From positions 1 to 57,212 of the forward strand of contig NZ_RHOG01000013.1 of assembly GCF_003946405.1 (NCBI RefSeq): DNA of 57,212 bases, in the 5' to 3' direction. The DNA is from Lacticaseibacillus yichunensis. GTDB taxonomy: Bacteria > Bacillota > Bacilli > Lactobacillales > Lactobacillaceae. Under the pieces are notes generated by a model. The model searched no databases, had not been told where the DNA came from, and saw nothing but the letters and a program-made list of their open reading frames with translations. The translations under genes were made by a program, and so were the position numbers. The first letter of the stretch is position 1; each line of letters opens with the position of its first letter. Shown piece by piece: positions 1-57,212 of this stretch.

Positions 1-12
1 GCTTAAAGCATA

Positions 13-40
13 GCACCGGGGAAGACCAGGTGCCTTTTTT
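13..40 (+). terminator. Intrinsic terminator of an upstream gene outside the window
   Basis: GCACC (13-17) pairs with GGTGC (29-33), followed by a run of T (35-40). It probably ends the gene lying left of the window. In related genomes rnz often follows obg, but nothing here shows that gene. Confidence 0.6.
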
Positions 41-235
41 GTTATTCAAAAAAGGTCCAAAACTTCCGGCGTTGTCAAAATCAACACCAAAAATTTTAGA
101 CCCCTTTTTTTTGAGTCTTTTGGGGCGGGGCGGTGAACTGTCAAGCTGATATGCGGCTGGCGGTGAGTGATTTTGCAATCATTCCAGTCTTTGAAGATCA
201 GTGGTGTTTTGAATCTAAAATCTGCAGACGGATAA

Positions 236-347
236 GAGTGTGTAAGGCATGGCGGGCACATCTAACTGGCTCGTACACTCGAGGCGAAGGGCGCCTCAAG
301 CACCCGAGCCAGGTTAGCTGTCCCACCATCCCGCGCCCCTACGCACC
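236..347 (+). repeat. Family 1 long-hairpin repeat, copy A
   Basis: An imperfect palindrome in the gap before rnz. The apical stem is GAGGCG/CGCCTC, flanked by CTGGCTCG/CGAGCCAG and TCTAACT/GGTTAGC arms. It ends in the family tail CTACGCACC. Relative to copies B, D1, D2 and E the apical stem has changed on both sides (GATGGC/GCCATC became GAGGCG/CGCCTC), which keeps pairing. Function unknown. Confidence 0.75.
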
Positions 348-350
348 ATA

Positions 351-470
351 GTTGTGCTTCGTGCGGCAGGTCTGAGGCATTTAGCTGGCATGGGCACTCG
401 ATGGCCAAGAGCGCCATCAAGCACCCATGCCAGACTAACTGCTCAGACCTAAGCGCCGCACTACGCACCC
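351..470 (+). repeat. Family 1 long-hairpin repeat, copy B
   Basis: It starts directly after copy A in the same orientation. It carries the standard apical hairpin (GATGGC, short loop, GCCATC), then TGGCATGGG/CCCATGCCA and an outer GTGCGGCAGGTCTGAG arm facing CTCAGACCTAAGCGCCGCAC. The tail is CTACGCACCC. No start codon with a ribosome binding site gives a convincing protein here. Together copies A and B explain most of the first 520 bases. Confidence 0.75.
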
Positions 471-475
471 TGTTT

Positions 476-505
476 TTGTGATAAACTGTCTACAGACTGT
501 ACGAT
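476..505 (+). promoter_or_regulatory. Probable sigma-A promoter for rnz
   Basis: TTGTGA (476-481) and TACGAT (500-505) are 18 bp apart and lie just before the rnz start. Moderate match only. Confidence 0.4.
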
Positions 506-522
506 AGAATAGGAAGAACTCT

Positions 523-1467
523 ATGGAAATTTTATTTTTAGGGACTGGGGCGGGTTCGCCGTCCAAGGCCCGCAATGTCTCGAGTCTCGCGCTGACCCTG
601 CTTGATGAGCGCAATGAAGTGTGGCTGTTTGATTGCGGCGAAGGCACCCAGCACCAGATCCTCAAGACAGCGATCAGGCCGCGCAAAGTGACTAAGATCT
701 TCATCACCCATTTGCACGGCGATCACATTTTCGGCCTGCCAGGGTTTTTGGCGAGTCGGGCTAATCAGGGCGGCGAGGAGCCACTGACAATTTACGGGCC
801 GCCGGGTATTGAGCGGTTCGTCAAAACAAGTTTGGCGGTGACCCAGACGCGCCTGCCGTATCGACTGGATTTTGTTCTGCTTGACCGACCTGGCATCATT
901 CTCGATGACCAGACGTTCAAGGTGACTTGCGGCGAACTCGCGCATCGAGTGCCATCCATGGGTTTTCGCATCGAGGAAAAACCGCATCCAGGTGAGTTGC
1001 TGGTAGCCAAGCTCCAAGACGCCAAAGTGCCTGCGGGGCCGCTTTATGCGAAGCTCAAGGCAGGCGAGACAGTGACGCTACCGGACGGTCGGACGCTGGA
1101 TGGCCACGATTTCATCGGGCCTGCGCAGCCGGGTCGGACGATTGCAATTTTCGGGGACACCCGGCAGACGAAAGAGGCTGAGGTGCTGGCTAAGGACGCA
1201 ACGGTGATGGTCCATGAATCGACGTTTGGGCCGGACGAGGCGCCCCTGGCTCGCCAGTACTACCATTCCACGAATATTCAGGCAGCCAAGATCGCGAAGG
1301 CGGCTGGCGCGCATGAGCTTTTGCTGAATCACATTTCCGCGCGTTACATCGGCAAGGCCGCGCTGGAGTTGCAGCGCTCGGCGCAGCGTGTGTTCAAGAA
1401 TACCCGGGTGGTCCATGATCTGCAGGAAGTTGCCATTCCATTTGAAAAGAGGGTGAAGCAACCATGA
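523..1467 (+). CDS. rnz: Ribonuclease Z (tRNA 3' endonuclease)
   Basis: Cytoplasmic metallo-beta-lactamase fold nuclease that trims the 3' trailer of tRNA precursors, mainly those lacking an encoded CCA. The 314-residue product has the zinc-binding HLHGDH motif at residues 63-68, the FDCGEGTQ segment near 36-43, a later FGDTR and a C-terminal LLNHIS metal-ligand segment. Length matches the usual bacterial form of about 307 residues. The start is ATG at 523, after an AGGAAG ribosome binding site. It overlaps the next gene by ATGA, so the two are probably co-transcribed. A cca gene for adding CCA lies at 37.5 kb. Confidence 0.95.
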
Positions 1468-2252
1468 AACGATTGGAAAAACAAATCGTCGTCGTGACTG
1501 GCGGGTCGTCAGGCTTGGGCAAGGCGATCGGGCTTGAAGCCGCCAAACAGGGGGCCACGGTCGTCTTTTTGGCCCGGCGCATGGCCGCACTGAAGGAAGC
1601 GCAAGCCACCGCGACTGCATTGTCCGGCCGCCCGGCTTACGCGTTTGTCTGCGATGTCGCCGATCCGGTGGCGGTCGAAGCCGTCGCGGCGCGCATTGCC
1701 CGCGATGTCGGCCCCGTTGATGTGCTGGTCAATGCGGCCGGCTTCGGCCATTTTGAAAATGCGCTTGAGACGAAGATGAGCACGGTCGAACAGATGATGC
1801 GGGTCAACGTGTTGGGCACGATGTACATGACGCGCTTGATTGGGCGGGGCATGGTCGAGCGCGGCCACGGCCACATCATCAACATCGCCTCGATGGCAGG
1901 CAAGATCGCGACACCGAAATCTGCAATCTATTCCGCCTCTAAGTTTGCGGTGGTCGGCTACAGCAACGGATTGCGTCTTGAGCTGCGGCCGCATGGGGTG
2001 CGGGTGACCACGGTCAATCCGGGTCCCGTCAACACCGCCTTTTTCCAGGTCGCGGAGGCCAATGATTATCTGCAGAAGGTCAGCTTCATTGTGCTCGATG
2101 CGGATAAATTGGCCCGGCGCATCGTCTATTCCTTCGGGTTGCCGGTCCGCGAGATCAACACCCCGCTGATCATGGCGGCCGCCGCCAAGTTCTATGACCT
2201 GGCGCCGCATGTTGGGGACTTCCTCGCTGGCACACTCTTCAATCGAAAGTAG
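1464..2252 (+). CDS. Short-chain dehydrogenase/reductase, DltE/YqjQ type
   Basis: NAD(P)-dependent oxidoreductase of the classical SDR family; substrate unknown. The 262-residue product has the cofactor motif TGGSSGLG (12-19), NAAG (90-93), the catalytic Asn in RVNVLG (N115), Ser143, and YSASK with Tyr156 and Lys160. The NPGPVNT segment follows at about 185-191. It overlaps the rnz stop by 4 bp (ATGA), and this rnz-SDR pairing is common in lactobacilli. The active site is complete, so it should be an active enzyme. The pairing with rnz does not reveal a pathway. Confidence 0.85.
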
Positions 2253-2263
2253 GGTCTGGGTGT

Positions 2264-2614
2264 ATGAAAAATCAACAACGTCTCATCGTCGGCCTTGTGC
2301 TGGCGCTGGTATTGATCATTTTTGCCGTCCTGAACGGGCAGGCCGTCGCCGTGAATTTCTTCGGCGCCCAATTTTCCTGGCCACTGATCGTTGTGATCAT
2401 CGTGTCGGTTTTGATCGGCGCCCTGATCACGTTCCTGGTGTCGAGTACGAGCATGGCGAAAAACAGCAAAGCGCTGAAGGCGGCAGAAGCCGTTGCCGCC
2501 AATGCGAAGGCTGAACAGGACAAGGCGGTCAAAGCGGCCACCGAAAAACTGCAGGCGCAAGTGACTGCGCTGCAAAAGCAGGTCGCTGACGCAACGGCTG
2601 CGGAAACGAAGTAG
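2264..2614 (+). CDS. LapA-domain (DUF1049) membrane protein
   Basis: Small membrane protein of 116 residues. Two hydrophobic segments lie at about 7-24 and 39-59, separated by a short loop (NGQAVAVNFFGAQFSW) typical of the LapA/DUF1049 family. A charged Ala/Lys/Gln-rich helical tail (about 65-116) is likely a cytoplasmic coiled coil. In Gram-negative bacteria LapA relatives support envelope assembly; the role in Firmicutes is not established. It starts 11 bp after the SDR gene, probably in the same transcript, and is followed by a strong terminator. Confidence 0.75.
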   Translation: MKNQQRLIVGLVLALVLIIFAVLNGQAVAVNFFGAQFSWPLIVVIIVSVLIGALITFLVSSTSMAKNSKALKAAEAVAANAKAEQDKAVKAATEKLQAQVTALQKQVADATAAETK

Positions 2615-2634
2615 ATTTGACTTAGAGCGAATCA

Positions 2635-2673
2635 AAAAAGAACCGAGGCAATCGCAGCCTCGATTCTTTTTTT
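2635..2673 (+). terminator. Intrinsic terminator after the rnz-SDR-LapA unit
   Basis: A GAGGC/GCCTC stem lies within a longer AAAGAAnCGAGGC / GCCTCGATTCTTT pairing and is followed by T7. The A-run on the left makes it usable on the minus strand too, so it may also end the glp operon transcribed toward it. Confidence 0.85.
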
Positions 2674-2752
2674 ACCTAGAAATTCATGTTCGCGTTGCCG
2701 AGTCAGTTGTGTCGACGGACCCCTGTCGATCAGCCGGCCCAGCAGCTCGAGG

Positions 2753-3469
2753 TTAGATCAAGACGAACAGGCCAGCGCCGATCACGCCGCCAACCAGTGG
2801 GCCGACAATCGGGACCCAGGAGTACCCCCAATCGGAGCCGCCCTTGTTGGCGATCGGCCAAATGGCATGGGCTAACCGTGGGCCGAAGTCTCGAGCCGGG
2901 TTGATCGCGTAACCGGTGGTCCCACCAAGAGACAGGCCGATCGCGGTGATCAGGACGCCGACACCGATCGGGCTGAGGCCATCCGTCCATTTGCCTTTTG
3001 CAAAGGCGAGCAGGACGAAGACCAGGACCGCGGTGCCAAGCGTTTCACTAAAGAAGTTCCAGAACGGCCGGCGAATCGCTGGGCCGGTGGCAAAGGTGCC
3101 CAAGATCGCGGCTTTGTCGTCCGTTGCGGCCCAGTGCGGGTAGTAGTGGAGCCACACGAGGGTCGCCCCGACGAATGCCCCGAGGACTTGCGCGATGATG
3201 AATGGCAGCACGCCTGCCCATGGGAACCGGCCAATGACCGCAAAGCCCAGTGTAACAGCCGGGTTCAAATGTGCCGGGCCAAGAAAGGCGGCCGCATACA
3301 CACCCAAGGTCACAGCCAAGCCCCACCCTAGGGTGATCGCGATCCAGCCGGCGCCTTTTGCCTTTGATTGATTCAGGGACACGCCAGCGACAACGCCATC
3401 ACCCAGCAAGACTAAAATGAGCGTGCCAATAAATTCACCCAATGCTTGAGTCATGATTGTTTGTGTCAT
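2753..3469 (-). CDS. glpF: Glycerol uptake facilitator (aquaglyceroporin)
   Basis: Membrane channel for passive entry of glycerol. The 238-residue protein has six hydrophobic segments and the two half-helix NPA signatures, LNPAVT (N69) and INPARD (N190). The Asp directly after NPAR (D194) and the small residues around it are typical of glycerol channels rather than strict water channels. The start ATG sits after a GGAGGAATT ribosome binding site. It is the last gene of a three-gene operon, 22 bp after glpO, so glycerol brought in can be phosphorylated by GlpK and oxidised by GlpO. Confidence 0.95.
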   Translation of the reverse strand: MTQTIMTQALGEFIGTLILVLLGDGVVAGVSLNQSKAKGAGWIAITLGWGLAVTLGVYAAAFLGPAHLNPAVTLGFAVIGRFPWAGVLPFIIAQVLGAFVGATLVWLHYYPHWAATDDKAAILGTFATGPAIRRPFWNFFSETLGTAVLVFVLLAFAKGKWTDGLSPIGVGVLITAIGLSLGGTTGYAINPARDFGPRLAHAIWPIANKGGSDWGYSWVPIVGPLVGGVIGAGLFVLI

Positions 3470-3491
3470 GAGAATTCCTCCATAAATTCAA

Positions 3492-5318
3492 CTATTTCAG
3501 TGATTTCAGCGCACTTTCGTCGATCGCCTGGTGCAGCGCGGCGGCTTGGGCGGTCGTCTCCGCGTCATCCCAATCAAGCAGGCGGGCCATTTCGGCGACG
3601 ACGGGGTCGGTCAGTTGGGCTAACTGATCGGCATGGAACAGAATCGCGTTGGTCCGGCGCAGCAGGTAATCCACCGGCGTCAACGTCATTTCCTCGTTGA
3701 CGGAATAGCGCAGGCTGGCTGTTTCCTTGAGCGAAAGCCCCGCGGCGGCGCCATCTTCCGCATACGTGATCACGCGGCCGGTGTTTGAGCCAAAGCGGTT
3801 TGCCAGATCCAGTGCATCCGCTGCCGGAATGCCAGCGTCTTGGGCAATGCGGCTGAAGAAGCCGATCGATTCATCGACGTTGGTTGGGTCAAAATGGCCA
3901 CCGGAAACTTGGAGTTTGGTCGAATCGACCTCTTTGACTTCTTGCCCATATTGTTGCTGGAGCAGACGGCGCACCAAGGCCAGCGCCCCTGCCGCCATTT
4001 TCCGATAGTCGGTGATCTTCCCACCGGCCAGCGTCAGCATGCCATCTTTTTCGGTGGTGAGACTGGACCCACGGGAGACTTGCGATGGGGCAAGACTTTC
4101 CTCGGCATGGGCGGTCTGCAGATCCGAGATGGCTTGTTCAACGTCTCGGCGGGTGGCGTTTTTCGCATTATAATCATCGACGACCTGAATCAACGACGCG
4201 AAGCTCTCATCGGACACGCGGCCGGTATTTGCGCCGCCGCCATTGTAGTCTGAGGAGCCGTTTGCCGCGATCAGGGGACGCAAGCCGACCCAGCTGGCCT
4301 CGATATCCGCCAGTGTGACATTGGCCTCTGGGTACCGGTTGTTCAGTGCGAACAGCAGGTAATCGACGTCAGCCTGGTCAACGGTTGGATGTTGATAATC
4401 GCCGTGGAAATCGGTGTCGGTCGTGCCAAAGTAGGTCTTGCCTTCACGCGGCACCACGAAAATCATCCGGCCGTCATCATGGCCCGAGTCAAAATACGTC
4501 GGTTGCGGGACCTTGAGCTTGGCTTCGTCGATCACCAGGTGCACGCCCTTGGTCGGCCGCAGCCGCGGGGCATGATCGAGATCATCGTCTTCGGCACGGA
4601 GCTGATCCACCCATGGGCCGGTGGTGTTGATGATCAACTTGGCATGAATGTCGAAGGCTTCGTCGTCCAGCAGGTCCTGTGCACGCAGCCCGATCGCCTT
4701 GCCACTGTCATCATGCAAGATGCTGGTCGCCTTCACGTGACTGGCGATGAGCCCACCGAGCTCCGCGGCCTCCTTGATGTTTTCAATGACTAGGCGCGCG
4801 TCATTATTGACATAGTCGAGGTAGACGCCGCCGCCTTGCAGCTTGTCCTGCTTCAAGTCAGGCTCGCGCTGCAACACTTCGCTTTTCGAGACGGTGTAGT
4901 TGGCGTATTGCGAGCCCGTGACCCCGGCCAGCTCATCGTACAGGTTCATCGCGATCTTGACGGAAAAAAGGTCAAAGGTTGCCCCAGGTTCGTCATAGAT
5001 CGGCATCAGCATCGGAAATGGCCGCGGAATATGCGGGGCGATGCCTTGCACCACCGCGCGCTCCTTGACGGTATCCGAAACGACGCCCACGTCGAAGGTC
5101 TTCAGGTAGCGAATGCCGCCATGGACCAGTTTGGTCGAGCGCGAGGAGGTGCCTTCCGCAAAGTCCTGCATCTCGATCAGCCCAGTTTTCAGACCACTGG
5201 CTGCGGCCTGAATCGCGACACCGGCACCGGTGATGCCACCGCCGACGATCAAGAGATCCAGATCCGTTGTTTTCAGCGCATCAACTGTGTCTTGCCGTGT
5301 TTTCTTTGAAAATGTCAT
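3492..5318 (-). CDS. glpO: Alpha-glycerophosphate oxidase (FAD)
   Basis: Oxidises glycerol 3-phosphate to dihydroxyacetone phosphate using FAD and, in lactic acid bacteria, O2, giving H2O2. The 608-residue product has the dinucleotide motif GGGITG at 26-31 and the GTSSRSTKLVHGGIRYL segment at about 56-72. A roughly 60-residue insertion (about 354-415, starting SSDYNGGGANTG) separates GlpO oxidases from the shorter GlpD dehydrogenases, and this supports glpO rather than glpD. It lies 25 bp after glpK and 22 bp before glpF in one operon. Confidence 0.92.
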   Translation of the reverse strand: MTFSKKTRQDTVDALKTTDLDLLIVGGGITGAGVAIQAAASGLKTGLIEMQDFAEGTSSRSTKLVHGGIRYLKTFDVGVVSDTVKERAVVQGIAPHIPRPFPMLMPIYDEPGATFDLFSVKIAMNLYDELAGVTGSQYANYTVSKSEVLQREPDLKQDKLQGGGVYLDYVNNDARLVIENIKEAAELGGLIASHVKATSILHDDSGKAIGLRAQDLLDDEAFDIHAKLIINTTGPWVDQLRAEDDDLDHAPRLRPTKGVHLVIDEAKLKVPQPTYFDSGHDDGRMIFVVPREGKTYFGTTDTDFHGDYQHPTVDQADVDYLLFALNNRYPEANVTLADIEASWVGLRPLIAANGSSDYNGGGANTGRVSDESFASLIQVVDDYNAKNATRRDVEQAISDLQTAHAEESLAPSQVSRGSSLTTEKDGMLTLAGGKITDYRKMAAGALALVRRLLQQQYGQEVKEVDSTKLQVSGGHFDPTNVDESIGFFSRIAQDAGIPAADALDLANRFGSNTGRVITYAEDGAAAGLSLKETASLRYSVNEEMTLTPVDYLLRRTNAILFHADQLAQLTDPVVAEMARLLDWDDAETTAQAAALHQAIDESALKSLK

Positions 5319-5343
5319 ATCTTCCTCCTATTCTGCGAGGTGG

Positions 5344-6951
<1,608 letters not shown>

Positions 6952-7119
6952 TTATTATCTTGTTCACAAGCCAGTCACGCACAAACTAGGGATGGCGTGC
7001 CGTCGTTCTGGATTACTTTTTCCGAATATAGGTTTAGCGGTTAAAGATCGGTGAGAAGATGAGAGAAAGCCGGTAGAACCCGCTCCGCCCTAAGGCTGAT
7101 TTTTGTGCAAACAGGGTAG

Positions 7120-7146
7120 TTTGTCCATATTTGACCTTTACTGACC
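7120..7146 (+). promoter_or_regulatory. CtsR operator made of three heptads
   Basis: Three heptads in tandem, TTTGTCC (7120-7126), TTTGACC (7130-7136) and ACTGACC (7140-7146), each separated by 3 bp (ATA and TTT, both fitting NTN). The CtsR consensus needs two such heptads; here two overlapping operators share the middle one. They overlap the predicted -35 element of clpB. Confidence 0.8.
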
Positions 7147-7165
7147 AATTGCATCCTGCTAGACT
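7137..7165 (+). promoter_or_regulatory. clpB promoter
   Basis: TTTACT (7137-7142) and TAGACT (7160-7165) are 17 bp apart and overlap the CtsR operator. The start codon lies about 60 bp downstream. Confidence 0.5.
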
Positions 7166-7229
7166 ATTTATGATGACGAGGGCAATGCGGTACACTGAAG
7201 GCAGGCCCAATCGTAAAGGAGGAACCCTG

Positions 7230-9833
<2,604 letters not shown>

Positions 9834-9990
9834 GAAAAATGCTGTTAAGGTATTGCCTTGACGCCTGTTTTTTAGTAAGATAAGTCATGCTGTGGTGGTC
9901 AAATGACCGCCATCGGGTGTCCGGCCGCTTGCAATTTTGGCCGGGTCCGGTATAGTAGTAAAGAAATCTAAAGCAAAAGGGGTTTTCCTC

Positions 9991-10185
9991 ATGGCAGTTC
10001 CAGCACGCAGAACATCCAAGACCAAGAAGCGTATGCGCCGCGGCCATATCAAGTTGAATGTGCCTAACCTGCAATTCGACGCGACGACCGGTGAATACCG
10101 CGCATCTCATCATGTTTCGCCAAAGGGCTTCTACAAAGGCGCCCAAGTCGTTAAGCCAGCAACAACCGACAGCGACAACGCGTAA
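9991..10185 (+). CDS. rpmF: 50S ribosomal protein L32 (zinc-free form)
   Basis: Basic 64-residue protein starting [18 protein letters not shown], the classic L32 N-terminus. No cysteines are present, so this is the version lacking the CxxC zinc knuckle. The start at 9991 follows AAAGGGG; an upstream in-frame start at 9937 is rejected because the conserved N-terminus begins here. A TATAGT box (about 9952) and a downstream terminator suggest a single-gene transcript. Confidence 0.93.
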
Positions 10186-10191
10186 CAACTA

Positions 10192-10222
10192 GACCGCATC
10201 CTTCCGGGGGTGCGGTTTTTTT
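10192..10222 (+). terminator. rpmF terminator
   Basis: CCGCATCC pairs with GGGGTGCGG, followed by a T run. Confidence 0.85.
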
Positions 10223-10437
10223 GTGGGGTTTTGGGGGCTGACAGGGCTGTGAATCGTGAGTGAGGTCATTCCATTAATTGGTCGTGTAAACGGTCAGCGA
10301 TGTGCTGATAATTATAAAGTGAACAGCGAATCTGGTTAAGAGAAAAGTGGTCAATGGCTCAATGAGGTTGTAGTGAAAGTCTAAGAAGGCATTGATTGAT
10401 ATCCGCCTTTATTGATAGATCACTTGATCTAAGGAGG

Positions 10438-10572
10438 ACTCCGGCCAGCAATCGCTCAGCCCCCTCGTCGGTGTTAGCGGCTGTGCCGCTTACACCCAAA
10501 GCAAGCTTTATGACCGCGAATTTTGCGGGCAAAAAGTTGCTTGGGAGCGTTCCAGCCATTTCTGGCCGGAGT
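10438..10572 (+). repeat. Family 2 multi-branched repeat, copy 1
   Basis: The outer stem ACTCCGGCCAG pairs with CTGGCCGGAGT. Inside are a GGTGTTAGCGGC/GCCGCTTACACC hairpin and an AAGCAAGCTT / AGTTGCTT stem capped by CCGC/GCGG. It is the shorter form, without the extra hairpin of copies 3 and 4. It fills the middle of the 550-bp gap between rpmF and the DUF1836 gene; I see nothing else in that gap apart from a TATAAT box at 10692-10697. An 83-codon ORF across it is not credible. Confidence 0.8.
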
Positions 10573-10740
10573 CCCCCGTGTTCTTCATCAAATTGAACTA
10601 GAACTGTCACTTAATTGTTTGTATTCGAACAAGGCAACTTCGATGTGCACCAAAAATCAGCTCACATAGTCTCGCACACCAGATGTCATGGTATAATCAA
10701 GACAAGAGACCCGCGCAAGATGCGGTGAGGAGGAAAACAA

Positions 10741-11283
10741 ATGGCTGAAGAAGAGATCTTCACGTTATATCTAAAGCGTCTGCAGCAGGCAAATCTGCCG
10801 CGCTGGACGGACTTGCCACAATTTGATCTGTACATGGATCAGATCGTGCAGTACGTCAACGAGATCATTCATCCCCTCGGATTGGATGACCTGACCCCGA
10901 CCATGGTCAACAATTATGTGAAAAAAGGCGTGATCCAGCCGCCAATCAAGAAGAAGTACAACCGCGACCAGCTGGCCAACGTGCTGGTGATTGCAATGCT
11001 CAAGCCTGTTTTTTCGCTGGACACGATCGCGGCGGGCATTCGCTATCAGCTGATCGAGCGCGAGCGGTCCCAGGCATATGATGCGTTCATTCTGGCCTTT
11101 ATCGGCGCCGTCCAGCAGGTGAATTCCGACTTCACCAGCGATGTCACGATCGCGAAGGTCAACAAGGAGGACACCGTCAACATTCAATCGGCGATGGTCA
11201 GCTTGGCGATCAACGCGGTCTTGGAAAAATTGCTCGTGGAATCCATGACGCAAGCGGTTCAGCCCCAAGAGAAGAAGGATTAA
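10741..11283 (+). CDS. DUF1836 family putative transcriptional regulator
   Basis: 180-residue soluble protein of the DUF1836 family found in Firmicutes. The segment at about 50-80 (LTPTMVNNYVKKGVIQPPIKKKYNRDQLANV) is shaped like a MerR-type helix-turn-helix, suggesting DNA binding. The target is unknown. The start follows GAGGAG with good spacing, and a TATAAT box lies about 45 bp upstream. The gene ends 1 bp before the next start, so the two are translationally coupled, although the functional link to a nucleotidase is not obvious. Confidence 0.8.
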   Translation: MAEEEIFTLYLKRLQQANLPRWTDLPQFDLYMDQIVQYVNEIIHPLGLDDLTPTMVNNYVKKGVIQPPIKKKYNRDQLANVLVIAMLKPVFSLDTIAAGIRYQLIERERSQAYDAFILAFIGAVQQVNSDFTSDVTIAKVNKEDTVNIQSAMVSLAINAVLEKLLVESMTQAVQPQEKKD

Positions 11284-11284
11284 C

Positions 11285-12850
11285 ATGCAACTAACGATCT
11301 TGTCCACCAGCGATACGCACGGCTATGTGTTGCCGACGACCTACAGCAAGCGTGGCGAGGACCAACCATTTTCGCTGGCCAAGGCCAAAACGGTGCTGGA
11401 TGATCTCAGGCGCCACGCGGACGGGCCGACCCTGACGATCGAAAATGGCGACTGGCTCCAGGGGTCCCCGCTTGCGTATTTTGCCGCAAAGGTTCAGCCT
11501 GATCCGCACCTGTTGACTGCCGCCTATGATGCGGTGGGCTATGATGCCGGCATCATCGGCAATCACGAGTTCAATTACGGTGCGGCCAATCTTCAAGACG
11601 CGATCGCAACGCTGAACTATCCCATTTTATGCGCAAACATTTTGCGCGGAAAAAAGCCGGCATTTGGCAAGCCCTATCAGATCTTTGAACGCGGCGGGGC
11701 TAAGGTGGCGGTGCTGGGGCTGACCACGTCTTACATTCCGCACTGGGAAGGTCCGGCCAACATCGAAGGCCTGACGTTTGTCGATGCGCTGCAGACTGCA
11801 AAGAAGTGGCTGCCACGCCTGCGCAAACTGGCGGATGTGGTGGTGATCGCGTATCATGGCGGGTTCGAGCGTGACCTTGAGACGGGCGAGCCGACTGAGG
11901 CGTTGACCGGTGAAAATGTCGGCTACGAACTCAGTCAATTGCCAGGCGTGGATGCGCTGGTCACTGGGCATCAACACCGCGAATTGGCCGGCCTCGTGAA
12001 TGGCGTGGCCACCACGCAGCCCGGCTACCGCGGCGAGGACGTCGGCAAGATCACGCTGACGCTTGAGCAGGAGGGCTTTCACTGGCACGTGACTGATCAG
12101 CACGCTGAATTGGTGAAAACGGGCCATCAAGTCCCGGCGCCTCAAGTTTTGGCCGCCGTGGCGCCTGTTGCCCCGCAGGTCGAAGATTGGCTCGATGCAC
12201 CGGTGGGCCAGGTGGTCAAAGGCGACATGACGATCACCGATCCGTTTCAGGCGCGCGTGGTGGAACATCCGTATATCGAATTCATCAACCGGGTCGAAAT
12301 GGCGGCGACGGGCACGGACATTGCCGGAACCGCACTGTTCAATGACGATGGCCGCGGGTTTGGCCAGCAGATCTCGATGCGCGATGTGGTCACCAATTAT
12401 ATTTATCCCAATACGCTGGCGGTGATGCGGCTCAGTGGGGCAGATCTCAAGGCCGCACTTGAGCAATGCGCGGACTATTTTTCCCTTGATGATCACGGCG
12501 AGTTGGCGGTCACGGAGCGGTTCCTCCTGCCAAAACCGCAGCAGTACAATTACGACATGTATCAGGGTATCGAGTACACTTTGGATATCCGCCAGCCAGT
12601 GGGGCGCCGCGTCGCCGGCTTGCGCTATCACGGGGCGCCCGTTGCGCCGACTGCGTTCTATGACGTCACGGTCAATCAGTATCGCGCAGGCGGGGGCGGC
12701 AATTTTGCCATGTTCGACCAAAGCAAGATCGTGCGTGAAAATCAAAAGGATATGACCGAGCTCATCGCGGACTATCTGCGCGCGAATCCGAAGCTTGAGG
12801 CCACCGTAGACCACAACTTCAAAGTGCAGGGCGCGGCAGGCAAAATGTGA
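11285..12850 (+). CDS. Bifunctional metallophosphatase/5'-nucleotidase (UshA/YunD-like)
   Basis: 521-residue calcineurin-like phosphoesterase with a C-terminal 5'-nucleotidase domain, expected to remove phosphate from nucleotides or cyclic nucleotides. Metal-site motifs visible are STSDTHGY (7-14), ENGDW, GNHEFNYG, YHGGFE and VTGHQHRE. The N-terminus starts directly with the catalytic beta strand, and there is no signal peptide or LPxTG anchor. It is therefore probably cytoplasmic, unlike the many secreted UshA-type enzymes, and resembles B. subtilis YunD. One base separates it from the DUF1836 gene. Confidence 0.85.
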   Translation: MQLTILSTSDTHGYVLPTTYSKRGEDQPFSLAKAKTVLDDLRRHADGPTLTIENGDWLQGSPLAYFAAKVQPDPHLLTAAYDAVGYDAGIIGNHEFNYGAANLQDAIATLNYPILCANILRGKKPAFGKPYQIFERGGAKVAVLGLTTSYIPHWEGPANIEGLTFVDALQTAKKWLPRLRKLADVVVIAYHGGFERDLETGEPTEALTGENVGYELSQLPGVDALVTGHQHRELAGLVNGVATTQPGYRGEDVGKITLTLEQEGFHWHVTDQHAELVKTGHQVPAPQVLAAVAPVAPQVEDWLDAPVGQVVKGDMTITDPFQARVVEHPYIEFINRVEMAATGTDIAGTALFNDDGRGFGQQISMRDVVTNYIYPNTLAVMRLSGADLKAALEQCADYFSLDDHGELAVTERFLLPKPQQYNYDMYQGIEYTLDIRQPVGRRVAGLRYHGAPVAPTAFYDVTVNQYRAGGGGNFAMFDQSKIVRENQKDMTELIADYLRANPKLEATVDHNFKVQGAAGKM

Positions 12851-12929
12851 CACGTAGTCACATTTTAGTTGCACAAGCGGCCGCGGCGGGTTATTCTTTC
12901 CTTCAGACCTTGTAAAGGAAGAGATTTCG

Positions 12930-13787
12930 ATGAAAAAACAAAAAATTCTATTGGCGGCTACAGCCGGCCTGCTATTTCTATTAGCGGGATGCGGCCAAAA
13001 GCTGGATACCAGCAAGACCACTTATAAGCAAGATGGCATGGTCGCGGTGATCAAAGGCAGCGCGTCCGGAAACAAGACGGTGTCGTATCAGGCGGACACC
13101 ACCAGCGGCACCACAAAGATCAATAGTGACAGTTATGTGATCAGCATTCCGACGTCCACGAAGGCCCAGGAGGTCAAATTGACCGCCGGCGACACCACGA
13201 AGACCGTGACCGTGAAGGCGGCCACGGCGCTGGGGACGTATAGCAAAGTTGCCGCTAGCTTCAATCAGGCGATCGTCGCAACGGCGCTGCCGAAATCCGT
13301 GCAGGCGCAGCTCAAATCCGCGGCCACGGCGAAGCAGCCGACCAAAGCGGAACTGGCCGCAATGACAGAGGCCCAGCGCGCGGCTTTGGTCAAAACACAA
13401 ACGGAATTGAAGGCAGCGATGGCAAAGGCCACTGCGGCCACCAAAGATCAGCAGTTGCCGACCAGTGTCGATGGCCTCAAGCAGGTCCTCAAGACCACGG
13501 GTGGTACCGTCCGCGTCAACGTTCAGGACGGTCAGTTGATTTCTGCGGTCGACATCGTGCCGATCAAGGCGTTGAAGGATAAGAAGCTCCAAGAGGCGTT
13601 CGGCGTGCAATTCGGTGTTTTGGCCAATGCGGTCGGCGCGGATGCAACCAAAGTCGGCAAGAAGTTCCAAGATGCGACCAAGAATGCCAACAGCAGTTCA
13701 ACGACGATCGACACCATCGTCAGCAATGGCGTGAAGTTCGATGTTGGCTACTCAACGACAGAACTTTACATTTATTTAACGAAATAA
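12930..13787 (+). CDS. Putative lipoprotein of unknown function
   Basis: 285 residues with a clear lipoprotein signal: MKKQK, a hydrophobic stretch, then LLAGC with the lipidated Cys at 21. The mature part is rich in Thr, Lys and Ala. It contains an N-terminal beta-rich region (about 25-105, TYKQDGMVAVIKGSASG), a helical Ala/Lys/Gln section (about 110-175) and a C-terminal domain (about 180-285). I do not recognise a family. The start follows GGAAGAG. No transport genes are adjacent, so it is not obviously a solute-binding protein. Confidence 0.75.
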   Translation: MKKQKILLAATAGLLFLLAGCGQKLDTSKTTYKQDGMVAVIKGSASGNKTVSYQADTTSGTTKINSDSYVISIPTSTKAQEVKLTAGDTTKTVTVKAATALGTYSKVAASFNQAIVATALPKSVQAQLKSAATAKQPTKAELAAMTEAQRAALVKTQTELKAAMAKATAATKDQQLPTSVDGLKQVLKTTGGTVRVNVQDGQLISAVDIVPIKALKDKKLQEAFGVQFGVLANAVGADATKVGKKFQDATKNANSSSTTIDTIVSNGVKFDVGYSTTELYIYLTK

Positions 13788-13794
13788 CGCGTCA

Positions 13795-13851
13795 GTCCCT
13801 CGCTCATTGTCGCTGCCAAATCCTGGCTGCGAAGGAGTGGGGGCTTTTTTT
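13795..13851 (+). terminator. Probable terminator of the lipoprotein gene
   Basis: A bulged stem (AGTCCC ... GGGGGCT with an inner GCTGCC/GGCTGC) followed by seven T. Confidence 0.55.
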
Positions 13852-13942
13852 GCATCCACGCGAGGGGCGTCTTTTGCGCAAAAAAATAAGCCGACGTCTA
13901 AGAACTCAGACGTTGACCCATTTTCGGTTATTCTGTGGACAT

Positions 13943-14140
13943 TCAGTCCTTTTTTTCCTTTGCCGGCTGCGGGGCGAAATGCTCCATGATTGGTGGCAGA
14001 AGGAACAGGATGAGCACGAAGATGATGCTGAAAATAAAGCTGCTCTTCATGTCGAAACTGCTGCCGCCCAGGGCACTGACCAAAAAGCCAGTGACTTGCC
14101 CGAGCAGGATGCCCCAGAAAAGTGTCACGATATAGCGCAT
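13943..14140 (-). CDS. YjzD-like DUF2929 small membrane protein
   Basis: 65-residue protein with two membrane segments (about 4-24 and 33-53) joined by a short GGSSFDMKS turn and ending in a charged tail. This matches the YjzD/DUF2929 family of Firmicutes, function unknown. I choose the ATG at 14140 because AAGGGGAG lies 6 bases upstream; a longer reading from 14158 begins inside that site. It is divergent from dnaE, an arrangement frequently seen in lactobacilli. Confidence 0.75.
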   Translation of the reverse strand: MRYIVTLFWGILLGQVTGFLVSALGGSSFDMKSSFIFSIIFVLILFLLPPIMEHFAPQPAKEKKD

Positions 14141-14237
14141 ACTATCTCCCCTTTTCATTCGCTATCTTAACACGCTCGGGCAAGATTGCAACCGTGACAT
14201 GCTTGCAGTCGGGTATAATGGAAGGTGAGGTGGCAAT

Positions 14238-17200
14238 ATGACGTTTACCCAATTACAAGTGATCAGTAGCTATAGCTTACTGAAAAGTCCATTGACGGTG
14301 GCCCAACTCGTCCAGACGGCCAAGGCGCGCGGCTATGACGCGATCGCGCTGACCGATCTCAATGTCGTGTATGGCATCGTCGAATTCTACAAAGCGGCGA
14401 CGAAAGCCGGCATTAAACCCTTGCTCGGCCTCCATGTCGCGCTTGAGACGGGGGATTGTTTGCTGATCGCCGAAACGACGGCTGGCTATCATCAGCTGCT
14501 CAAAGTCTCAAGCGCCATCAAGTTGGCCGATCACGCGCTGACCATCCCGGAGCTGCCCCTATTTTCCGGCCTGGCAGCGATTCTTCCAGGCGCGGCCCTG
14601 CTGACGCAAAACGATGCGCAGTCCCAGCAGGTTCCGGCAGAGGCAAAAGTGGCCGCCATCGCCGATCGCCAGCCAGCCGACTTTTACCTGGGTGTGACGG
14701 CAGCCGACCTGACGACAGCCCTTCCTGCTTTTGCCCAGAGCCATGACATGCCGCTGATCGCACTGGGCAACGTGGCGTATCTGGACCCGCAAGATGCGTT
14801 TTTGAAAAAAGTGCTCGAGGCGATCGACGACAACACGTTGCTTAATCAGCACGATCCGACCCTGATGGATGCAGGCCCAGATTGGCTGCCGAAACCCGAC
14901 GTCGCAGCAAAGCCCTTCGTGGATGCGGGCTTTGACAGCGCACTGGCCTCGCAGGCGGCGCTGGTTGCCAAAATCGACGCCGAGATCGTCTTCCGTCAGC
15001 CCCAGCTACCGCATTTTGCAACACCTGACGGGGAACCCTCGAAAGCCTATTTGACGACGCTGGCAGAAACGGGGTTGGCCAACCGTTTTGCCGGCCAGGC
15101 TGTGCCACAAGCCTATCAGAAACGCCTGGCATATGAACTCGGCGTGATCGACCAAATGGGCTTTGCCGATTATTTTCTGGTCGTGTGGGATGTGATTCAC
15201 CACGCGCATGAAGTCGGCATCATGACTGGGCCGGGGCGCGGCTCGGCGGCGGGCTCACTGGTCAGCTACGCGCTGGCGATCACCGAGGTCGACCCGCTGC
15301 AATACGACCTGCTGTTTGAACGGTTCCTCAATCCGAATCGGAAAAACATGCCGGATATCGATCTGGACATTCCGGATGACCGCCGCGCGGAGCTGATTCA
15401 ATATGTGCATGACCGCTATGGGGATGACCACATGGCGCAGATCATCACGTTTGGCACATTTGGAGCCAAGCAGGCGTTACGCGATGTCGGCCGGGTGATG
15501 GGGCTGTCGCAGGGGGATCTCAGCAATTGGAGCAAGGCCGTGCCCAGCGACCTCCATATCACATTAGCAGACGCGGTGAAAAAATCGTTGCCGTTGCGTA
15601 ATCTCATTACGGATCGACCGGAAAATCAACGGCTGTTCAACATCGCCGTGGCGCTGGAAGGCCTGCCGCGCCACGACTCGACCCATGCGGCTGGCATCGT
15701 GCTGGCGCAGGAGCCACTGACCGACACCGTGGCCCTGCAGACTGGCAGTGACAACATCGCCCAGACCCAGGTGGCCAAGGATGATGTCGAGGCACTGGGC
15801 TTGCTGAAGATCGACTTTCTTGGCCTGCGGAATCTTAGTATTTTAGCGGAAGCCAGCAAGCTTGTTGCGCGTTTGACCAGTAAGTCGTTTGATCCGAAAC
15901 AGATTCCACTGGATGATCCGCAAACGCTCGCGCTTTTTGCCCGGGGGGACACCAATGGCGTGTTCCAGTTCGAAAGTGCCGGCATCCAGGCCGTCCTGAA
16001 GCAGATGCAGGTGAGCCAGTTCGAGGATGTCGTGGCGGTCAACGCCTTGTATCGCCCAGGGCCAAAGGATTATATCAACGAGTTCATTGCCCGCAAGCGC
16101 GGCGACAAGCCTGTTGTGTACCCCGTTGCGGCCCTCGAGCCGATCTTGCACAGCACATATGGCGTCCTCGTTTATCAGGAACAGGTCATGCAAGTGGCCA
16201 GCGCCATGGCCGGATTTTCCCTGGCGGAAGCGGACACGCTGCGCCGGGCGGTCAGCCATAAGGAGCAGGCAACGCTGGATGCACAGCGCGCCAAGTTCGT
16301 GGCCGGCTCGCAAAACAAGGGCTACGACGCCCAGACGGCCGAGACCGTGTTCGACTACATCGATAAATTTGGTGACTACGGGTTCAACCGCAGTCACGCC
16401 GTTGCTTATAGCATGGTGGCGTGCTGGCTCGCGTTTATCAAAGTGCATTACCCGACAGCGTTTTTCACCGCGGTGATGAATACGTCCTTCAACAACACGC
16501 CGAAATTGCGGCTATATGTGCAGGAGCTGAAGCGGCGAAAACAGCCAGTGCTTGGCCCGGATATCAATGCCAGCCAGCGGTTTTTCACACTTCAAGCGGA
16601 TGGGGCGATTCGCTTTGGCCTGCTCAATGTCAAAGGGGTGCGCAATGATTTTGCCTCGGCGGTGCTCAGTGCGCGGCAAAGTGGGGCCTTCGCCTCCCTG
16701 CGGCAATTGCTGCAGCGGCTCGACGTGAAGTGGCAAAAACAAGAGATGCTGATGCCATTGATCGAGGCGGGCGCCTTTGACAGCTTGGAATCCAACCGCG
16801 CGGCGCTTGCGGCGGGGCTGGATGAATTGATCGACTCGGTGCGTCTGGCCGGCAATGACGTTGCGCTGTTTGCGGTGCTTCAGCCAAAACCGGTCGCGAT
16901 CGCGGATTGGTCGGAAGGCGAGCGCATCGAGCGGCAGGCAGACGTGCTGGGCGTCTATCTGTCGGGCCATCCAGTCGACCGCTATGTGGCGCAACTGGGT
17001 GGATTTCATCACATCACCCCGGTCGTGCAACTGGTCGAGGATAGCAAGGTCGAGGTCGTGCTGGTCGTGCGCCGCATCAAGCGCATCCGCACGAAAAAAG
17101 GGCAGGAGATGGCCTTCATCGACGGGCAGGATGCGACTGGGGCCACTTCCGTCACAGTTTTTCCAAATCAATTCCAAGGGGTGGCCGACCTGGCGCCGGA

Positions 17201-17564
17201 TAGCGTGATTCTGGTCAGCGGCCGCACCGAGATGCGCAACGACAACTTGCAACTGATCGCCGACAGCGTGGTCAGCGGTGAGGCGGCCGTGGCGGCACTG
17301 CCTGCGGGACAGTTGTTTCTTCAGCTGCCAGGGAATGTGACGCAAGCAGCCCAGCGCGACTTACTGAAAGTTCTGCGCGACCATCGCGGCTCGATTCCTG
17401 TGATCACTGTGAATGCCGCCAGCAAGGAATCCGTGATGCTTGCGCGAACCTACTGGGTGCAGGTCGACGACGATTTGTTGGGCCAAATACGTGCACAATT
17501 GGGCGAAAAGAACGTGGTGTATCGCTCAAACAAACAAAAAAGCGCAACAAACGTAAAATCTTGA
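14238..17564 (+). CDS. dnaE: DNA polymerase III alpha subunit, DnaE type
   Basis: Replicative polymerase of 1108 residues; in low-GC Gram-positives DnaE extends primers before PolC takes over. Catalytic aspartates are in PDIDLDIPDD (D375, D377) and KIDFLGLR (D526). It contains GPGRGSAAGS (about 330), a helix-hairpin-helix region and a C-terminal OB-fold (about 935-1040). The N-terminal PHP domain has lost metal ligands: where B. subtilis DnaE has HLQVHSGYS this protein has QLQVISSYS, so this domain should not be an active nuclease. A TATAAT box lies at 14214-14219 and GGTGAGGTG precedes the start. Confidence 0.95.
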   Translation: MTFTQLQVISSYSLLKSPLTVAQLVQTAKARGYDAIALTDLNVVYGIVEFYKAATKAGIKPLLGLHVALETGDCLLIAETTAGYHQLLKVSSAIKLADHALTIPELPLFSGLAAILPGAALLTQNDAQSQQVPAEAKVAAIADRQPADFYLGVTAADLTTALPAFAQSHDMPLIALGNVAYLDPQDAFLKKVLEAIDDNTLLNQHDPTLMDAGPDWLPKPDVAAKPFVDAGFDSALASQAALVAKIDAEIVFRQPQLPHFATPDGEPSKAYLTTLAETGLANRFAGQAVPQAYQKRLAYELGVIDQMGFADYFLVVWDVIHHAHEVGIMTGPGRGSAAGSLVSYALAITEVDPLQYDLLFERFLNPNRKNMPDIDLDIPDDRRAELIQYVHDRYGDDHMAQIITFGTFGAKQALRDVGRVMGLSQGDLSNWSKAVPSDLHITLADAVKKSLPLRNLITDRPENQRLFNIAVALEGLPRHDSTHAAGIVLAQEPLTDTVALQTGSDNIAQTQVAKDDVEALGLLKIDFLGLRNLSILAEASKLVARLTSKSFDPKQIPLDDPQTLALFARGDTNGVFQFESAGIQAVLKQMQVSQFEDVVAVNALYRPGPKDYINEFIARKRGDKPVVYPVAALEPILHSTYGVLVYQEQVMQVASAMAGFSLAEADTLRRAVSHKEQATLDAQRAKFVAGSQNKGYDAQTAETVFDYIDKFGDYGFNRSHAVAYSMVACWLAFIKVHYPTAFFTAVMNTSFNNTPKLRLYVQELKRRKQPVLGPDINASQRFFTLQADGAIRFGLLNVKGVRNDFASAVLSARQSGAFASLRQLLQRLDVKWQKQEMLMPLIEAGAFDSLESNRAALAAGLDELIDSVRLAGNDVALFAVLQPKPVAIADWSEGERIERQADVLGVYLSGHPVDRYVAQLGGFHHITPVVQLVEDSKVEVVLVVRRIKRIRTKKGQEMAFIDGQDATGATSVTVFPNQFQGVADLAPDSVILVSGRTEMRNDNLQLIADSVVSGEAAVAALPAGQLFLQLPGNVTQAAQRDLLKVLRDHRGSIPVITVNAASKESVMLARTYWVQVDDDLLGQIRAQLGEKNVVYRSNKQKSATNVKS

Positions 17565-17652
17565 ACAATAGGCGACTTTTTTTCTGAAAAGTGTTATGAT
17601 TTCTGTGTTTGGGGCCCCGTGGTCCTAAAAAGAATATTCATGAGGTGAAATG

Positions 17653-18612
17653 ATGAAACGCATTGGGATCTTGACTAGTGGTGGCGATGCTCCGGGCATG
17701 AACGCAGCCGTTCGCGCCGTCGCACGCAAAGCCTTGCATGAAGGGCTTGAAGTCTACGGTATCAACTATGGCTTTGCTGGTTTGGTGGCCGGTGACATTT
17801 TCCAGATGGACGCAGCTTCCGTCAGCGATGTCATCGGTGTCGGTGGGACCATGCTTTATTCTGCACGGTACCCTGAATTTGCCGAAGAGCCAACTCAGCT
17901 CAAAGGCATCGAGCAGCTCAACAAGTTCGGCATCGACGCGCTTGTCGTGATCGGTGGCGACGGTTCCTATCATGGCGCACTGCGCTTGACCGAACACGGC
18001 TACAACGCGATCGGCCTGCCAGGGACCATCGATAACGATATCCCTTACACCGACTTCACGATCGGCTTTGACACGGCGGCGACCACCGCACTGGATGCAA
18101 TCGACAAACTGCGCGACACCGCGAAGTCCCATGAACGCACATTCGTTGTTGAAGTGATGGGTCGCGGCGCAGGCGATATCGCCTTGTGGGCCGGCGTTGC
18201 TGGCGGTGCGTCCGACATCATCATTCCAGAACACGACTATGACGTGAAGAAGGTTGCGGATCACTTGCGTTCGCAGCGTCAACGCGGCCAAAAGCACGGC
18301 ATCGTTGTGATCGCTGAAGGCGTCATGAGCGCCGAGAAGTTTGCTGAGGAACTCGGCCAGTATGGCGACTTCCAGCTGCGTGCGACCACGCTGGGCCATG
18401 TTCAGCGCGGCGGCAGCCCAACTTTGCGTGATCGCGTTTTGGCTTCCCAGATGGGCGCCTATGCGGTCGAATTGTTGATGGCTGGCAAGGGCGGCTTGGC
18501 CGTTGGTGTGCTCGACAACAAGCTTGTTAACCACCCGATGACGGATCTGTTCAACGCCAAGCATCACGCGGAATTGTCCCTGCACCAACTTGCGGACGAT
18601 CTCGCTTACTAA
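17653..18612 (+). CDS. pfkA: 6-phosphofructokinase
   Basis: ATP-dependent phosphorylation of fructose 6-phosphate, the committed step of glycolysis. The 319-residue product begins [17 protein letters not shown] (ATP/phosphate loop) and has GGDGSYHG, the catalytic TIDNDI segment, MGRGAGDIA and the HVQRGGSP substrate site. I use the ATG at 17653, which is 6 bases after GAGGTG; the ATG one codon upstream is too close. A TATGAT box lies at 17595-17600. It precedes pyk, the normal glycolytic pair. Confidence 0.97.
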
Positions 18613-18691
18613 TTTTCAGGCACCATCAATTTCTGGTAAATCTGACGTTAAAGTCATGTTTATAAAAAATGTCAAAGGAGCGATTTCTTAT

Positions 18692-20458
18692 ATGAAAAAG
18701 ACCAAGATCGTTAGCACGCTTGGCCCGGCGTCAAACACGACGGACATCATTGTTAAATTGATCGAAGCAGGGGCTAACGTATTCCGGTTCAACTTCTCTC
18801 ATGGGACCCATGAGGAACATCTCGAACGGTTGACGATGGTTCATGAAGCAGAAAAGATCACCGGCAAAACAGTCGGCATCATGCTAGACACCAAGGGCGC
18901 CGAGATCCGGACAACGGTTGAGGACACCCCGACTGGCTACATCGAATTCACCACTGGCGATGTGGTTCGCATCTCAATGGATGCTGATCTCAAAGGGACC
19001 AAAGAAAAGCTTGCTGTGACATACCCAGGTCTGTATGACGACACCCATGTCGGCGGCCACGTGCTGTTCGATGATGGGCTGATCGACATGCTGATCACTG
19101 AAAAAGATGAAGCCAACAAGGAATTGGTCACCACCGTTCAAAACGATGGCTCTCTTGGTAGCCGTAAAGGTGTCAACGCACCTGGCGTCTCCATCAACCT
19201 GCCTGGGATCACGGAAAAAGATTCCGATGACATCCGCTTCGGCCTGGATAACGGCATCAACTTCATCGCCGCATCCTTTGTCCGTAAGCCTCAGGACGTC
19301 CTTGATATCCGCGAATTGCTCGAGGAAAAGGACGCGTTGAACGTTCAGATCTACCCGAAGATCGAATCCCAGGAAGGCATCGACAACTTCGATGACATTC
19401 TCAAAGTCTCCGATGGGCTGATGGTTGCCCGTGGCGACATGGGTGTCGAGATTCCATTTGAACATGTGCCGATCGTTCAAAAGGAATTGATTCGCAAGTG
19501 CAACGCTGCTGGCAAGCCAGTTATCACGGCCACCCAGATGCTCGATTCCATGCAGGAGAACCCACGCCCGACCCGTGCCGAAGTTAACGACGTTGCGAAC
19601 GCTGTTTTCGATGGTACCGATGCGACGATGCTCTCCGGCGAATCTGCTAACGGGAAGTACCCTGTTGAATCTGTTGCCGCCATGGCGACGATCGATGACT
19701 ACATCGACAAGCAGATCGAGATTGGCCAGCCATATGAACTGAAGGACTTCGGCAAGGAAAGTGTCACCGAGTCTGTCGGCCGCGCAGTTGCGTTGACCGC
19801 CGCAAAACTTGGCGTCAAGACCATCGTTGCAGCCACCCAGTCCGGCTACACCGCACGCATGATCTCCAAGTATCGCCCTTACGCGAACATCTTGGCGATC
19901 ACGTTTGACGAGAAGACCCAGCGCAGTTTGACCATCAACCGCGGTGTTTTCCCAGTCATCACGGAAAAGCCAGAGGGCACCGATGCAATGTTCGACCTTG
20001 CGACCAAGAAGGCCCAAGAGCTCGGCTTTGCTGAAGAAGGCGATCTGATCTTGATCACCGCTGGCGTGCCGGTCGGCGAAAGCGGCACCACCAACGTCAT
20101 GAAGGTTCAATTGATCGGCTCTAAGCTGGTCGAAGGTTCCGGTGTTGGCGATGAAGCAACGGTCGGCAAGGCTGTCGTTGCCGCAAACGCGACGGAAGCT
20201 GCCTCCAAGATGCAAAAGGGCGACATTCTGGTCGTTAAGACCACCGACAAAGACTACCTGCCAGCAATCGAAAAGGCTGCTGCGCTGGTCGTTGAAAATG
20301 GTGGCTTGACCTCTCATGCAGCCGTTGTCGGCATCGCAATGGGAATCCCAGTTGTTGTCGGCGCAACCGACGCAACGACGCTCATCACCGATGGTCAAGT
20401 GATCACCGTTGACTCCCGTCGTGGTATCGTCTACAAGGGCGCAACCAATACCCTGTAA
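18692..20458 (+). CDS. pyk: Pyruvate kinase with C-terminal PEP-utiliser domain
   Basis: Converts PEP and ADP to pyruvate and ATP. I choose the ATG at 18692 (588 residues, MKKTKIVSTLGPAS), which follows AAAGGAGCG; upstream in-frame starts overlap pfkA and lack conservation. Visible motifs are FRFNFSHG, IYPKIESQEG, VARGDMGVEIP and TATQMLDSM. The last roughly 110 residues carry the extra swivelling domain with GGLTSHAAVVG, typical of Bacillus and Lactobacillus enzymes. It lies 79 bp after pfkA and is followed by a strong terminator. Confidence 0.97.
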   Translation: MKKTKIVSTLGPASNTTDIIVKLIEAGANVFRFNFSHGTHEEHLERLTMVHEAEKITGKTVGIMLDTKGAEIRTTVEDTPTGYIEFTTGDVVRISMDADLKGTKEKLAVTYPGLYDDTHVGGHVLFDDGLIDMLITEKDEANKELVTTVQNDGSLGSRKGVNAPGVSINLPGITEKDSDDIRFGLDNGINFIAASFVRKPQDVLDIRELLEEKDALNVQIYPKIESQEGIDNFDDILKVSDGLMVARGDMGVEIPFEHVPIVQKELIRKCNAAGKPVITATQMLDSMQENPRPTRAEVNDVANAVFDGTDATMLSGESANGKYPVESVAAMATIDDYIDKQIEIGQPYELKDFGKESVTESVGRAVALTAAKLGVKTIVAATQSGYTARMISKYRPYANILAITFDEKTQRSLTINRGVFPVITEKPEGTDAMFDLATKKAQELGFAEEGDLILITAGVPVGESGTTNVMKVQLIGSKLVEGSGVGDEATVGKAVVAANATEAASKMQKGDILVVKTTDKDYLPAIEKAAALVVENGGLTSHAAVVGIAMGIPVVVGATDATTLITDGQVITVDSRRGIVYKGATNTL

Positions 20459-20472
20459 TAGCAGCTCTTCAG

Positions 20473-20508
20473 AAACGCCTGGCGAAATAAAGCCAGGCGT
20501 TTTTATTT
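20473..20508 (+). terminator. pfkA-pyk terminator
   Basis: An 11-bp perfect stem, AAACGCCTGGC / GCCAGGCGTTT, is followed by a T-rich tail. Confidence 0.92.
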
Positions 20509-20514
20509 TGGGAG

Positions 20515-20623
20515 GGTGTGCAGGCTCGCGGGATGGTGGGCCAGCTAACTTGGCTCCGGTGCTTGGGGCGCACTTCGCCCCGAGCGCACAAGACAGTTAG
20601 ATGACCCCACCATGCGAGCCGGA
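20515..20623 (-). repeat. Family 1 long-hairpin repeat, copy C (inverted)
   Basis: Same family as the copies at 0.3 and 23 kb but in the opposite orientation. Read on the minus strand, the apical stem is GGGGCG/CGCCCC, again changed on both arms relative to other copies. It starts 6 bp after the pyk terminator. The rest of the 330-bp gap before the DUF441 gene shows nothing recognisable. Confidence 0.7.
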
Positions 20624-20788
20624 ACCCGACTGAAAGGGTGTGGCGGTGCGTGGGATTCGAATGACACTCAGGCTGTTTACACATCACGAACAACTCGGTG
20701 GAAATCGCCAAATAATTTATGTTAACTAGCTCGACATTGGCCGTCTGAGCAGGTACACTGGTAGATGACTAAAAACTGGAGGGACGAT

Positions 20789-21256
20789 ATGGAAAGCTGG
20801 TTGTTTTTGCTTGGGGTGCTGGCGATCGCCGCTTTTGCGAAAAATAAGGCGCTGCTCATCGGGGTTGCCTTTGTGATCGTGCTCAAGGCACTGCCGCCGC
20901 TGCATCCGTTCATGAAGCTATTGCAGACGCAAGGCATCAACTGGGGTGTGACCGTGATCTCCGCGGCGATCATGGTGCCGATCGCGACCGGCGAGATCGG
21001 TGTCAAAGAATTGCTGAAAACATTTAAGTCGCCCGCTGGCTGGATCGCAATCGCCATGGGGGTGCTCGTGGCTGTTTTGTCGGCAAAAGGTGTTGGCCTC
21101 TTGGCGGCGAGCCCGGAGATGACCGTCGCGCTTGTGTTCGGGACGATTCTTGGCGTGGTGCTGCTCAAGGGCATCGCCGCCGGGCCGGTGATCGCCAGTG
21201 GCATGACCTATGTGATTCTCACGGTCTTTAATATTCTGCCTGCCGCAGTGAAATAA
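20789..21256 (+). CDS. DUF441 (UPF0756) membrane protein
   Basis: 155-residue integral membrane protein of the DUF441 family (YtwI in Bacillus), function unknown. About four to five hydrophobic segments are visible, with a characteristic [14 protein letters not shown] start and a glycine-rich C-terminal half ending [14 protein letters not shown]. The start at 20789 follows CTGGAGGG; an upstream in-frame ATG at 20765 lacks a site. It lies 11 bp before cvfB and may be co-transcribed with it. Confidence 0.8.
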
Positions 21257-21267
21257 GGAGAGAAACA

Positions 21268-22134
21268 ATGGACTTTAATGGACAGATCGTGTCGGCGAAG
21301 GTCTCGGACCACAATGACAAGCAGGTCTTCGCACAATATGATGGCGTCACGCTTGCCATCGATCGAAAAGAATTCGAGATCTTGCCTGAAGTGGGTAGCC
21401 TCGTTCAGGGCTTTGCGTATGAAAATCAACACGAAACGCCTCGCCTGACGACCCATTTACCAAAGGTCGGGCTAGATCATTATGCATTTGGGACCGTGGT
21501 CGAGGTGCGCCGCGACCTGGGCGTGTTCGTGGATGTCGGTCTCGGCGATAAGGATATCGTGGTGTCGCTTGATCAATTGCCTGAGCTGGCGCGGCTGTGG
21601 CCGGCGCGCGGGGATCGGCTAATGATCGCTTTGACCATTGACAAAAAGCATCGGCTGTGGGGTCAGTTGGCGGACGAAACAATCATCAATGCGGTCGCCA
21701 ATCAGGCCAAGCCGGCGATGAATAATCAAAATGTCACCGCGACTGTTTACCGCCTGAAGATCGCCGGGACGCATGTGCTCACGGATGATTTTTACCTTGG
21801 GTTCATTCATCCCGATGAACGTGATGAGGAGCCGCGGCTTGGGCAAGTGCTGCATGCGCGCGTGATCGGGGTGCGGCCGGATGGGGAACTTAACCTGTCG
21901 CTTCGCCCGCGTGCCTACGAGGCGATCTCAGATGATGCCGAAATGGTGCTGGCGGTCTTGCAGCATACCCAGGATGGGTCGATTCCATACACGGATAAAT
22001 CCGATCCAGAGGCGATCAGCAAGGCATTTGGCATCAGCAAGGGCGCGTTCAAGCGTGCATTGGGCCACTTGCTCAAGGCCCGCCTGATTGTTGAGGCAGA
22101 CGGCAAGACGATCTTGCTAGCGAAAAAAGAGTGA
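21268..22134 (+). CDS. cvfB: CvfB-like S1-domain RNA-binding protein
   Basis: 288-residue protein of the CvfB/YitL family. These contain S1-type OB folds followed by a C-terminal winged helix; in Staphylococcus CvfB affects virulence gene expression through RNA. The first fold is at about 1-60, the clearest S1 repeat spans about 65-130 (GTVVEVRRDLGVFVDVGLGDKDIVV), a third fold is at about 140-215, and the winged helix at about 225-285. The start follows AGGAGAG. It lies 13 bp before xerD. Confidence 0.85.
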   Translation: MDFNGQIVSAKVSDHNDKQVFAQYDGVTLAIDRKEFEILPEVGSLVQGFAYENQHETPRLTTHLPKVGLDHYAFGTVVEVRRDLGVFVDVGLGDKDIVVSLDQLPELARLWPARGDRLMIALTIDKKHRLWGQLADETIINAVANQAKPAMNNQNVTATVYRLKIAGTHVLTDDFYLGFIHPDERDEEPRLGQVLHARVIGVRPDGELNLSLRPRAYEAISDDAEMVLAVLQHTQDGSIPYTDKSDPEAISKAFGISKGAFKRALGHLLKARLIVEADGKTILLAKKE

Positions 22135-22147
22135 GGAGGCTGGCTGC

Positions 22148-23029
22148 ATGGATGATCTGATCGCAGATTTCGTGCATTATCTCGACGTTGAGCGGGGCCT
22201 GGCGAAAACCACACAGACCAGCTATCAGCAGGACTTGCGCGAATTTTCCGCGTGGCTTGAGACACAGCAGATTCAAACAGTGCCAGAAGAGCGGCAAGTG
22301 ATCGAAGAATTTTTGGCCGCGCAATCCACGCTCAAGGCGGCCAGTTCGATGAGTCGAATGATCTCGGCGATGCGAAAATTCTATCGGTATTTGATGCGTG
22401 AATCTCGCATCACTGAGGATCCGATGGCGTTGATCGATTCGCCGAAGCCTGCGCAGCATTTGCCGGCCACCTTGACGACGCCGGAGATCGAGCGGTTGAT
22501 GGCCGCGCCGGATACCGCAACGCCACTGGGCTTGCGCGACCGCGCGATCTTCGAGCTGATGTACGCGACGGGCCTGCGCGTGTCTGAGGTCGTGGACCTT
22601 CAGCTTGGCGAGATGCACTTGGCGCTGAATCTGCTTCAGGTCACCGGGAAAGGCGATAAACAGCGCATTGTGCCGATCAGTCCCCAAGCCGTCGAGTGGG
22701 TTCAGCGGTATCTCGACGTGGCAAGGCCCCCGCTGACGAAAAAAACGGCGCCGGACGAGGTCTTTGTGAACTTCCACGGCCACAAGCTGACGCGCCAAGG
22801 CATCTGGAAAAACCTGAAGGCCTATATCGCCGCGTTGAATATTCAAAAAGACGTGACACCGCATACCTTGCGTCACAGTTTTGCGACGCATCTGCTCGAA
22901 AATGGGGCGGATCTGCGCGTGGTGCAGGAACTCTTGGGGCATAGCGACATTTCGACCACGCAGATCTATACGCATTTGAGCAACAAGAAGCTGGTCGAGG
23001 TGTACCACAACACGCATCCCCGCGGGTGA
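22148..23029 (+). CDS. xerD: Tyrosine recombinase XerD
   Basis: Chromosome dimer resolution recombinase that works with a partner at dif near the replication terminus. The 293-residue protein has an N-terminal SAM-like core-binding domain (1-85) and a catalytic domain with Arg144 (TGLRVSE), the GKGDK lysine region (168-171), HTLRHS (His239, Arg242), His265 (LLGHSD) and nucleophile Tyr274 (TQIYTH). The housekeeping context next to cvfB and scpAB, and the absence of any integrated element, argue against a phage integrase. Start follows GAGGAGG. Confidence 0.93.
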   Translation: MDDLIADFVHYLDVERGLAKTTQTSYQQDLREFSAWLETQQIQTVPEERQVIEEFLAAQSTLKAASSMSRMISAMRKFYRYLMRESRITEDPMALIDSPKPAQHLPATLTTPEIERLMAAPDTATPLGLRDRAIFELMYATGLRVSEVVDLQLGEMHLALNLLQVTGKGDKQRIVPISPQAVEWVQRYLDVARPPLTKKTAPDEVFVNFHGHKLTRQGIWKNLKAYIAALNIQKDVTPHTLRHSFATHLLENGADLRVVQELLGHSDISTTQIYTHLSNKKLVEVYHNTHPRG

Positions 23030-23086
23030 GTGCGAATGCAGCGACGCGGGCGTAAGCTTTCGCGCCGCTGTGGGAATGGAACCGTT

Positions 23087-23116
23087 TTACTTTTTTAACG
23101 TGTTTCTTCTATTATA
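23087..23116 (+). promoter_or_regulatory. Probable promoter containing a 19-bp sequence shared with 39.3 kb
   Basis: TTTACT (about 23087) is 18 bp from TATTAT. The sequence ACGTGTTTCTTCTATTATA (23098-23116) is identical to 39292-39310. It could drive ribT-scpA-scpB-rluB; a CGCTT/AAGCG hairpin follows at 23122-23139. Confidence 0.45.
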
Positions 23117-23177
23117 TAGGGCGCTTTTGGGGAAGCGTTACGCGCGGACGGGGTAGACCTGGAAAAAGATAGTGGTT

Positions 23178-23205
23178 GCCCCGCCATCCCGCGGGCCTAC
23201 GCACC
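23178..23205 (+). repeat. Family 1 repeat fragment (copy D0)
   Basis: Only the 3' tail of the family is present. Its 22 bases from CCATCCC to GCACC are identical to the end of copy D2 at 23431-23452. It looks like the remnant of a third tandem copy. Confidence 0.55.
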
Positions 23206-23208
23206 GTA

Positions 23209-23329
23209 TTTGGGCTTCGCGGGGCAGGGGTGAGTCATCCGGTTGACCTGGGCACTTGATGGCTAAGTGCGCCATCAAACGTCCAGGCCGAACTAGCTGA
23301 TCACCCCAAAACGCCCCGCTCCGCACCCT
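23209..23329 (+). repeat. Family 1 long-hairpin repeat, copy D1
   Basis: TTGGGCTTCGCGGGGCAGGG arm, CCTGGGCACTTGATGGC apical half and GCGCCATCAAACG return. The CGGTT / AACTAG region and the CACCCC/GGGGTG outer stem are visible. It lies in the 490-bp gap between xerD and ribT. Confidence 0.75.
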
Positions 23330-23332
23330 TTC

Positions 23333-23453
23333 CAGTTGGGCTTCGGCCCGCATGCCGGAAGCATCTAGGTGGCTCATGCACTCGATGGCTGAGTGCGCCA
23401 TCAAGCACCTGAGCCAGCCTAGCTGTTCTGCCATCCCGCGGGCCTACGCACCC
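23333..23453 (+). repeat. Family 1 long-hairpin repeat, copy D2
   Basis: It follows D1 head to tail. It has the GATGGC/GCCATC apical stem, GGCTCATGCA/CACCTGAGCC, and a TAGGT/GCCTA arm, with the tail CCTACGCACCC. The gap before ribT holds nothing else beyond the predicted promoter. Confidence 0.75.
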
Positions 23454-23521
23454 TTCCAATTTCCCTGCGTTCCATTTTATGGTACAGTATGCTCGAGAGT
23501 GAAGCTAATGTGGAGGCTGTT

Positions 23522-23914
23522 ATGCTGACGAAATACAAGAATGATTATGAGAAGATCGCGATGGGATTTCTCTCCTTCGCGCCGGACTTGAAGGACATTG
23601 ACCATTTGCGCAGTGAACTCAAGCTCTACACGGAGGACGAGGGGCACGCCCTTTATCTTTATCGTGAACAGCACAACGCCGACTTTGTGGGGATTGTCGG
23701 CGTTGAGACGGGGGATGATTTTGTCCTCGTGCGCCATCTGTCATTGTCGCCGAATGTGCGCGACCAGGCGACGCAGTTTGCGGTGCTCGATGATCTGGCT
23801 GGCCTTTATCGCGATAAGCGGTTGATGGGCTCATTGGAGTACACGCCGTTGATCTCCGCATTTTTGCAATACAGAAAAGAGGATCTGCATGGCACTGACA
23901 CTGGTGCTGAATGA
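23522..23914 (+). CDS. ribT: RibT-like GNAT-fold protein
   Basis: 130-residue acidic protein resembling RibT, a GNAT-type acetyltransferase homologue encoded next to scpA in many Firmicutes and at the end of the rib operon in Bacillus. Substrate and activity are not known. I choose the ATG at 23522, five bases after GGAGG; an upstream ATG at 23489 has no site. No riboflavin synthesis genes are present here. Its last 26 bases overlap scpA in another frame, which couples translation of the two. Confidence 0.7.
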   Translation: MLTKYKNDYEKIAMGFLSFAPDLKDIDHLRSELKLYTEDEGHALYLYREQHNADFVGIVGVETGDDFVLVRHLSLSPNVRDQATQFAVLDDLAGLYRDKRLMGSLEYTPLISAFLQYRKEDLHGTDTGAE

Positions 23915-24614
23915 CTTTTCGGGGCCGCTGGATCTTTTGTGGCACCTGATCAGAACCAATGAGATCGATATATACGATATCCCGATCGCAGAGATCACCA
24001 GTCAATACCTCAATTACCTGCACCAGATGCAGCAATTGCGGCTGGATGTGGCTGGTGATTATTTTGTGCTGGCGGCGAGCTTGATGGCGCTGAAAAGTCG
24101 GATGCTGTTGCCCCAGCCGGAAGAGGTCGATCAGCCGGCTGAAGAGTATGATGATCCGCGTGCGGACTTGGTCGCCCAGTTGTTGACGTATCAGGTCTAT
24201 CAAAATGCGGCTAAAAATCTGCAGCAACGTGAGACGCAGCGCAGTTTATCGTATGCTAAGCCGGCGTCTTTGCCGACCGCGGATGTCCATGTTTCCATGG
24301 CCCCCGGCGCAATCAAGTTGCGTGACCTGACCACGGCCATGCAGCGTGTGGTCGCCCAGCAGGTTGCCACCGCGACGACCATCGCGCATATTGAAGCGGA
24401 GCCTTTGTCGGTGCAAAATCGCATCGCCGAGGTCCTCAAGCAGCTGCATGAATGTGTCCAGTGTGATTTTGCCAAGCTGGTTGCCCAGCGTACAGTCGAT
24501 GGGGTGGTGACCACTTTTTTGGCCATTCTAGAATTGATGAAAAACGATCAGATCGATTGTGCGCAGGACGCACCATTTGAGCCGATCATTGTGACGTTGA
24601 AGGAGGCGAGCTGA
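23889..24614 (+). CDS. scpA: Segregation and condensation protein A
   Basis: Kleisin that bridges the SMC dimer and binds ScpB dimers in the housekeeping bacterial condensin. The 241-residue product begins MALTLVLNDFSGPLDLLWHLI, the typical ScpA N-terminal SMC-neck-binding helix region, and contains EIDIYDIPIAEITSQYL (about 30-46). A variable linker is followed by a C-terminal winged helix (about 165-241). It overlaps ribT by 26 bp and scpB by 1 bp (TGATG). The window also encodes a separate, unrelated condensin at 50-56.7 kb. Confidence 0.95.
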   Translation: MALTLVLNDFSGPLDLLWHLIRTNEIDIYDIPIAEITSQYLNYLHQMQQLRLDVAGDYFVLAASLMALKSRMLLPQPEEVDQPAEEYDDPRADLVAQLLTYQVYQNAAKNLQQRETQRSLSYAKPASLPTADVHVSMAPGAIKLRDLTTAMQRVVAQQVATATTIAHIEAEPLSVQNRIAEVLKQLHECVQCDFAKLVAQRTVDGVVTTFLAILELMKNDQIDCAQDAPFEPIIVTLKEAS

Positions 24615-25249
24615 TGCACGGGGTGATCGAAGCGGTGCTTTACACTGCCGGTGAGGCCGGCGTGACGCTGGAAGATTTCGCGCAGGTGCTCGGCATCTCC
24701 AGTGCGGCGATGCGCCAGCAGCTTGATGATTTCCAAGACGCGCTGGAACACGATGATAGCCGCGGAACCATGGTGCGCGTTTCTGACGATCGGTATTTTT
24801 TGGTGACAAAACCCACCTACGCCGACACGTTGCGGCGTTACTTTTCCGGTCCGCCGGCGCAGGGCCTCTCGCAGGCGGCGCTTGAAGTGCTGGCCATCAT
24901 CGCTTATCAGCAACCAATCACGCGTCTGGAGATCGACGATGTGCGCGGGGTCCAAAGTAGTGGGGCGTTGACCACGCTGGCTGCGCGTCAGCTGGTTCGA
25001 GAAGCCGGCCGCAAAGACGCACCGGGCCGGCCAATCTTGTATGCCACCTCCGATTTTTTCCTGGATTATTTCGGGTTAAAAAATCTGGACGCGCTGCCGC
25101 CGATCGACCAGGCGCCCGAGGGCCCGCAGCAGGTAGACCTGTTTAAGGACTTCAACGACACATTCAATGACGATCTAGATAACACGGAACAGGAACCTGA
25201 AGATCAAGACAACACGGATCAAGGAACGGAGGCCAGCGATGGTGAATGA
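24614..25249 (+). CDS. scpB: Segregation and condensation protein B
   Basis: Winged-helix protein that dimerises and binds the ScpA middle region in the SMC-ScpAB complex. The 211-residue product has two winged-helix domains (about 5-80 and 90-165), with the conserved LSQAALEVLAIIAYQQPITR segment at about 86-105 and GRPILYATSDFFLDYFGL near 147-164. It ends in a very acidic, Asp/Glu/Gln-rich tail (about 180-211), common for ScpB. The start overlaps the scpA stop, and the gene overlaps the rluB start by 11 bp. Confidence 0.95.
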   Translation: MHGVIEAVLYTAGEAGVTLEDFAQVLGISSAAMRQQLDDFQDALEHDDSRGTMVRVSDDRYFLVTKPTYADTLRRYFSGPPAQGLSQAALEVLAIIAYQQPITRLEIDDVRGVQSSGALTTLAARQLVREAGRKDAPGRPILYATSDFFLDYFGLKNLDALPPIDQAPEGPQQVDLFKDFNDTFNDDLDNTEQEPEDQDNTDQGTEASDGE

Positions 25250-25970
25250 AGAACGATTGCAAAAGGTGATCGCCGCAGCCGGCGTCGCATCACGGCGCCA
25301 TGCGGAGGTGCTGATCCAAACCGGGCATGTGCAAGTCAACGGCCAGGTGGTGACGACCCTTGGCACGAAAGTCACCTCAAAAGACGAAGTGATGGTCGAT
25401 GGCGTGCCGCTTGGTAAAGAGCCACTCAAGCACTTACTGTTTTATAAACCCCGGGGCGTGATCACGGCAGTCAGCGATCCCAAACACCGCCGCGTCGTCA
25501 CCGACTTTTTCGAAGACGAAACGGTGCGGTTGTATCCGGTTGGCCGGCTGGATTACGATACGTCGGGCCTGCTCTTGATGACCAACGACGGTGAGTTTGC
25601 CAACATGTTGATGCACCCGAGCTTTGGCATCGACAAGAAATACGTCGCCAAGGTGCAGGGCATCCCGACGCGCTTGGACCTCTTGCCGCTGAAGCAGGGC
25701 CTGACGCTGGATGGTAAGCGCCTCGCGCCGGCCAAGTACAACATTTTGTCCAGCGATAAGAAGAAGCAGACGGCGATCGTTGAGCTGACCATTCATCAGG
25801 GCATCAATCACCAGGTCAAAAATATGTTCAAGGCGGTCGGCTTTCCCGTGATCAAATTGGCGCGGGAACAATACGGCGCGCTGACCTTACAGGGGCTTCA
25901 GTCGGGGGATTACCGACCGTTGAAGCCGGCAGAGATCGCGGACCTGAAAGCACTTGCACAAAAGGGTTGA
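25239..25970 (+). CDS. rluB: 23S rRNA pseudouridine synthase, RluB family
   Basis: Isomerises a uridine in the peptidyl-transferase region of 23S rRNA (position 2605 in E. coli numbering). The 243-residue protein has an N-terminal S4 RNA-binding domain (about 3-60) and the catalytic motif GRLDYDTSG with Asp105, plus the YKPRGVI segment at about 69-75. The start follows CGGAGG inside the scpB end. ScpA-ScpB-RluB is a standard Firmicute cluster. Confidence 0.92.
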   Translation: MVNEERLQKVIAAAGVASRRHAEVLIQTGHVQVNGQVVTTLGTKVTSKDEVMVDGVPLGKEPLKHLLFYKPRGVITAVSDPKHRRVVTDFFEDETVRLYPVGRLDYDTSGLLLMTNDGEFANMLMHPSFGIDKKYVAKVQGIPTRLDLLPLKQGLTLDGKRLAPAKYNILSSDKKKQTAIVELTIHQGINHQVKNMFKAVGFPVIKLAREQYGALTLQGLQSGDYRPLKPAEIADLKALAQKG

Positions 25971-26033
25971 TTTCATCAGCTTCTTGGGTTACTATCTTTT
26001 AGTGAGCAATGCTCATAAAATAAAATATGGTTC

Positions 26034-26148
26034 GTCTTCAGGGGCAGGGTGAAATTCCCGACCGGTGGTGAAAGCCCACGACCCGCGCAGTGCGCGGTTG
26101 ACTCGGTGTGATTCCGAGGCCGATAGTATAGTCTAGATAAAGAAGATG
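26034..26148 (+). promoter_or_regulatory. FMN riboswitch (RFN element)
   Basis: The conserved FMN aptamer is present: CTTCAGGGGCAGGGTGAAAT, then TCCCGACCGGTGG, AAAGCCCACGA, a variable CGCGCAGTGCGCG arm, TTGACTCGGTG, ATTCCGAGGCCGAT and the closing AAAGAAG strand. It precedes ribU, a riboflavin transporter. High FMN should favour the downstream terminator and shut off uptake. Confidence 0.95.
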
Positions 26149-26175
26149 GGGCTTTTTTGAACTCGCATTCAAAAT

Positions 26176-26208
26176 AAGACCCGCTCCCCTGTTGGAGTGG
26201 GTCTTTTT
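26176..26208 (+). terminator. FMN-riboswitch attenuator
   Basis: GACCCGCTCC pairs with GGAGTGGGTC, followed by T5, between the aptamer and the ribU start. It is the expected expression platform. Confidence 0.88.
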
Positions 26209-26242
26209 GCTCCTCTGAAGCGGCCGCATGGAGGGTTTTTCT

Positions 26243-26824
26243 ATGTCTGGTCAAAAGTTGCACCGCTTAGTCGGCATCGCGCTGCTGGCAGCCGTGGGGT
26301 TTGTCCTACAGCTGTTCATCGCGTTCCCGATCATTCCGGCGTTTCCGTTTCTCAAGCTGGATCCATCAGATCTGGCTGTGTTGCTTGGGGGCTTCATTTA
26401 CGGCCCGGTGGCGGGCATCGGCGTCGCCTTTTGCCGCAGCCTGCTACATTTTCTCATCACCGGGCCGAATCTCATCAACTTGGTGGGGGACCTGGCGGCG
26501 TTCATCGCCAGCGTTGGCTTCATGATTCCGGTGGTGCTGGCGGTGCGCAAGGGCAATAGTATGTGGCATCAAGTCGGTGGGCTGATCGGCGGGACCTTCA
26601 GCCTGACGGTCATCATGAGTTTCCTGAACTGGGTCGCCATCATGCCAATGTATCTGGCCGTGATGAATTTCCAGCTGGGGATGTCCACGACCAAGTATGT
26701 TCTGATTGGTGTCGTGCCATTCAACCTCATCAAGGGCGCCGTGATCTCCGTCCTGTTTTTCGCCTTGGCGCATGCGATGATGCCATGGCTGGAAAAACAG
26801 CGGGCGCTGCACCCGGCGCGGTAA
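26243..26824 (+). CDS. ribU: Riboflavin ECF transporter S component RibU
   Basis: Membrane protein that captures riboflavin and docks with the energy-coupling EcfAAT module encoded elsewhere. The 193-residue product has about six hydrophobic segments and the RibU-like N-terminal region ending FPIIPAFPFLKLDPSDLA (about 29-46). I prefer the ATG at 26243 because GGAGGG (26230-26235) precedes it; the ATG at 26228 overlaps that site. Control by the FMN riboswitch upstream confirms the substrate. A terminator follows. Confidence 0.95.
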   Translation: MSGQKLHRLVGIALLAAVGFVLQLFIAFPIIPAFPFLKLDPSDLAVLLGGFIYGPVAGIGVAFCRSLLHFLITGPNLINLVGDLAAFIASVGFMIPVVLAVRKGNSMWHQVGGLIGGTFSLTVIMSFLNWVAIMPMYLAVMNFQLGMSTTKYVLIGVVPFNLIKGAVISVLFFALAHAMMPWLEKQRALHPAR

Positions 26825-26839
26825 GTTAGACAACTAAAC

Positions 26840-26887
26840 AGGCGGTTAGTCGACAACAATGTGTTGCCGGACTAGCCGCCTTTTTGT
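26840..26887 (+). terminator. ribU terminator
   Basis: GGCGGTTAGTC pairs with GACTAGCCGCC around a 17-base loop and is followed by T5. Confidence 0.85.
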
Positions 26888-26920
26888 GTGAGTCAAAATT
26901 TCAAATGGCGCGCCAACTCA

Positions 26921-27163
26921 TCATCCCTGATCCGCGGAAAATGGCTGGTCGCTGCGTGTGATCGCATGGGTCGGGCAGCGGCGGTACGCAATCTTGAATG
27001 CAACTTGTTGGGCGGCATCAAGCGGCACGCTGCCCGTATTGCCATCGGGCTGGTAACTGGCGATGCCATCCGCGTCATAGGAAAAAAGTGTCGGCGCCAG
27101 CATTTGACATAAACCGCAGGCGATGCACATTTCTCGGTCCACTTTCGCGTATACTATTGTCAT
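26921..27163 (-). CDS. fer: Ferredoxin (single [4Fe-4S])
   Basis: 80-residue electron carrier. The first ligands are in CIACGLC (11-17, CxxCxxC) and the fourth Cys is in RRCPTHAI near the C-terminus; a Tyr- and Asp-containing insert separates them, as in Bacillus-type single-cluster ferredoxins. The ATG at 27163 follows GGAGGAATTC; an upstream reading from 27199 would place the conserved MTIVYAKVDRE start inside. It is divergent from ypbB by 28 bp, the same fer / ypbB-recQ arrangement as in B. subtilis. Confidence 0.9.
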   Translation of the reverse strand: MTIVYAKVDREMCIACGLCQMLAPTLFSYDADGIASYQPDGNTGSVPLDAAQQVAFKIAYRRCPTHAITRSDQPFSADQG

Positions 27164-27191
27164 AAGAATTCCTCCAAAAGGACTGATCGCG

Positions 27192-28184
27192 ATGCTCACA
27201 GCGCTCTTACTGCAATTATTTGGTGACGATCCGCGCCGGGAAACGGGCGTTTATTTGTTGCTGACCGGCAAACGGACCGTTTCGGTACTGTATGCCGGCA
27301 TGCGCGCGCACATCTTGCAATGGCTCCTTTTGTATCCTACGTTGGCCCGCACAGATTATCAAGCCGCGATCGCCCAATTGATTCGGGCTGGGGTATTGGC
27401 GAAAACAGACAGCGGGCTGATTCTGACAGATAAAAACGCGCAAGTGCGCGCGGCGCAGGCGATTCAGTTGCCGGACGCATATCGTCCGTGGATGGGCCTG
27501 ACTGCCTTTGACCAACGCCTGACGCTGGCCGTGCAGGCGGTCTCGGAAAATGGGGCGGGGGTTCATCACTATCGGCCCGCGGTGAGTGATTGGGGCGTTC
27601 AGCAACAAGTGCGCCGCTGGTACAAACAAGGCATCCAGCCTCACACATTTGCCGATGAGTTGCAGTCGCTGTTCGCGGCGCTTCCCCAAGCGGCAGGGGA
27701 TGTGCTTGCGGCTGGCTTCATCGGCCATGAGTTTGTCGGCAGTGGCCAAGGTGACCTGGCCACTCAGATGCGGCGGACCCAGGCCCTGGCCCAGCTGGTC
27801 ACCCTGCTCGACGAAAATACGCAGAAGTGGCCCCAAACAGCTGCGCTTTGGGGCGGACGGCAAGCCATTTTTCCACGAACGCAAACGCAGATCGTCGACT
27901 TGCTGGATCAGGGCTTCTCGCGTGAGGCGATCGGCCAGCGGCTTCGCGTGCGGCCGAGCACCGTGAACGAGCACCTCCTGACCGCCGCCATCATGGGCCA
28001 AGCCCTGCCACTTGAGGGTCTCTTTCCCGCGGGGGTGAAGGGTGCATTCGATCAGGTGCCCGATGCCGCCGAGACGAATTATCAAACGATATTGACGCAG
28101 GTGCCTGCCAGCGACTTTTTCCAGGTGCGGTTATTTCAGATCTTGCAATTTCAAGGAAGGTGGCCGGAAAATGATCGATCTTGA
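27192..28184 (+). CDS. YpbB-like helix-turn-helix protein
   Basis: 330-residue protein matching the YpbB family, which lies before recQ in many Firmicutes. The C-terminal third contains QTQIVDLLDQGFSREAIGQ followed by LRVRPSTVNEHLL (about 235-270), a helix-turn-helix resembling the helicase-associated domain usually found at RecQ C-termini. I use the ATG at 27192, after AAAAGGA; the upstream ATG at 27123 would read through the fer promoter. It overlaps recQ by 14 bp, suggesting the two proteins act together on DNA, though the role is unproven. Confidence 0.75.
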   Translation: MLTALLLQLFGDDPRRETGVYLLLTGKRTVSVLYAGMRAHILQWLLLYPTLARTDYQAAIAQLIRAGVLAKTDSGLILTDKNAQVRAAQAIQLPDAYRPWMGLTAFDQRLTLAVQAVSENGAGVHHYRPAVSDWGVQQQVRRWYKQGIQPHTFADELQSLFAALPQAAGDVLAAGFIGHEFVGSGQGDLATQMRRTQALAQLVTLLDENTQKWPQTAALWGGRQAIFPRTQTQIVDLLDQGFSREAIGQRLRVRPSTVNEHLLTAAIMGQALPLEGLFPAGVKGAFDQVPDAAETNYQTILTQVPASDFFQVRLFQILQFQGRWPENDRS

Positions 28185-29589
28185 TGCGATGCTCCAGCAA
28201 AAATTTGGCTTTTCCGCGTTTCGCCCCGGCCAGCGGGAATTGATCGAGGCGACGTTGCGCGGCCAGGATGCACTGGGCATTCTACCCACCGGCAGCGGCA
28301 AGACACTATGTTACCAACTGCCGGGGCGCCTGCAGCCGGGGCTCGTCGTCGTGGTGGAGCCACTGCTGGCGCTGATGGCAGATCAAGTGGCGCGGCTGCA
28401 GGCCCGCGGTGAGCGGCGGGTGGTGGCGCTGGGCAGTGATCTCAGTCCGGATGAAGCCCGCTTTGTGAAAATGCATCTGGCGGATTACCGGTTTTTGTTC
28501 ATTTCCCCGGAGATGCTGTTGCGCGGCGATGTCCAGGCACTGTTGCGGCAACTGACGATCAGCTTATTTGTGGTCGATGAGGCGCATTGTATCTCGCAGT
28601 GGGGCCCCGATTTTCGGCCGGCCTACTTGCAGCTGGGCAACGTGATTCATGCGTTGAAACCGCGCAGTGTGTTGGCCCTGACCGCGACTGCCCCCAACCG
28701 CGTGCAACAGGATATCGTCAATGGGCTCGGGCTTCGGCAGCCGTTTGCTTTCATCGCCTCGGTCGACCGGCCCAATATTTTTATGGGCGTGATGCAGGTG
28801 GCCGATGCGCAGTCTAAACACACTGACTTACTCGCGGTGACCCAGGCCGTGCAGGGACCGAAGATCTTGTACTTTGACCGCCGCCAGCAGGCCGAAGAAG
28901 TCGCCGCCCAGCTTCAGGAAAAAGGCCAATATGCCGCCTTTTATCACGCCGGCATGACCGCTTCGGCTCGCGAACTTGTCGCCCGGCAGTTCATGGTCGA
29001 TCAAGTCGATGTGATCTGCGCCACCAGCGCGTTTGGCATGGGCATCGACAAACCGGATGTGCGGCTGGTGTGCTATACCTATCTGCCCGAATCGCTCGAG
29101 GCCTTCACCCAAGGCATCGGCCGGGCGGGGCGCGATGGGGCGCAAAGTGCGGCCTTGTTGCTGCTCGCCCCGGCCGACATGGCACGCGCCAGCCAATTTG
29201 CGTCGACGTTGCCCGATGCCAAAATGATCAAGACAATTTTCGCCCATCCGGAGCTTTACACCAAGATGAACGACCCGCAGATCGACCTGATCGAGGCCTA
29301 TATCCAATCCGGTTTTTCAGAAGCCGAGACCCTGGCGAAGCTGACCGCCCGGCTAGCCGAAAAACAGGCCAGCTTGCAGGCCATGGTGGGCTTCGTCAAC
29401 GCGCCCGGCTGCAAGCGGGCCGCGCTGGTCGCGCACTTTGATGACCTGGTGCCCACTCATACCGATCTGTGCTGCGGCGAATTAACGCCGGCCGTGATCG
29501 CGCAACTCGCACCGGCGACCGCGGTCAAGTCGCAAGCGCCGCAAGCCTGGCAAGCGGTGTTTAAGCAGATATTTACTTTTGCCAACTAA
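28171..29589 (+). CDS. recQ: RecQ-family ATP-dependent DNA helicase (short form)
   Basis: Superfamily 2 3'-5' DNA helicase of 472 residues. Motif 0 is at about 15-22 (FRPGQREL), Walker A is PTGSGKT (about 41-47), motif II is VDEAHCISQWG (DEAH), and motif VI is QGIGRAGRDG. It stops soon after the zinc-binding Cys region (GCKRAA ... DLCCGE), so the HRDC domain of long RecQ proteins is missing. This is like B. subtilis RecS. The upstream YpbB may supply the DNA-binding function. Confidence 0.9.
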   Translation: MIDLDAMLQQKFGFSAFRPGQRELIEATLRGQDALGILPTGSGKTLCYQLPGRLQPGLVVVVEPLLALMADQVARLQARGERRVVALGSDLSPDEARFVKMHLADYRFLFISPEMLLRGDVQALLRQLTISLFVVDEAHCISQWGPDFRPAYLQLGNVIHALKPRSVLALTATAPNRVQQDIVNGLGLRQPFAFIASVDRPNIFMGVMQVADAQSKHTDLLAVTQAVQGPKILYFDRRQQAEEVAAQLQEKGQYAAFYHAGMTASARELVARQFMVDQVDVICATSAFGMGIDKPDVRLVCYTYLPESLEAFTQGIGRAGRDGAQSAALLLLAPADMARASQFASTLPDAKMIKTIFAHPELYTKMNDPQIDLIEAYIQSGFSEAETLAKLTARLAEKQASLQAMVGFVNAPGCKRAALVAHFDDLVPTHTDLCCGELTPAVIAQLAPATAVKSQAPQAWQAVFKQIFTFAN

Positions 29590-29644
29590 TATTACCAGGC
29601 CGGCTATGCTACAATAAGATGAGTTTAGTGAGGAGGATCGTCAC

Positions 29645-30235
29645 ATGCACAATACCCCAGATAAGCCGACCAAGCCGAAGCAGGCAGAGGAGCAGCCATG
29701 GGCCAAGCAATTCGATGACGACCAAGACGACGCTGGCAATCTTTCCCGCGTGGCATCGCGCCGGAAAAAACACGGCAATCGCCTATTATGGGTCATCCTA
29801 TGGGTACTTTTGGCGCTGGTGGTCATCGTTCCGGTGACCTACCAGGTGCTCAAGACAAATTCGGTCAACTCCGGTGGCAACTATGCCGGCGAAAAGATCG
29901 TGGTCGACAGTTCGAAGAAATCATCATCGAGCAGTAAACAAGCCAGCTCGAGCAGCAGCACCGTTTCCAAGTCGTCGAGTAGCAAAGCGTCAAGTAGCCA
30001 GGCATCCAGCAGTTCGGTGGCGAAGTCAAGCAGCTCCTCGGTCGCAAGCAGTTCGTCCTCAAATGCCAGTTCCAGCACTTCTGGGATGACGACGTACACG
30101 GTCAAGGCGGGCGAAAATCCTTACCGCATCGCGCTCAACCATGGCATGACGCTGGCAGAATTTTACGCGGCGAACCCGGGTGTTGAGGCAAATGGGCTCA
30201 CGCCAAATCAGCAAGTGAAAGTCAAAGCCCAATGA
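29645..30235 (+). CDS. LysM-domain membrane-anchored protein (YpbE-like)
   Basis: 196 residues: a charged cytoplasmic N-terminus (1-43), one membrane segment (about 45-66), a long Ser/Lys linker (about 85-150, runs of SSS), and a C-terminal LysM peptidoglycan-binding domain (about 150-196, TYTVKAGENPYRIALNHGMT). It is a type II membrane protein with the LysM outside. The position after recQ matches ypbE in B. subtilis. Start after AGGAGGAT; a TACAAT box lies at about 29612. Confidence 0.8.
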   Translation: MHNTPDKPTKPKQAEEQPWAKQFDDDQDDAGNLSRVASRRKKHGNRLLWVILWVLLALVVIVPVTYQVLKTNSVNSGGNYAGEKIVVDSSKKSSSSSKQASSSSSTVSKSSSSKASSSQASSSSVAKSSSSSVASSSSSNASSSTSGMTTYTVKAGENPYRIALNHGMTLAEFYAANPGVEANGLTPNQQVKVKAQ

Positions 30236-30242
30236 TCTCACA

Positions 30243-30272
30243 GATTGAGTCGGTGACGGCTCAATTTTTTTG
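30243..30272 (+). terminator. Terminator after the LysM protein gene
   Basis: ATTGAG pairs with CTCAAT, with an inner C/G pair, followed by T7. Confidence 0.8.
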
Positions 30273-30284
30273 GGGAAAAAAGAA

Positions 30285-30460
30285 GTGGGTCAAATGTCTG
30301 GTTTGGGTCCGACAGGAAAGTGTCTCAACAACCAGGTCCGAACTCGGGCCAGGGGCTTGAGGCCTTAGCTGCTCGGCCCGGACATTTGGCCCACGACACT
30401 GCAGAGACAGTGGGAAACTATCCAGAAACTAGAACGCAACCGCCAGTCCTCGCACTGGCA
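30285..30460 (+). ncRNA. Structured leader upstream of cmk
   Basis: A 14-bp outer stem, GTGGGTCAAATGTC (30285-30298) with GACATTTGGCCCAC (30381-30394), encloses two arms: TGGTT/AACCA with an inner GACA/TGTC, and CGGGCC/GGCCCG. A second hairpin, GCCAGT/ACTGGC, lies just before the cmk ribosome binding site. It could be a cis-regulatory leader. I do not recognise it as a known class. Confidence 0.5.
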
Positions 30461-30477
30461 AAAAGGAGACGTATTTC

Positions 30478-31158
30478 ATGCAGATCGCCATTGATGGCCC
30501 GGCCGGCTCCGGGAAAAGTACGATCGCCAAATTGGTCGCAACAAAATTAGGGTTCATCTACTGTGATACAGGCGCCATGTATCGCACCGCGACCGTGATG
30601 GCCTTGCGCCAAAAGTTGCCACTGGGCGATGAGGCTGCGATCATGGCCCAGCTCAAGGACCTGACCATCACGTTCAAGCCAAGCGCAGAGGGTCAACTGG
30701 TCTTTATGGACGGGGAGGACGTGACCCTGGCCATTCGGGAACCCGACGCGACGAATAATGTCTCGCAAGTGTCCGCCTTGCCGCAAGTCCGTGAAAACAT
30801 GGTGGCGCGCCAGCGTGAGATCGCCGCCAACAATGACATCGTGATGGATGGCCGCGACATTGGCACCACTGTTTTGCCAGATGCCGAGGTGAAAGTGTTC
30901 ATGGTCGCGTCTGTTGCCACGCGCGCCCAGCGCCGGCACAAGGAAAATGTTGAAAAGGGCATCATGACCTCGGTGGCCGATCTTGAAAAAGAGATCGCGG
31001 AGCGTGACCGCAAAGATTCCAGTCGCGCGGTGTCGCCATTGCGCAAAGCGGCGGACGCCGTTGAGATCGACTCAAGCAACATGACCATCGACGAAGAAGT
31101 GGCTGAAATTTTGGCGCTGGTGAAAACTCGTCGCGGCGCAAATGAAACTGGCAGATAA
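30478..31158 (+). CDS. cmk: Cytidylate kinase
   Basis: Phosphorylates CMP and dCMP to the diphosphates. The 226-residue protein has the P-loop GPAGSGKST (7-15), IYCDTGAMYR (about 24-33), VMDGRDIGTTVLPDA (about 121-135) and the RDxxDSSRAVSPL lid/C-terminal motif near 179-191. The start follows AAAAGGAG, 9 bases upstream. It sits before rpsA, as in most bacteria. Confidence 0.95.
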   Translation: MQIAIDGPAGSGKSTIAKLVATKLGFIYCDTGAMYRTATVMALRQKLPLGDEAAIMAQLKDLTITFKPSAEGQLVFMDGEDVTLAIREPDATNNVSQVSALPQVRENMVARQREIAANNDIVMDGRDIGTTVLPDAEVKVFMVASVATRAQRRHKENVEKGIMTSVADLEKEIAERDRKDSSRAVSPLRKAADAVEIDSSNMTIDEEVAEILALVKTRRGANETGR

Positions 31159-31162
31159 AGTA

Positions 31163-31192
31163 TTGGTAATTTTGTCCTGACTCAGGTACAAT
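31163..31192 (+). promoter_or_regulatory. Possible rpsA promoter
   Basis: TTGGTA and TACAAT are 18 bp apart in the short gap between cmk and rpsA. Confidence 0.45.
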
Positions 31193-31230
31193 ATGCTTTG
31201 TATGACAGTCGTATAGGAGGATTTTTTGGC

Positions 31231-32538
31231 ATGAGTGAAAACAACGTAACGAACGAGAACGCGGAGACGATGGCAGATGCGCTGAATAGCGTTGAGACTG
31301 TCCACGTCGGCGATACGGTCAAGGCTGAGGTCTTGGCAGTTGAAGACAAGCAACTGGTAGTAGGTATCGAGGGCACCGGTGTTGAGGGTGTCGTTCCTCT
31401 GAAAGAATTATCTACTCAGCCAATCGAAGATATCAACTCGGTTGCTAAAGTCGGTGACAAGCTTGATCTTGTCGTCATCTCCACGATCGGCAAAGACAAG
31501 GAAAACGGCCAGTACCTGCTTTCCAAGAAGCGCCTCGAAGCGCAAAAGGTCTGGAAAGACATCCAGGCGAAATTCGATGCTGGTGAGACCATCACCGCAC
31601 CGGTCACCAGTGTTGTGAAGGGCGGCCTTGTTGTCAATGCCGGCGTTCGCGGCTTCATCCCGGCTTCCATGGTCGAGGATCACTTCGTCGAAGACCTTGC
31701 TTCTTACAAGGGTCAAGACCTTGAACTGAAGATCGTCGAGATCGATCCGGCTGAAAACCGCCTGATTCTTTCCCACCGTGCGATCGTTGAAGCCTCCAAG
31801 AAGGAAGCCCGCAAAGAGATCTTTGAAAAAATTCAGCCAGGCGATGTGATCGAAGGTAAAGTTGCTCGTTTGACCAACTTCGGTGCATTTGTTGACCTTG
31901 GCGGCGTGGATGGTTTGGTCCATGTTTCTGAGATCGCATTTGACCACGTTGACAAGCCGAGCGACGTGCTCAAAGTCGGCCAGGATGTGAAGGTGAAAGT
32001 CCTCGCCGTTGACGAAGACCGCGACCGCATCTCCCTGTCCATCAAGGCGACCTTGCCACAGCCTTGGGACAACATCGAAAGCGAAGCCCCAGAAGGCAGC
32101 GTCCTTAAAGGGACCGTTAAGCGCCTGACCAGCTTTGGCGCATTCGTTGAAGTCTTCCCTGGTGTTGAAGGTTTGGTCCACATTTCCCAGATCTCTCACG
32201 AGCACATTGAAAAGCCGCAAGATGTTTTGGCAGAAGGCCAGGAGATCGACGTTAAAGTCCTTTCCGTTGACCCGACCCAGCATCGTCTTGCCCTTTCCAT
32301 TAAGGCTTTGACCGAAGCACCTGCTGGTTCTGAGAGCCACGAAAACAACAACAGCAACAACCGCGGTGGCAACCGCAGTAGCAACCGTGGTGGCGAAAGC
32401 CGCGGCCGTCGTGGCGGTCGTCGTGAAGAGCACACCGCCATCCCAGCTGAATACCAGCAGGATGACTCTGGCTTTACCTTGGGCGATTTGATCGGCCAAC
32501 AGCTGAAAGACGCTGCAAAAGGTAACGACGAAGACTAA
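31231..32538 (+). CDS. rpsA: Ribosomal protein S1 homologue with RGG-like tail
   Basis: RNA-binding protein of 435 residues from the ATG at 31231 (9 bases after GGAGG; an upstream start at 31198 lacks a site). Four S1 repeats are visible at about 25-95, 110-175, 195-265 and 280-350; the last two carry the typical GAFV-GLVH-S signature. After residue 370 it becomes Asn/Gly/Arg/Ser rich with several RGG and RGR triplets, then ends with an acidic helix ([14 protein letters not shown]). Such an RGG-type tail suggests extra RNA affinity. It is shorter than the six-repeat E. coli S1. Confidence 0.92.
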
Positions 32539-32560
32539 TTTTCGCTGAGACCGTACAACA

Positions 32561-32602
32561 AAGACCGGGACAAACCAAAAACGGTTTGCGCCCGGTTTTT
32601 TT
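32561..32602 (+). terminator. rpsA terminator
   Basis: AGACCGGG-CAAACC pairs with GGTTTG-CCCGGTTT, followed by T7. Confidence 0.88.
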
Positions 32603-32681
32603 GAGGGTAACGGTCGGGACTACGGGCAACAGGCAAGCGCAAACCGACTTGCCTAGTCCTCGTGTTTTGCCCGACGCCCTC
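32603..32681 (+). ncRNA. Possible structured leader upstream of der
   Basis: Nested pairing: GAGGG (32603-32607) with CCCTC (32677-32681), GTCGGG with CCCGAC, and an inner AGGCAAG/CTTGCCT hairpin. It immediately follows the rpsA terminator and ends about 27 bp before the der start. Confidence 0.35.
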
Positions 32682-32708
32682 GGAACCAACTCAAAGGAAG
32701 TGAACCCT

Positions 32709-34019
32709 ATGGCATTACCAACACTTGCAATCGTCGGCCGGCCCAATGTCGGCAAATCGACGATCTTTAACCGCATCCTCGGTGAACGTGTCTCCATCGT
32801 GGAGGATGCCCCTGGCGTGACGCGTGACCGGATCTATGGCCGCGCCCAGTGGCTTGGCAAAGATTTCGCCGTGATCGATACAGGCGGGATCGACATGGGC
32901 GATGAACCCCTACTTTCCCAGATCACCCAACAGGCAGAGATCGCCATCGAAGAAGCAGACGTGATCGTCTTTTTGACCAGCATCGAAGGTGGCGTCACCG
33001 ATGCCGATGAGAAGGTGGCTCAGATTCTTTACCGCGCCGATAAACCGGTCGTACTTGCCGTCAATAAAGTCGACAACCCGGAGCGCCGCCAGGACATTTA
33101 TGATTTTTATTCCCTTGGCTTTGGTGAACCCTATCCACTGTCCGGAGCACATGGCATCGGGCTGGGGGACCTGCTCGACGCCGTGTTTGCCGCATTCCCG
33201 GCAGAAGGCACAGGCGATGAGGATGACCGCATCAAGTTCTCCTTGATTGGTCGGCCCAATGTCGGCAAATCCTCTCTTGTCAACGCGATTCTCGGTGAAG
33301 AGCGCGTGATCGTATCCAACATCGAAGGCACCACCCGCGACGCGATCGACACCAAGTTCACGGACAACGGGCAGGATTTTGCGATGATCGACACCGCGGG
33401 CATTCGCAAACGCGGCAAGGTCTATGAAAATACTGAAAAGTATGCCGTCATGCGTGCGCTACGTGCGATCGACCGCTCCGACGTTGTCCTGGTGATCTTG
33501 AACGCCGAGGAAGGCATCCGCGAGCAGGATAAAAAGGTCGCGGGGTACGCCCATGAGGCTGGTCGCGGCATCATTATCGTCGTCAATAAATGGGACACCA
33601 TTAAGGACAAAGATAATCACACGATGCAGGAGTTTGAGGCGCACATTCGGGACGAATTCCAGTACCTGGATTACGCGCCGATCATCTTCGTGTCAGCGCT
33701 CACAAAGCAGCGCCTGCGCAACTTACCGGCGATGATCGCAACGGTTTCTGAAAATCAAAATCGCCGGATTCAAAGCTCTGTGCTCAACGACGTGCTGATG
33801 GATGCCCTGACCGTGACCCCAACGCCGACGGTCAATGGGAAGCGTCTCAGAATCTATTACATGACCCAAGTGGCGGTCAAACCGCCGACATTTGTGGTTT
33901 TCGTCAACGATCCGGACATGTTGCACTTCTCGTATGAGCGTTTTCTCATAAATCAGTTGCGCCAAACCTTCGATTTCTCCGGCACACCGATCCACTTGAT
34001 CGCGCGAAGTCGCAAGTGA
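32709..34019 (+). CDS. der: Ribosome biogenesis GTPase Der (EngA)
   Basis: Essential double-GTPase for 50S assembly. The 436-residue protein starts [18 protein letters not shown] and has two G domains, with P-loops GRPNVGKS at 10-17 and again at about 183-190. Each has DTxG (DTGGID; DTAGIR) and NKxD (NKVD; NKWD). A C-terminal KH-like domain covers about 355-436. The ATG at 32709 follows AAAGGAAG; the longer in-frame reading would cross the rpsA terminator and leader. Confidence 0.96.
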
Positions 34020-34110
34020 CGGGGCTTTGAGGCATTTGTCTCAAAATCGTCGCTTTCAAAGGAATATTTTCAATCAATAACAAAAATACTTTTCTAAATA
34101 CGAAAAATCC

Positions 34111-34139
34111 TTGCTACAACGGGCTTTCTGTGCTATCTT
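34111..34139 (+). promoter_or_regulatory. hup promoter
   Basis: TTGCTA (34111-34116) and TATCTT (34134-34139) are exactly 17 bp apart. The leader that follows is about 100 nt and contains an AGATGG/CCATCT hairpin (34210-34225) just before the GGAGGTG site. Confidence 0.65.
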
Positions 34140-34248
34140 TAACGATGAAATGGTGATACCGCTTTATCATTGTTTCCTCATTCTTGAGAAACTCAGGGTG
34201 GGTATATTTAGATGGTCCGCCATCTAAATCAACGGAGGTGAAATGACT

Positions 34249-34524
34249 ATGGCAAACAAAGCAGAATTGATCGAAAACGTTGCTACCACGACGGGCTTGA
34301 CCAAGAAGGACGCAACCGCTGCAGTCGATGCAGTATTCGGTTCCATCCAGGCTTCCTTGGCTAAGGGCGATAAGGTACAACTGATCGGCTTCGGCAACTT
34401 CGAAGTCCGCGAACGCGCAGCCCGCAAAGGCCGCAACCCGCAAACCGGTGCTGAGATCGAGATCCCAGCATCCAAAGTACCTGCATTCAAGCCTGGCAAG
34501 GCACTCAAGGACGCTGTGAAGTAG
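34249..34524 (+). CDS. hup: DNA-binding protein HU
   Basis: Histone-like nucleoid protein of 91 residues. It starts [12 protein letters not shown], and the DNA-intercalating arm region reads [33 protein letters not shown] at the C-terminus, the usual HU pattern. I use the ATG at 34249, 8 bases after GGAGGTG, rather than the ATG at 34243, which is only 2 bases from it. It has its own promoter and terminator, fitting an abundant protein. Confidence 0.96.
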
Positions 34525-34553
34525 TCTCCTTGAAGCAATGATAGGTTTACTTA

Positions 34554-34583
34554 GACCGAGTCCTCACGGGGACCCGGTTTTTA
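34554..34583 (+). terminator. hup terminator
   Basis: CCGAGTCC pairs with GGACCCGG around TCAC, followed by T5. Confidence 0.85.
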
Positions 34584-34788
34584 TTTGCTCGAAAAAAAAG
34601 CAAGCGAGTCGGGGGCGTGTAGACAAATCGCTTAGATAAGAGATACTTTGCGTCTGAAGACGGCTGGAGCTATGTTAGAGCCTGGATACAATGCGATTCG
34701 TTGGTGTTGACCTAGGATTATTTCTCGCTGTCGTTACCCATTTGTAATCAGGCAGTACTGACTGACGAAAACTGTAGTGCTGGATGTA

Positions 34789-34946
34789 GGGTGGGCTCCG
34801 GCCAGAAACGGCTCAGCCCCCTCGTCGTTGTTAGCGGCTGTGCCGCTTACAACGAAAGTGAGCTTTAAGACCGCGACCTTTGCGGGCTTAAAGTCACTTG
34901 TCCGCTCTACTTCGGTCGCCAGCCGATTTCTGGCCGGAGCCCACCC
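34789..34946 (+). repeat. Family 2 multi-branched repeat, copy 2
   Basis: The outer stem is a perfect 20-bp pairing of 34789-34808 with 34927-34946 (GGGTGGGCTCCGGCCAGAAA and its complement). Inside are GTTGTTAGCGGC/GCCGCTTACAAC and AAGTGAGCTTTAAG/CTTAAAGTCACTT. The G-C pairs of the other copies are replaced by pairing A-T or T-A changes on both sides. It is the main content of the 515-bp gap between hup and the TPR gene; the 200 bases before it show nothing I recognise. Confidence 0.85.
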
Positions 34947-35042
34947 GGGCGTGACATCTTACCTAGACAGCGTCGTTGCAGAACACAATTGTCGACAGCG
35001 CCGCAAGAGACGGGTAAACTAGTTTGAGCGGAGGTGCAGACG

Positions 35043-36311
35043 ATGAGTTATTCAGAACAAATGCTTGACGCGCTCGAAAGCGGCGACATGGCCAAGGCGC
35101 GTGACGATTTTCAACAAGTCTTGGCACATGACGATGATGAGACAAAATATAATCTAGCCGGCGAACTCTATGCGCTTGGCTTCACCGGCCAGGCGCAGCG
35201 ACTCTATGAAGAGCTGCTCGGCAAATACCCGGACGAAGACGACATCCGTACCTCGCTGGCGGATATCGCCACATCTAATGGCGACGCGGATAAGGCGCTG
35301 AAATACCTGAGCGAGATCTCGCCCGACAGCGACGCCTATGTGCAGTCGTTGATCGCGGCTGCCGATGTCTATCAGACCCAGGGGCTTTATGAGGTCAGTG
35401 AACAGAAACTCCTGACGGCGGCGCGTTTGGCACCCGATGAGCCGATCATCACGTTTGCGCTGGGCGAGTTGTATTTTGCCTGGGGGAAAGATGAACAGGC
35501 GAATGCGGCTTATTCTCAGCTGATCAGTGAAGGCGAGGAAACGATCGCCGGCGTCGACATTCTCGCGCGCCAAGCGTCGACGCTGGCGAATCTCGGCCAA
35601 TACGAGGAGGCCATCGACGCATATGAGGCTGTCGCGGAAGGTGCGCTGACCATTGACGACCGATTTTCCCTGGGGAGCCTGTATCTTCAGCTTCAAGAAT
35701 ATGGGAAGGCGGCGAAAATTCTGCAGGATGTGATCGACGCCGACAGCAGTTATGCTAATGCCTATCTGCCGCTGGCCCAGGCGTTGCGGCAGGATCAACG
35801 TGAAGACGCGGCGTTGACCGTTGTGCAAAATGGGGTGGCGGTGGATGATACCAATCCGCAACTCTACCTCCTTGGGGCGCAGCTGGCCTTGCGTGCGGCG
35901 GATACGGACCTTGCGAAACGCTATTTGCAACATGCCCGCCAGATCGATCCCGAGGACCAGACGATCATGCTGGCCTGGAGCAATCTGCTTCTTCAGACCG
36001 GCGAGGATCAGGCCAACATTGATTTCTTGTCGGCAATCGACAACAGCGGCGACATCGACCCGCAGATCTATTGGAACCTGGCGAAGAGCTATGATCGCCT
36101 CGATCAGGTGGAAAAGGCGCGCGAGAATTATCTCCTGGCGTTTCGACCATTCCAAGATCAGCCGGACTTCTTGCACGACCTGATCGATTTCTTCCAATCG
36201 ACTGGAGCCACCGCCGAACTCAAGGCCGCTTTGACGCGTTACCTCGCGCTGGTGCCGGATGATGATGACATGCAGGCCCGGTTGGATGAGCTCAACGACG
36301 AAGCCGACTGA
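35043..36311 (+). CDS. Tetratricopeptide repeat protein
   Basis: 422-residue soluble, acidic protein made of about ten TPR-like helical pairs (for example QRLYEELLGKYPDEDDIRTSLAD, EEAIDAYEAVAEGAL, KRYLQHARQIDPEDQTIMLAWSNLL). No signal peptide or membrane segment is visible, so it is probably a cytoplasmic protein-interaction scaffold. The der-hup-TPR order is common in lactobacilli. I use the ATG at 35043, 6 bases after GGAGGTG; the GTG at 35034 lies inside that site. No enzymatic domain is seen. Confidence 0.85.
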   Translation: MSYSEQMLDALESGDMAKARDDFQQVLAHDDDETKYNLAGELYALGFTGQAQRLYEELLGKYPDEDDIRTSLADIATSNGDADKALKYLSEISPDSDAYVQSLIAAADVYQTQGLYEVSEQKLLTAARLAPDEPIITFALGELYFAWGKDEQANAAYSQLISEGEETIAGVDILARQASTLANLGQYEEAIDAYEAVAEGALTIDDRFSLGSLYLQLQEYGKAAKILQDVIDADSSYANAYLPLAQALRQDQREDAALTVVQNGVAVDDTNPQLYLLGAQLALRAADTDLAKRYLQHARQIDPEDQTIMLAWSNLLLQTGEDQANIDFLSAIDNSGDIDPQIYWNLAKSYDRLDQVEKARENYLLAFRPFQDQPDFLHDLIDFFQSTGATAELKAALTRYLALVPDDDDMQARLDELNDEAD

Positions 36312-36357
36312 CAGCCATTTTTCGCCGAACCAAATGACAGCCATTTTTCACCGAACC
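36309..36357 (+). repeat. Two-copy 23-bp direct repeat at the TPR gene stop
   Basis: TGACAGCCATTTTTCNCCGAACC occurs at 36309-36331 and 36335-36357 with one mismatch. The first copy begins with the stop codon of the TPR gene. Confidence 0.8.
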
Positions 36358-36359
36358 GA

Positions 36360-36479
36360 GTTGGGCTTCGCCGAGCAGGGGTGGCACATGTAGTCGTCCC
36401 GGTCGCCCGATGGCCAAGTGCGCCATCAACCGCCCGGGCCGAACTACCTGCCCACCCCTAAACGCTCGCCTGCGCACCC
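36360..36479 (+). repeat. Family 1 long-hairpin repeat, copy E
   Basis: TTGGGCTTCG start, GAGCAGGGGTGG outer arm with CCACCCCTAAACGCTC, a GGTCGCCCGATGGC apical half and GCGCCATCAACC return, and the tail TGCGCACCC. It lies between the converging TPR and YitT genes. Confidence 0.75.
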
Positions 36480-36485
36480 TGAATC

Positions 36486-36525
36486 AAAAAACGATCCGTG
36501 CGCGGTAGCGTCGGGTCGTTTTTGC
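36486..36525. terminator. Bidirectional terminator between the TPR and YitT genes
   Basis: AAAAACGATCC pairs with GGGTCGTTTTT. There are A and T runs on both sides, so it could serve both converging genes. Confidence 0.65.
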
Positions 36526-36532
36526 GTCTATT

Positions 36533-37411
36533 TTATAAATGAAAAAGTTTGCGTGGTTTGCGTTTATACGTGAAGCCTTCGCCCAGCGCCTCGTGCACGT
36601 CGATGATGGTGACGAACGCCTGGTCATCGAACCGGTCGATGATCCGTTTGACCGCCGCGATCTCAGTTTGCGCGACCACCGCGTAAACAACGTGCTTTGG
36701 GTCATGGGCAAAGCCGCCTTCCGCATTCAAGAAGGTGACGCCGCGTTCAAGCTCGGCCATGATCGCAGAGGCAATGGGCTGCGCCTGATCCGACACGACC
36801 AGCACGCCCTTTGCCGCGTAGGTCCCTTCCTGCACAAAGTCCACGATGCGGGAAAACACGTAAGAGGCGACCAATGTGTACATCATCAATTCCAAGTTGA
36901 GGTAGGACAAGCTGGCTGTTAAGACCACCACGTCGAAAAATAGGAGCGAGCGGCCCATCGGAATGCCGGTCTGTTTTTCCAAAATGCGGGCGATCACATC
37001 CGAGCCGCCGGTGGTGCCGCCGCGGCGGTAAATGAGGCCGCTGCCGATGCCGCCGAACAGCCCGGCCAAGATCGCGGCGATGAACAGGTCGTGATGAATG
37101 TTGAGGGCGACTGGGACGCGCTGCCAAAGCCAAAGCCAAAAGGACAACATGACCGTGCCGTAGATGGTATACGCAAGCGCCTTTTTCCCGAGGAAGCGGT
37201 AGCCGACCAAGATCAATGGAATATTCAAGACGATGGTCGAATACGCCGGATCGATGTGCAACCAATAGCGGATGATCAGCGTGATCCCTGTAATGCCGCC
37301 TTCCGCCAGGTGATTAGCGATATTGACCGTCACCAACCCAAATCCATACAGCGCACAACCCAGCGCGATCAATAAAAGATCCAGCGCTTCCTGTTTTTTG
37401 ATCCAGCGCAT
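36533..37411 (-). CDS. YitT family membrane protein (DUF161 + DUF2179)
   Basis: 292-residue protein with five to six membrane segments in the first roughly 195 residues, including the conserved RRGGTTGGSDVIARIL stretch (about 130-145) of the YitT_membrane family. A C-terminal soluble DUF2179 domain follows (about 210-280, ending TIIDVHEALGEGF). Function is not established. The ATG at 37411 follows GGAGGTGG; the longer reading from 37438 begins with that purine-rich stretch. It is divergent from cca by 99 bp. Confidence 0.85.
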   Translation of the reverse strand: MRWIKKQEALDLLLIALGCALYGFGLVTVNIANHLAEGGITGITLIIRYWLHIDPAYSTIVLNIPLILVGYRFLGKKALAYTIYGTVMLSFWLWLWQRVPVALNIHHDLFIAAILAGLFGGIGSGLIYRRGGTTGGSDVIARILEKQTGIPMGRSLLFFDVVVLTASLSYLNLELMMYTLVASYVFSRIVDFVQEGTYAAKGVLVVSDQAQPIASAIMAELERGVTFLNAEGGFAHDPKHVVYAVVAQTEIAAVKRIIDRFDDQAFVTIIDVHEALGEGFTYKRKPRKLFHL

Positions 37412-37510
37412 GCACCCACCTCCAATTCCCTTCATCATACCAGAATTGCCGGCATTCTTGGAACAAATGGGCTGGATTTGCTATGATAGACCAGAAAGCG
37501 GGGAAGAAGT

Positions 37511-38689
37511 ATGCAGATCGATCTGAGACATCCTGATTTTTACAACGCGCTGCCTCTGTTGCGGCAGATCGAGGCCGCGGGGTTTGAGGCCTATTTTGTC
37601 GGCGGAAGCGTCCGCGATGCGCTACTCGGCTTGCCGATTCACGATGTCGACATTGCCAGCTCGGCGTATCCCGAGGAGATCAAGCAGATTTTCCGCAAAA
37701 CAGTGGATACTGGCATTCAACATGGCACGGTGATGGTCCTCGATCATGGAACCGGCTACGAGGTGACCACGTTCCGCACCGAATCGACGTACCAGGATTT
37801 TCGCCGGCCGGATCACGTGACCTTTGTGCGCTCGCTGGAAGAGGACCTCAAGCGCCGCGACTTTACGGTCAATGCGCTGGCGGTCAAACAAGACGGCACC
37901 GTGGTCGACCTTTTTGGCGGGCTGGAAGATCTTCAGGCGCGGCGCTTGGTCGCAGTCGGCAACGCCCATGACCGCTTCCATGAAGACGCCTTGCGCATGA
38001 TGCGCGCCGTGCGCTTTGAAAGCCAACTCGATTTTGCCATCGAGGCGCAGACCGAAGCGGCCATCGCCGAAAATGCGCCGCTCTTGGAAAAAATCTCCAT
38101 CGAGCGCATCGCCAGCGAGTTCACCCGTCTCTTGCTGGGCATCGCGCGCAAAGCCGGGGTAACGACATTTCTTGAGACCGGCCTGTTCAAGTACGTGCCG
38201 AACCTGGCGAACGAGGCGGCAGACCTGCGTCATTTTGCGGGCCTGCCGGAAGCCCAGCTGCCGGATGCCGAAAGCGCGTGGACTTTGCTGGCGACCTGCC
38301 TGCAAGTCGATGCGGGCAAACTCTTGCGCGACCTGAAACAGGCCAATGCGCTGATCAACCACGTCCAGCATGCCAGCGCATTAGTGGGGGCACTGCCGGA
38401 TGCCAGTCCGCTTCAACTCTTTGACGCCGGCCCCGAAGCCGTTGCGACCGCCGCGGTGGTGCAGCCGTACCGCCACCCCGATTTTGATGCGGACGGGCTG
38501 CTGGCGCGCTACCAGGCCCTGCCGATTCACAGCGCCAAGGACCTGGCGATCAGTGGCCAAGACCTGATCAAGGCAGGCATGACCCCGGGCCCGCTTTTGG
38601 GCAAAACGTTGCGGCACCTGACGGAACAAGTCGTGGCCGGGCGCCTCGAAAACGAGGCGACTATTCTTTTACACGCAGCGTTTGCGTAG
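37511..38689 (+). CDS. cca: CCA tRNA nucleotidyltransferase
   Basis: Adds or repairs the 3' CCA of tRNAs without a template. The 392-residue class II enzyme has [10 protein letters not shown] (about 31-40) and the metal-binding DVD (about 45-47), followed by [10 protein letters not shown] (about 116-125), the nucleotide-recognition EDxxR motif ([13 protein letters not shown]) and a helical C-terminal body for tRNA binding. It complements RNase Z, encoded at the left of the window. Start after GGGGAAG. Confidence 0.95.
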
Positions 38690-38702
38690 ATGTCCGAAAG
38701 CC

Positions 38703-38744
38703 CTTCTGAGTGTGGTAAGATAGCAATGTAAGCACATTCAGAAA
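38703..38744 (+). promoter_or_regulatory. Inverted repeat overlapping the ribosome binding site of the 38.8-kb gene
   Basis: CTTCTGAGTGTG (38703-38714) faces CACATTCAGAAAGG (38733-38746). The 3' arm runs into the AAAGG of the ribosome binding site, so folding could limit translation. It might instead be an operator or the cca terminator without a T run. Confidence 0.35.
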
Positions 38745-38755
38745 GGATGAGGACA

Positions 38756-39217
38756 ATGGCTGAAGAGCACGTGTTCCAGCAATTAGTTTTCCATTTTCGC
38801 AATGGCGACGAGTGGACGATCTCGCACAAGGAGTTGGCCGACATCTGGATCAGCCGGGTGACGACGAGCTACGGCCGCATCAACGGCGGCAACATTCAAG
38901 AGATCCATCCATGTAAGAGTTTCAAAGTTGAGATTCTGCCGGAAGCCGACCACGTCAAATCGACCGACATCAACACAGGTTCCCTGGAGCTGGGCATGTT
39001 CGGCCGCGCCACGAAGTATCAGGACATCGAGAAAATGGATCTGATCTTCGATGAAGAGGAGACCAAGCAGATTCAGATCTACTTCCCATTCAAGCAAAAA
39101 GACCCAAGTGGCCTCGACAATGCCTATCAAAGCAGCAAAGTGTCCCAGCACAACGGCCACCTGTACATCGTGATCGATGCCGAGCGCACCGTCGATGATG
39201 ATTACCCAGAGATCTAA
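38756..39217 (+). CDS. Conserved protein of unknown function
   Basis: 153-residue acidic soluble protein. No signal peptide, membrane segment or catalytic motif that I recognise. The sequence begins MAEEHVFQQLVFHFRNGDEWTI, contains one HPCKSF cysteine (C56 region), and has a beta-rich middle (FKVEILPEADHVKS, LELGMFGRATKYQDIEKMDLIF). I choose the ATG at 38756 with AGGATGAGG upstream; the ATG at 38747 lies inside that site. The upstream hairpin described separately includes part of the binding site. Composition matches its neighbours, so it does not look recently acquired. Confidence 0.6.
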   Translation: MAEEHVFQQLVFHFRNGDEWTISHKELADIWISRVTTSYGRINGGNIQEIHPCKSFKVEILPEADHVKSTDINTGSLELGMFGRATKYQDIEKMDLIFDEEETKQIQIYFPFKQKDPSGLDNAYQSSKVSQHNGHLYIVIDAERTVDDDYPEI

Positions 39218-39222
39218 TACCA

Positions 39223-39258
39223 GACGCCATTTACCTTCAAGGTAGGTGGCGCTTTTCT
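39223..39258 (+). terminator. Terminator of the 38.8-kb gene
   Basis: ACGCCATTTACCTT pairs with AAGGTAGGTGGCGC over a one-base loop region, followed by T4. Confidence 0.8.
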
Positions 39259-39291
39259 GTGTAAAAACAACGGCGTTTTCCCCCGCATTCG

Positions 39292-39512
39292 ACGTGTTTC
39301 TTCTATTATAAAGACACCCGTTCCCACAGTGGAAAAATGAAACGGTCGTTCTGGTTAAAAATAGTAGTCAGAAAAATAACGACGTGGTAAAATGCTCTCA
39401 GGTAATTTACCAGCCCGCAGCGATGCGAGCGGCGCCGGCTTCGACCGCCTGTGATGTCTGCAGCATCCCAGCCGCGTATCGTCGAGACCGGCGTCCTGGG
39501 GGCTTTATTTTC
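39292..39512 (+). ncRNA. Candidate small RNA gene with its own promoter
   Basis: The 19-bp sequence at 39292-39310, identical to that at 23098, ends in TATTATA and could be a -10 region. Downstream come hairpin TGGTAAA/TTTACCA (39385-39412) and then a long stem, AGCCC-CAG / CTG-GGGCT plus GCGCCGG-UCGAC / GTCGA-CCGGCGT, enclosing GATG/CATC. It ends in TTTATTTT. No reading frame fits. The size of about 195 nt would suit a 6S-like RNA, but I cannot identify the class. Confidence 0.45.
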
Positions 39513-39539
39513 TCAGCCGTTCGTTTTTCCGTGTGAGTA

Positions 39540-39588
39540 CAAAATGGTCAGTTCGGGTCCGGGGGGGCTCTCCGGACTGATCATTTTT
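39540..39588. terminator. Strong hairpin with T run
   Basis: AAAATGGTCAGT with the TCCGG core pairs with CCGGACTGATCATTTTTT. It lies after the candidate RNA and probably ends its transcription. The following 200 bases (39600-39800) show nothing I recognise. Confidence 0.7.
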
Positions 39589-39796
39589 TGTAGGAAGGAA
39601 GGGACACCCTAAATGAAGGTGGTGCTCTGGGAGAAGGTGCTAGAGAAGGCTCGGATGCTTCAACAATCGTCGAAAATTTGTGAAGGTGAAAAAGCGGAGT
39701 GACTGGGGCTTGAAGTGATGACTGCTAACAGACTGATCTGCTGGGTAGAGTCAGATAACTCGAAGCTTCACGTGCGAGGAGTTAGGGTTGTTGAAG

Positions 39797-40010
39797 GCTG
39801 GATGTGAGGGGGGCTCCGGCCAGAAGCGGCTCGCTTCGCATGTCTTGGCGTAAGGCATAAATGCCTAACGCCAAGAGCACCCCCTCTCTCGTCGGTGTTA
39901 GCGGCTCGGCCGCTTACACCGAAAACGAGCTTTGAGACCGCGCATTTCCGCGGGCTCAAAGTCGTTTGGGAGCGTTCCAGCCGATTTCTGGCCGGAGCCC
40001 ACCCGGGCGT
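39797..40010 (+). repeat. Family 2 multi-branched repeat, copy 3 (long form)
   Basis: The outer stem GGGCTCCGGCCAGAA (39811-39825) pairs with 39986-40000. Inside are an extra CTTGGCGTAAGGCAT / ATGCCTAACGCCAAG hairpin, then GGTGTTAGCGGC/GCCGCTTACACC and AAACGAGCTTTGAG/CTCAAAGTCGTTT. It shares its left flank (GCTGGATGT) and right flank (CACCCGGGCGT) with copy 2. It fills the space before the ABC-F gene. Confidence 0.85.
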
Positions 40011-40095
40011 TTTCTCCAATCCACCCAGTTGAACCCCCGGTTGCGCCACTTGATTTCATGGTACACTAGAACCAGTATCAGGAAACGAGGGCATT

Positions 40096-41988
40096 ATGCA
40101 GACATTGACCGCGACTGGCGTCAGCAAATCCTATGGCGCAAAAAAATTATTCAGTGACCTAGACTTTTTGATCGAGGAAGGCGAACGCATCGGCCTCATC
40201 GGCGTTAACGGCACAGGCAAAACGACCTTGCTCAACGGCCTGTCCGGCGTCGACCCATTCGACAGCGGGTCCGTGACCACGCCAAAAAATTACCGCATCG
40301 CCTATCTGGCCCAGCACCCAGCCTTGGCGCCGGACCAGCAGATCATGGACGCGGTGTATGGCGGGACTGCGCCTGTTTTTGCGGCGATTCGCCGCTATGA
40401 ACAAGCGCTGGCAGCCTATACCGCTGCACCGACCGACGCCGCGCGACAGGATGCCTTCAGCAAAGCCGATGCCCAAATGACGCAACTGGACGCCTGGCAG
40501 GTGGAAGTCGACATCAAGACGATCTTGACCCAGCTGCACATCACCGACCTCACCCAAACCATTGGCTCGCTCTCCGGTGGCCAACAGAAGCGCGTGGGCC
40601 TTGCGCAAGTCTTGATCGAAGCGCCGGACCTGCTGCTGCTGGATGAGCCGACCAACCATTTGGACTTCGACTCCATCGCCTGGCTGGAGCAGTACCTCGC
40701 CAAGTACAAGGGCGCGCTGATGATCGTGACCCATGACCGCTATTTTCTGGACCACGTCACCAACAATATCTGGGAGCTCGACCGCGGCCGGCTTTTCCGG
40801 TACACGGGCAACTATGAGGCCTATGTCGAGAAAAAAGCGGACCAGGATGCCCGCGATGACGCCGCTGCGCACAAACAGGCTCAGCTGTATCAACAAGAGT
40901 TGGCCTGGATGCACGCCGGCGCCCAGGCTCGCTCGACCAAGCAAAATGCCCGCATTGCCCGGTTCGAGCAGCTCTCCGATGACATCAAAGAGCGCCCCAG
41001 CGCACTGGGCACCGTTTCGATGCAGGTGGCTGGCACCCGACTTGGCAAAAAAGTGATCGAGTTTGCCCATGCGGATCTGGATCTCGGCGACCATGTGTTG
41101 CTCCGTGATTTTTCCTGGTTGGTTCAGCCCGGCCAGCGCATCGGCATCACCGGTATCAATGGCGCCGGCAAATCCAGCATGCTCAACGTCATCGCCGGCA
41201 AGCTGCCCCTGGATGGCGGCACCCTCAGCATCGGCGAAACCGTCCAGCTCGGTTACTACACGCAGCTCGCTCAGGAGTTGCCCAACGATAAGCGGGTGAT
41301 CAATTACCTGCAAGACGCGGGCTCGGAGCTCGTGACGGCCAGCGGGGAGCGCATCGCGGTGGTTCAGCTGCTGGAACAGTTCCTGTTTCCACGCAGCATG
41401 CATGGTGAGCTGATCGGCAATCTTTCCGGTGGGGAAAAACGCCGGCTGTTTTTGCTCAATATCTTGATGCACAAGCCCAACGTCCTGCTTTTAGATGAGC
41501 CGACCAACGACCTGGATGTGGCCACCTTGACCGTGCTGGAAGATTATCTCGATCAATTTCCGGGCACCGTCATCACCGTGTCCCATGACCGCTATTTTCT
41601 CGACAAGACAGCGGACCGCCTCCTGATCTTTGAGGGCAACGGCCAGATCGACCGCTACGTTGGCGAATTTTCCACTTATCTGGAAAAACAGGCGGAAGCG
41701 GCGGCGACCATTGCCGCGCCGGCCAAGGCCAAGCCTGCCCCGAGCGCGCCTGCCGCGCCGAAAGTGAAGACGAAGCTGACCTATGCCGAGAAGATCGAGC
41801 ACGATGAGCTGCAGGAAAAAATGGATGCGCTGGATGATCAGATCACGGCGCTCAAACAGGAAATGGCCGGGGTGCCGGGCAGCGATTATGTCCGCCTCGG
41901 CGATCTGCAGCATCAGATCGATGCAGCTAACGAGACACTCGATGCGATGTTTGACCGCTTCGCCGCACTTGATGAATACGAGAACTGA
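40096..41988 (+). CDS. ABC-F family ATPase (Uup/YdiF-like)
   Basis: 630-residue soluble protein with two ABC ATPase domains and no membrane part; ABC-F proteins act on the ribosome. Walker A motifs are GVNGTGKTT (36-44) and GINGAGKSS; signatures are LSGGQQKR and LSGGEKRR, each followed by LLLDEPTNHLD or LLLDEPTNDLD. A roughly 80-residue linker joins the domains. A C-terminal Ala/Pro/Lys linker and coiled coil (about 560-630) resembles the DNA/RNA-binding tail of Uup. It does not have the features of a dedicated resistance factor that I could point to. It lies 18 bp before thyA. Confidence 0.88.
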   Translation: MQTLTATGVSKSYGAKKLFSDLDFLIEEGERIGLIGVNGTGKTTLLNGLSGVDPFDSGSVTTPKNYRIAYLAQHPALAPDQQIMDAVYGGTAPVFAAIRRYEQALAAYTAAPTDAARQDAFSKADAQMTQLDAWQVEVDIKTILTQLHITDLTQTIGSLSGGQQKRVGLAQVLIEAPDLLLLDEPTNHLDFDSIAWLEQYLAKYKGALMIVTHDRYFLDHVTNNIWELDRGRLFRYTGNYEAYVEKKADQDARDDAAAHKQAQLYQQELAWMHAGAQARSTKQNARIARFEQLSDDIKERPSALGTVSMQVAGTRLGKKVIEFAHADLDLGDHVLLRDFSWLVQPGQRIGITGINGAGKSSMLNVIAGKLPLDGGTLSIGETVQLGYYTQLAQELPNDKRVINYLQDAGSELVTASGERIAVVQLLEQFLFPRSMHGELIGNLSGGEKRRLFLLNILMHKPNVLLLDEPTNDLDVATLTVLEDYLDQFPGTVITVSHDRYFLDKTADRLLIFEGNGQIDRYVGEFSTYLEKQAEAAATIAAPAKAKPAPSAPAAPKVKTKLTYAEKIEHDELQEKMDALDDQITALKQEMAGVPGSDYVRLGDLQHQIDAANETLDAMFDRFAALDEYEN

Positions 41989-42006
41989 TTTTTAGGAGGG
42001 ATCCCC

Positions 42007-42960
42007 ATGGCGCTTGAACAACCTTATCTGGATCTGTGTCGCCAGATTCTTGACCACGGCGACTTCAAAGAGGACCGCACCGGCACCGGCACGCTGAGCC
42101 AATTCGGCGCGCAGCTGCGTTTTGATCTGAGCGAAGGCTTTCCGCTTTTGACGACGAAAAAAGTCGCGTTTGGCCTGATCAAAAGTGAGCTCCTTTGGTT
42201 TTTGTATGGCGACACCAACATCCGCTTTTTGCTGCAACACAAGAACCACATCTGGGATGAATGGGCGTTTAAAAAATGGGTGACGGATAACAGTTACGAT
42301 GGGCCAGACATGACCGATTTTGGCCGCCGCCACCTGAGCGACCCGGCGTTCAACGAGGCCTACCAGGCGCAAAAAGCCAAATTCGACGACCTGATCTTGA
42401 CCGATGATGCGTTCGCGGCCAAATTCGGCGACCTCGGCAATGTTTATGGCAGTCAGTGGCGGGCCTGGCGCACCAGCACCGGCGAGACCATCGACCAGCT
42501 CGGGGACGTGGTCGAGCAGATCAAAGTAAATCCGCATTCGCGGCGCCTGATCGTGTCGGCGTGGAATCCGGAAGATGTGCCGACAATGGCCCTGCCGCCG
42601 TGCCACACGCTGTATCAGTTTTACGTCAATGACGGGAGGCTTTCGCTCCAGCTGTACCAGCGCTCGGCGGACATGTTTTTGGGCGTGCCATTCAACATCG
42701 CGTCGTATGCGTTGCTGTTGAGTTTGGTCGCGCAAGTCTGCGGTCTCAAGCCGGGCGTGTTCGTGCACACATTTGGCGACGCGCATATTTATAAAAATCA
42801 TGTCGCGCAGATCGAAGAACAGCTCAGCCGCACCCCGCGCCAAGCGCCGACCTTGCAGCTGAACCCGGCAATCACGCGCCTCGAGGATTTTACGATGGCG
42901 GATATCAAGGTCGTTGGCTACGATCCGTATCCTGCGATCAAGGCGCCAGTCGCGGTGTGA
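42007..42960 (+). CDS. thyA: Thymidylate synthase
   Basis: Makes dTMP from dUMP using methylene-tetrahydrofolate. The 317-residue product has the catalytic Cys199 in [32 protein letters not shown], and the DAHIYKNH folate/dUMP region. It carries the 50-residue-type insertion in the small domain ([21 protein letters not shown]) seen in Lactobacillus casei thymidylate synthase, which explains its length above the 264 of E. coli. It starts after AGGAGG and precedes dfrA, which regenerates the folate. Confidence 0.97.
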
Positions 42961-43021
42961 GTCGTCTGCACACAATTTTTCCAAGCCGCGCGGTATACTG
43001 AACGAAAAAGGGGGAATCGCA

Positions 43022-43513
43022 ATGATCGCATTTGTTTGGGCACAGGACCACACCGGTTTGATCGGCGAAGATGGCCACTTGCCATGGCATTTAAAGGACG
43101 ACCTCGAATTTTTCCATCAGGTGACAAAGGGGCAGTTGGTCGTGATGGGCCGGCGCACGTATGAAGGCCTGCCCAAGCGGCCACTGCCTGAGCGCACCAA
43201 TATCATCCTGACGCGTGACGCCGACTATTCGGCGCCAGGCGCGGTGGTGCTTCACTCGCGCGCGGATGTTCTGGTCTATGCCAGCACGCACCCGGAGCTG
43301 AATTTGATGATCGTCGGTGGCGCGCAGATCTTCACGCTTTTCAAAGACGATGTCGACACGCTGCTAGTGACCCGCATCGCCGGGACCTTCACGGGGGATG
43401 TGCGCATGCCGCCGCTGGACTGGGCGCAGTTTGAGCTGAATTCCAGCCGCCATGTCGCCAACGCGGATCCTGCCTTGGCACACGATTTTGAACGGTGGAA
43501 TCGGAAACACTGA
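43022..43513 (+). CDS. dfrA: Dihydrofolate reductase
   Basis: NADPH-dependent reduction of dihydrofolate, recycling the cofactor used by ThyA. The 163-residue protein starts [22 protein letters not shown] and has LKDDLEFF with the folate-binding acidic residue (D27 region), [16 protein letters not shown], and IVGGAQIF for NADPH binding. The ATG at 43022 follows AAAGGGGG; a longer reading from 42914 overlaps thyA and is rejected. It lies 61 bp after thyA. Confidence 0.96.
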
Positions 43514-43535
43514 TCGATATTGCTGGATGCGAATG

Positions 43536-43568
43536 AAGCGGCCTCCGTATTTTGGGGGCCGCTTTTTT
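43536..43568 (+). terminator. thyA-dfrA terminator
   Basis: AAGCGGCC pairs with GGCCGCTT, followed by T6. Confidence 0.85.
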
Positions 43569-43659
43569 GGTGGAAAATAGTTGGTAAACGCAGGGGGCAC
43601 AGCTGTCGTGATCGAGGCGAGCGAAAGCCTGATGCCACCGCATCGCACACATCAAGCAT

Positions 43660-43697
43660 AAAAACGGCCAGCAACAAAATCGTCGCTGGCCATTTTG
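43660..43697. terminator. Terminator of the hemolysin III family gene
   Basis: AAAACGGCCAGC pairs with GCTGGCCATTTT. It suits the minus-strand gene ending at 43739 and may also back up the dfrA terminator. Confidence 0.7.
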
Positions 43698-43738
43698 AAT
43701 TCAGATAATTTATCGTGGCCCTGATCCGTGCACCACCC

Positions 43739-44383
43739 TCAAACAAATAGGTAGATCGACGCGTACATGCACGCCGAGCCGATCATGACGAACAGGTGCC
43801 AGATCACATGGATGTAAGGAATTTGGCGCTGCGAGTAAACGACCGCGCCGACTGTATAAGCGACGCCGCCTGCGACCAGCAGCCAAAAGCCCCATGGCCC
43901 CATGTGCGCCCACAGCGGCTGCATGCCGATCAAGCACATCCAGCCAAGAATCACATAGATCGCAGTCTCAAAGCCTTTTAATTTACCGAGGAAAAAGCAT
44001 TTGTAAAGGATGCCAGCCAGGCACAACGCCCAGATCGCGATCAAGAGGCCAATGCCAAGGCCCCCGCCGATCGCGACTAAACAATAGGGGAGATAGGACC
44101 CGGCAATCAGGATGAAAACGCCGCTGTGGTCCATCACCTGCAGGATGTGGCGCGCCTTGGTGAAGTAGAACCCGTGAAAGGCGGTCGAGGCGGCGTACAG
44201 CGTGATCAGCGCCAGGCCAAAGCCCAGAAAACTGATGATGCGAAGCGGATCACTGCCAGCCTTTGCGACCAGCGCGACGGTGCCGACGATCGACATGCCC
44301 AGCGCCGTCGCGTGCGTCGTGGCTGACATCATCTGATCATTGAATGTGTAATATTGCGAATGCGATTTCAGCTTCATCTGCAT
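43739..44383 (-). CDS. Hemolysin III / PAQR family membrane protein
   Basis: 214-residue protein with seven hydrophobic segments and the family's conserved polar residues: the N-terminal ATTHATALG, STAFHGFY, DHSGVFILIAGSYLP, and the C-terminal IHVIWHLFVMIGS. Those Ser/His/Asp residues form a metal site in PAQR proteins. Hemolytic activity has been reported for some members but is not shown by sequence. The ATG at 44383 follows GGAGG by 7 bases; a longer reading from 44458 is not supported. It stands alone on the minus strand between dfrA and degV. Confidence 0.85.
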   Translation of the reverse strand: MQMKLKSHSQYYTFNDQMMSATTHATALGMSIVGTVALVAKAGSDPLRIISFLGFGLALITLYAASTAFHGFYFTKARHILQVMDHSGVFILIAGSYLPYCLVAIGGGLGIGLLIAIWALCLAGILYKCFFLGKLKGFETAIYVILGWMCLIGMQPLWAHMGPWGFWLLVAGGVAYTVGAVVYSQRQIPYIHVIWHLFVMIGSACMYASIYLFV

Positions 44384-44450
44384 CTTCCTGCCTCCATTGA
44401 CCGTGTTTCTGTTTTGCAAGTTCATGATACCACGAAGATGACACGCAGAC

Positions 44451-44550
44451 AATTGCATCTAGTCTTTAAAACTATATTAAGCTGTCATGTTATTACAACG
44501 TGGAAACGTCAGCTAGCTTCACAAGAATTACATCTGGTTTTTAAAACGAC
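44451..44550 (+). repeat. Pair of 25-bp direct repeats upstream of degV
   Basis: 44451-44475 and 44526-44550 match at 20 of 25 positions (AATTRCATCTRGTYTTTAAAAC...), 75 bp apart. The stretch is clearly AT-richer than the surroundings and lies just before the degV promoter, so these may be regulator-binding sites. Confidence 0.6.
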
Positions 44551-44561
44551 ATCATTTGATA

Positions 44562-44590
44562 CTGACAAAGAGAACCGATTTTGCTATACT
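44562..44590 (+). promoter_or_regulatory. degV promoter
   Basis: CTGACA (44562-44567) and TATACT (44585-44590) are exactly 17 bp apart, a close sigma-A match. Confidence 0.75.
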
Positions 44591-44630
44591 GTTGTTAAGC
44601 TATTTAACCGGAAAGAAAGCGTGGTACTGT

Positions 44631-45473
44631 ATGGCTAAAATCAAACTTGTGACCGATTCGTCCATTCAATTGACGCCAGAGGAGATCGAGACCTGGGACA
44701 TTACCGTGGTGCCGCTGACCATCATGATCGACAGCACCGTTTACGTGGATGGGGAGACCATCACGCGCGATGAGTTCATGGACAAAATGGCGGCGGCTTC
44801 TGCCTTGCCGAAGACCTCGCAACCACCGATCGGCACCTTCCTTGATGTTTACGATAAGCTGACCGAAGACGGCAGTGAAGTGCTGTCCGTTCACATGCTC
44901 GAAGCCATTTCGGGCACGGTCAATTCCGCACGCCAGGCAGCTGAGATCTGCAAGGGCAATGTCACCGTGATCGATTCCACGTTCACGGACCGCGCGCTGG
45001 CCTTTCAGGTGTTGGCCGCTGCCCGCTTGATCAAAGATGGCAAGACGATGCCGGACATCCTCAAGGCGATGGCCACCATTCGCGATCACACCACGCTGGT
45101 CCTTGGCGTGTCGACCCTCGACAACCTGGTCAAGGGCGGCCGCATCAGCCGCGTGTCGGGGATGTTGTCCTCACTGCTCAACATCAAGGTCATCCTACAG
45201 GTCGCAGACGGGGAGCTCAACGCCTTGCAAAAGGGCCGCGGGACCAAAACGCTGGTGAAGTTCGTCGATAGCGTTGCCGACAAGCTCAAGACAATGACCG
45301 ATGTGAAGGCAATCGGCGTTTCCTATGCTGGCGGGAAGTCAATGGCCGAGGAGATCGCGGCCAAGCTCCGCGCGGCAGTGCCGTATGTCGAAACAATGCT
45401 TCGGCCAACGGATCCAGTGATCGCCACCCATACCGGCGATGGCGCCTTTGCGATCATGTATTACGTGGGCTGA
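44631..45473 (+). CDS. DegV family fatty-acid-binding protein
   Basis: 280-residue DegV protein of the FakB type, expected to hold a fatty acid for phosphorylation by FakA. The N-terminus is MAKIKLVTDSSIQLTPEE; the lipid head-group residues are in TDSS and in the TSQPPIGTF stretch; a conserved GGRISRVSG motif is present. The ATG at 44631 fits family alignment, but the ribosome binding site is weak and distant (GGAAAG). No fakA gene is in the window. A terminator follows. Confidence 0.88.
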   Translation: MAKIKLVTDSSIQLTPEEIETWDITVVPLTIMIDSTVYVDGETITRDEFMDKMAAASALPKTSQPPIGTFLDVYDKLTEDGSEVLSVHMLEAISGTVNSARQAAEICKGNVTVIDSTFTDRALAFQVLAAARLIKDGKTMPDILKAMATIRDHTTLVLGVSTLDNLVKGGRISRVSGMLSSLLNIKVILQVADGELNALQKGRGTKTLVKFVDSVADKLKTMTDVKAIGVSYAGGKSMAEEIAAKLRAAVPYVETMLRPTDPVIATHTGDGAFAIMYYVG

Positions 45474-45480
45474 TCCGCGA

Positions 45481-45525
45481 AAAATAGTCTGGGACAAGAG
45501 ACAATTTTGTTCCGGACTATTTTTA
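45481..45525 (+). terminator. degV terminator
   Basis: AAAATAGTC and GGGAC pair with GTTCC and GGACTATTTTT. Confidence 0.85.
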
Positions 45526-45688
45526 TGCGAAAAATCCGGCCACGGCGCGGCCTCAGTGGCACACGCATGGCCGGCCGCTTCTGCCAATTTTTCGCACAAA
45601 AGGGATAAATCTCGCTTGCAGCCTGCCCACCGACCCGCCAGTTGCGTTACACTAAGTAGATATATTAATAGGAAGGAAGTCTGCCATC

Positions 45689-46537
45689 TTGAACTGGCGA
45701 AAACCACTGAAAGAAGTCGCGGTGCTTGTCGTTGCCGCATTGGTCGCGGCGGTCGCGCTACAGTTGACCTGGCCCGGGGCGAAAACGGAAACACTGCACG
45801 GCCAAGTTGGCAGCGTCAAAGAAATGCGGGTGGCCGCGGTCGGCGACTCTCTGACATACGGGGTCGGGGATGCGACCGGATCCGGCGGGTATGTGGCCTT
45901 GCTGAAGGCCGACCTGGCCAGCGCCGGCGATTACGACGTGAGCACCACCAATTACGGCCACAGCGGCGACACCTCCAGTCAGATCATGAAGCGCGTGGTC
46001 GAGCAAAAAAAGCTCCGCGCTGATATGAAAAAGGCCAACATCATCACCGTCACGGTGGGTGGCAACGACCTAATGCATGTGTTGCAGAATCATTTTTTTG
46101 ATATTACCAGCAAGGATATCGCGACCGGCAACACCGCGTTTCAAAAACGGCTGGCGAAGCTGCTCACGGAACTGCGCAGCTTGAACGCCGCTGCACCGAT
46201 CTATGTATTCGGAATCTACAATCCGTTTTATGTCTATTTTCCGCAGATCACCGCGATGGAAGACAGCGTGAAGTCATGGAATAAATCGACCCAGCAGACG
46301 ATCGATGGCTTCAAGAAAATTCATTATGTCGACATCGATAGCGTCCTGTCCGATGGCGGCACCCAAGACACCACCAAGTCCGCCAAGTCGAGTCTGGAAA
46401 AAGCCGCGGAAGGCGACGATGATGCCAACCCGCTGATCTTTGACCAAGATCATTTTCACCCGAATAACGCGGGCTATGCGGCCATGACCAAGCAGCTGTG
46501 GACCGTGATGCAGGACACCGCAAAGGAATGGGAGTAA
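45689..46537 (+). CDS. SGNH/GDSL-type hydrolase, YpmR-like
   Basis: 282-residue membrane-anchored esterase or lipase. A single hydrophobic segment (about 9-27) serves as signal anchor, followed by the SGNH blocks: GDSLTYGVG (block I Ser), YGHSGDTS (block II Gly), TVGGNDLM (block III Asn) and DHFHPNNAGY (block V Asp-x-x-His). I read the start as TTG at 45689, about 9 bases after GGAAGGAAG. It is followed by ypmS with almost no gap, the YpmR-YpmS order of Bacillus. Physiological substrate unknown. Confidence 0.85.
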   Translation: MNWRKPLKEVAVLVVAALVAAVALQLTWPGAKTETLHGQVGSVKEMRVAAVGDSLTYGVGDATGSGGYVALLKADLASAGDYDVSTTNYGHSGDTSSQIMKRVVEQKKLRADMKKANIITVTVGGNDLMHVLQNHFFDITSKDIATGNTAFQKRLAKLLTELRSLNAAAPIYVFGIYNPFYVYFPQITAMEDSVKSWNKSTQQTIDGFKKIHYVDIDSVLSDGGTQDTTKSAKSSLEKAAEGDDDANPLIFDQDHFHPNNAGYAAMTKQLWTVMQDTAKEWE

Positions 46538-46545
46538 CAGTGACA

Positions 46546-47247
46546 ATGGAAGAAACACGTCAAACGCGCAAGCAAAATAAATCGCAGGCCGCAAAGCAAG
46601 CTAAGAAGCAAAACGCTACGCAGCCCGCGGGCACCGGCGCTGGCAAACCGACCCGGCGTCCGGGGGGCTGGTGGAAATGGCTGGCGCTCGTGCTGATCGG
46701 CCTGATTCTGGGAAGCGCGATCTGGTTCACCGTGCGGGTCGCCGCGCCATATGAAACGCCGACCAGCCAGACCACCACGGCGAAAACGGCGACTGAAAGT
46801 GAGCCGGCCTTCACCGTTGACCTGACCAAACGCCAAGTCAACTCGATCATCAGCTACTATCTGAAGGATTATCTGAAATCCAGCACGATCAAATATACAT
46901 TGACGGTGGGGGACCACGCCGTTTTGGCCGGTAACTTCAAATTTTTCGGGGCGACCGTGAAATTCTCCCTGCTGTTCGATCCGCTGGTCAAAGCCAACGG
47001 GGACGTCGAGCTCAAGGCCCGCCAGCTCAATGTCGGTTCGCTGTCTGTGCCGGTGGAATACGTGCTGGGTTATGTCGGCCGCACGTATAAATTGCCGAAA
47101 TGGGTCAGCCTGAATAACAAGAAGGAAACGGTCGTGCTAGAATTGAGTAAATTCGAAATGGCCAGTGGCATGAAGATCAAAGCCAACAAGCTGGATCTGA
47201 CGCATGACGCGATCGAATTTGCCGTGTACCTGCCGGCGAAAAAGTAA
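46546..47247 (+). CDS. YpmS-like DUF2140 membrane protein
   Basis: 233-residue protein: a very basic Lys/Gln/Arg N-terminus (about 1-40), one membrane segment (about 45-66), and an extracellular beta-rich domain of the DUF2140/YpmS family (about 85-230, FTVDLTKRQVNSIISYYLKDYL). I use the ATG at 46546; a GTG at 46540 is better spaced from GGAG and cannot be excluded. It lies directly after the GDSL hydrolase gene, probably co-translated. Function unknown. Confidence 0.8.
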   Translation: MEETRQTRKQNKSQAAKQAKKQNATQPAGTGAGKPTRRPGGWWKWLALVLIGLILGSAIWFTVRVAAPYETPTSQTTTAKTATESEPAFTVDLTKRQVNSIISYYLKDYLKSSTIKYTLTVGDHAVLAGNFKFFGATVKFSLLFDPLVKANGDVELKARQLNVGSLSVPVEYVLGYVGRTYKLPKWVSLNNKKETVVLELSKFEMASGMKIKANKLDLTHDAIEFAVYLPAKK

Positions 47248-47349
47248 CCGGGTCTCGGGTCTTCGCGCTCGCCAATGTGGCCGGTCACCGATGAGGCCCA
47301 AGCCCGGTCGTCACGCGCCCCCACATGTCCATACTGAGGAGAGAGAAAA

Positions 47350-47868
47350 ATGTCTGAAACTGCGATTTTTGCCGGTGGTTGCTTCTGGTGCATGGTCGAG
47401 CCCTTCGAGAGCCAGCCAGGCATCCTCAATGTGTTGTCCGGATACACAGGCGGGCATGTGGCCGATCCGACCTATGAACAAGTGAAAAGTCACACCACCG
47501 GCCACACCGAAGCGGTCAAGATCACCTTTGACCCGGCCGTTATCAGCTACGCGCAACTGGTCGAAGTCTACTGGGAGCAAACTGACCCCACCGATGCGAT
47601 GGGCCAGTTCCAAGACCGCGGCGACAACTATCGCCCGGTGATCTTTGTGCAAAATTCGGCTCAGCGTGCCATTGCCGAGGCGTCCAAAGAAGCCTTGGTC
47701 GCAAGTGGCCGTTTCACCGACCCGATCGTCACCACGATCGAGGACGCCAAACCATTTTATCCGGCTGAGGACTATCACCAGGAATTCTACCGTCACAATC
47801 CGCGGCGCTATGCGGCAGAGCATGCCCAGCGCCAGTCGTTCATCGATGCGAACTGGAAGGAGAACTAA
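47350..47868 (+). CDS. msrA: Peptide methionine (S)-S-oxide reductase MsrA
   Basis: Repairs oxidised methionine in proteins. The 172-residue product has the catalytic GGCFWC motif (nucleophile Cys11) and the family segments [22 protein letters not shown] and [14 protein letters not shown]. Only Cys11 and Cys14 are present, so resolution may use Cys14 or a thiol partner. MsrB is not encoded nearby. Start after GAGGAGAG. Overlaps yozE by TAATG. Confidence 0.95.
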
Positions 47869-48104
47869 TGCGCCAGACTTTTTATCAATACCTGATGACC
47901 AAACGCAATCCCAATGACCATGGGGAAGTCGCGAATTTTGCCCAGAACGCCTTTTTGGACCAGGCCTTTCCCAAGCAGGCGACGGATTTCGAGGAGCTTT
48001 CCTCATATTTGGAGTACAACGGCAATTACCTGCCGAGCATGGATATTTTTGACTCCGTTTGGCACGACTATCTCTCAGACGAACATGAATTAGGAGGCCG
48101 CTGA
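47868..48104 (+). CDS. YozE-like (UPF0346) small protein
   Basis: 78-residue acidic helical protein of the YozE family, which has a SAM-like fold and unknown role. Typical sequence: [29 protein letters not shown] at the start, then DFEELSSYLE and SMDIFDSVWHDY. The start overlaps the msrA stop by 1 bp and its stop overlaps the ctpA start by 1 bp, giving a three-gene coupled unit. Confidence 0.85.
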   Translation: MRQTFYQYLMTKRNPNDHGEVANFAQNAFLDQAFPKQATDFEELSSYLEYNGNYLPSMDIFDSVWHDYLSDEHELGGR

Positions 48105-49546
48105 TGGCTGATAAGAAAAAACATCGTAGTATCCAGATTCCGGCGTGGCTCCTTGGCGTCGGCCTGGCAGGTGGCCTCGCAGCCGGTGGCGTCATCGGGT
48201 ACGCCGTTGCCCCAGTCACCCAGCAGCAGGCCGCGACTGTCGTGACCGGCGTGCCAAAAGAGCTCCAGTCGGTCGTCACCACCTACGCGACCATTCAGGC
48301 CAGCTATTATAAAAATGTCAAAGGCTCGACCCTGGCAAATGGCGCGATCTCCGGCATGCTCAGCAGTCTCAATGATCCATGGTCCGAGCTGCTAGTCACA
48401 GACGACAAGGCCGACCTCGATTCGACCCTGTCCGCAACCTTTGGCGGCATCGGTGCGACGATTCAGGACACCGGCAAGCAGCTTTTGATCGAAAGCATCA
48501 TGCCGGACACCCCCGCGAAGAAAGCGGATCTGCAAGTCGGTGACCAGCTGATGGCTGTCGATGGCACTTCGGTCGTGGGCAAGTCGTCCAGCGAAGCCGT
48601 GGCGAAAATTCGCGGCAAGGTCGGCACCAAAGTCAAGGTGACCATTAAGCGCCACAACAAGCTCATGACCATCGAAATGACGCGTGCGAAGATCACCACC
48701 GACACCGTGGCCTCTGCGCTCAGTCCCGAGAACAAAAAAGTCGGCGTCATCACCATCGCCACCTTCTCCGAACCGACCGCCAACCAATTTGAGGAGGCCG
48801 TGAAGAAGCTGCGCAAGGAAGGCGCGACATCCTTTGTCATCGACCTGCGCGGCAATCCGGGCGGTGAACTGACGGCGGCCCTGTCGATTGCCTCGATGTG
48901 CCTGAAGGACGGCAAGACCATCGTCCAGATTCAGCAGCGCGAAGGGGACCCAGAGATCGATAAGGCCAGTGAAAAACTGGATGGCGGCTTCAAAGTCACC
49001 GAACCACTCGCTGTTTTGATCGATGGCAACTCCGCCTCGGCCTCCGAGATTCTGTCGGCGGCCCTCAACGAATCCGCCGGCGTCCCGCTGATCGGCCAGC
49101 AAAGCTACGGCAAGGGCCTCGTGCAAAATGTCGCCTCACTCAGCAAATCCGCTGAGATCAAGTTGACCATTGCCAAATGGCTGACGCCGGATGGCAACTG
49201 GATCAACAAAAAAGGCCTGACCCCGACCAAGAAAGTGGCGTACCCGGCCTACGCCACCATCAACGCGATCAGCGCGACCTCGCTGAAACCAGAAGACGAA
49301 AGCTCGGACGTGCGCAACATGCAGCAGATCCTCACCGCGCTCGGCTACTTCAAAGGCACCACTAACGGCTTCTACGGCCCAACCACCGAATCAGTGGTCA
49401 AAGCCTTCCAGAAAGCGGAAGGCCTGACCCAGACCGGCCTCGCGGATCAAAAGACCATCACCCAACTGATGGGCCGCCTCTCCGCCAAATTCCAAACCGA
49501 CGACCCTATGATGAAGGCCGCCGTCGAAATGGCAGGAAAAGAATAG
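48104..49546 (+). CDS. ctpA: S41 family C-terminal processing peptidase with PDZ and peptidoglycan-binding domain
   Basis: 480-residue membrane-anchored serine protease. Basic N-terminus and one hydrophobic segment (about 12-36); N-terminal helical region; PDZ domain (about 110-190, with GGIGATIQDTG); protease core with the DLRGNPGG segment, NSASASEI containing the catalytic Ser, and SYGKGLVQ with the catalytic Lys; and a C-terminal PG_binding_1 domain (about 400-465, VRNMQQILTALGYF). It would act at the outer face of the membrane on proteins near the cell wall. Start after AGGAGG, overlapping yozE. Confidence 0.92.
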   Translation: MADKKKHRSIQIPAWLLGVGLAGGLAAGGVIGYAVAPVTQQQAATVVTGVPKELQSVVTTYATIQASYYKNVKGSTLANGAISGMLSSLNDPWSELLVTDDKADLDSTLSATFGGIGATIQDTGKQLLIESIMPDTPAKKADLQVGDQLMAVDGTSVVGKSSSEAVAKIRGKVGTKVKVTIKRHNKLMTIEMTRAKITTDTVASALSPENKKVGVITIATFSEPTANQFEEAVKKLRKEGATSFVIDLRGNPGGELTAALSIASMCLKDGKTIVQIQQREGDPEIDKASEKLDGGFKVTEPLAVLIDGNSASASEILSAALNESAGVPLIGQQSYGKGLVQNVASLSKSAEIKLTIAKWLTPDGNWINKKGLTPTKKVAYPAYATINAISATSLKPEDESSDVRNMQQILTALGYFKGTTNGFYGPTTESVVKAFQKAEGLTQTGLADQKTITQLMGRLSAKFQTDDPMMKAAVEMAGKE

Positions 49547-49617
49547 CGGAAGGTTGCAAAAAGTCGGACGTTCGGCAATGCGATTTGACTGGAAGCTAAA
49601 TTTAAAAATTGTTCTCA

Positions 49618-49648
49618 AGAAGATCTGGCTGCGGCCGGATCTTTTTTG
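49618..49648 (+). terminator. ctpA terminator
   Basis: AAGATCTGGC pairs with GGCCGGATCTT, followed by T6. Confidence 0.85.
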
Positions 49649-49849
49649 TTGGGAAGCGAAAGGCCGGGCGCTACGCTGGGTGCGCGGATAATTGATTTGA
49701 TTGTGTTGGAAGAGGACCGCAGCGATTGTTATGCCATAATCTGGAGACATCTTTGAGATAGTATGGAAAGTGCAGGTGTATATCGGCAAACAGGAATTGA
49801 GGCGTTGGGTAGCCAAATGATCGATTATCTCATCAAAGAATCAAACTGA

Positions 49850-50044
49850 GGGCTGGCCCCGACCAGAAATGGCTCGCTTCGCCTGTCTTGGCGTAAGGCA
49901 TAAATGCCTAACGCCAAGAGCAAGCCCCCTCGTCGGTGTTAGCGGCGTGCCGCTTACACCGAAAGCAAGCTTTGAGACCGCGGTCTAAGCGGGCTCAAAG
50001 TTGCTTGGGAGCGTTCCAGCTAATTTCTGGTCGGGGACAGCCCG
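49850..50044 (+). repeat. Family 2 multi-branched repeat, copy 4 (long form)
   Basis: The outer stem CCCCGACCAGAAA pairs with TTTCTGGTCGGGG. One G-C pair of the other copies is A-T here on both arms. It contains the same extra CTTGGCGT...ACGCCAAG hairpin as copy 3, then GGTGTTAGCGGC/GCCGCTTACACC and AAGCAAGCTTTGAG/CTCAAAGTTGCTT. It lies in the 610-bp gap between ctpA and the jet operon. The 200 bases before it show nothing recognisable. Confidence 0.85.
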
Positions 50045-50100
50045 CCATCTTCCGCAAACCTTTTTGAGCCCGAATAGTCGCAAACAATTTGCCGTTCATC

Positions 50101-50129
50101 CTGCAATCTCCGCGCAGATTGCGTATGAT
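50101..50129 (+). promoter_or_regulatory. Possible promoter of the jet operon
   Basis: TATGAT (50124-50129) has a weak -35 (CTGCAA, 50101-50106) 17 bp upstream. It lies between the family 2 repeat and the TTG start of the first gene. Confidence 0.4.
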
Positions 50130-50160
50130 ACTACATAGAAACAAACAGGAGGAATCCACA

Positions 50161-51732
50161 TTGGCGCATGCACTTTCAGATCAACTCTACGCCCTGGTCA
50201 ACGCCATGGCGCTTGGCCGCAGCTCCAAACATCCGCTGGCCGGCTGGCAGGTCTTGGCGATTCTGTATCACGACGGCGCCAGCGCAGAGGAAGCCATCAC
50301 GTTGCGGTATTTGCTGCGCACCTACAACAACGAGTATCGCCAGCCAGACGAAGAAGTGATCTCGCTTGACGGCTTGCGCGGCATTCTGACCGTCTTGATC
50401 GATGAGGTCCAGCTGGTGGAATCGACCTCGCGGATGATTCGCAAACGGCTGGCCAATGGGCGGTTTCGTATCAGTCAAACCGCGGTCTACCGCATCACCA
50501 GCGCCGGCATCGCCTTTTTGACCGCGATGCAGCGAGTCATCGATGCGGAAACCACCGTCGTTGCGTCGACCAAGCGCATCGACGAGTTCGTGGCTGATGT
50601 GCATTTGATGCGCGATCGCGTGCAGTGGGAGACCAGCATCGAGGCGTTTTACACCCGGTTTGGCACCATGATGGAGGCCTATCATGACGTGATGAACGGG
50701 ATGCGCAAGCTCGACATCGACCTGCGCGAGATCGCGACGGACCTGTCCTTCAATCATGCGGGCGACGTCGCCAAACACCTGCAGGCCATGCTCCACGAAC
50801 AGGCGGTGCCGGCTTATCAAAAATTGCAACAGTTGGCCCCAGCAATTGTGCGCATGGGGCGCGACGAGGCGCTGGTGGCGGCCTTGGCAATCAGTTCAAA
50901 AGGCCTTGGCAGCATCGATGTGCACGACGCGACCAGTGACGACGAGGCAAAACTCGTTGCGCGCCGTGAGCTGGAATCTGCGATTCGCCGCCAGCTGCAG
51001 GGCATGGCCCAGAGTTTTGAAGGCACCACGACGGCCATTCAAAGCAGCATGGATTCGATCTACTTGTTGTTCAATACCCTGTGGGAAATGATCAAATTGC
51101 TGACGGCCGAATACGACCACGTCCAGCGTCAGACCGTCGATATCAAGACCCTGACCACTTCGATCGACGCGCTGCTGGCGAAAAGTGCCCACCTCGTGAT
51201 GCCAGAACAGCTGCCCCGTCATCTGCCGCTGGATCGTTTGACTGAGGACCAGAAAAACGCAATCGCGATCTTGCCACCGAGTGAACAGGCGGCCGCCACG
51301 GCGGAAATGGCGACGGCCCTGCGCACGGATCTGCTGGAGGCAGGGGCGATGCCGGCAGTTCGGCGTGCGCTTCAAGACGCCGAGGTGAAGACCTACACCG
51401 AGGCGGACAACCCGCAATTGGTCGATGATGAAGATCTTGCATCGGGCATCGAAGCGGGCCAGGCGGAATTCCGGCGGCTCGTGATGGTCGATGATGCGCA
51501 CGGTGAAGTCAACCGGCCAGTGTTTTTCCAGACCAAGTGGGCACGGGACCAGACCGTCTTTTTATACAGCGCGACGAATTATGCGGACCCGCTCGCGTTT
51601 GCGGTGGATGGCCGCCAGCTGACCGAGGCGACGCAACTTACCGAAAGCGGCCCGGTCCAGCTTCAAGTGGCCGGCGAAGCCTTTGCCGTCGAGTTGCCAC
51701 ATGGCTTCCAGTTCACATTTGAAAAGGGGTGA
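50161..51732 (+). CDS. jetA: Wadjet-like condensin subunit JetA (kleisin-like)
   Basis: 523-residue, almost entirely helical soluble protein, first gene of a four-gene condensin operon. The N-terminal 120 residues (MAHALSDQLYALVNAM ... AVYRITSAGIAFLTAMQ) look like a winged-helix domain. A long helical middle follows, then a C-terminal beta-containing domain (about 455-523). This matches the expected layout of a kleisin such as JetA, MksF or MukF. I choose TTG at 50161 because AGGAGG precedes it by 7 bases; the ATG at 50089 lies upstream of the likely promoter. The assignment rests mostly on its neighbours and helical pattern. Confidence 0.65.
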   Translation: MAHALSDQLYALVNAMALGRSSKHPLAGWQVLAILYHDGASAEEAITLRYLLRTYNNEYRQPDEEVISLDGLRGILTVLIDEVQLVESTSRMIRKRLANGRFRISQTAVYRITSAGIAFLTAMQRVIDAETTVVASTKRIDEFVADVHLMRDRVQWETSIEAFYTRFGTMMEAYHDVMNGMRKLDIDLREIATDLSFNHAGDVAKHLQAMLHEQAVPAYQKLQQLAPAIVRMGRDEALVAALAISSKGLGSIDVHDATSDDEAKLVARRELESAIRRQLQGMAQSFEGTTTAIQSSMDSIYLLFNTLWEMIKLLTAEYDHVQRQTVDIKTLTTSIDALLAKSAHLVMPEQLPRHLPLDRLTEDQKNAIAILPPSEQAAATAEMATALRTDLLEAGAMPAVRRALQDAEVKTYTEADNPQLVDDEDLASGIEAGQAEFRRLVMVDDAHGEVNRPVFFQTKWARDQTVFLYSATNYADPLAFAVDGRQLTEATQLTESGPVQLQVAGEAFAVELPHGFQFTFEKG

Positions 51733-51736
51733 GCAC

Positions 51737-52750
51737 ATGCCTGGCTTACGGAACACGGAAAAAACGATCATCAACCAACTCTTTGATCAGGAGATGTTTA
51801 CCAGCACGCCCGCCGACCATGAGACCGCGGCGGCCAAAAATGCGCGCGAGGCCTACAAGCGCCCCGAGACCCAGCGGCGCATCAATTATTTTCTGCGCGA
51901 TCTGATCGGGACGACGCCACTGAACTTTCAAGACGACCTCCTGCTTTTGACGGGGCCGGGGCGGCTTTCGCAATTTGAGGTGCAGGTCCTACTGGCGACG
52001 CTCAAGGCGGTGGTCAATTCGCTTGAGATGCAGGATGTCACCGGCGATGGCGTGGTGGACTGTCTTGCCATCGTCACCACCGTGCAGAGCCAGCTGCCCG
52101 AACACACGGCGCGCGAGGTCAGAAAATGCATCGATGATCTGTTTGTCACGCGGTTTCCATTGTTTGTGCCGGATCGCCCGGAAATGGATGCGGGCGAGGC
52201 AGAAACGGAGATCGAGGAATACTGGGATGTCTCGCCCGACTTTCTGGCCGAGGCCCAAAACCTGGTGCTGTTTTTGCAGGCGCAAGAGGAGCCGGCCCCA
52301 GTCACGGCGAGTCAGCGCGTGAATCTGTTTTTGCTGAAGCACACATATCTGGCGGCTGCCGCTCAGCCCGAGTTGTGGCAGACGCTGCTCGCCAATAAAA
52401 TTCAGATCGAAGCGCAGTGGCGTCAGCTGGATCGATTTTACCTGGAGATCGGCGATGATTACGCGCTGCTCTTAGACGCGAGCCGGACGCCATTGCGCTC
52501 GCGGCCTTATTTTATTGCGGCGAAGGTGGCGCAGACGCTGGGGCAGGGGCTACCCGATGCGGCGCTGAATGGGCGGATTCGGTCGATCGGCAAGCAGCTG
52601 TATCCGCATGCTGAGGTCGCCGCGATTCTGGTGCGCCAGGCACTAACGGAGAACGCGTTTGCCTATCAACGCGACGATTTTTGGCTGGCGACCCCTTTAG
52701 CCGGCCGGTTGAAATTGGTCTTAGACGAGCAGGAGGACTTCGATGACTGA
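51737..52750 (+). CDS. jetB: Wadjet-like condensin subunit JetB (KITE-like)
   Basis: 337-residue soluble acidic protein between the kleisin-like and SMC genes, the place of JetB/MksE, the dimeric winged-helix subunit that binds the kleisin. It is longer than the roughly 200-230 residues usual for JetB. It has an N-terminal helical section (about 1-150) and a C-terminal winged-helix-like part (about 290-337, VRQALTENAFAYQRDDFWLATPLAGRL). The ATG at 51737 follows AAGGGGTGAG and lies 4 bp after the jetA stop; an earlier reading from 51683 overlaps jetA. It overlaps jetC by 8 bp. Confidence 0.6.
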   Translation: MPGLRNTEKTIINQLFDQEMFTSTPADHETAAAKNAREAYKRPETQRRINYFLRDLIGTTPLNFQDDLLLLTGPGRLSQFEVQVLLATLKAVVNSLEMQDVTGDGVVDCLAIVTTVQSQLPEHTAREVRKCIDDLFVTRFPLFVPDRPEMDAGEAETEIEEYWDVSPDFLAEAQNLVLFLQAQEEPAPVTASQRVNLFLLKHTYLAAAAQPELWQTLLANKIQIEAQWRQLDRFYLEIGDDYALLLDASRTPLRSRPYFIAAKVAQTLGQGLPDAALNGRIRSIGKQLYPHAEVAAILVRQALTENAFAYQRDDFWLATPLAGRLKLVLDEQEDFDD

Positions 52751-55700
52751 AACGGCAACTGATTTTTTGCACCCTTGGGATTTTCACCTGCGCGACTTTG
52801 GCCAATACGTGAAGCTGGATTTTGCCGCTTCGGAGACCGGTAACGTCACGCTGCTGGGTGAAAACGCGGTCGGGAAGACGACACTTGCGAACGCCTTTTT
52901 CCCCGTGCTGGTGGATGGCTCGATCGCCACGCCGTCTTTTAATTCGGCGAAAGACACTGACAGCGTGGGCCGTAGCGACACCCCGCACAGTACGGCGCGC
53001 GATAAGCGGACGTTCAACTCGATGCTGCTGGGCTGGGGCAAAGGCGCCCAGCAGATTCGCACCGGGTACGCGTACATGCGGCTGCGGTCCAGCCAGCGCG
53101 TGGTGACGCTGGGCATCGGCGCGCACCGGCAGGCGGACGGGCGCCGCGGTCAGACGTGGTGGTTCATCTTGATTCAGGATGATCCAAACGCGCCGCTGAC
53201 CCTGGTGACGACCGATACAGCCGGTCGGGGCCTGGACCGCGATGCATTTGCAATCGAGAACATGGCGTTTGGCGATGAGTTGAAGGTCTTCAAGGACTGG
53301 GAGGCCTACCGCAGTTTTTCGGCGCGCGAGGTCTATGGCTTTGAGTCCGGCGAGGCGCTGGGCCGGCTGGCAAACGCGTACCGCTTGCTGGCGTCGCCGA
53401 TCTTGACGGGTGGCAATGCCCGGTTTGCCCCGATTCCAAATGCGTTGCGCGAGGCCCAAGAGCCGATCGATTTTGACCAGATTATTCGCCCGCTTGCTGA
53501 AAGCCATCGCGATCTCAACCAGATGCATGCGATGCGCGCGCGGATGGCCGACGCCAAGCAGCGCCTGGTGAAAATGCGCGAGGATCTGTTTTGGGGCAAC
53601 CTGAACGCGCTCAAGTCACCGACCCTCAGCAATTATGCGAAGGCCATCAATCAGCGCGACCAAGCGACAAGCGCCATGGGTCATGCCCAGGCGGAGATCG
53701 AGGCGTTGACCACGCAGCTTGAATTGGTCAACGCGCAAGTCGCGCAGCAAAAATCCCAGGTGGAGGCCCTGCGTGACGCACTCGCCGCGCAGAAGCAGAT
53801 CGCCCGCTCGCGTCACGAAAAACAGCAATTGATCGCGCGCCTGCGCCAATCTTTGACCGAACTGGAAACACGGCAGGCGCAGATCAGCGAGCTGAATCAG
53901 GCAATTGACGAGCTGAAGGCCCAACGCGCCGAAATGGCCACCCAGCGCCAGACCATCGAGGCAGGTCCGCTTGCCGAATTGACTGCCAAGCTCCACGCGG
54001 CCTCGGCTGGCCAACACGACCTGACCGATGCGTTGGCGCAAACAGATCGCGCGGCATTGGCGACGGCGTTTTCCGCCTATCTGGCACGCTATCGGCTGGC
54101 GGTGAGTGACGCGCAACACCTCGAGCAGACTCTTTCTCAAACCACCAAAGACGTTGGCCTGGTCCAGGGGATGCAAGGGGCGATGGGGCTGGCGATCGAC
54201 AAGCGCGCCGTCGGGTTTGCCAGTCGCGCCAAGGACGGGCTGCATCAAGACAACAACGAGATCCACGAACGCGGCGTGGCCGAAATGAACCAGGACGCGG
54301 CAACCATCATCGAGGCGCAAAGGACGCTGCATGATCAACATCCCGATCTCAAAGCGATGCTTGCTGACTCGAACCGGCTGACGATGTTGGATACCCAGGC
54401 GCAAGACTTGCACGCGTTGCTGGATCAACTCGCCGCCCTGACGCGCCAAGACACGCAACTGGCCAATCAGCTGACCGCCAAACAGTCCAGCCTGGAAACG
54501 TTGACCAAGAATCCACCCGCCGAAACAGAGAAGGACATCCAGACTCAACTTGAGGTAGCCGAGGCGGAATTGGCCGCGCTGGTCCTGGATGAAACCTTGC
54601 CCGGCCAGTTTGCCGCGGCACAACAAGCGCTCGATCAGACGCAGGCCCAACAAGCTGATTTTCAGAATCGGCGCACCCGCGCGCAAAGCGAACTCGATTT
54701 TCAGACAAAAGCGCTGGCCGAGGCCAAAGACGCGCTGACGGCCTTGACCGAAACGCTCAATGCGGCTATCAAGGTGCTGGCCGATTTTTCCCCGGCGGAC
54801 CTGGCGATCGCGGATATTCCGGGCTTGCTTGAGGTCGCGCACCGGTTCAAGAAGCGCATCGACACCAATCGCAGTCAGGACCTGCCGCTGAAAATTCGTA
54901 CCGCCATCGATGGTACGAATAAGCAAGGCCATGACGAGGAGACCGCGCTCGACACGCTGTTTGAGTTGCGCGGGTATCAGGACCTGGCGACGCGCCTTCA
55001 TCGAGAGACCGTGGTGTACCAGGGCGTTCTGATCACCATGCCGATCGACCTGGTGAAAACGATTCAGCTTTTGACGGACGACTTGGCCGGCATCGATGAG
55101 GCGCTGGCGCAACTGACCACCGGCAATGAAATGGCCTTTGAAAATTATTTGAATGCGGCTATCACAAGCGTCAATCATCAATATGAAGATGTTCAAACTT
55201 ATAACCAGATGTTGGAGGAAGTGCAGACCGCAGACGGCATTCGCCTGATGATCTCGCTTGTTCCCCAGCTCGGCTCGGCCAGCGAGGCAATCAAGGAAGT
55301 TCAAGGCGCCGAAAATGCCGACTTGCCGCAACTGCGAAAATTCGTACGGACGCTGATCGACAACTTGGTGCACGACACGACGATTGGTAGCGGCGATGAG
55401 GCGGCCTATTTTGCCAAAGCCAACGAATTGCTGGACACACGCTACTGGTCGCGGTTTCAGGTCGAGATCTTCCGCAAAGACAGCGACACGCCGGAGCTCG
55501 TGGATGATGCCTTCGTGCAATCGGGCGGCTCCGGCGCGGAAAAGGCGCAGGCGATGGTCTTGCCACTGCTTTTGGTGCCGAAGATTCGCCTGGCCCGCGC
55601 CAGCAAACCTGATGCCCCGCATCTCGTGATGTTTGACGAATTCGCCGACAAGCTGGATCCGGAAACGGCGCGTGTTTTCACGAAAACGATCGCGCGGTTT

Positions 55701-55871
55701 GGTTTCAACTTCATCGCCACGATGCCAACCGGCGGACAAAACAAGATTCTCGCAGACGGTGTGACCAACGTGGCCTATGAGGTGTTGTCATCGCCCCATA
55801 AGCGCAAAAACGAGTTCCATCCCAATCAACTGCTGAAGGTCGCAACATGGAAGGGGCGTCAGGATGACTGA
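52743..55871 (+). CDS. jetC: Wadjet-like SMC ATPase JetC
   Basis: 1042-residue SMC-type ATPase, the motor of the condensin. Head domain N-half: Walker A GENAVGKTT (39-47). A long coiled-coil section rich in Ala, Gln, Leu and Glu covers about 300-690 with possible hinge and return strands to about 890. Head C-half: the signature-like SGGSGAEKAQ (927-936) and Walker B HLVMFDEFADKLD with D965 and E966. It is shorter than MukB (about 1480) and most JetC proteins. There is no Rad50 zinc hook. It overlaps jetB by 8 bp and jetD by 8 bp. It is distinct from the housekeeping SMC that works with ScpAB at 24 kb. Confidence 0.75.
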   Translation: MTETATDFLHPWDFHLRDFGQYVKLDFAASETGNVTLLGENAVGKTTLANAFFPVLVDGSIATPSFNSAKDTDSVGRSDTPHSTARDKRTFNSMLLGWGKGAQQIRTGYAYMRLRSSQRVVTLGIGAHRQADGRRGQTWWFILIQDDPNAPLTLVTTDTAGRGLDRDAFAIENMAFGDELKVFKDWEAYRSFSAREVYGFESGEALGRLANAYRLLASPILTGGNARFAPIPNALREAQEPIDFDQIIRPLAESHRDLNQMHAMRARMADAKQRLVKMREDLFWGNLNALKSPTLSNYAKAINQRDQATSAMGHAQAEIEALTTQLELVNAQVAQQKSQVEALRDALAAQKQIARSRHEKQQLIARLRQSLTELETRQAQISELNQAIDELKAQRAEMATQRQTIEAGPLAELTAKLHAASAGQHDLTDALAQTDRAALATAFSAYLARYRLAVSDAQHLEQTLSQTTKDVGLVQGMQGAMGLAIDKRAVGFASRAKDGLHQDNNEIHERGVAEMNQDAATIIEAQRTLHDQHPDLKAMLADSNRLTMLDTQAQDLHALLDQLAALTRQDTQLANQLTAKQSSLETLTKNPPAETEKDIQTQLEVAEAELAALVLDETLPGQFAAAQQALDQTQAQQADFQNRRTRAQSELDFQTKALAEAKDALTALTETLNAAIKVLADFSPADLAIADIPGLLEVAHRFKKRIDTNRSQDLPLKIRTAIDGTNKQGHDEETALDTLFELRGYQDLATRLHRETVVYQGVLITMPIDLVKTIQLLTDDLAGIDEALAQLTTGNEMAFENYLNAAITSVNHQYEDVQTYNQMLEEVQTADGIRLMISLVPQLGSASEAIKEVQGAENADLPQLRKFVRTLIDNLVHDTTIGSGDEAAYFAKANELLDTRYWSRFQVEIFRKDSDTPELVDDAFVQSGGSGAEKAQAMVLPLLLVPKIRLARASKPDAPHLVMFDEFADKLDPETARVFTKTIARFGFNFIATMPTGGQNKILADGVTNVAYEVLSSPHKRKNEFHPNQLLKVATWKGRQDD

Positions 55872-56670
55872 TTATCGGGCGGCGTATGAAGCCGCAACAG
55901 GCCATCCAGTCCCGCCCGAAGCAGCCGGGTTGGACGCGCTTTTTGCCAAGATCAGTGCCGGCGAGCCGCTTCCGCCGCGGGGTCAGCAGGCGGTCGATGC
56001 CGGCCTGACTGCGCATTCGCTGAACGACGCAAAAGAGGCGCCGGCCGTTTTCCACTATTATCAGTGGGTGCTCGCGCATTATTTTGCGGATGGCCAACTC
56101 AACGAACTGTCGGCGAAACTGATCGGCATGGCTTTCACGGCAGCGAATATTTTCCAGACTGAACTGCCCCAGCCGTTGACGCTCAATCCTTGGCAGATCG
56201 CGGCAATGGCGAATTATCCGCTGGCGACGACCAAGGCCGTGGTCGTGGAAAATAATGGGGTGTTTGTGTTGTTGCACACGCTGCACCCCACCTGGCCGCT
56301 GATCGATCAGGGCGGGAATGATTTTCAAAAGGCGTATGTGGGCCTGATGCAACAATTGGTCGCGCGGGGCTTGCGTTTGGCGTATCTCGGCGACTTAGAC
56401 AGCGAAGGCATTCGCATCGCCGACACCTTGCTGGGCGCGTTGCCGCGTGATGCGGCGCCCGATTTTCTCAGCCTGCAGACGCCGCAGCGGGTCCTGCAGT
56501 GGATCACGGATCGCGGCCGGGTAGATGCCGGGCGGACCGGGGACCGACGCATCAGCGATTCGACTTTGCAAACGGAGCTGGCGACGATTCGGTTTAGCGG
56601 AAAATTTGTGGAGCAGGAACAGTTGCTGAGTGAGTATGAGGTACTGATTGGGGACTGGCTGAAGGAGTGA
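55864..56670 (+). CDS. jetD: Wadjet-like Toprim nuclease subunit JetD (short)
   Basis: 268-residue protein with a C-terminal Toprim domain like that of topoisomerase VI A and Spo11. Acidic motif VVVENNGVF has Glu129, and GDLDSEGI has Asp177 and Asp179. In Wadjet, JetD cuts DNA that JetABC has extruded. The Toprim sequence looks more like DUF2399 than DUF2220 to my eye. The protein is about 120 residues shorter than classical JetD, so the N-terminal arm and CAP-like domain are reduced or absent. The start overlaps jetC by 8 bp. No terminator is obvious after it. Confidence 0.7.
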   Translation: MTDYRAAYEAATGHPVPPEAAGLDALFAKISAGEPLPPRGQQAVDAGLTAHSLNDAKEAPAVFHYYQWVLAHYFADGQLNELSAKLIGMAFTAANIFQTELPQPLTLNPWQIAAMANYPLATTKAVVVENNGVFVLLHTLHPTWPLIDQGGNDFQKAYVGLMQQLVARGLRLAYLGDLDSEGIRIADTLLGALPRDAAPDFLSLQTPQRVLQWITDRGRVDAGRTGDRRISDSTLQTELATIRFSGKFVEQEQLLSEYEVLIGDWLKE

Positions 56671-57212
56671 ATGGGGCAGATGAGTCAGCTCAATTGTTGC
56701 GTACTCTCGGTATGCGGATATTGAGATTCTTTGTTGAAAGATGATAATCGGCGTCCCCGGGGTATGCGCGTGTCGATTGCCCATGGAATGCGTGGAAAAG
56801 TAATGTGATGGGGTCACGCCCAAGTTGGGGCGTGCGGGAAATTGTGATGGCGTCACACTGATGTGGAGGTTGTTCAGACGGAATCCCGGAAGCCGCGGTC
56901 TCTGAGATCGGAAATATCGAAGACCTGCCCCGGATGAAGCAAATGGGCAGTCTCAGGGATCGCAAAATTCTGACCGTTTTCTTCTTTAGACTCATGCGCG
57001 AAAATTTGTCACTTTTAATCCAGATAGGCAGCATCCGCGGTCCCGTGGTCCTCACTGCCTCAAGAAAACGCAATCTCAGAGATCACAAACTTGTCTAAAT
57101 CGGCCCATCACATCAAGAGCCGCAATCTCGGAGATGGGCGTGCGGACATTTTTTTGGACCGCCGTTTTGCTAAAGTGCACAACGACGGTGTTCGTTCAGG
57201 TTTTTACCTCCC
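56671..57212. other. Non-coding region with paired palindromic motifs after the jet operon
   Basis: No convincing gene. Two copies of GTGATGGSGTCAC lie at 56805-56817 and 56844-56856. Four copies of a motif close to GCRRTCTCAGRGATCRCAAA lie at 56895-56914, 56947-56966, 57070-57089 and 57122-57140. Three of them contain the palindrome TCTCNGAGA. The first and second, and the third and fourth, are both exactly 52 bp apart. They may be binding sites for a regulator or another protein. A 127-codon minus-strand ORF across it lacks a site and family resemblance. Confidence 0.6.

What the first reader, a model, noticed from the sequence alone, without database searches (positions are those of the whole stretch)
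50161..56670. Divergent Wadjet / MksBEFG-like four-gene condensin operon
Seen: four genes in one direction with 4-8 bp gaps or overlaps, encoding in order a helical kleisin-like protein, a second subunit, an SMC ATPase with Walker A and B, and a Toprim protein. Known: this order and composition define Wadjet (JetABCD), which extrudes and cuts circular plasmid DNA, and its relative MksBEFG. Inference: the subunit sizes (523, 337, 1042, 268) and motif details do not fit the classical type I-III descriptions I know, so it may be a separate subtype. It stands between a housekeeping ctpA and a repeat-filled gap, as an accessory island would.
Basis: partly seen in the sequence, partly recalled or inferred. 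Interest (0 to 1): 0.85.

Follow-up and report, generated by a model that had tools for sequence, protein, structure and literature searches.

The report
Short-armed Wadjet clade in lactobacilli
A four-gene machine in lactobacilli, probably one that reels in and cuts plasmids like the known Wadjet defence, forms a branch of its own with a short motor arm and a small cutting subunit, and offers a natural test of which motor parts the job needs.

Summary
Confirmed: four intact genes (50161-56670) encode a kleisin-like, a KITE-like, an SMC and a Toprim protein in the Wadjet order A-B-C-D. Best read as an anti-plasmid Wadjet nuclease of a separate clade. In a JetC head tree the clade (16 rows, 100/99) lies outside type II (98/99); nesting in Bacillota type II is rejected (p-AU 0.008), sisterhood to all type II is not (0.39). 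No JetA model matches any of 46 members. A two-motif scan of 84,980 species' genomes gave 49 relatives, all with Lactobacillaceae names; 41 have four uninterrupted genes in order. JetC has the shortest Walker A-to-signature span compared (881-890; type I 956-963, II 1188-1275, III 1289-1329) and a tip of about 45-75 residues where type II has about 155; JetD (268 aa) aligns with type II only over Toprim. Published work links channel-less hinges with long arms; this clade may have neither. Function is inferred: carriers have as many plasmid replicases as non-carriers, JetA's kleisin fold rests on one modest match, and the JetC tip was not modelled.

The parts
50161..51732 (+). jetA-like kleisin gene, 523 aa, TTG start with a Shine-Dalgarno sequence
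   Evidence: AF2 model pLDDT 76, pTM 0.47; Foldseek: one match under 1e-3, 3euh_B of a MukE-MukF complex, E 5.8e-4; no JetA model of PADLOC matches any of 46 members
51737..52750 (+). jetB-like KITE gene, 337 aa
   Evidence: AF2 model pLDDT 86.6, pTM 0.79; Foldseek: one match under 1e-3, 9qe0_D of Wadjet-II JetABC, E 4.9e-7; next 8as8_C (type I JetABC) 4.5e-3, 8dk1_E (type I) 1.2e-2, 7nyw_E (MukBEF) 2.0e-2; weak PADLOC JetB hits
52743..55871 (+). jetC-like SMC ATPase gene, 1042 aa, short arms, signature SGAEK
54150..54377 (+). approximate codons of the conserved tip (JetC residues about 470-545) that stands where type II has its hinge stretch
   Evidence: conservation and Pro/Gly profile; gap in the profile alignment; type II hinge profile finds no counterpart, nor does it in types I and III
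55864..56670 (+). jetD-like Toprim nuclease gene, 268 aa
   Evidence: PF09664 and PF09983 over their cut-offs; both matched at E <= 0.01 by 48 of 48 members; E129, D177, D179, E250, E252 invariant

Best explanation
A Wadjet-type anti-plasmid machine of a separate, compact clade. Two JetC motors, held together by the kleisin JetA and served by the KITE JetB, extrude circular DNA with ATP. When extrusion of a small circle is complete, the Toprim nuclease JetD is switched on and cuts the circle. Shown here: gene content and order, homology of C and D to Wadjet, fold resemblance of B (good) and A (modest), conserved catalytic residues, a separate clade in the sample, relatives only with Lactobacillaceae names in the scan made, repeated decay in place. 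Inferred from published work on types I and II: extrusion, size sensing, cleavage, plasmid targets. Inferred from sequence only: shorter arms, reduced hinge, reduced N-terminal part of JetD.
For: PADLOC JetC2 1.1e-21 and JetD2 4.6e-13; TIGR02680 2.7e-22 and TIGR02679 6.2e-11, both far below their cut-offs; JetD_C and DUF2399 over cut-off. A profile of 43 JetC finds JetC of Wadjet-II 9qe0 at E 6.6e-18. Fold matches of JetB and JetA. Same order in 41 of 49 loci. JetD's acids (129, 177, 250, 252) have nearly the spacing of MksG E236, D279, E349, E351; changing E236 or D279 drastically impaired MksG, and the two last were proposed as nucleophiles (passages of PMC10123090). They also align with a type I JetD, E 1.3e-4.
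Against: No activity data. Plasmid replicase genes are no rarer in carriers: Rep_3 in 16 of 53 genomes with JetD of roughly 200 residues or more against 110 of 344 others, p 0.87 (13 of 46 against 113 of 351 without known broken loci, p 0.74); Rep_1 in 3 of 53 against 16 of 344, p 0.73 (drafts, one genome per species, no correction for kinship). JetA's fold match is weak (TM 0.20, pTM 0.47), and the next matches from E 3.5e-3 are unrelated helical toxins. Profiles of JetA and JetB find no relative in any type (E 0.08 or worse); the known types' JetA do not find one another either, but their JetB do weakly (E 1.2e-3 and 2.8e-3).
Confidence: 0.8

Rival explanations
1. It is a diverged type II Wadjet of lactobacilli that lost coiled coil and hinge, with no difference in working; 'subtype' would be enough. 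(A rival on classification, not on function.)
For: Nearest models are type II; same gene order as type II; JetB nearest in fold to a Wadjet-II chain; 5 of 48 JetB match a JetB2 model, best 4.6e-6; a tree with the clade as sister to all type II is not rejected, p-AU 0.39.
Against: Nesting inside Bacillota type II is rejected, p-AU 0.008; type II excludes it at 98/99; no JetA model matches any of 46 members; distance to type II is similar to that of type III to type II.
Confidence: 0.35
2. A chromosome-organising condensin of the MksBEF kind in lactobacilli, with JetD secondary.
For: JetA and JetB models resemble MukBEF-like parts; a review says MksBEF of Pseudomonas contributes to chromosome organisation (PMC10586767 passages); one genome, G038, keeps A, B, C without a JetD match (L028).
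Against: jetD overlaps jetC by 8 bases; in the genus four genomes have near-full-length JetD but no JetC match (G001, G002, G026, G027); presence is patchy, JetC in 12 of 30 genomes of the genus, own included.
Confidence: 0.08
3. An anti-phage rather than anti-plasmid system.
For: Replicase counts show no plasmid effect.
Against: Homology is to Wadjet, whose studied members act on circular plasmids (PMC10586767 passages).
Confidence: 0.1

Closest known systems
Wadjet type II (TIGR02677/02678/02680/02679), e.g. Neobacillus vireti JetABCD
   Same: Order A-B-C-D; JetC heads and JetD Toprim part homologous; JetB model nearest to the solved Wadjet-II chain
   Different: JetC 1042 against 1349-1497 aa, tip about 45-75 against about 155 residues, signature SGAE against mostly SGGE; JetD 268 against 408-539 aa; JetA and JetB not alignable by profile; separate clade
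Wadjet type I / MksBEFG
   Same: Order A-B-C-D; similar JetC length (1128 and 1130 aa in two loci); Toprim acids align
   Different: JetB 202 and 222 against 337 aa; no JetA (DUF3375) match; JetC only weakly similar (E 8.6e-4 over 401 columns)
Wadjet type III
   Same: Distant JetD similarity, E 1.3e-8
   Different: Order D-A-B-C; JetC 1466-1513 aa; own clade
MukBEF
   Same: JetA model nearest to a MukE-MukF chain; JetB model also matches MukBEF chains, at E 0.02
   Different: MukBEF has no Toprim subunit (recalled)

Membership tests
Wadjet (broad) | SMC ATPase with Walker A, signature, Walker B | tested here: met
Wadjet (broad) | Toprim JetD nuclease in the operon | tested here: met
   PF09983 JetD_C 25.8 bits (cut-off 22), PF09664 40.5 (cut-off 23.4); 48 of 48 members match both at E <= 0.01
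Wadjet (broad) | kleisin JetA | tested here: inconclusive
   one Foldseek match under 1e-3, 3euh_B of MukE-MukF; model pTM 0.47; no sequence match
Wadjet (broad) | KITE JetB | tested here: met
   Foldseek 9qe0_D E 4.9e-7, TMq 0.59; that chain D is JetB is taken from its length
Wadjet (broad) | cuts circular plasmids after extrusion | not testable with these tools
   needs experiment; the indirect replicase count shows no effect
Wadjet type II | JetC within TIGR02680 | tested here: not met
   78.5 bits against a cut-off of 462.85
Wadjet type II | JetD within TIGR02679 | tested here: not met
   42 bits against a cut-off of 196
Wadjet type II | JetA TIGR02677/DUF2397 and JetB TIGR02678/DUF2398 | tested here: not met
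   no NCBIfam or Pfam match to these for the window's A or B; no JetA model for any of 46 JetA; of 48 JetB, 5 match one JetB2 model and 1 another, best 4.6e-6
Wadjet type II | JetC inside the type II clade | tested here: not met
   type II plus L144 98/99 without it; nesting in Bacillota type II p-AU 0.008, sisterhood to all type II p-AU 0.39
Wadjet type I / MksBEFG | JetA DUF3375 | tested here: not met
   no Pfam match; own genome has no PF11855 match
Wadjet type III | order D-A-B-C and long JetC | tested here: not met
   order A-B-C-D, 1042 aa

The most novel reading that the evidence does not exclude
A fourth Wadjet type that works with the shortest motor of those compared here: neither the channel hinge that lets type I pass tethered obstacles nor the long arms thought to replace it in types II and III, and a JetD without most of the N-terminal part of type II. 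If so, obstacle bypass is not needed for plasmid restriction in vivo, or a third way of bypass exists.
Probability: 0.35. Interest if true: 0.78.

Novelty: new variant of a known kind. Interest (0 to 1): 0.62.

Why it matters
A 2025 paper (PMC12647877, passages read) proposes that Wadjet-II and Wadjet-III lost the hinge channel and have longer arms that make up for it, with a few exceptions noted in Wadjet-III. A whole clade related to type II with a shorter SMC span than type I and a small tip is a natural test of that idea. JetA of the clade is not recognised by the Wadjet models tried, so surveys of lactobacilli may miss the system. It might also bear on how easily such strains take up plasmids (inference).

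Tried and rejected
Membership in types I, II and III was tested and not met (see Membership tests). Phage or plasmid carriage: no match to JetC at E <= 1e-5 in 72,556 plasmid and 50,697 phage records; motif scans of viral contigs found no relative of JetD or JetC. An association with fewer plasmid replicases was tested and not found. The clade outside the family: of 398 Bacillota genomes 61 match the JetC profile, the best after the own genome at E 1.6e-15, mostly at the head of frames of about 1350-1500 residues, so no near relative was seen there. The genome-wide scan uses two short motifs and would miss diverged members such as L120. The type II hinge profile finds nothing in the clade's JetC, but it finds nothing in types I or III either, so absence by sequence is not proof. 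The helix and strand propensities were recalled values and only guide the eye. A weak hit in G789 (L123) reads as pyrD-like (by eye); another, in G006, is a type II JetD.

Rows left out: in the head tree 15 of the 49 named loci plus the window stood for the clade. Type II JetC and JetD were 18 of 22 Bacillota loci (L140 and L141 have JetC in pieces, L146 did not match the seed, L144 was carried as 'odd') plus five plasmid records in the tree; for JetA and JetB the 18 include L140 and leave out L122, where they form one frame. L119 was left out of the JetC tree because its JetC is split. Type I rests on two JetC and one JetD, so those comparisons are weak. The type III set was 11 fetched loci; 30 of 149 genomes matched, some weakly. 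The tree warns of long branches, and the groups were named after the tree was seen. The strength of profile matches depends on alignment depth, which differed between types.

Full report
What is there. Four genes on the + strand at 50161-56670 overlap or nearly touch: 523, 337, 1042 and 268 residues. jetA starts at a TTG behind AGGAGG. The G+C content of windows over the operon (56-62%) is close to or slightly above that upstream (52-59%). The window is one whole contig of a genome of 2,558,704 bases in 73 contigs. The organism is close to Lacticaseibacillus mingshuiensis: JetC 95% identical, with upstream ORF clusters in common.

What the proteins are. JetC: PADLOC JetC2 1.1e-21, TIGR02680 78.5 bits against a cut-off of 462.85, and by profile JetC of Wadjet-II 9qe0 at 6.6e-18. 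One other gene of the genome matches the SbcC-like Walker B family. JetD: JetD_C and DUF2399 over their cut-offs; its invariant acids E129, D177, D179, E250, E252 have nearly the spacing of MksG E236, D279, E349, E351 in PMC10123090 (passages) and align with those of a type I JetD (E 1.3e-4, probability 53%). Changing E236 or D279 drastically impaired MksG. JetB: model pLDDT 86.6; one fold match under 1e-3, chain D of Wadjet-II JetABC (taken as JetB from its length), then chains of type I JetABC and MukBEF at 4.5e-3 to 2e-2. JetA: model pLDDT 76, pTM 0.47; one match under 1e-3, chain B of MukE-MukF (taken as MukF), at TM 0.20; another MukF structure stands at 0.084, and unrelated helical toxins from 3.5e-3. 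The kleisin reading therefore rests on a modest fold match, gene position and my reading of winged-helix-like ends in the model.

Who has it. In 100 relatives JetC was found in 15, of which one (G062) is a type II protein; within the genus it is in 12 of 30, own genome included, one of them broken (G022). A scan of 84,980 species' genomes with two conserved motifs gave 172 candidate stretches and 49 relatives, all with Lactobacillaceae names. Of these 49, 41 show four uninterrupted genes in order; in six jetC is split, in one jetA is not found and jetB is short, one is cut by a contig end. These are drafts, so some splits may be sequencing errors. The JetD profile matched 61 of 397 Lactobacillaceae genomes, fragments, one type II JetD (G006) and one unrelated weak hit (G789) included.

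Position and decay. In several groups of species the operon shares its neighbours, and relatives show damaged or remnant copies at the same site: L031 (A, B and C broken), L113 (jetC gone, jetB and jetD read as one frame), L117 (start of jetA next to the end of jetD), L115 (84 residues of jetD). Other loci share no flanking ORF cluster. Near-full-length JetD without a JetC match occurs in four genus members (G001, G002, G026, G027); JetABC without JetD was seen once (G038/L028). I infer vertical keeping with repeated loss more than a roaming island.

How it stands among Wadjets. Types I and II read A-B-C-D; the type III loci read D-A-B-C. Profile comparisons: clade against type II, JetC 6.1e-28 and JetD 1.4e-13; type II against type III, JetC 1.3e-26 and JetD 1.8e-10; clade against type III, JetC 9.9e-8 over 55 columns of the middle part and JetD 1.3e-8; clade against type I, 8.6e-4 and 1.3e-4. 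JetA shows nothing between any two types. JetB shows weak similarity between I and II (1.2e-3) and II and III (2.8e-3), but none between the clade and any type (0.08 or worse). In the head tree of 55 JetC the clade is 100/99, with the diverged L120 100/100; type II plus L144 98/99; type III 100/100; the joining of II and III is unresolved (88/36); the output warns of long branches. Nesting in Bacillota type II is rejected, p-AU 0.008; sisterhood to all type II is not, p-AU 0.39. So 'a type of its own' and 'the deepest branch of type II' both remain open.

What is different. The span from Walker A lysine to the signature serine is 881-890 in 16 clade members, 916 in L120, 956-963 in two type I, 1077 in L146, 1188-1275 in 23 type II, 1289-1329 in 11 type III. 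The shortening falls in the middle: type II's conserved, Pro/Gly-rich stretch of about 155 residues (about 605-760 of L032) faces a conserved tip of about 45-75 residues. The signature is SGAEK in 16 of 16 tree rows, S930 to K934 being invariant in 43, and SGAER in L120; type II mostly has SGGE, but L144 and one type III also have SGA, so it is not unique. JetD aligns with type II only over the Toprim part, from about residue 91 here and about 225 in L032. In type I the N-terminal part is described as a CAP domain seen in a likely autoinhibited state (PMC10586767 passages).

How it probably works. By homology, JetABC extrudes a circle and JetD cuts it when extrusion is complete; this comes from the papers cited, not from this work. 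PMC12647877 (passages) reports that Wadjet-I passes ssDNA-tethered obstacles through a channel hinge, that a Wadjet-II cannot although it cuts naked circles, that channel-less complexes tend to have longer arms apart from a few Wadjet-III cases, and that the hinge and adjoining coil up to the elbow are not needed for extrusion itself. The clade's short arms and small tip make it an outlier to that pattern, if the tip is indeed channel-less; that was not modelled here.

Against the reading. There is no functional datum. Rep_3 and Rep_1 replicases are equally common in carriers and non-carriers, a weak test on drafts. JetA is the least certain part. 'Hinge reduced' rests on length, conservation and alignment.

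Literature. Searches for Wadjet with Lacticaseibacillus, with Lactobacill-, and for a fourth Wadjet type or subtype gave no listing that describes this clade; I saw titles and abstract starts, apart from the passages of three papers cited. Most subscription papers and bioRxiv are outside the library, so earlier description cannot be excluded.

Noticed in passing
window 49850-50043: MITE-like element of about 200 bp with 21-nt inverted ends (95%) between the ctpA-like gene and jetA; a search with 49845-50055 gave 41 matches in the own genome, itself included, the others at 81-94% identity and often partial.
   Followed up: partly
window 56894-57135: Four loosely similar 15-mers downstream of jetD, spaced 52, 123, 52.
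   Followed up: no
L113 7114-10163: jetC is missing and jetB and jetD form a single open frame of 512 residues, with jetA as a frame of 498 and the Toprim acids kept.
   Followed up: partly
L110 9355-10311, L111 5770-6579, L112 9103-9963: JetD alone, without remnants of jetABC by tblastn within the fetched stretch, Toprim acids kept.
   Followed up: partly
L022 11910-12101; also L114, L115, L116, L118, L121, L124: Fragments of the 3' part of jetD occur repeatedly, in L022 beside a full copy.
   Followed up: no
L119 8569-15178, L120 2032-8796: A second, more diverged compact operon of the same order in another genus of the family (JetC 1066 aa in L120, signature SGAER; JetC split in L119).
   Followed up: partly
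L122 14150-16573: Type II Wadjet of the same genus in which jetA and jetB form one frame of 807 residues.
   Followed up: no
L146 3192-10802: Operon of 521, 222, 1227 and 528 residues whose JetC lies outside types I-III in the head tree, on a long branch.
   Followed up: no
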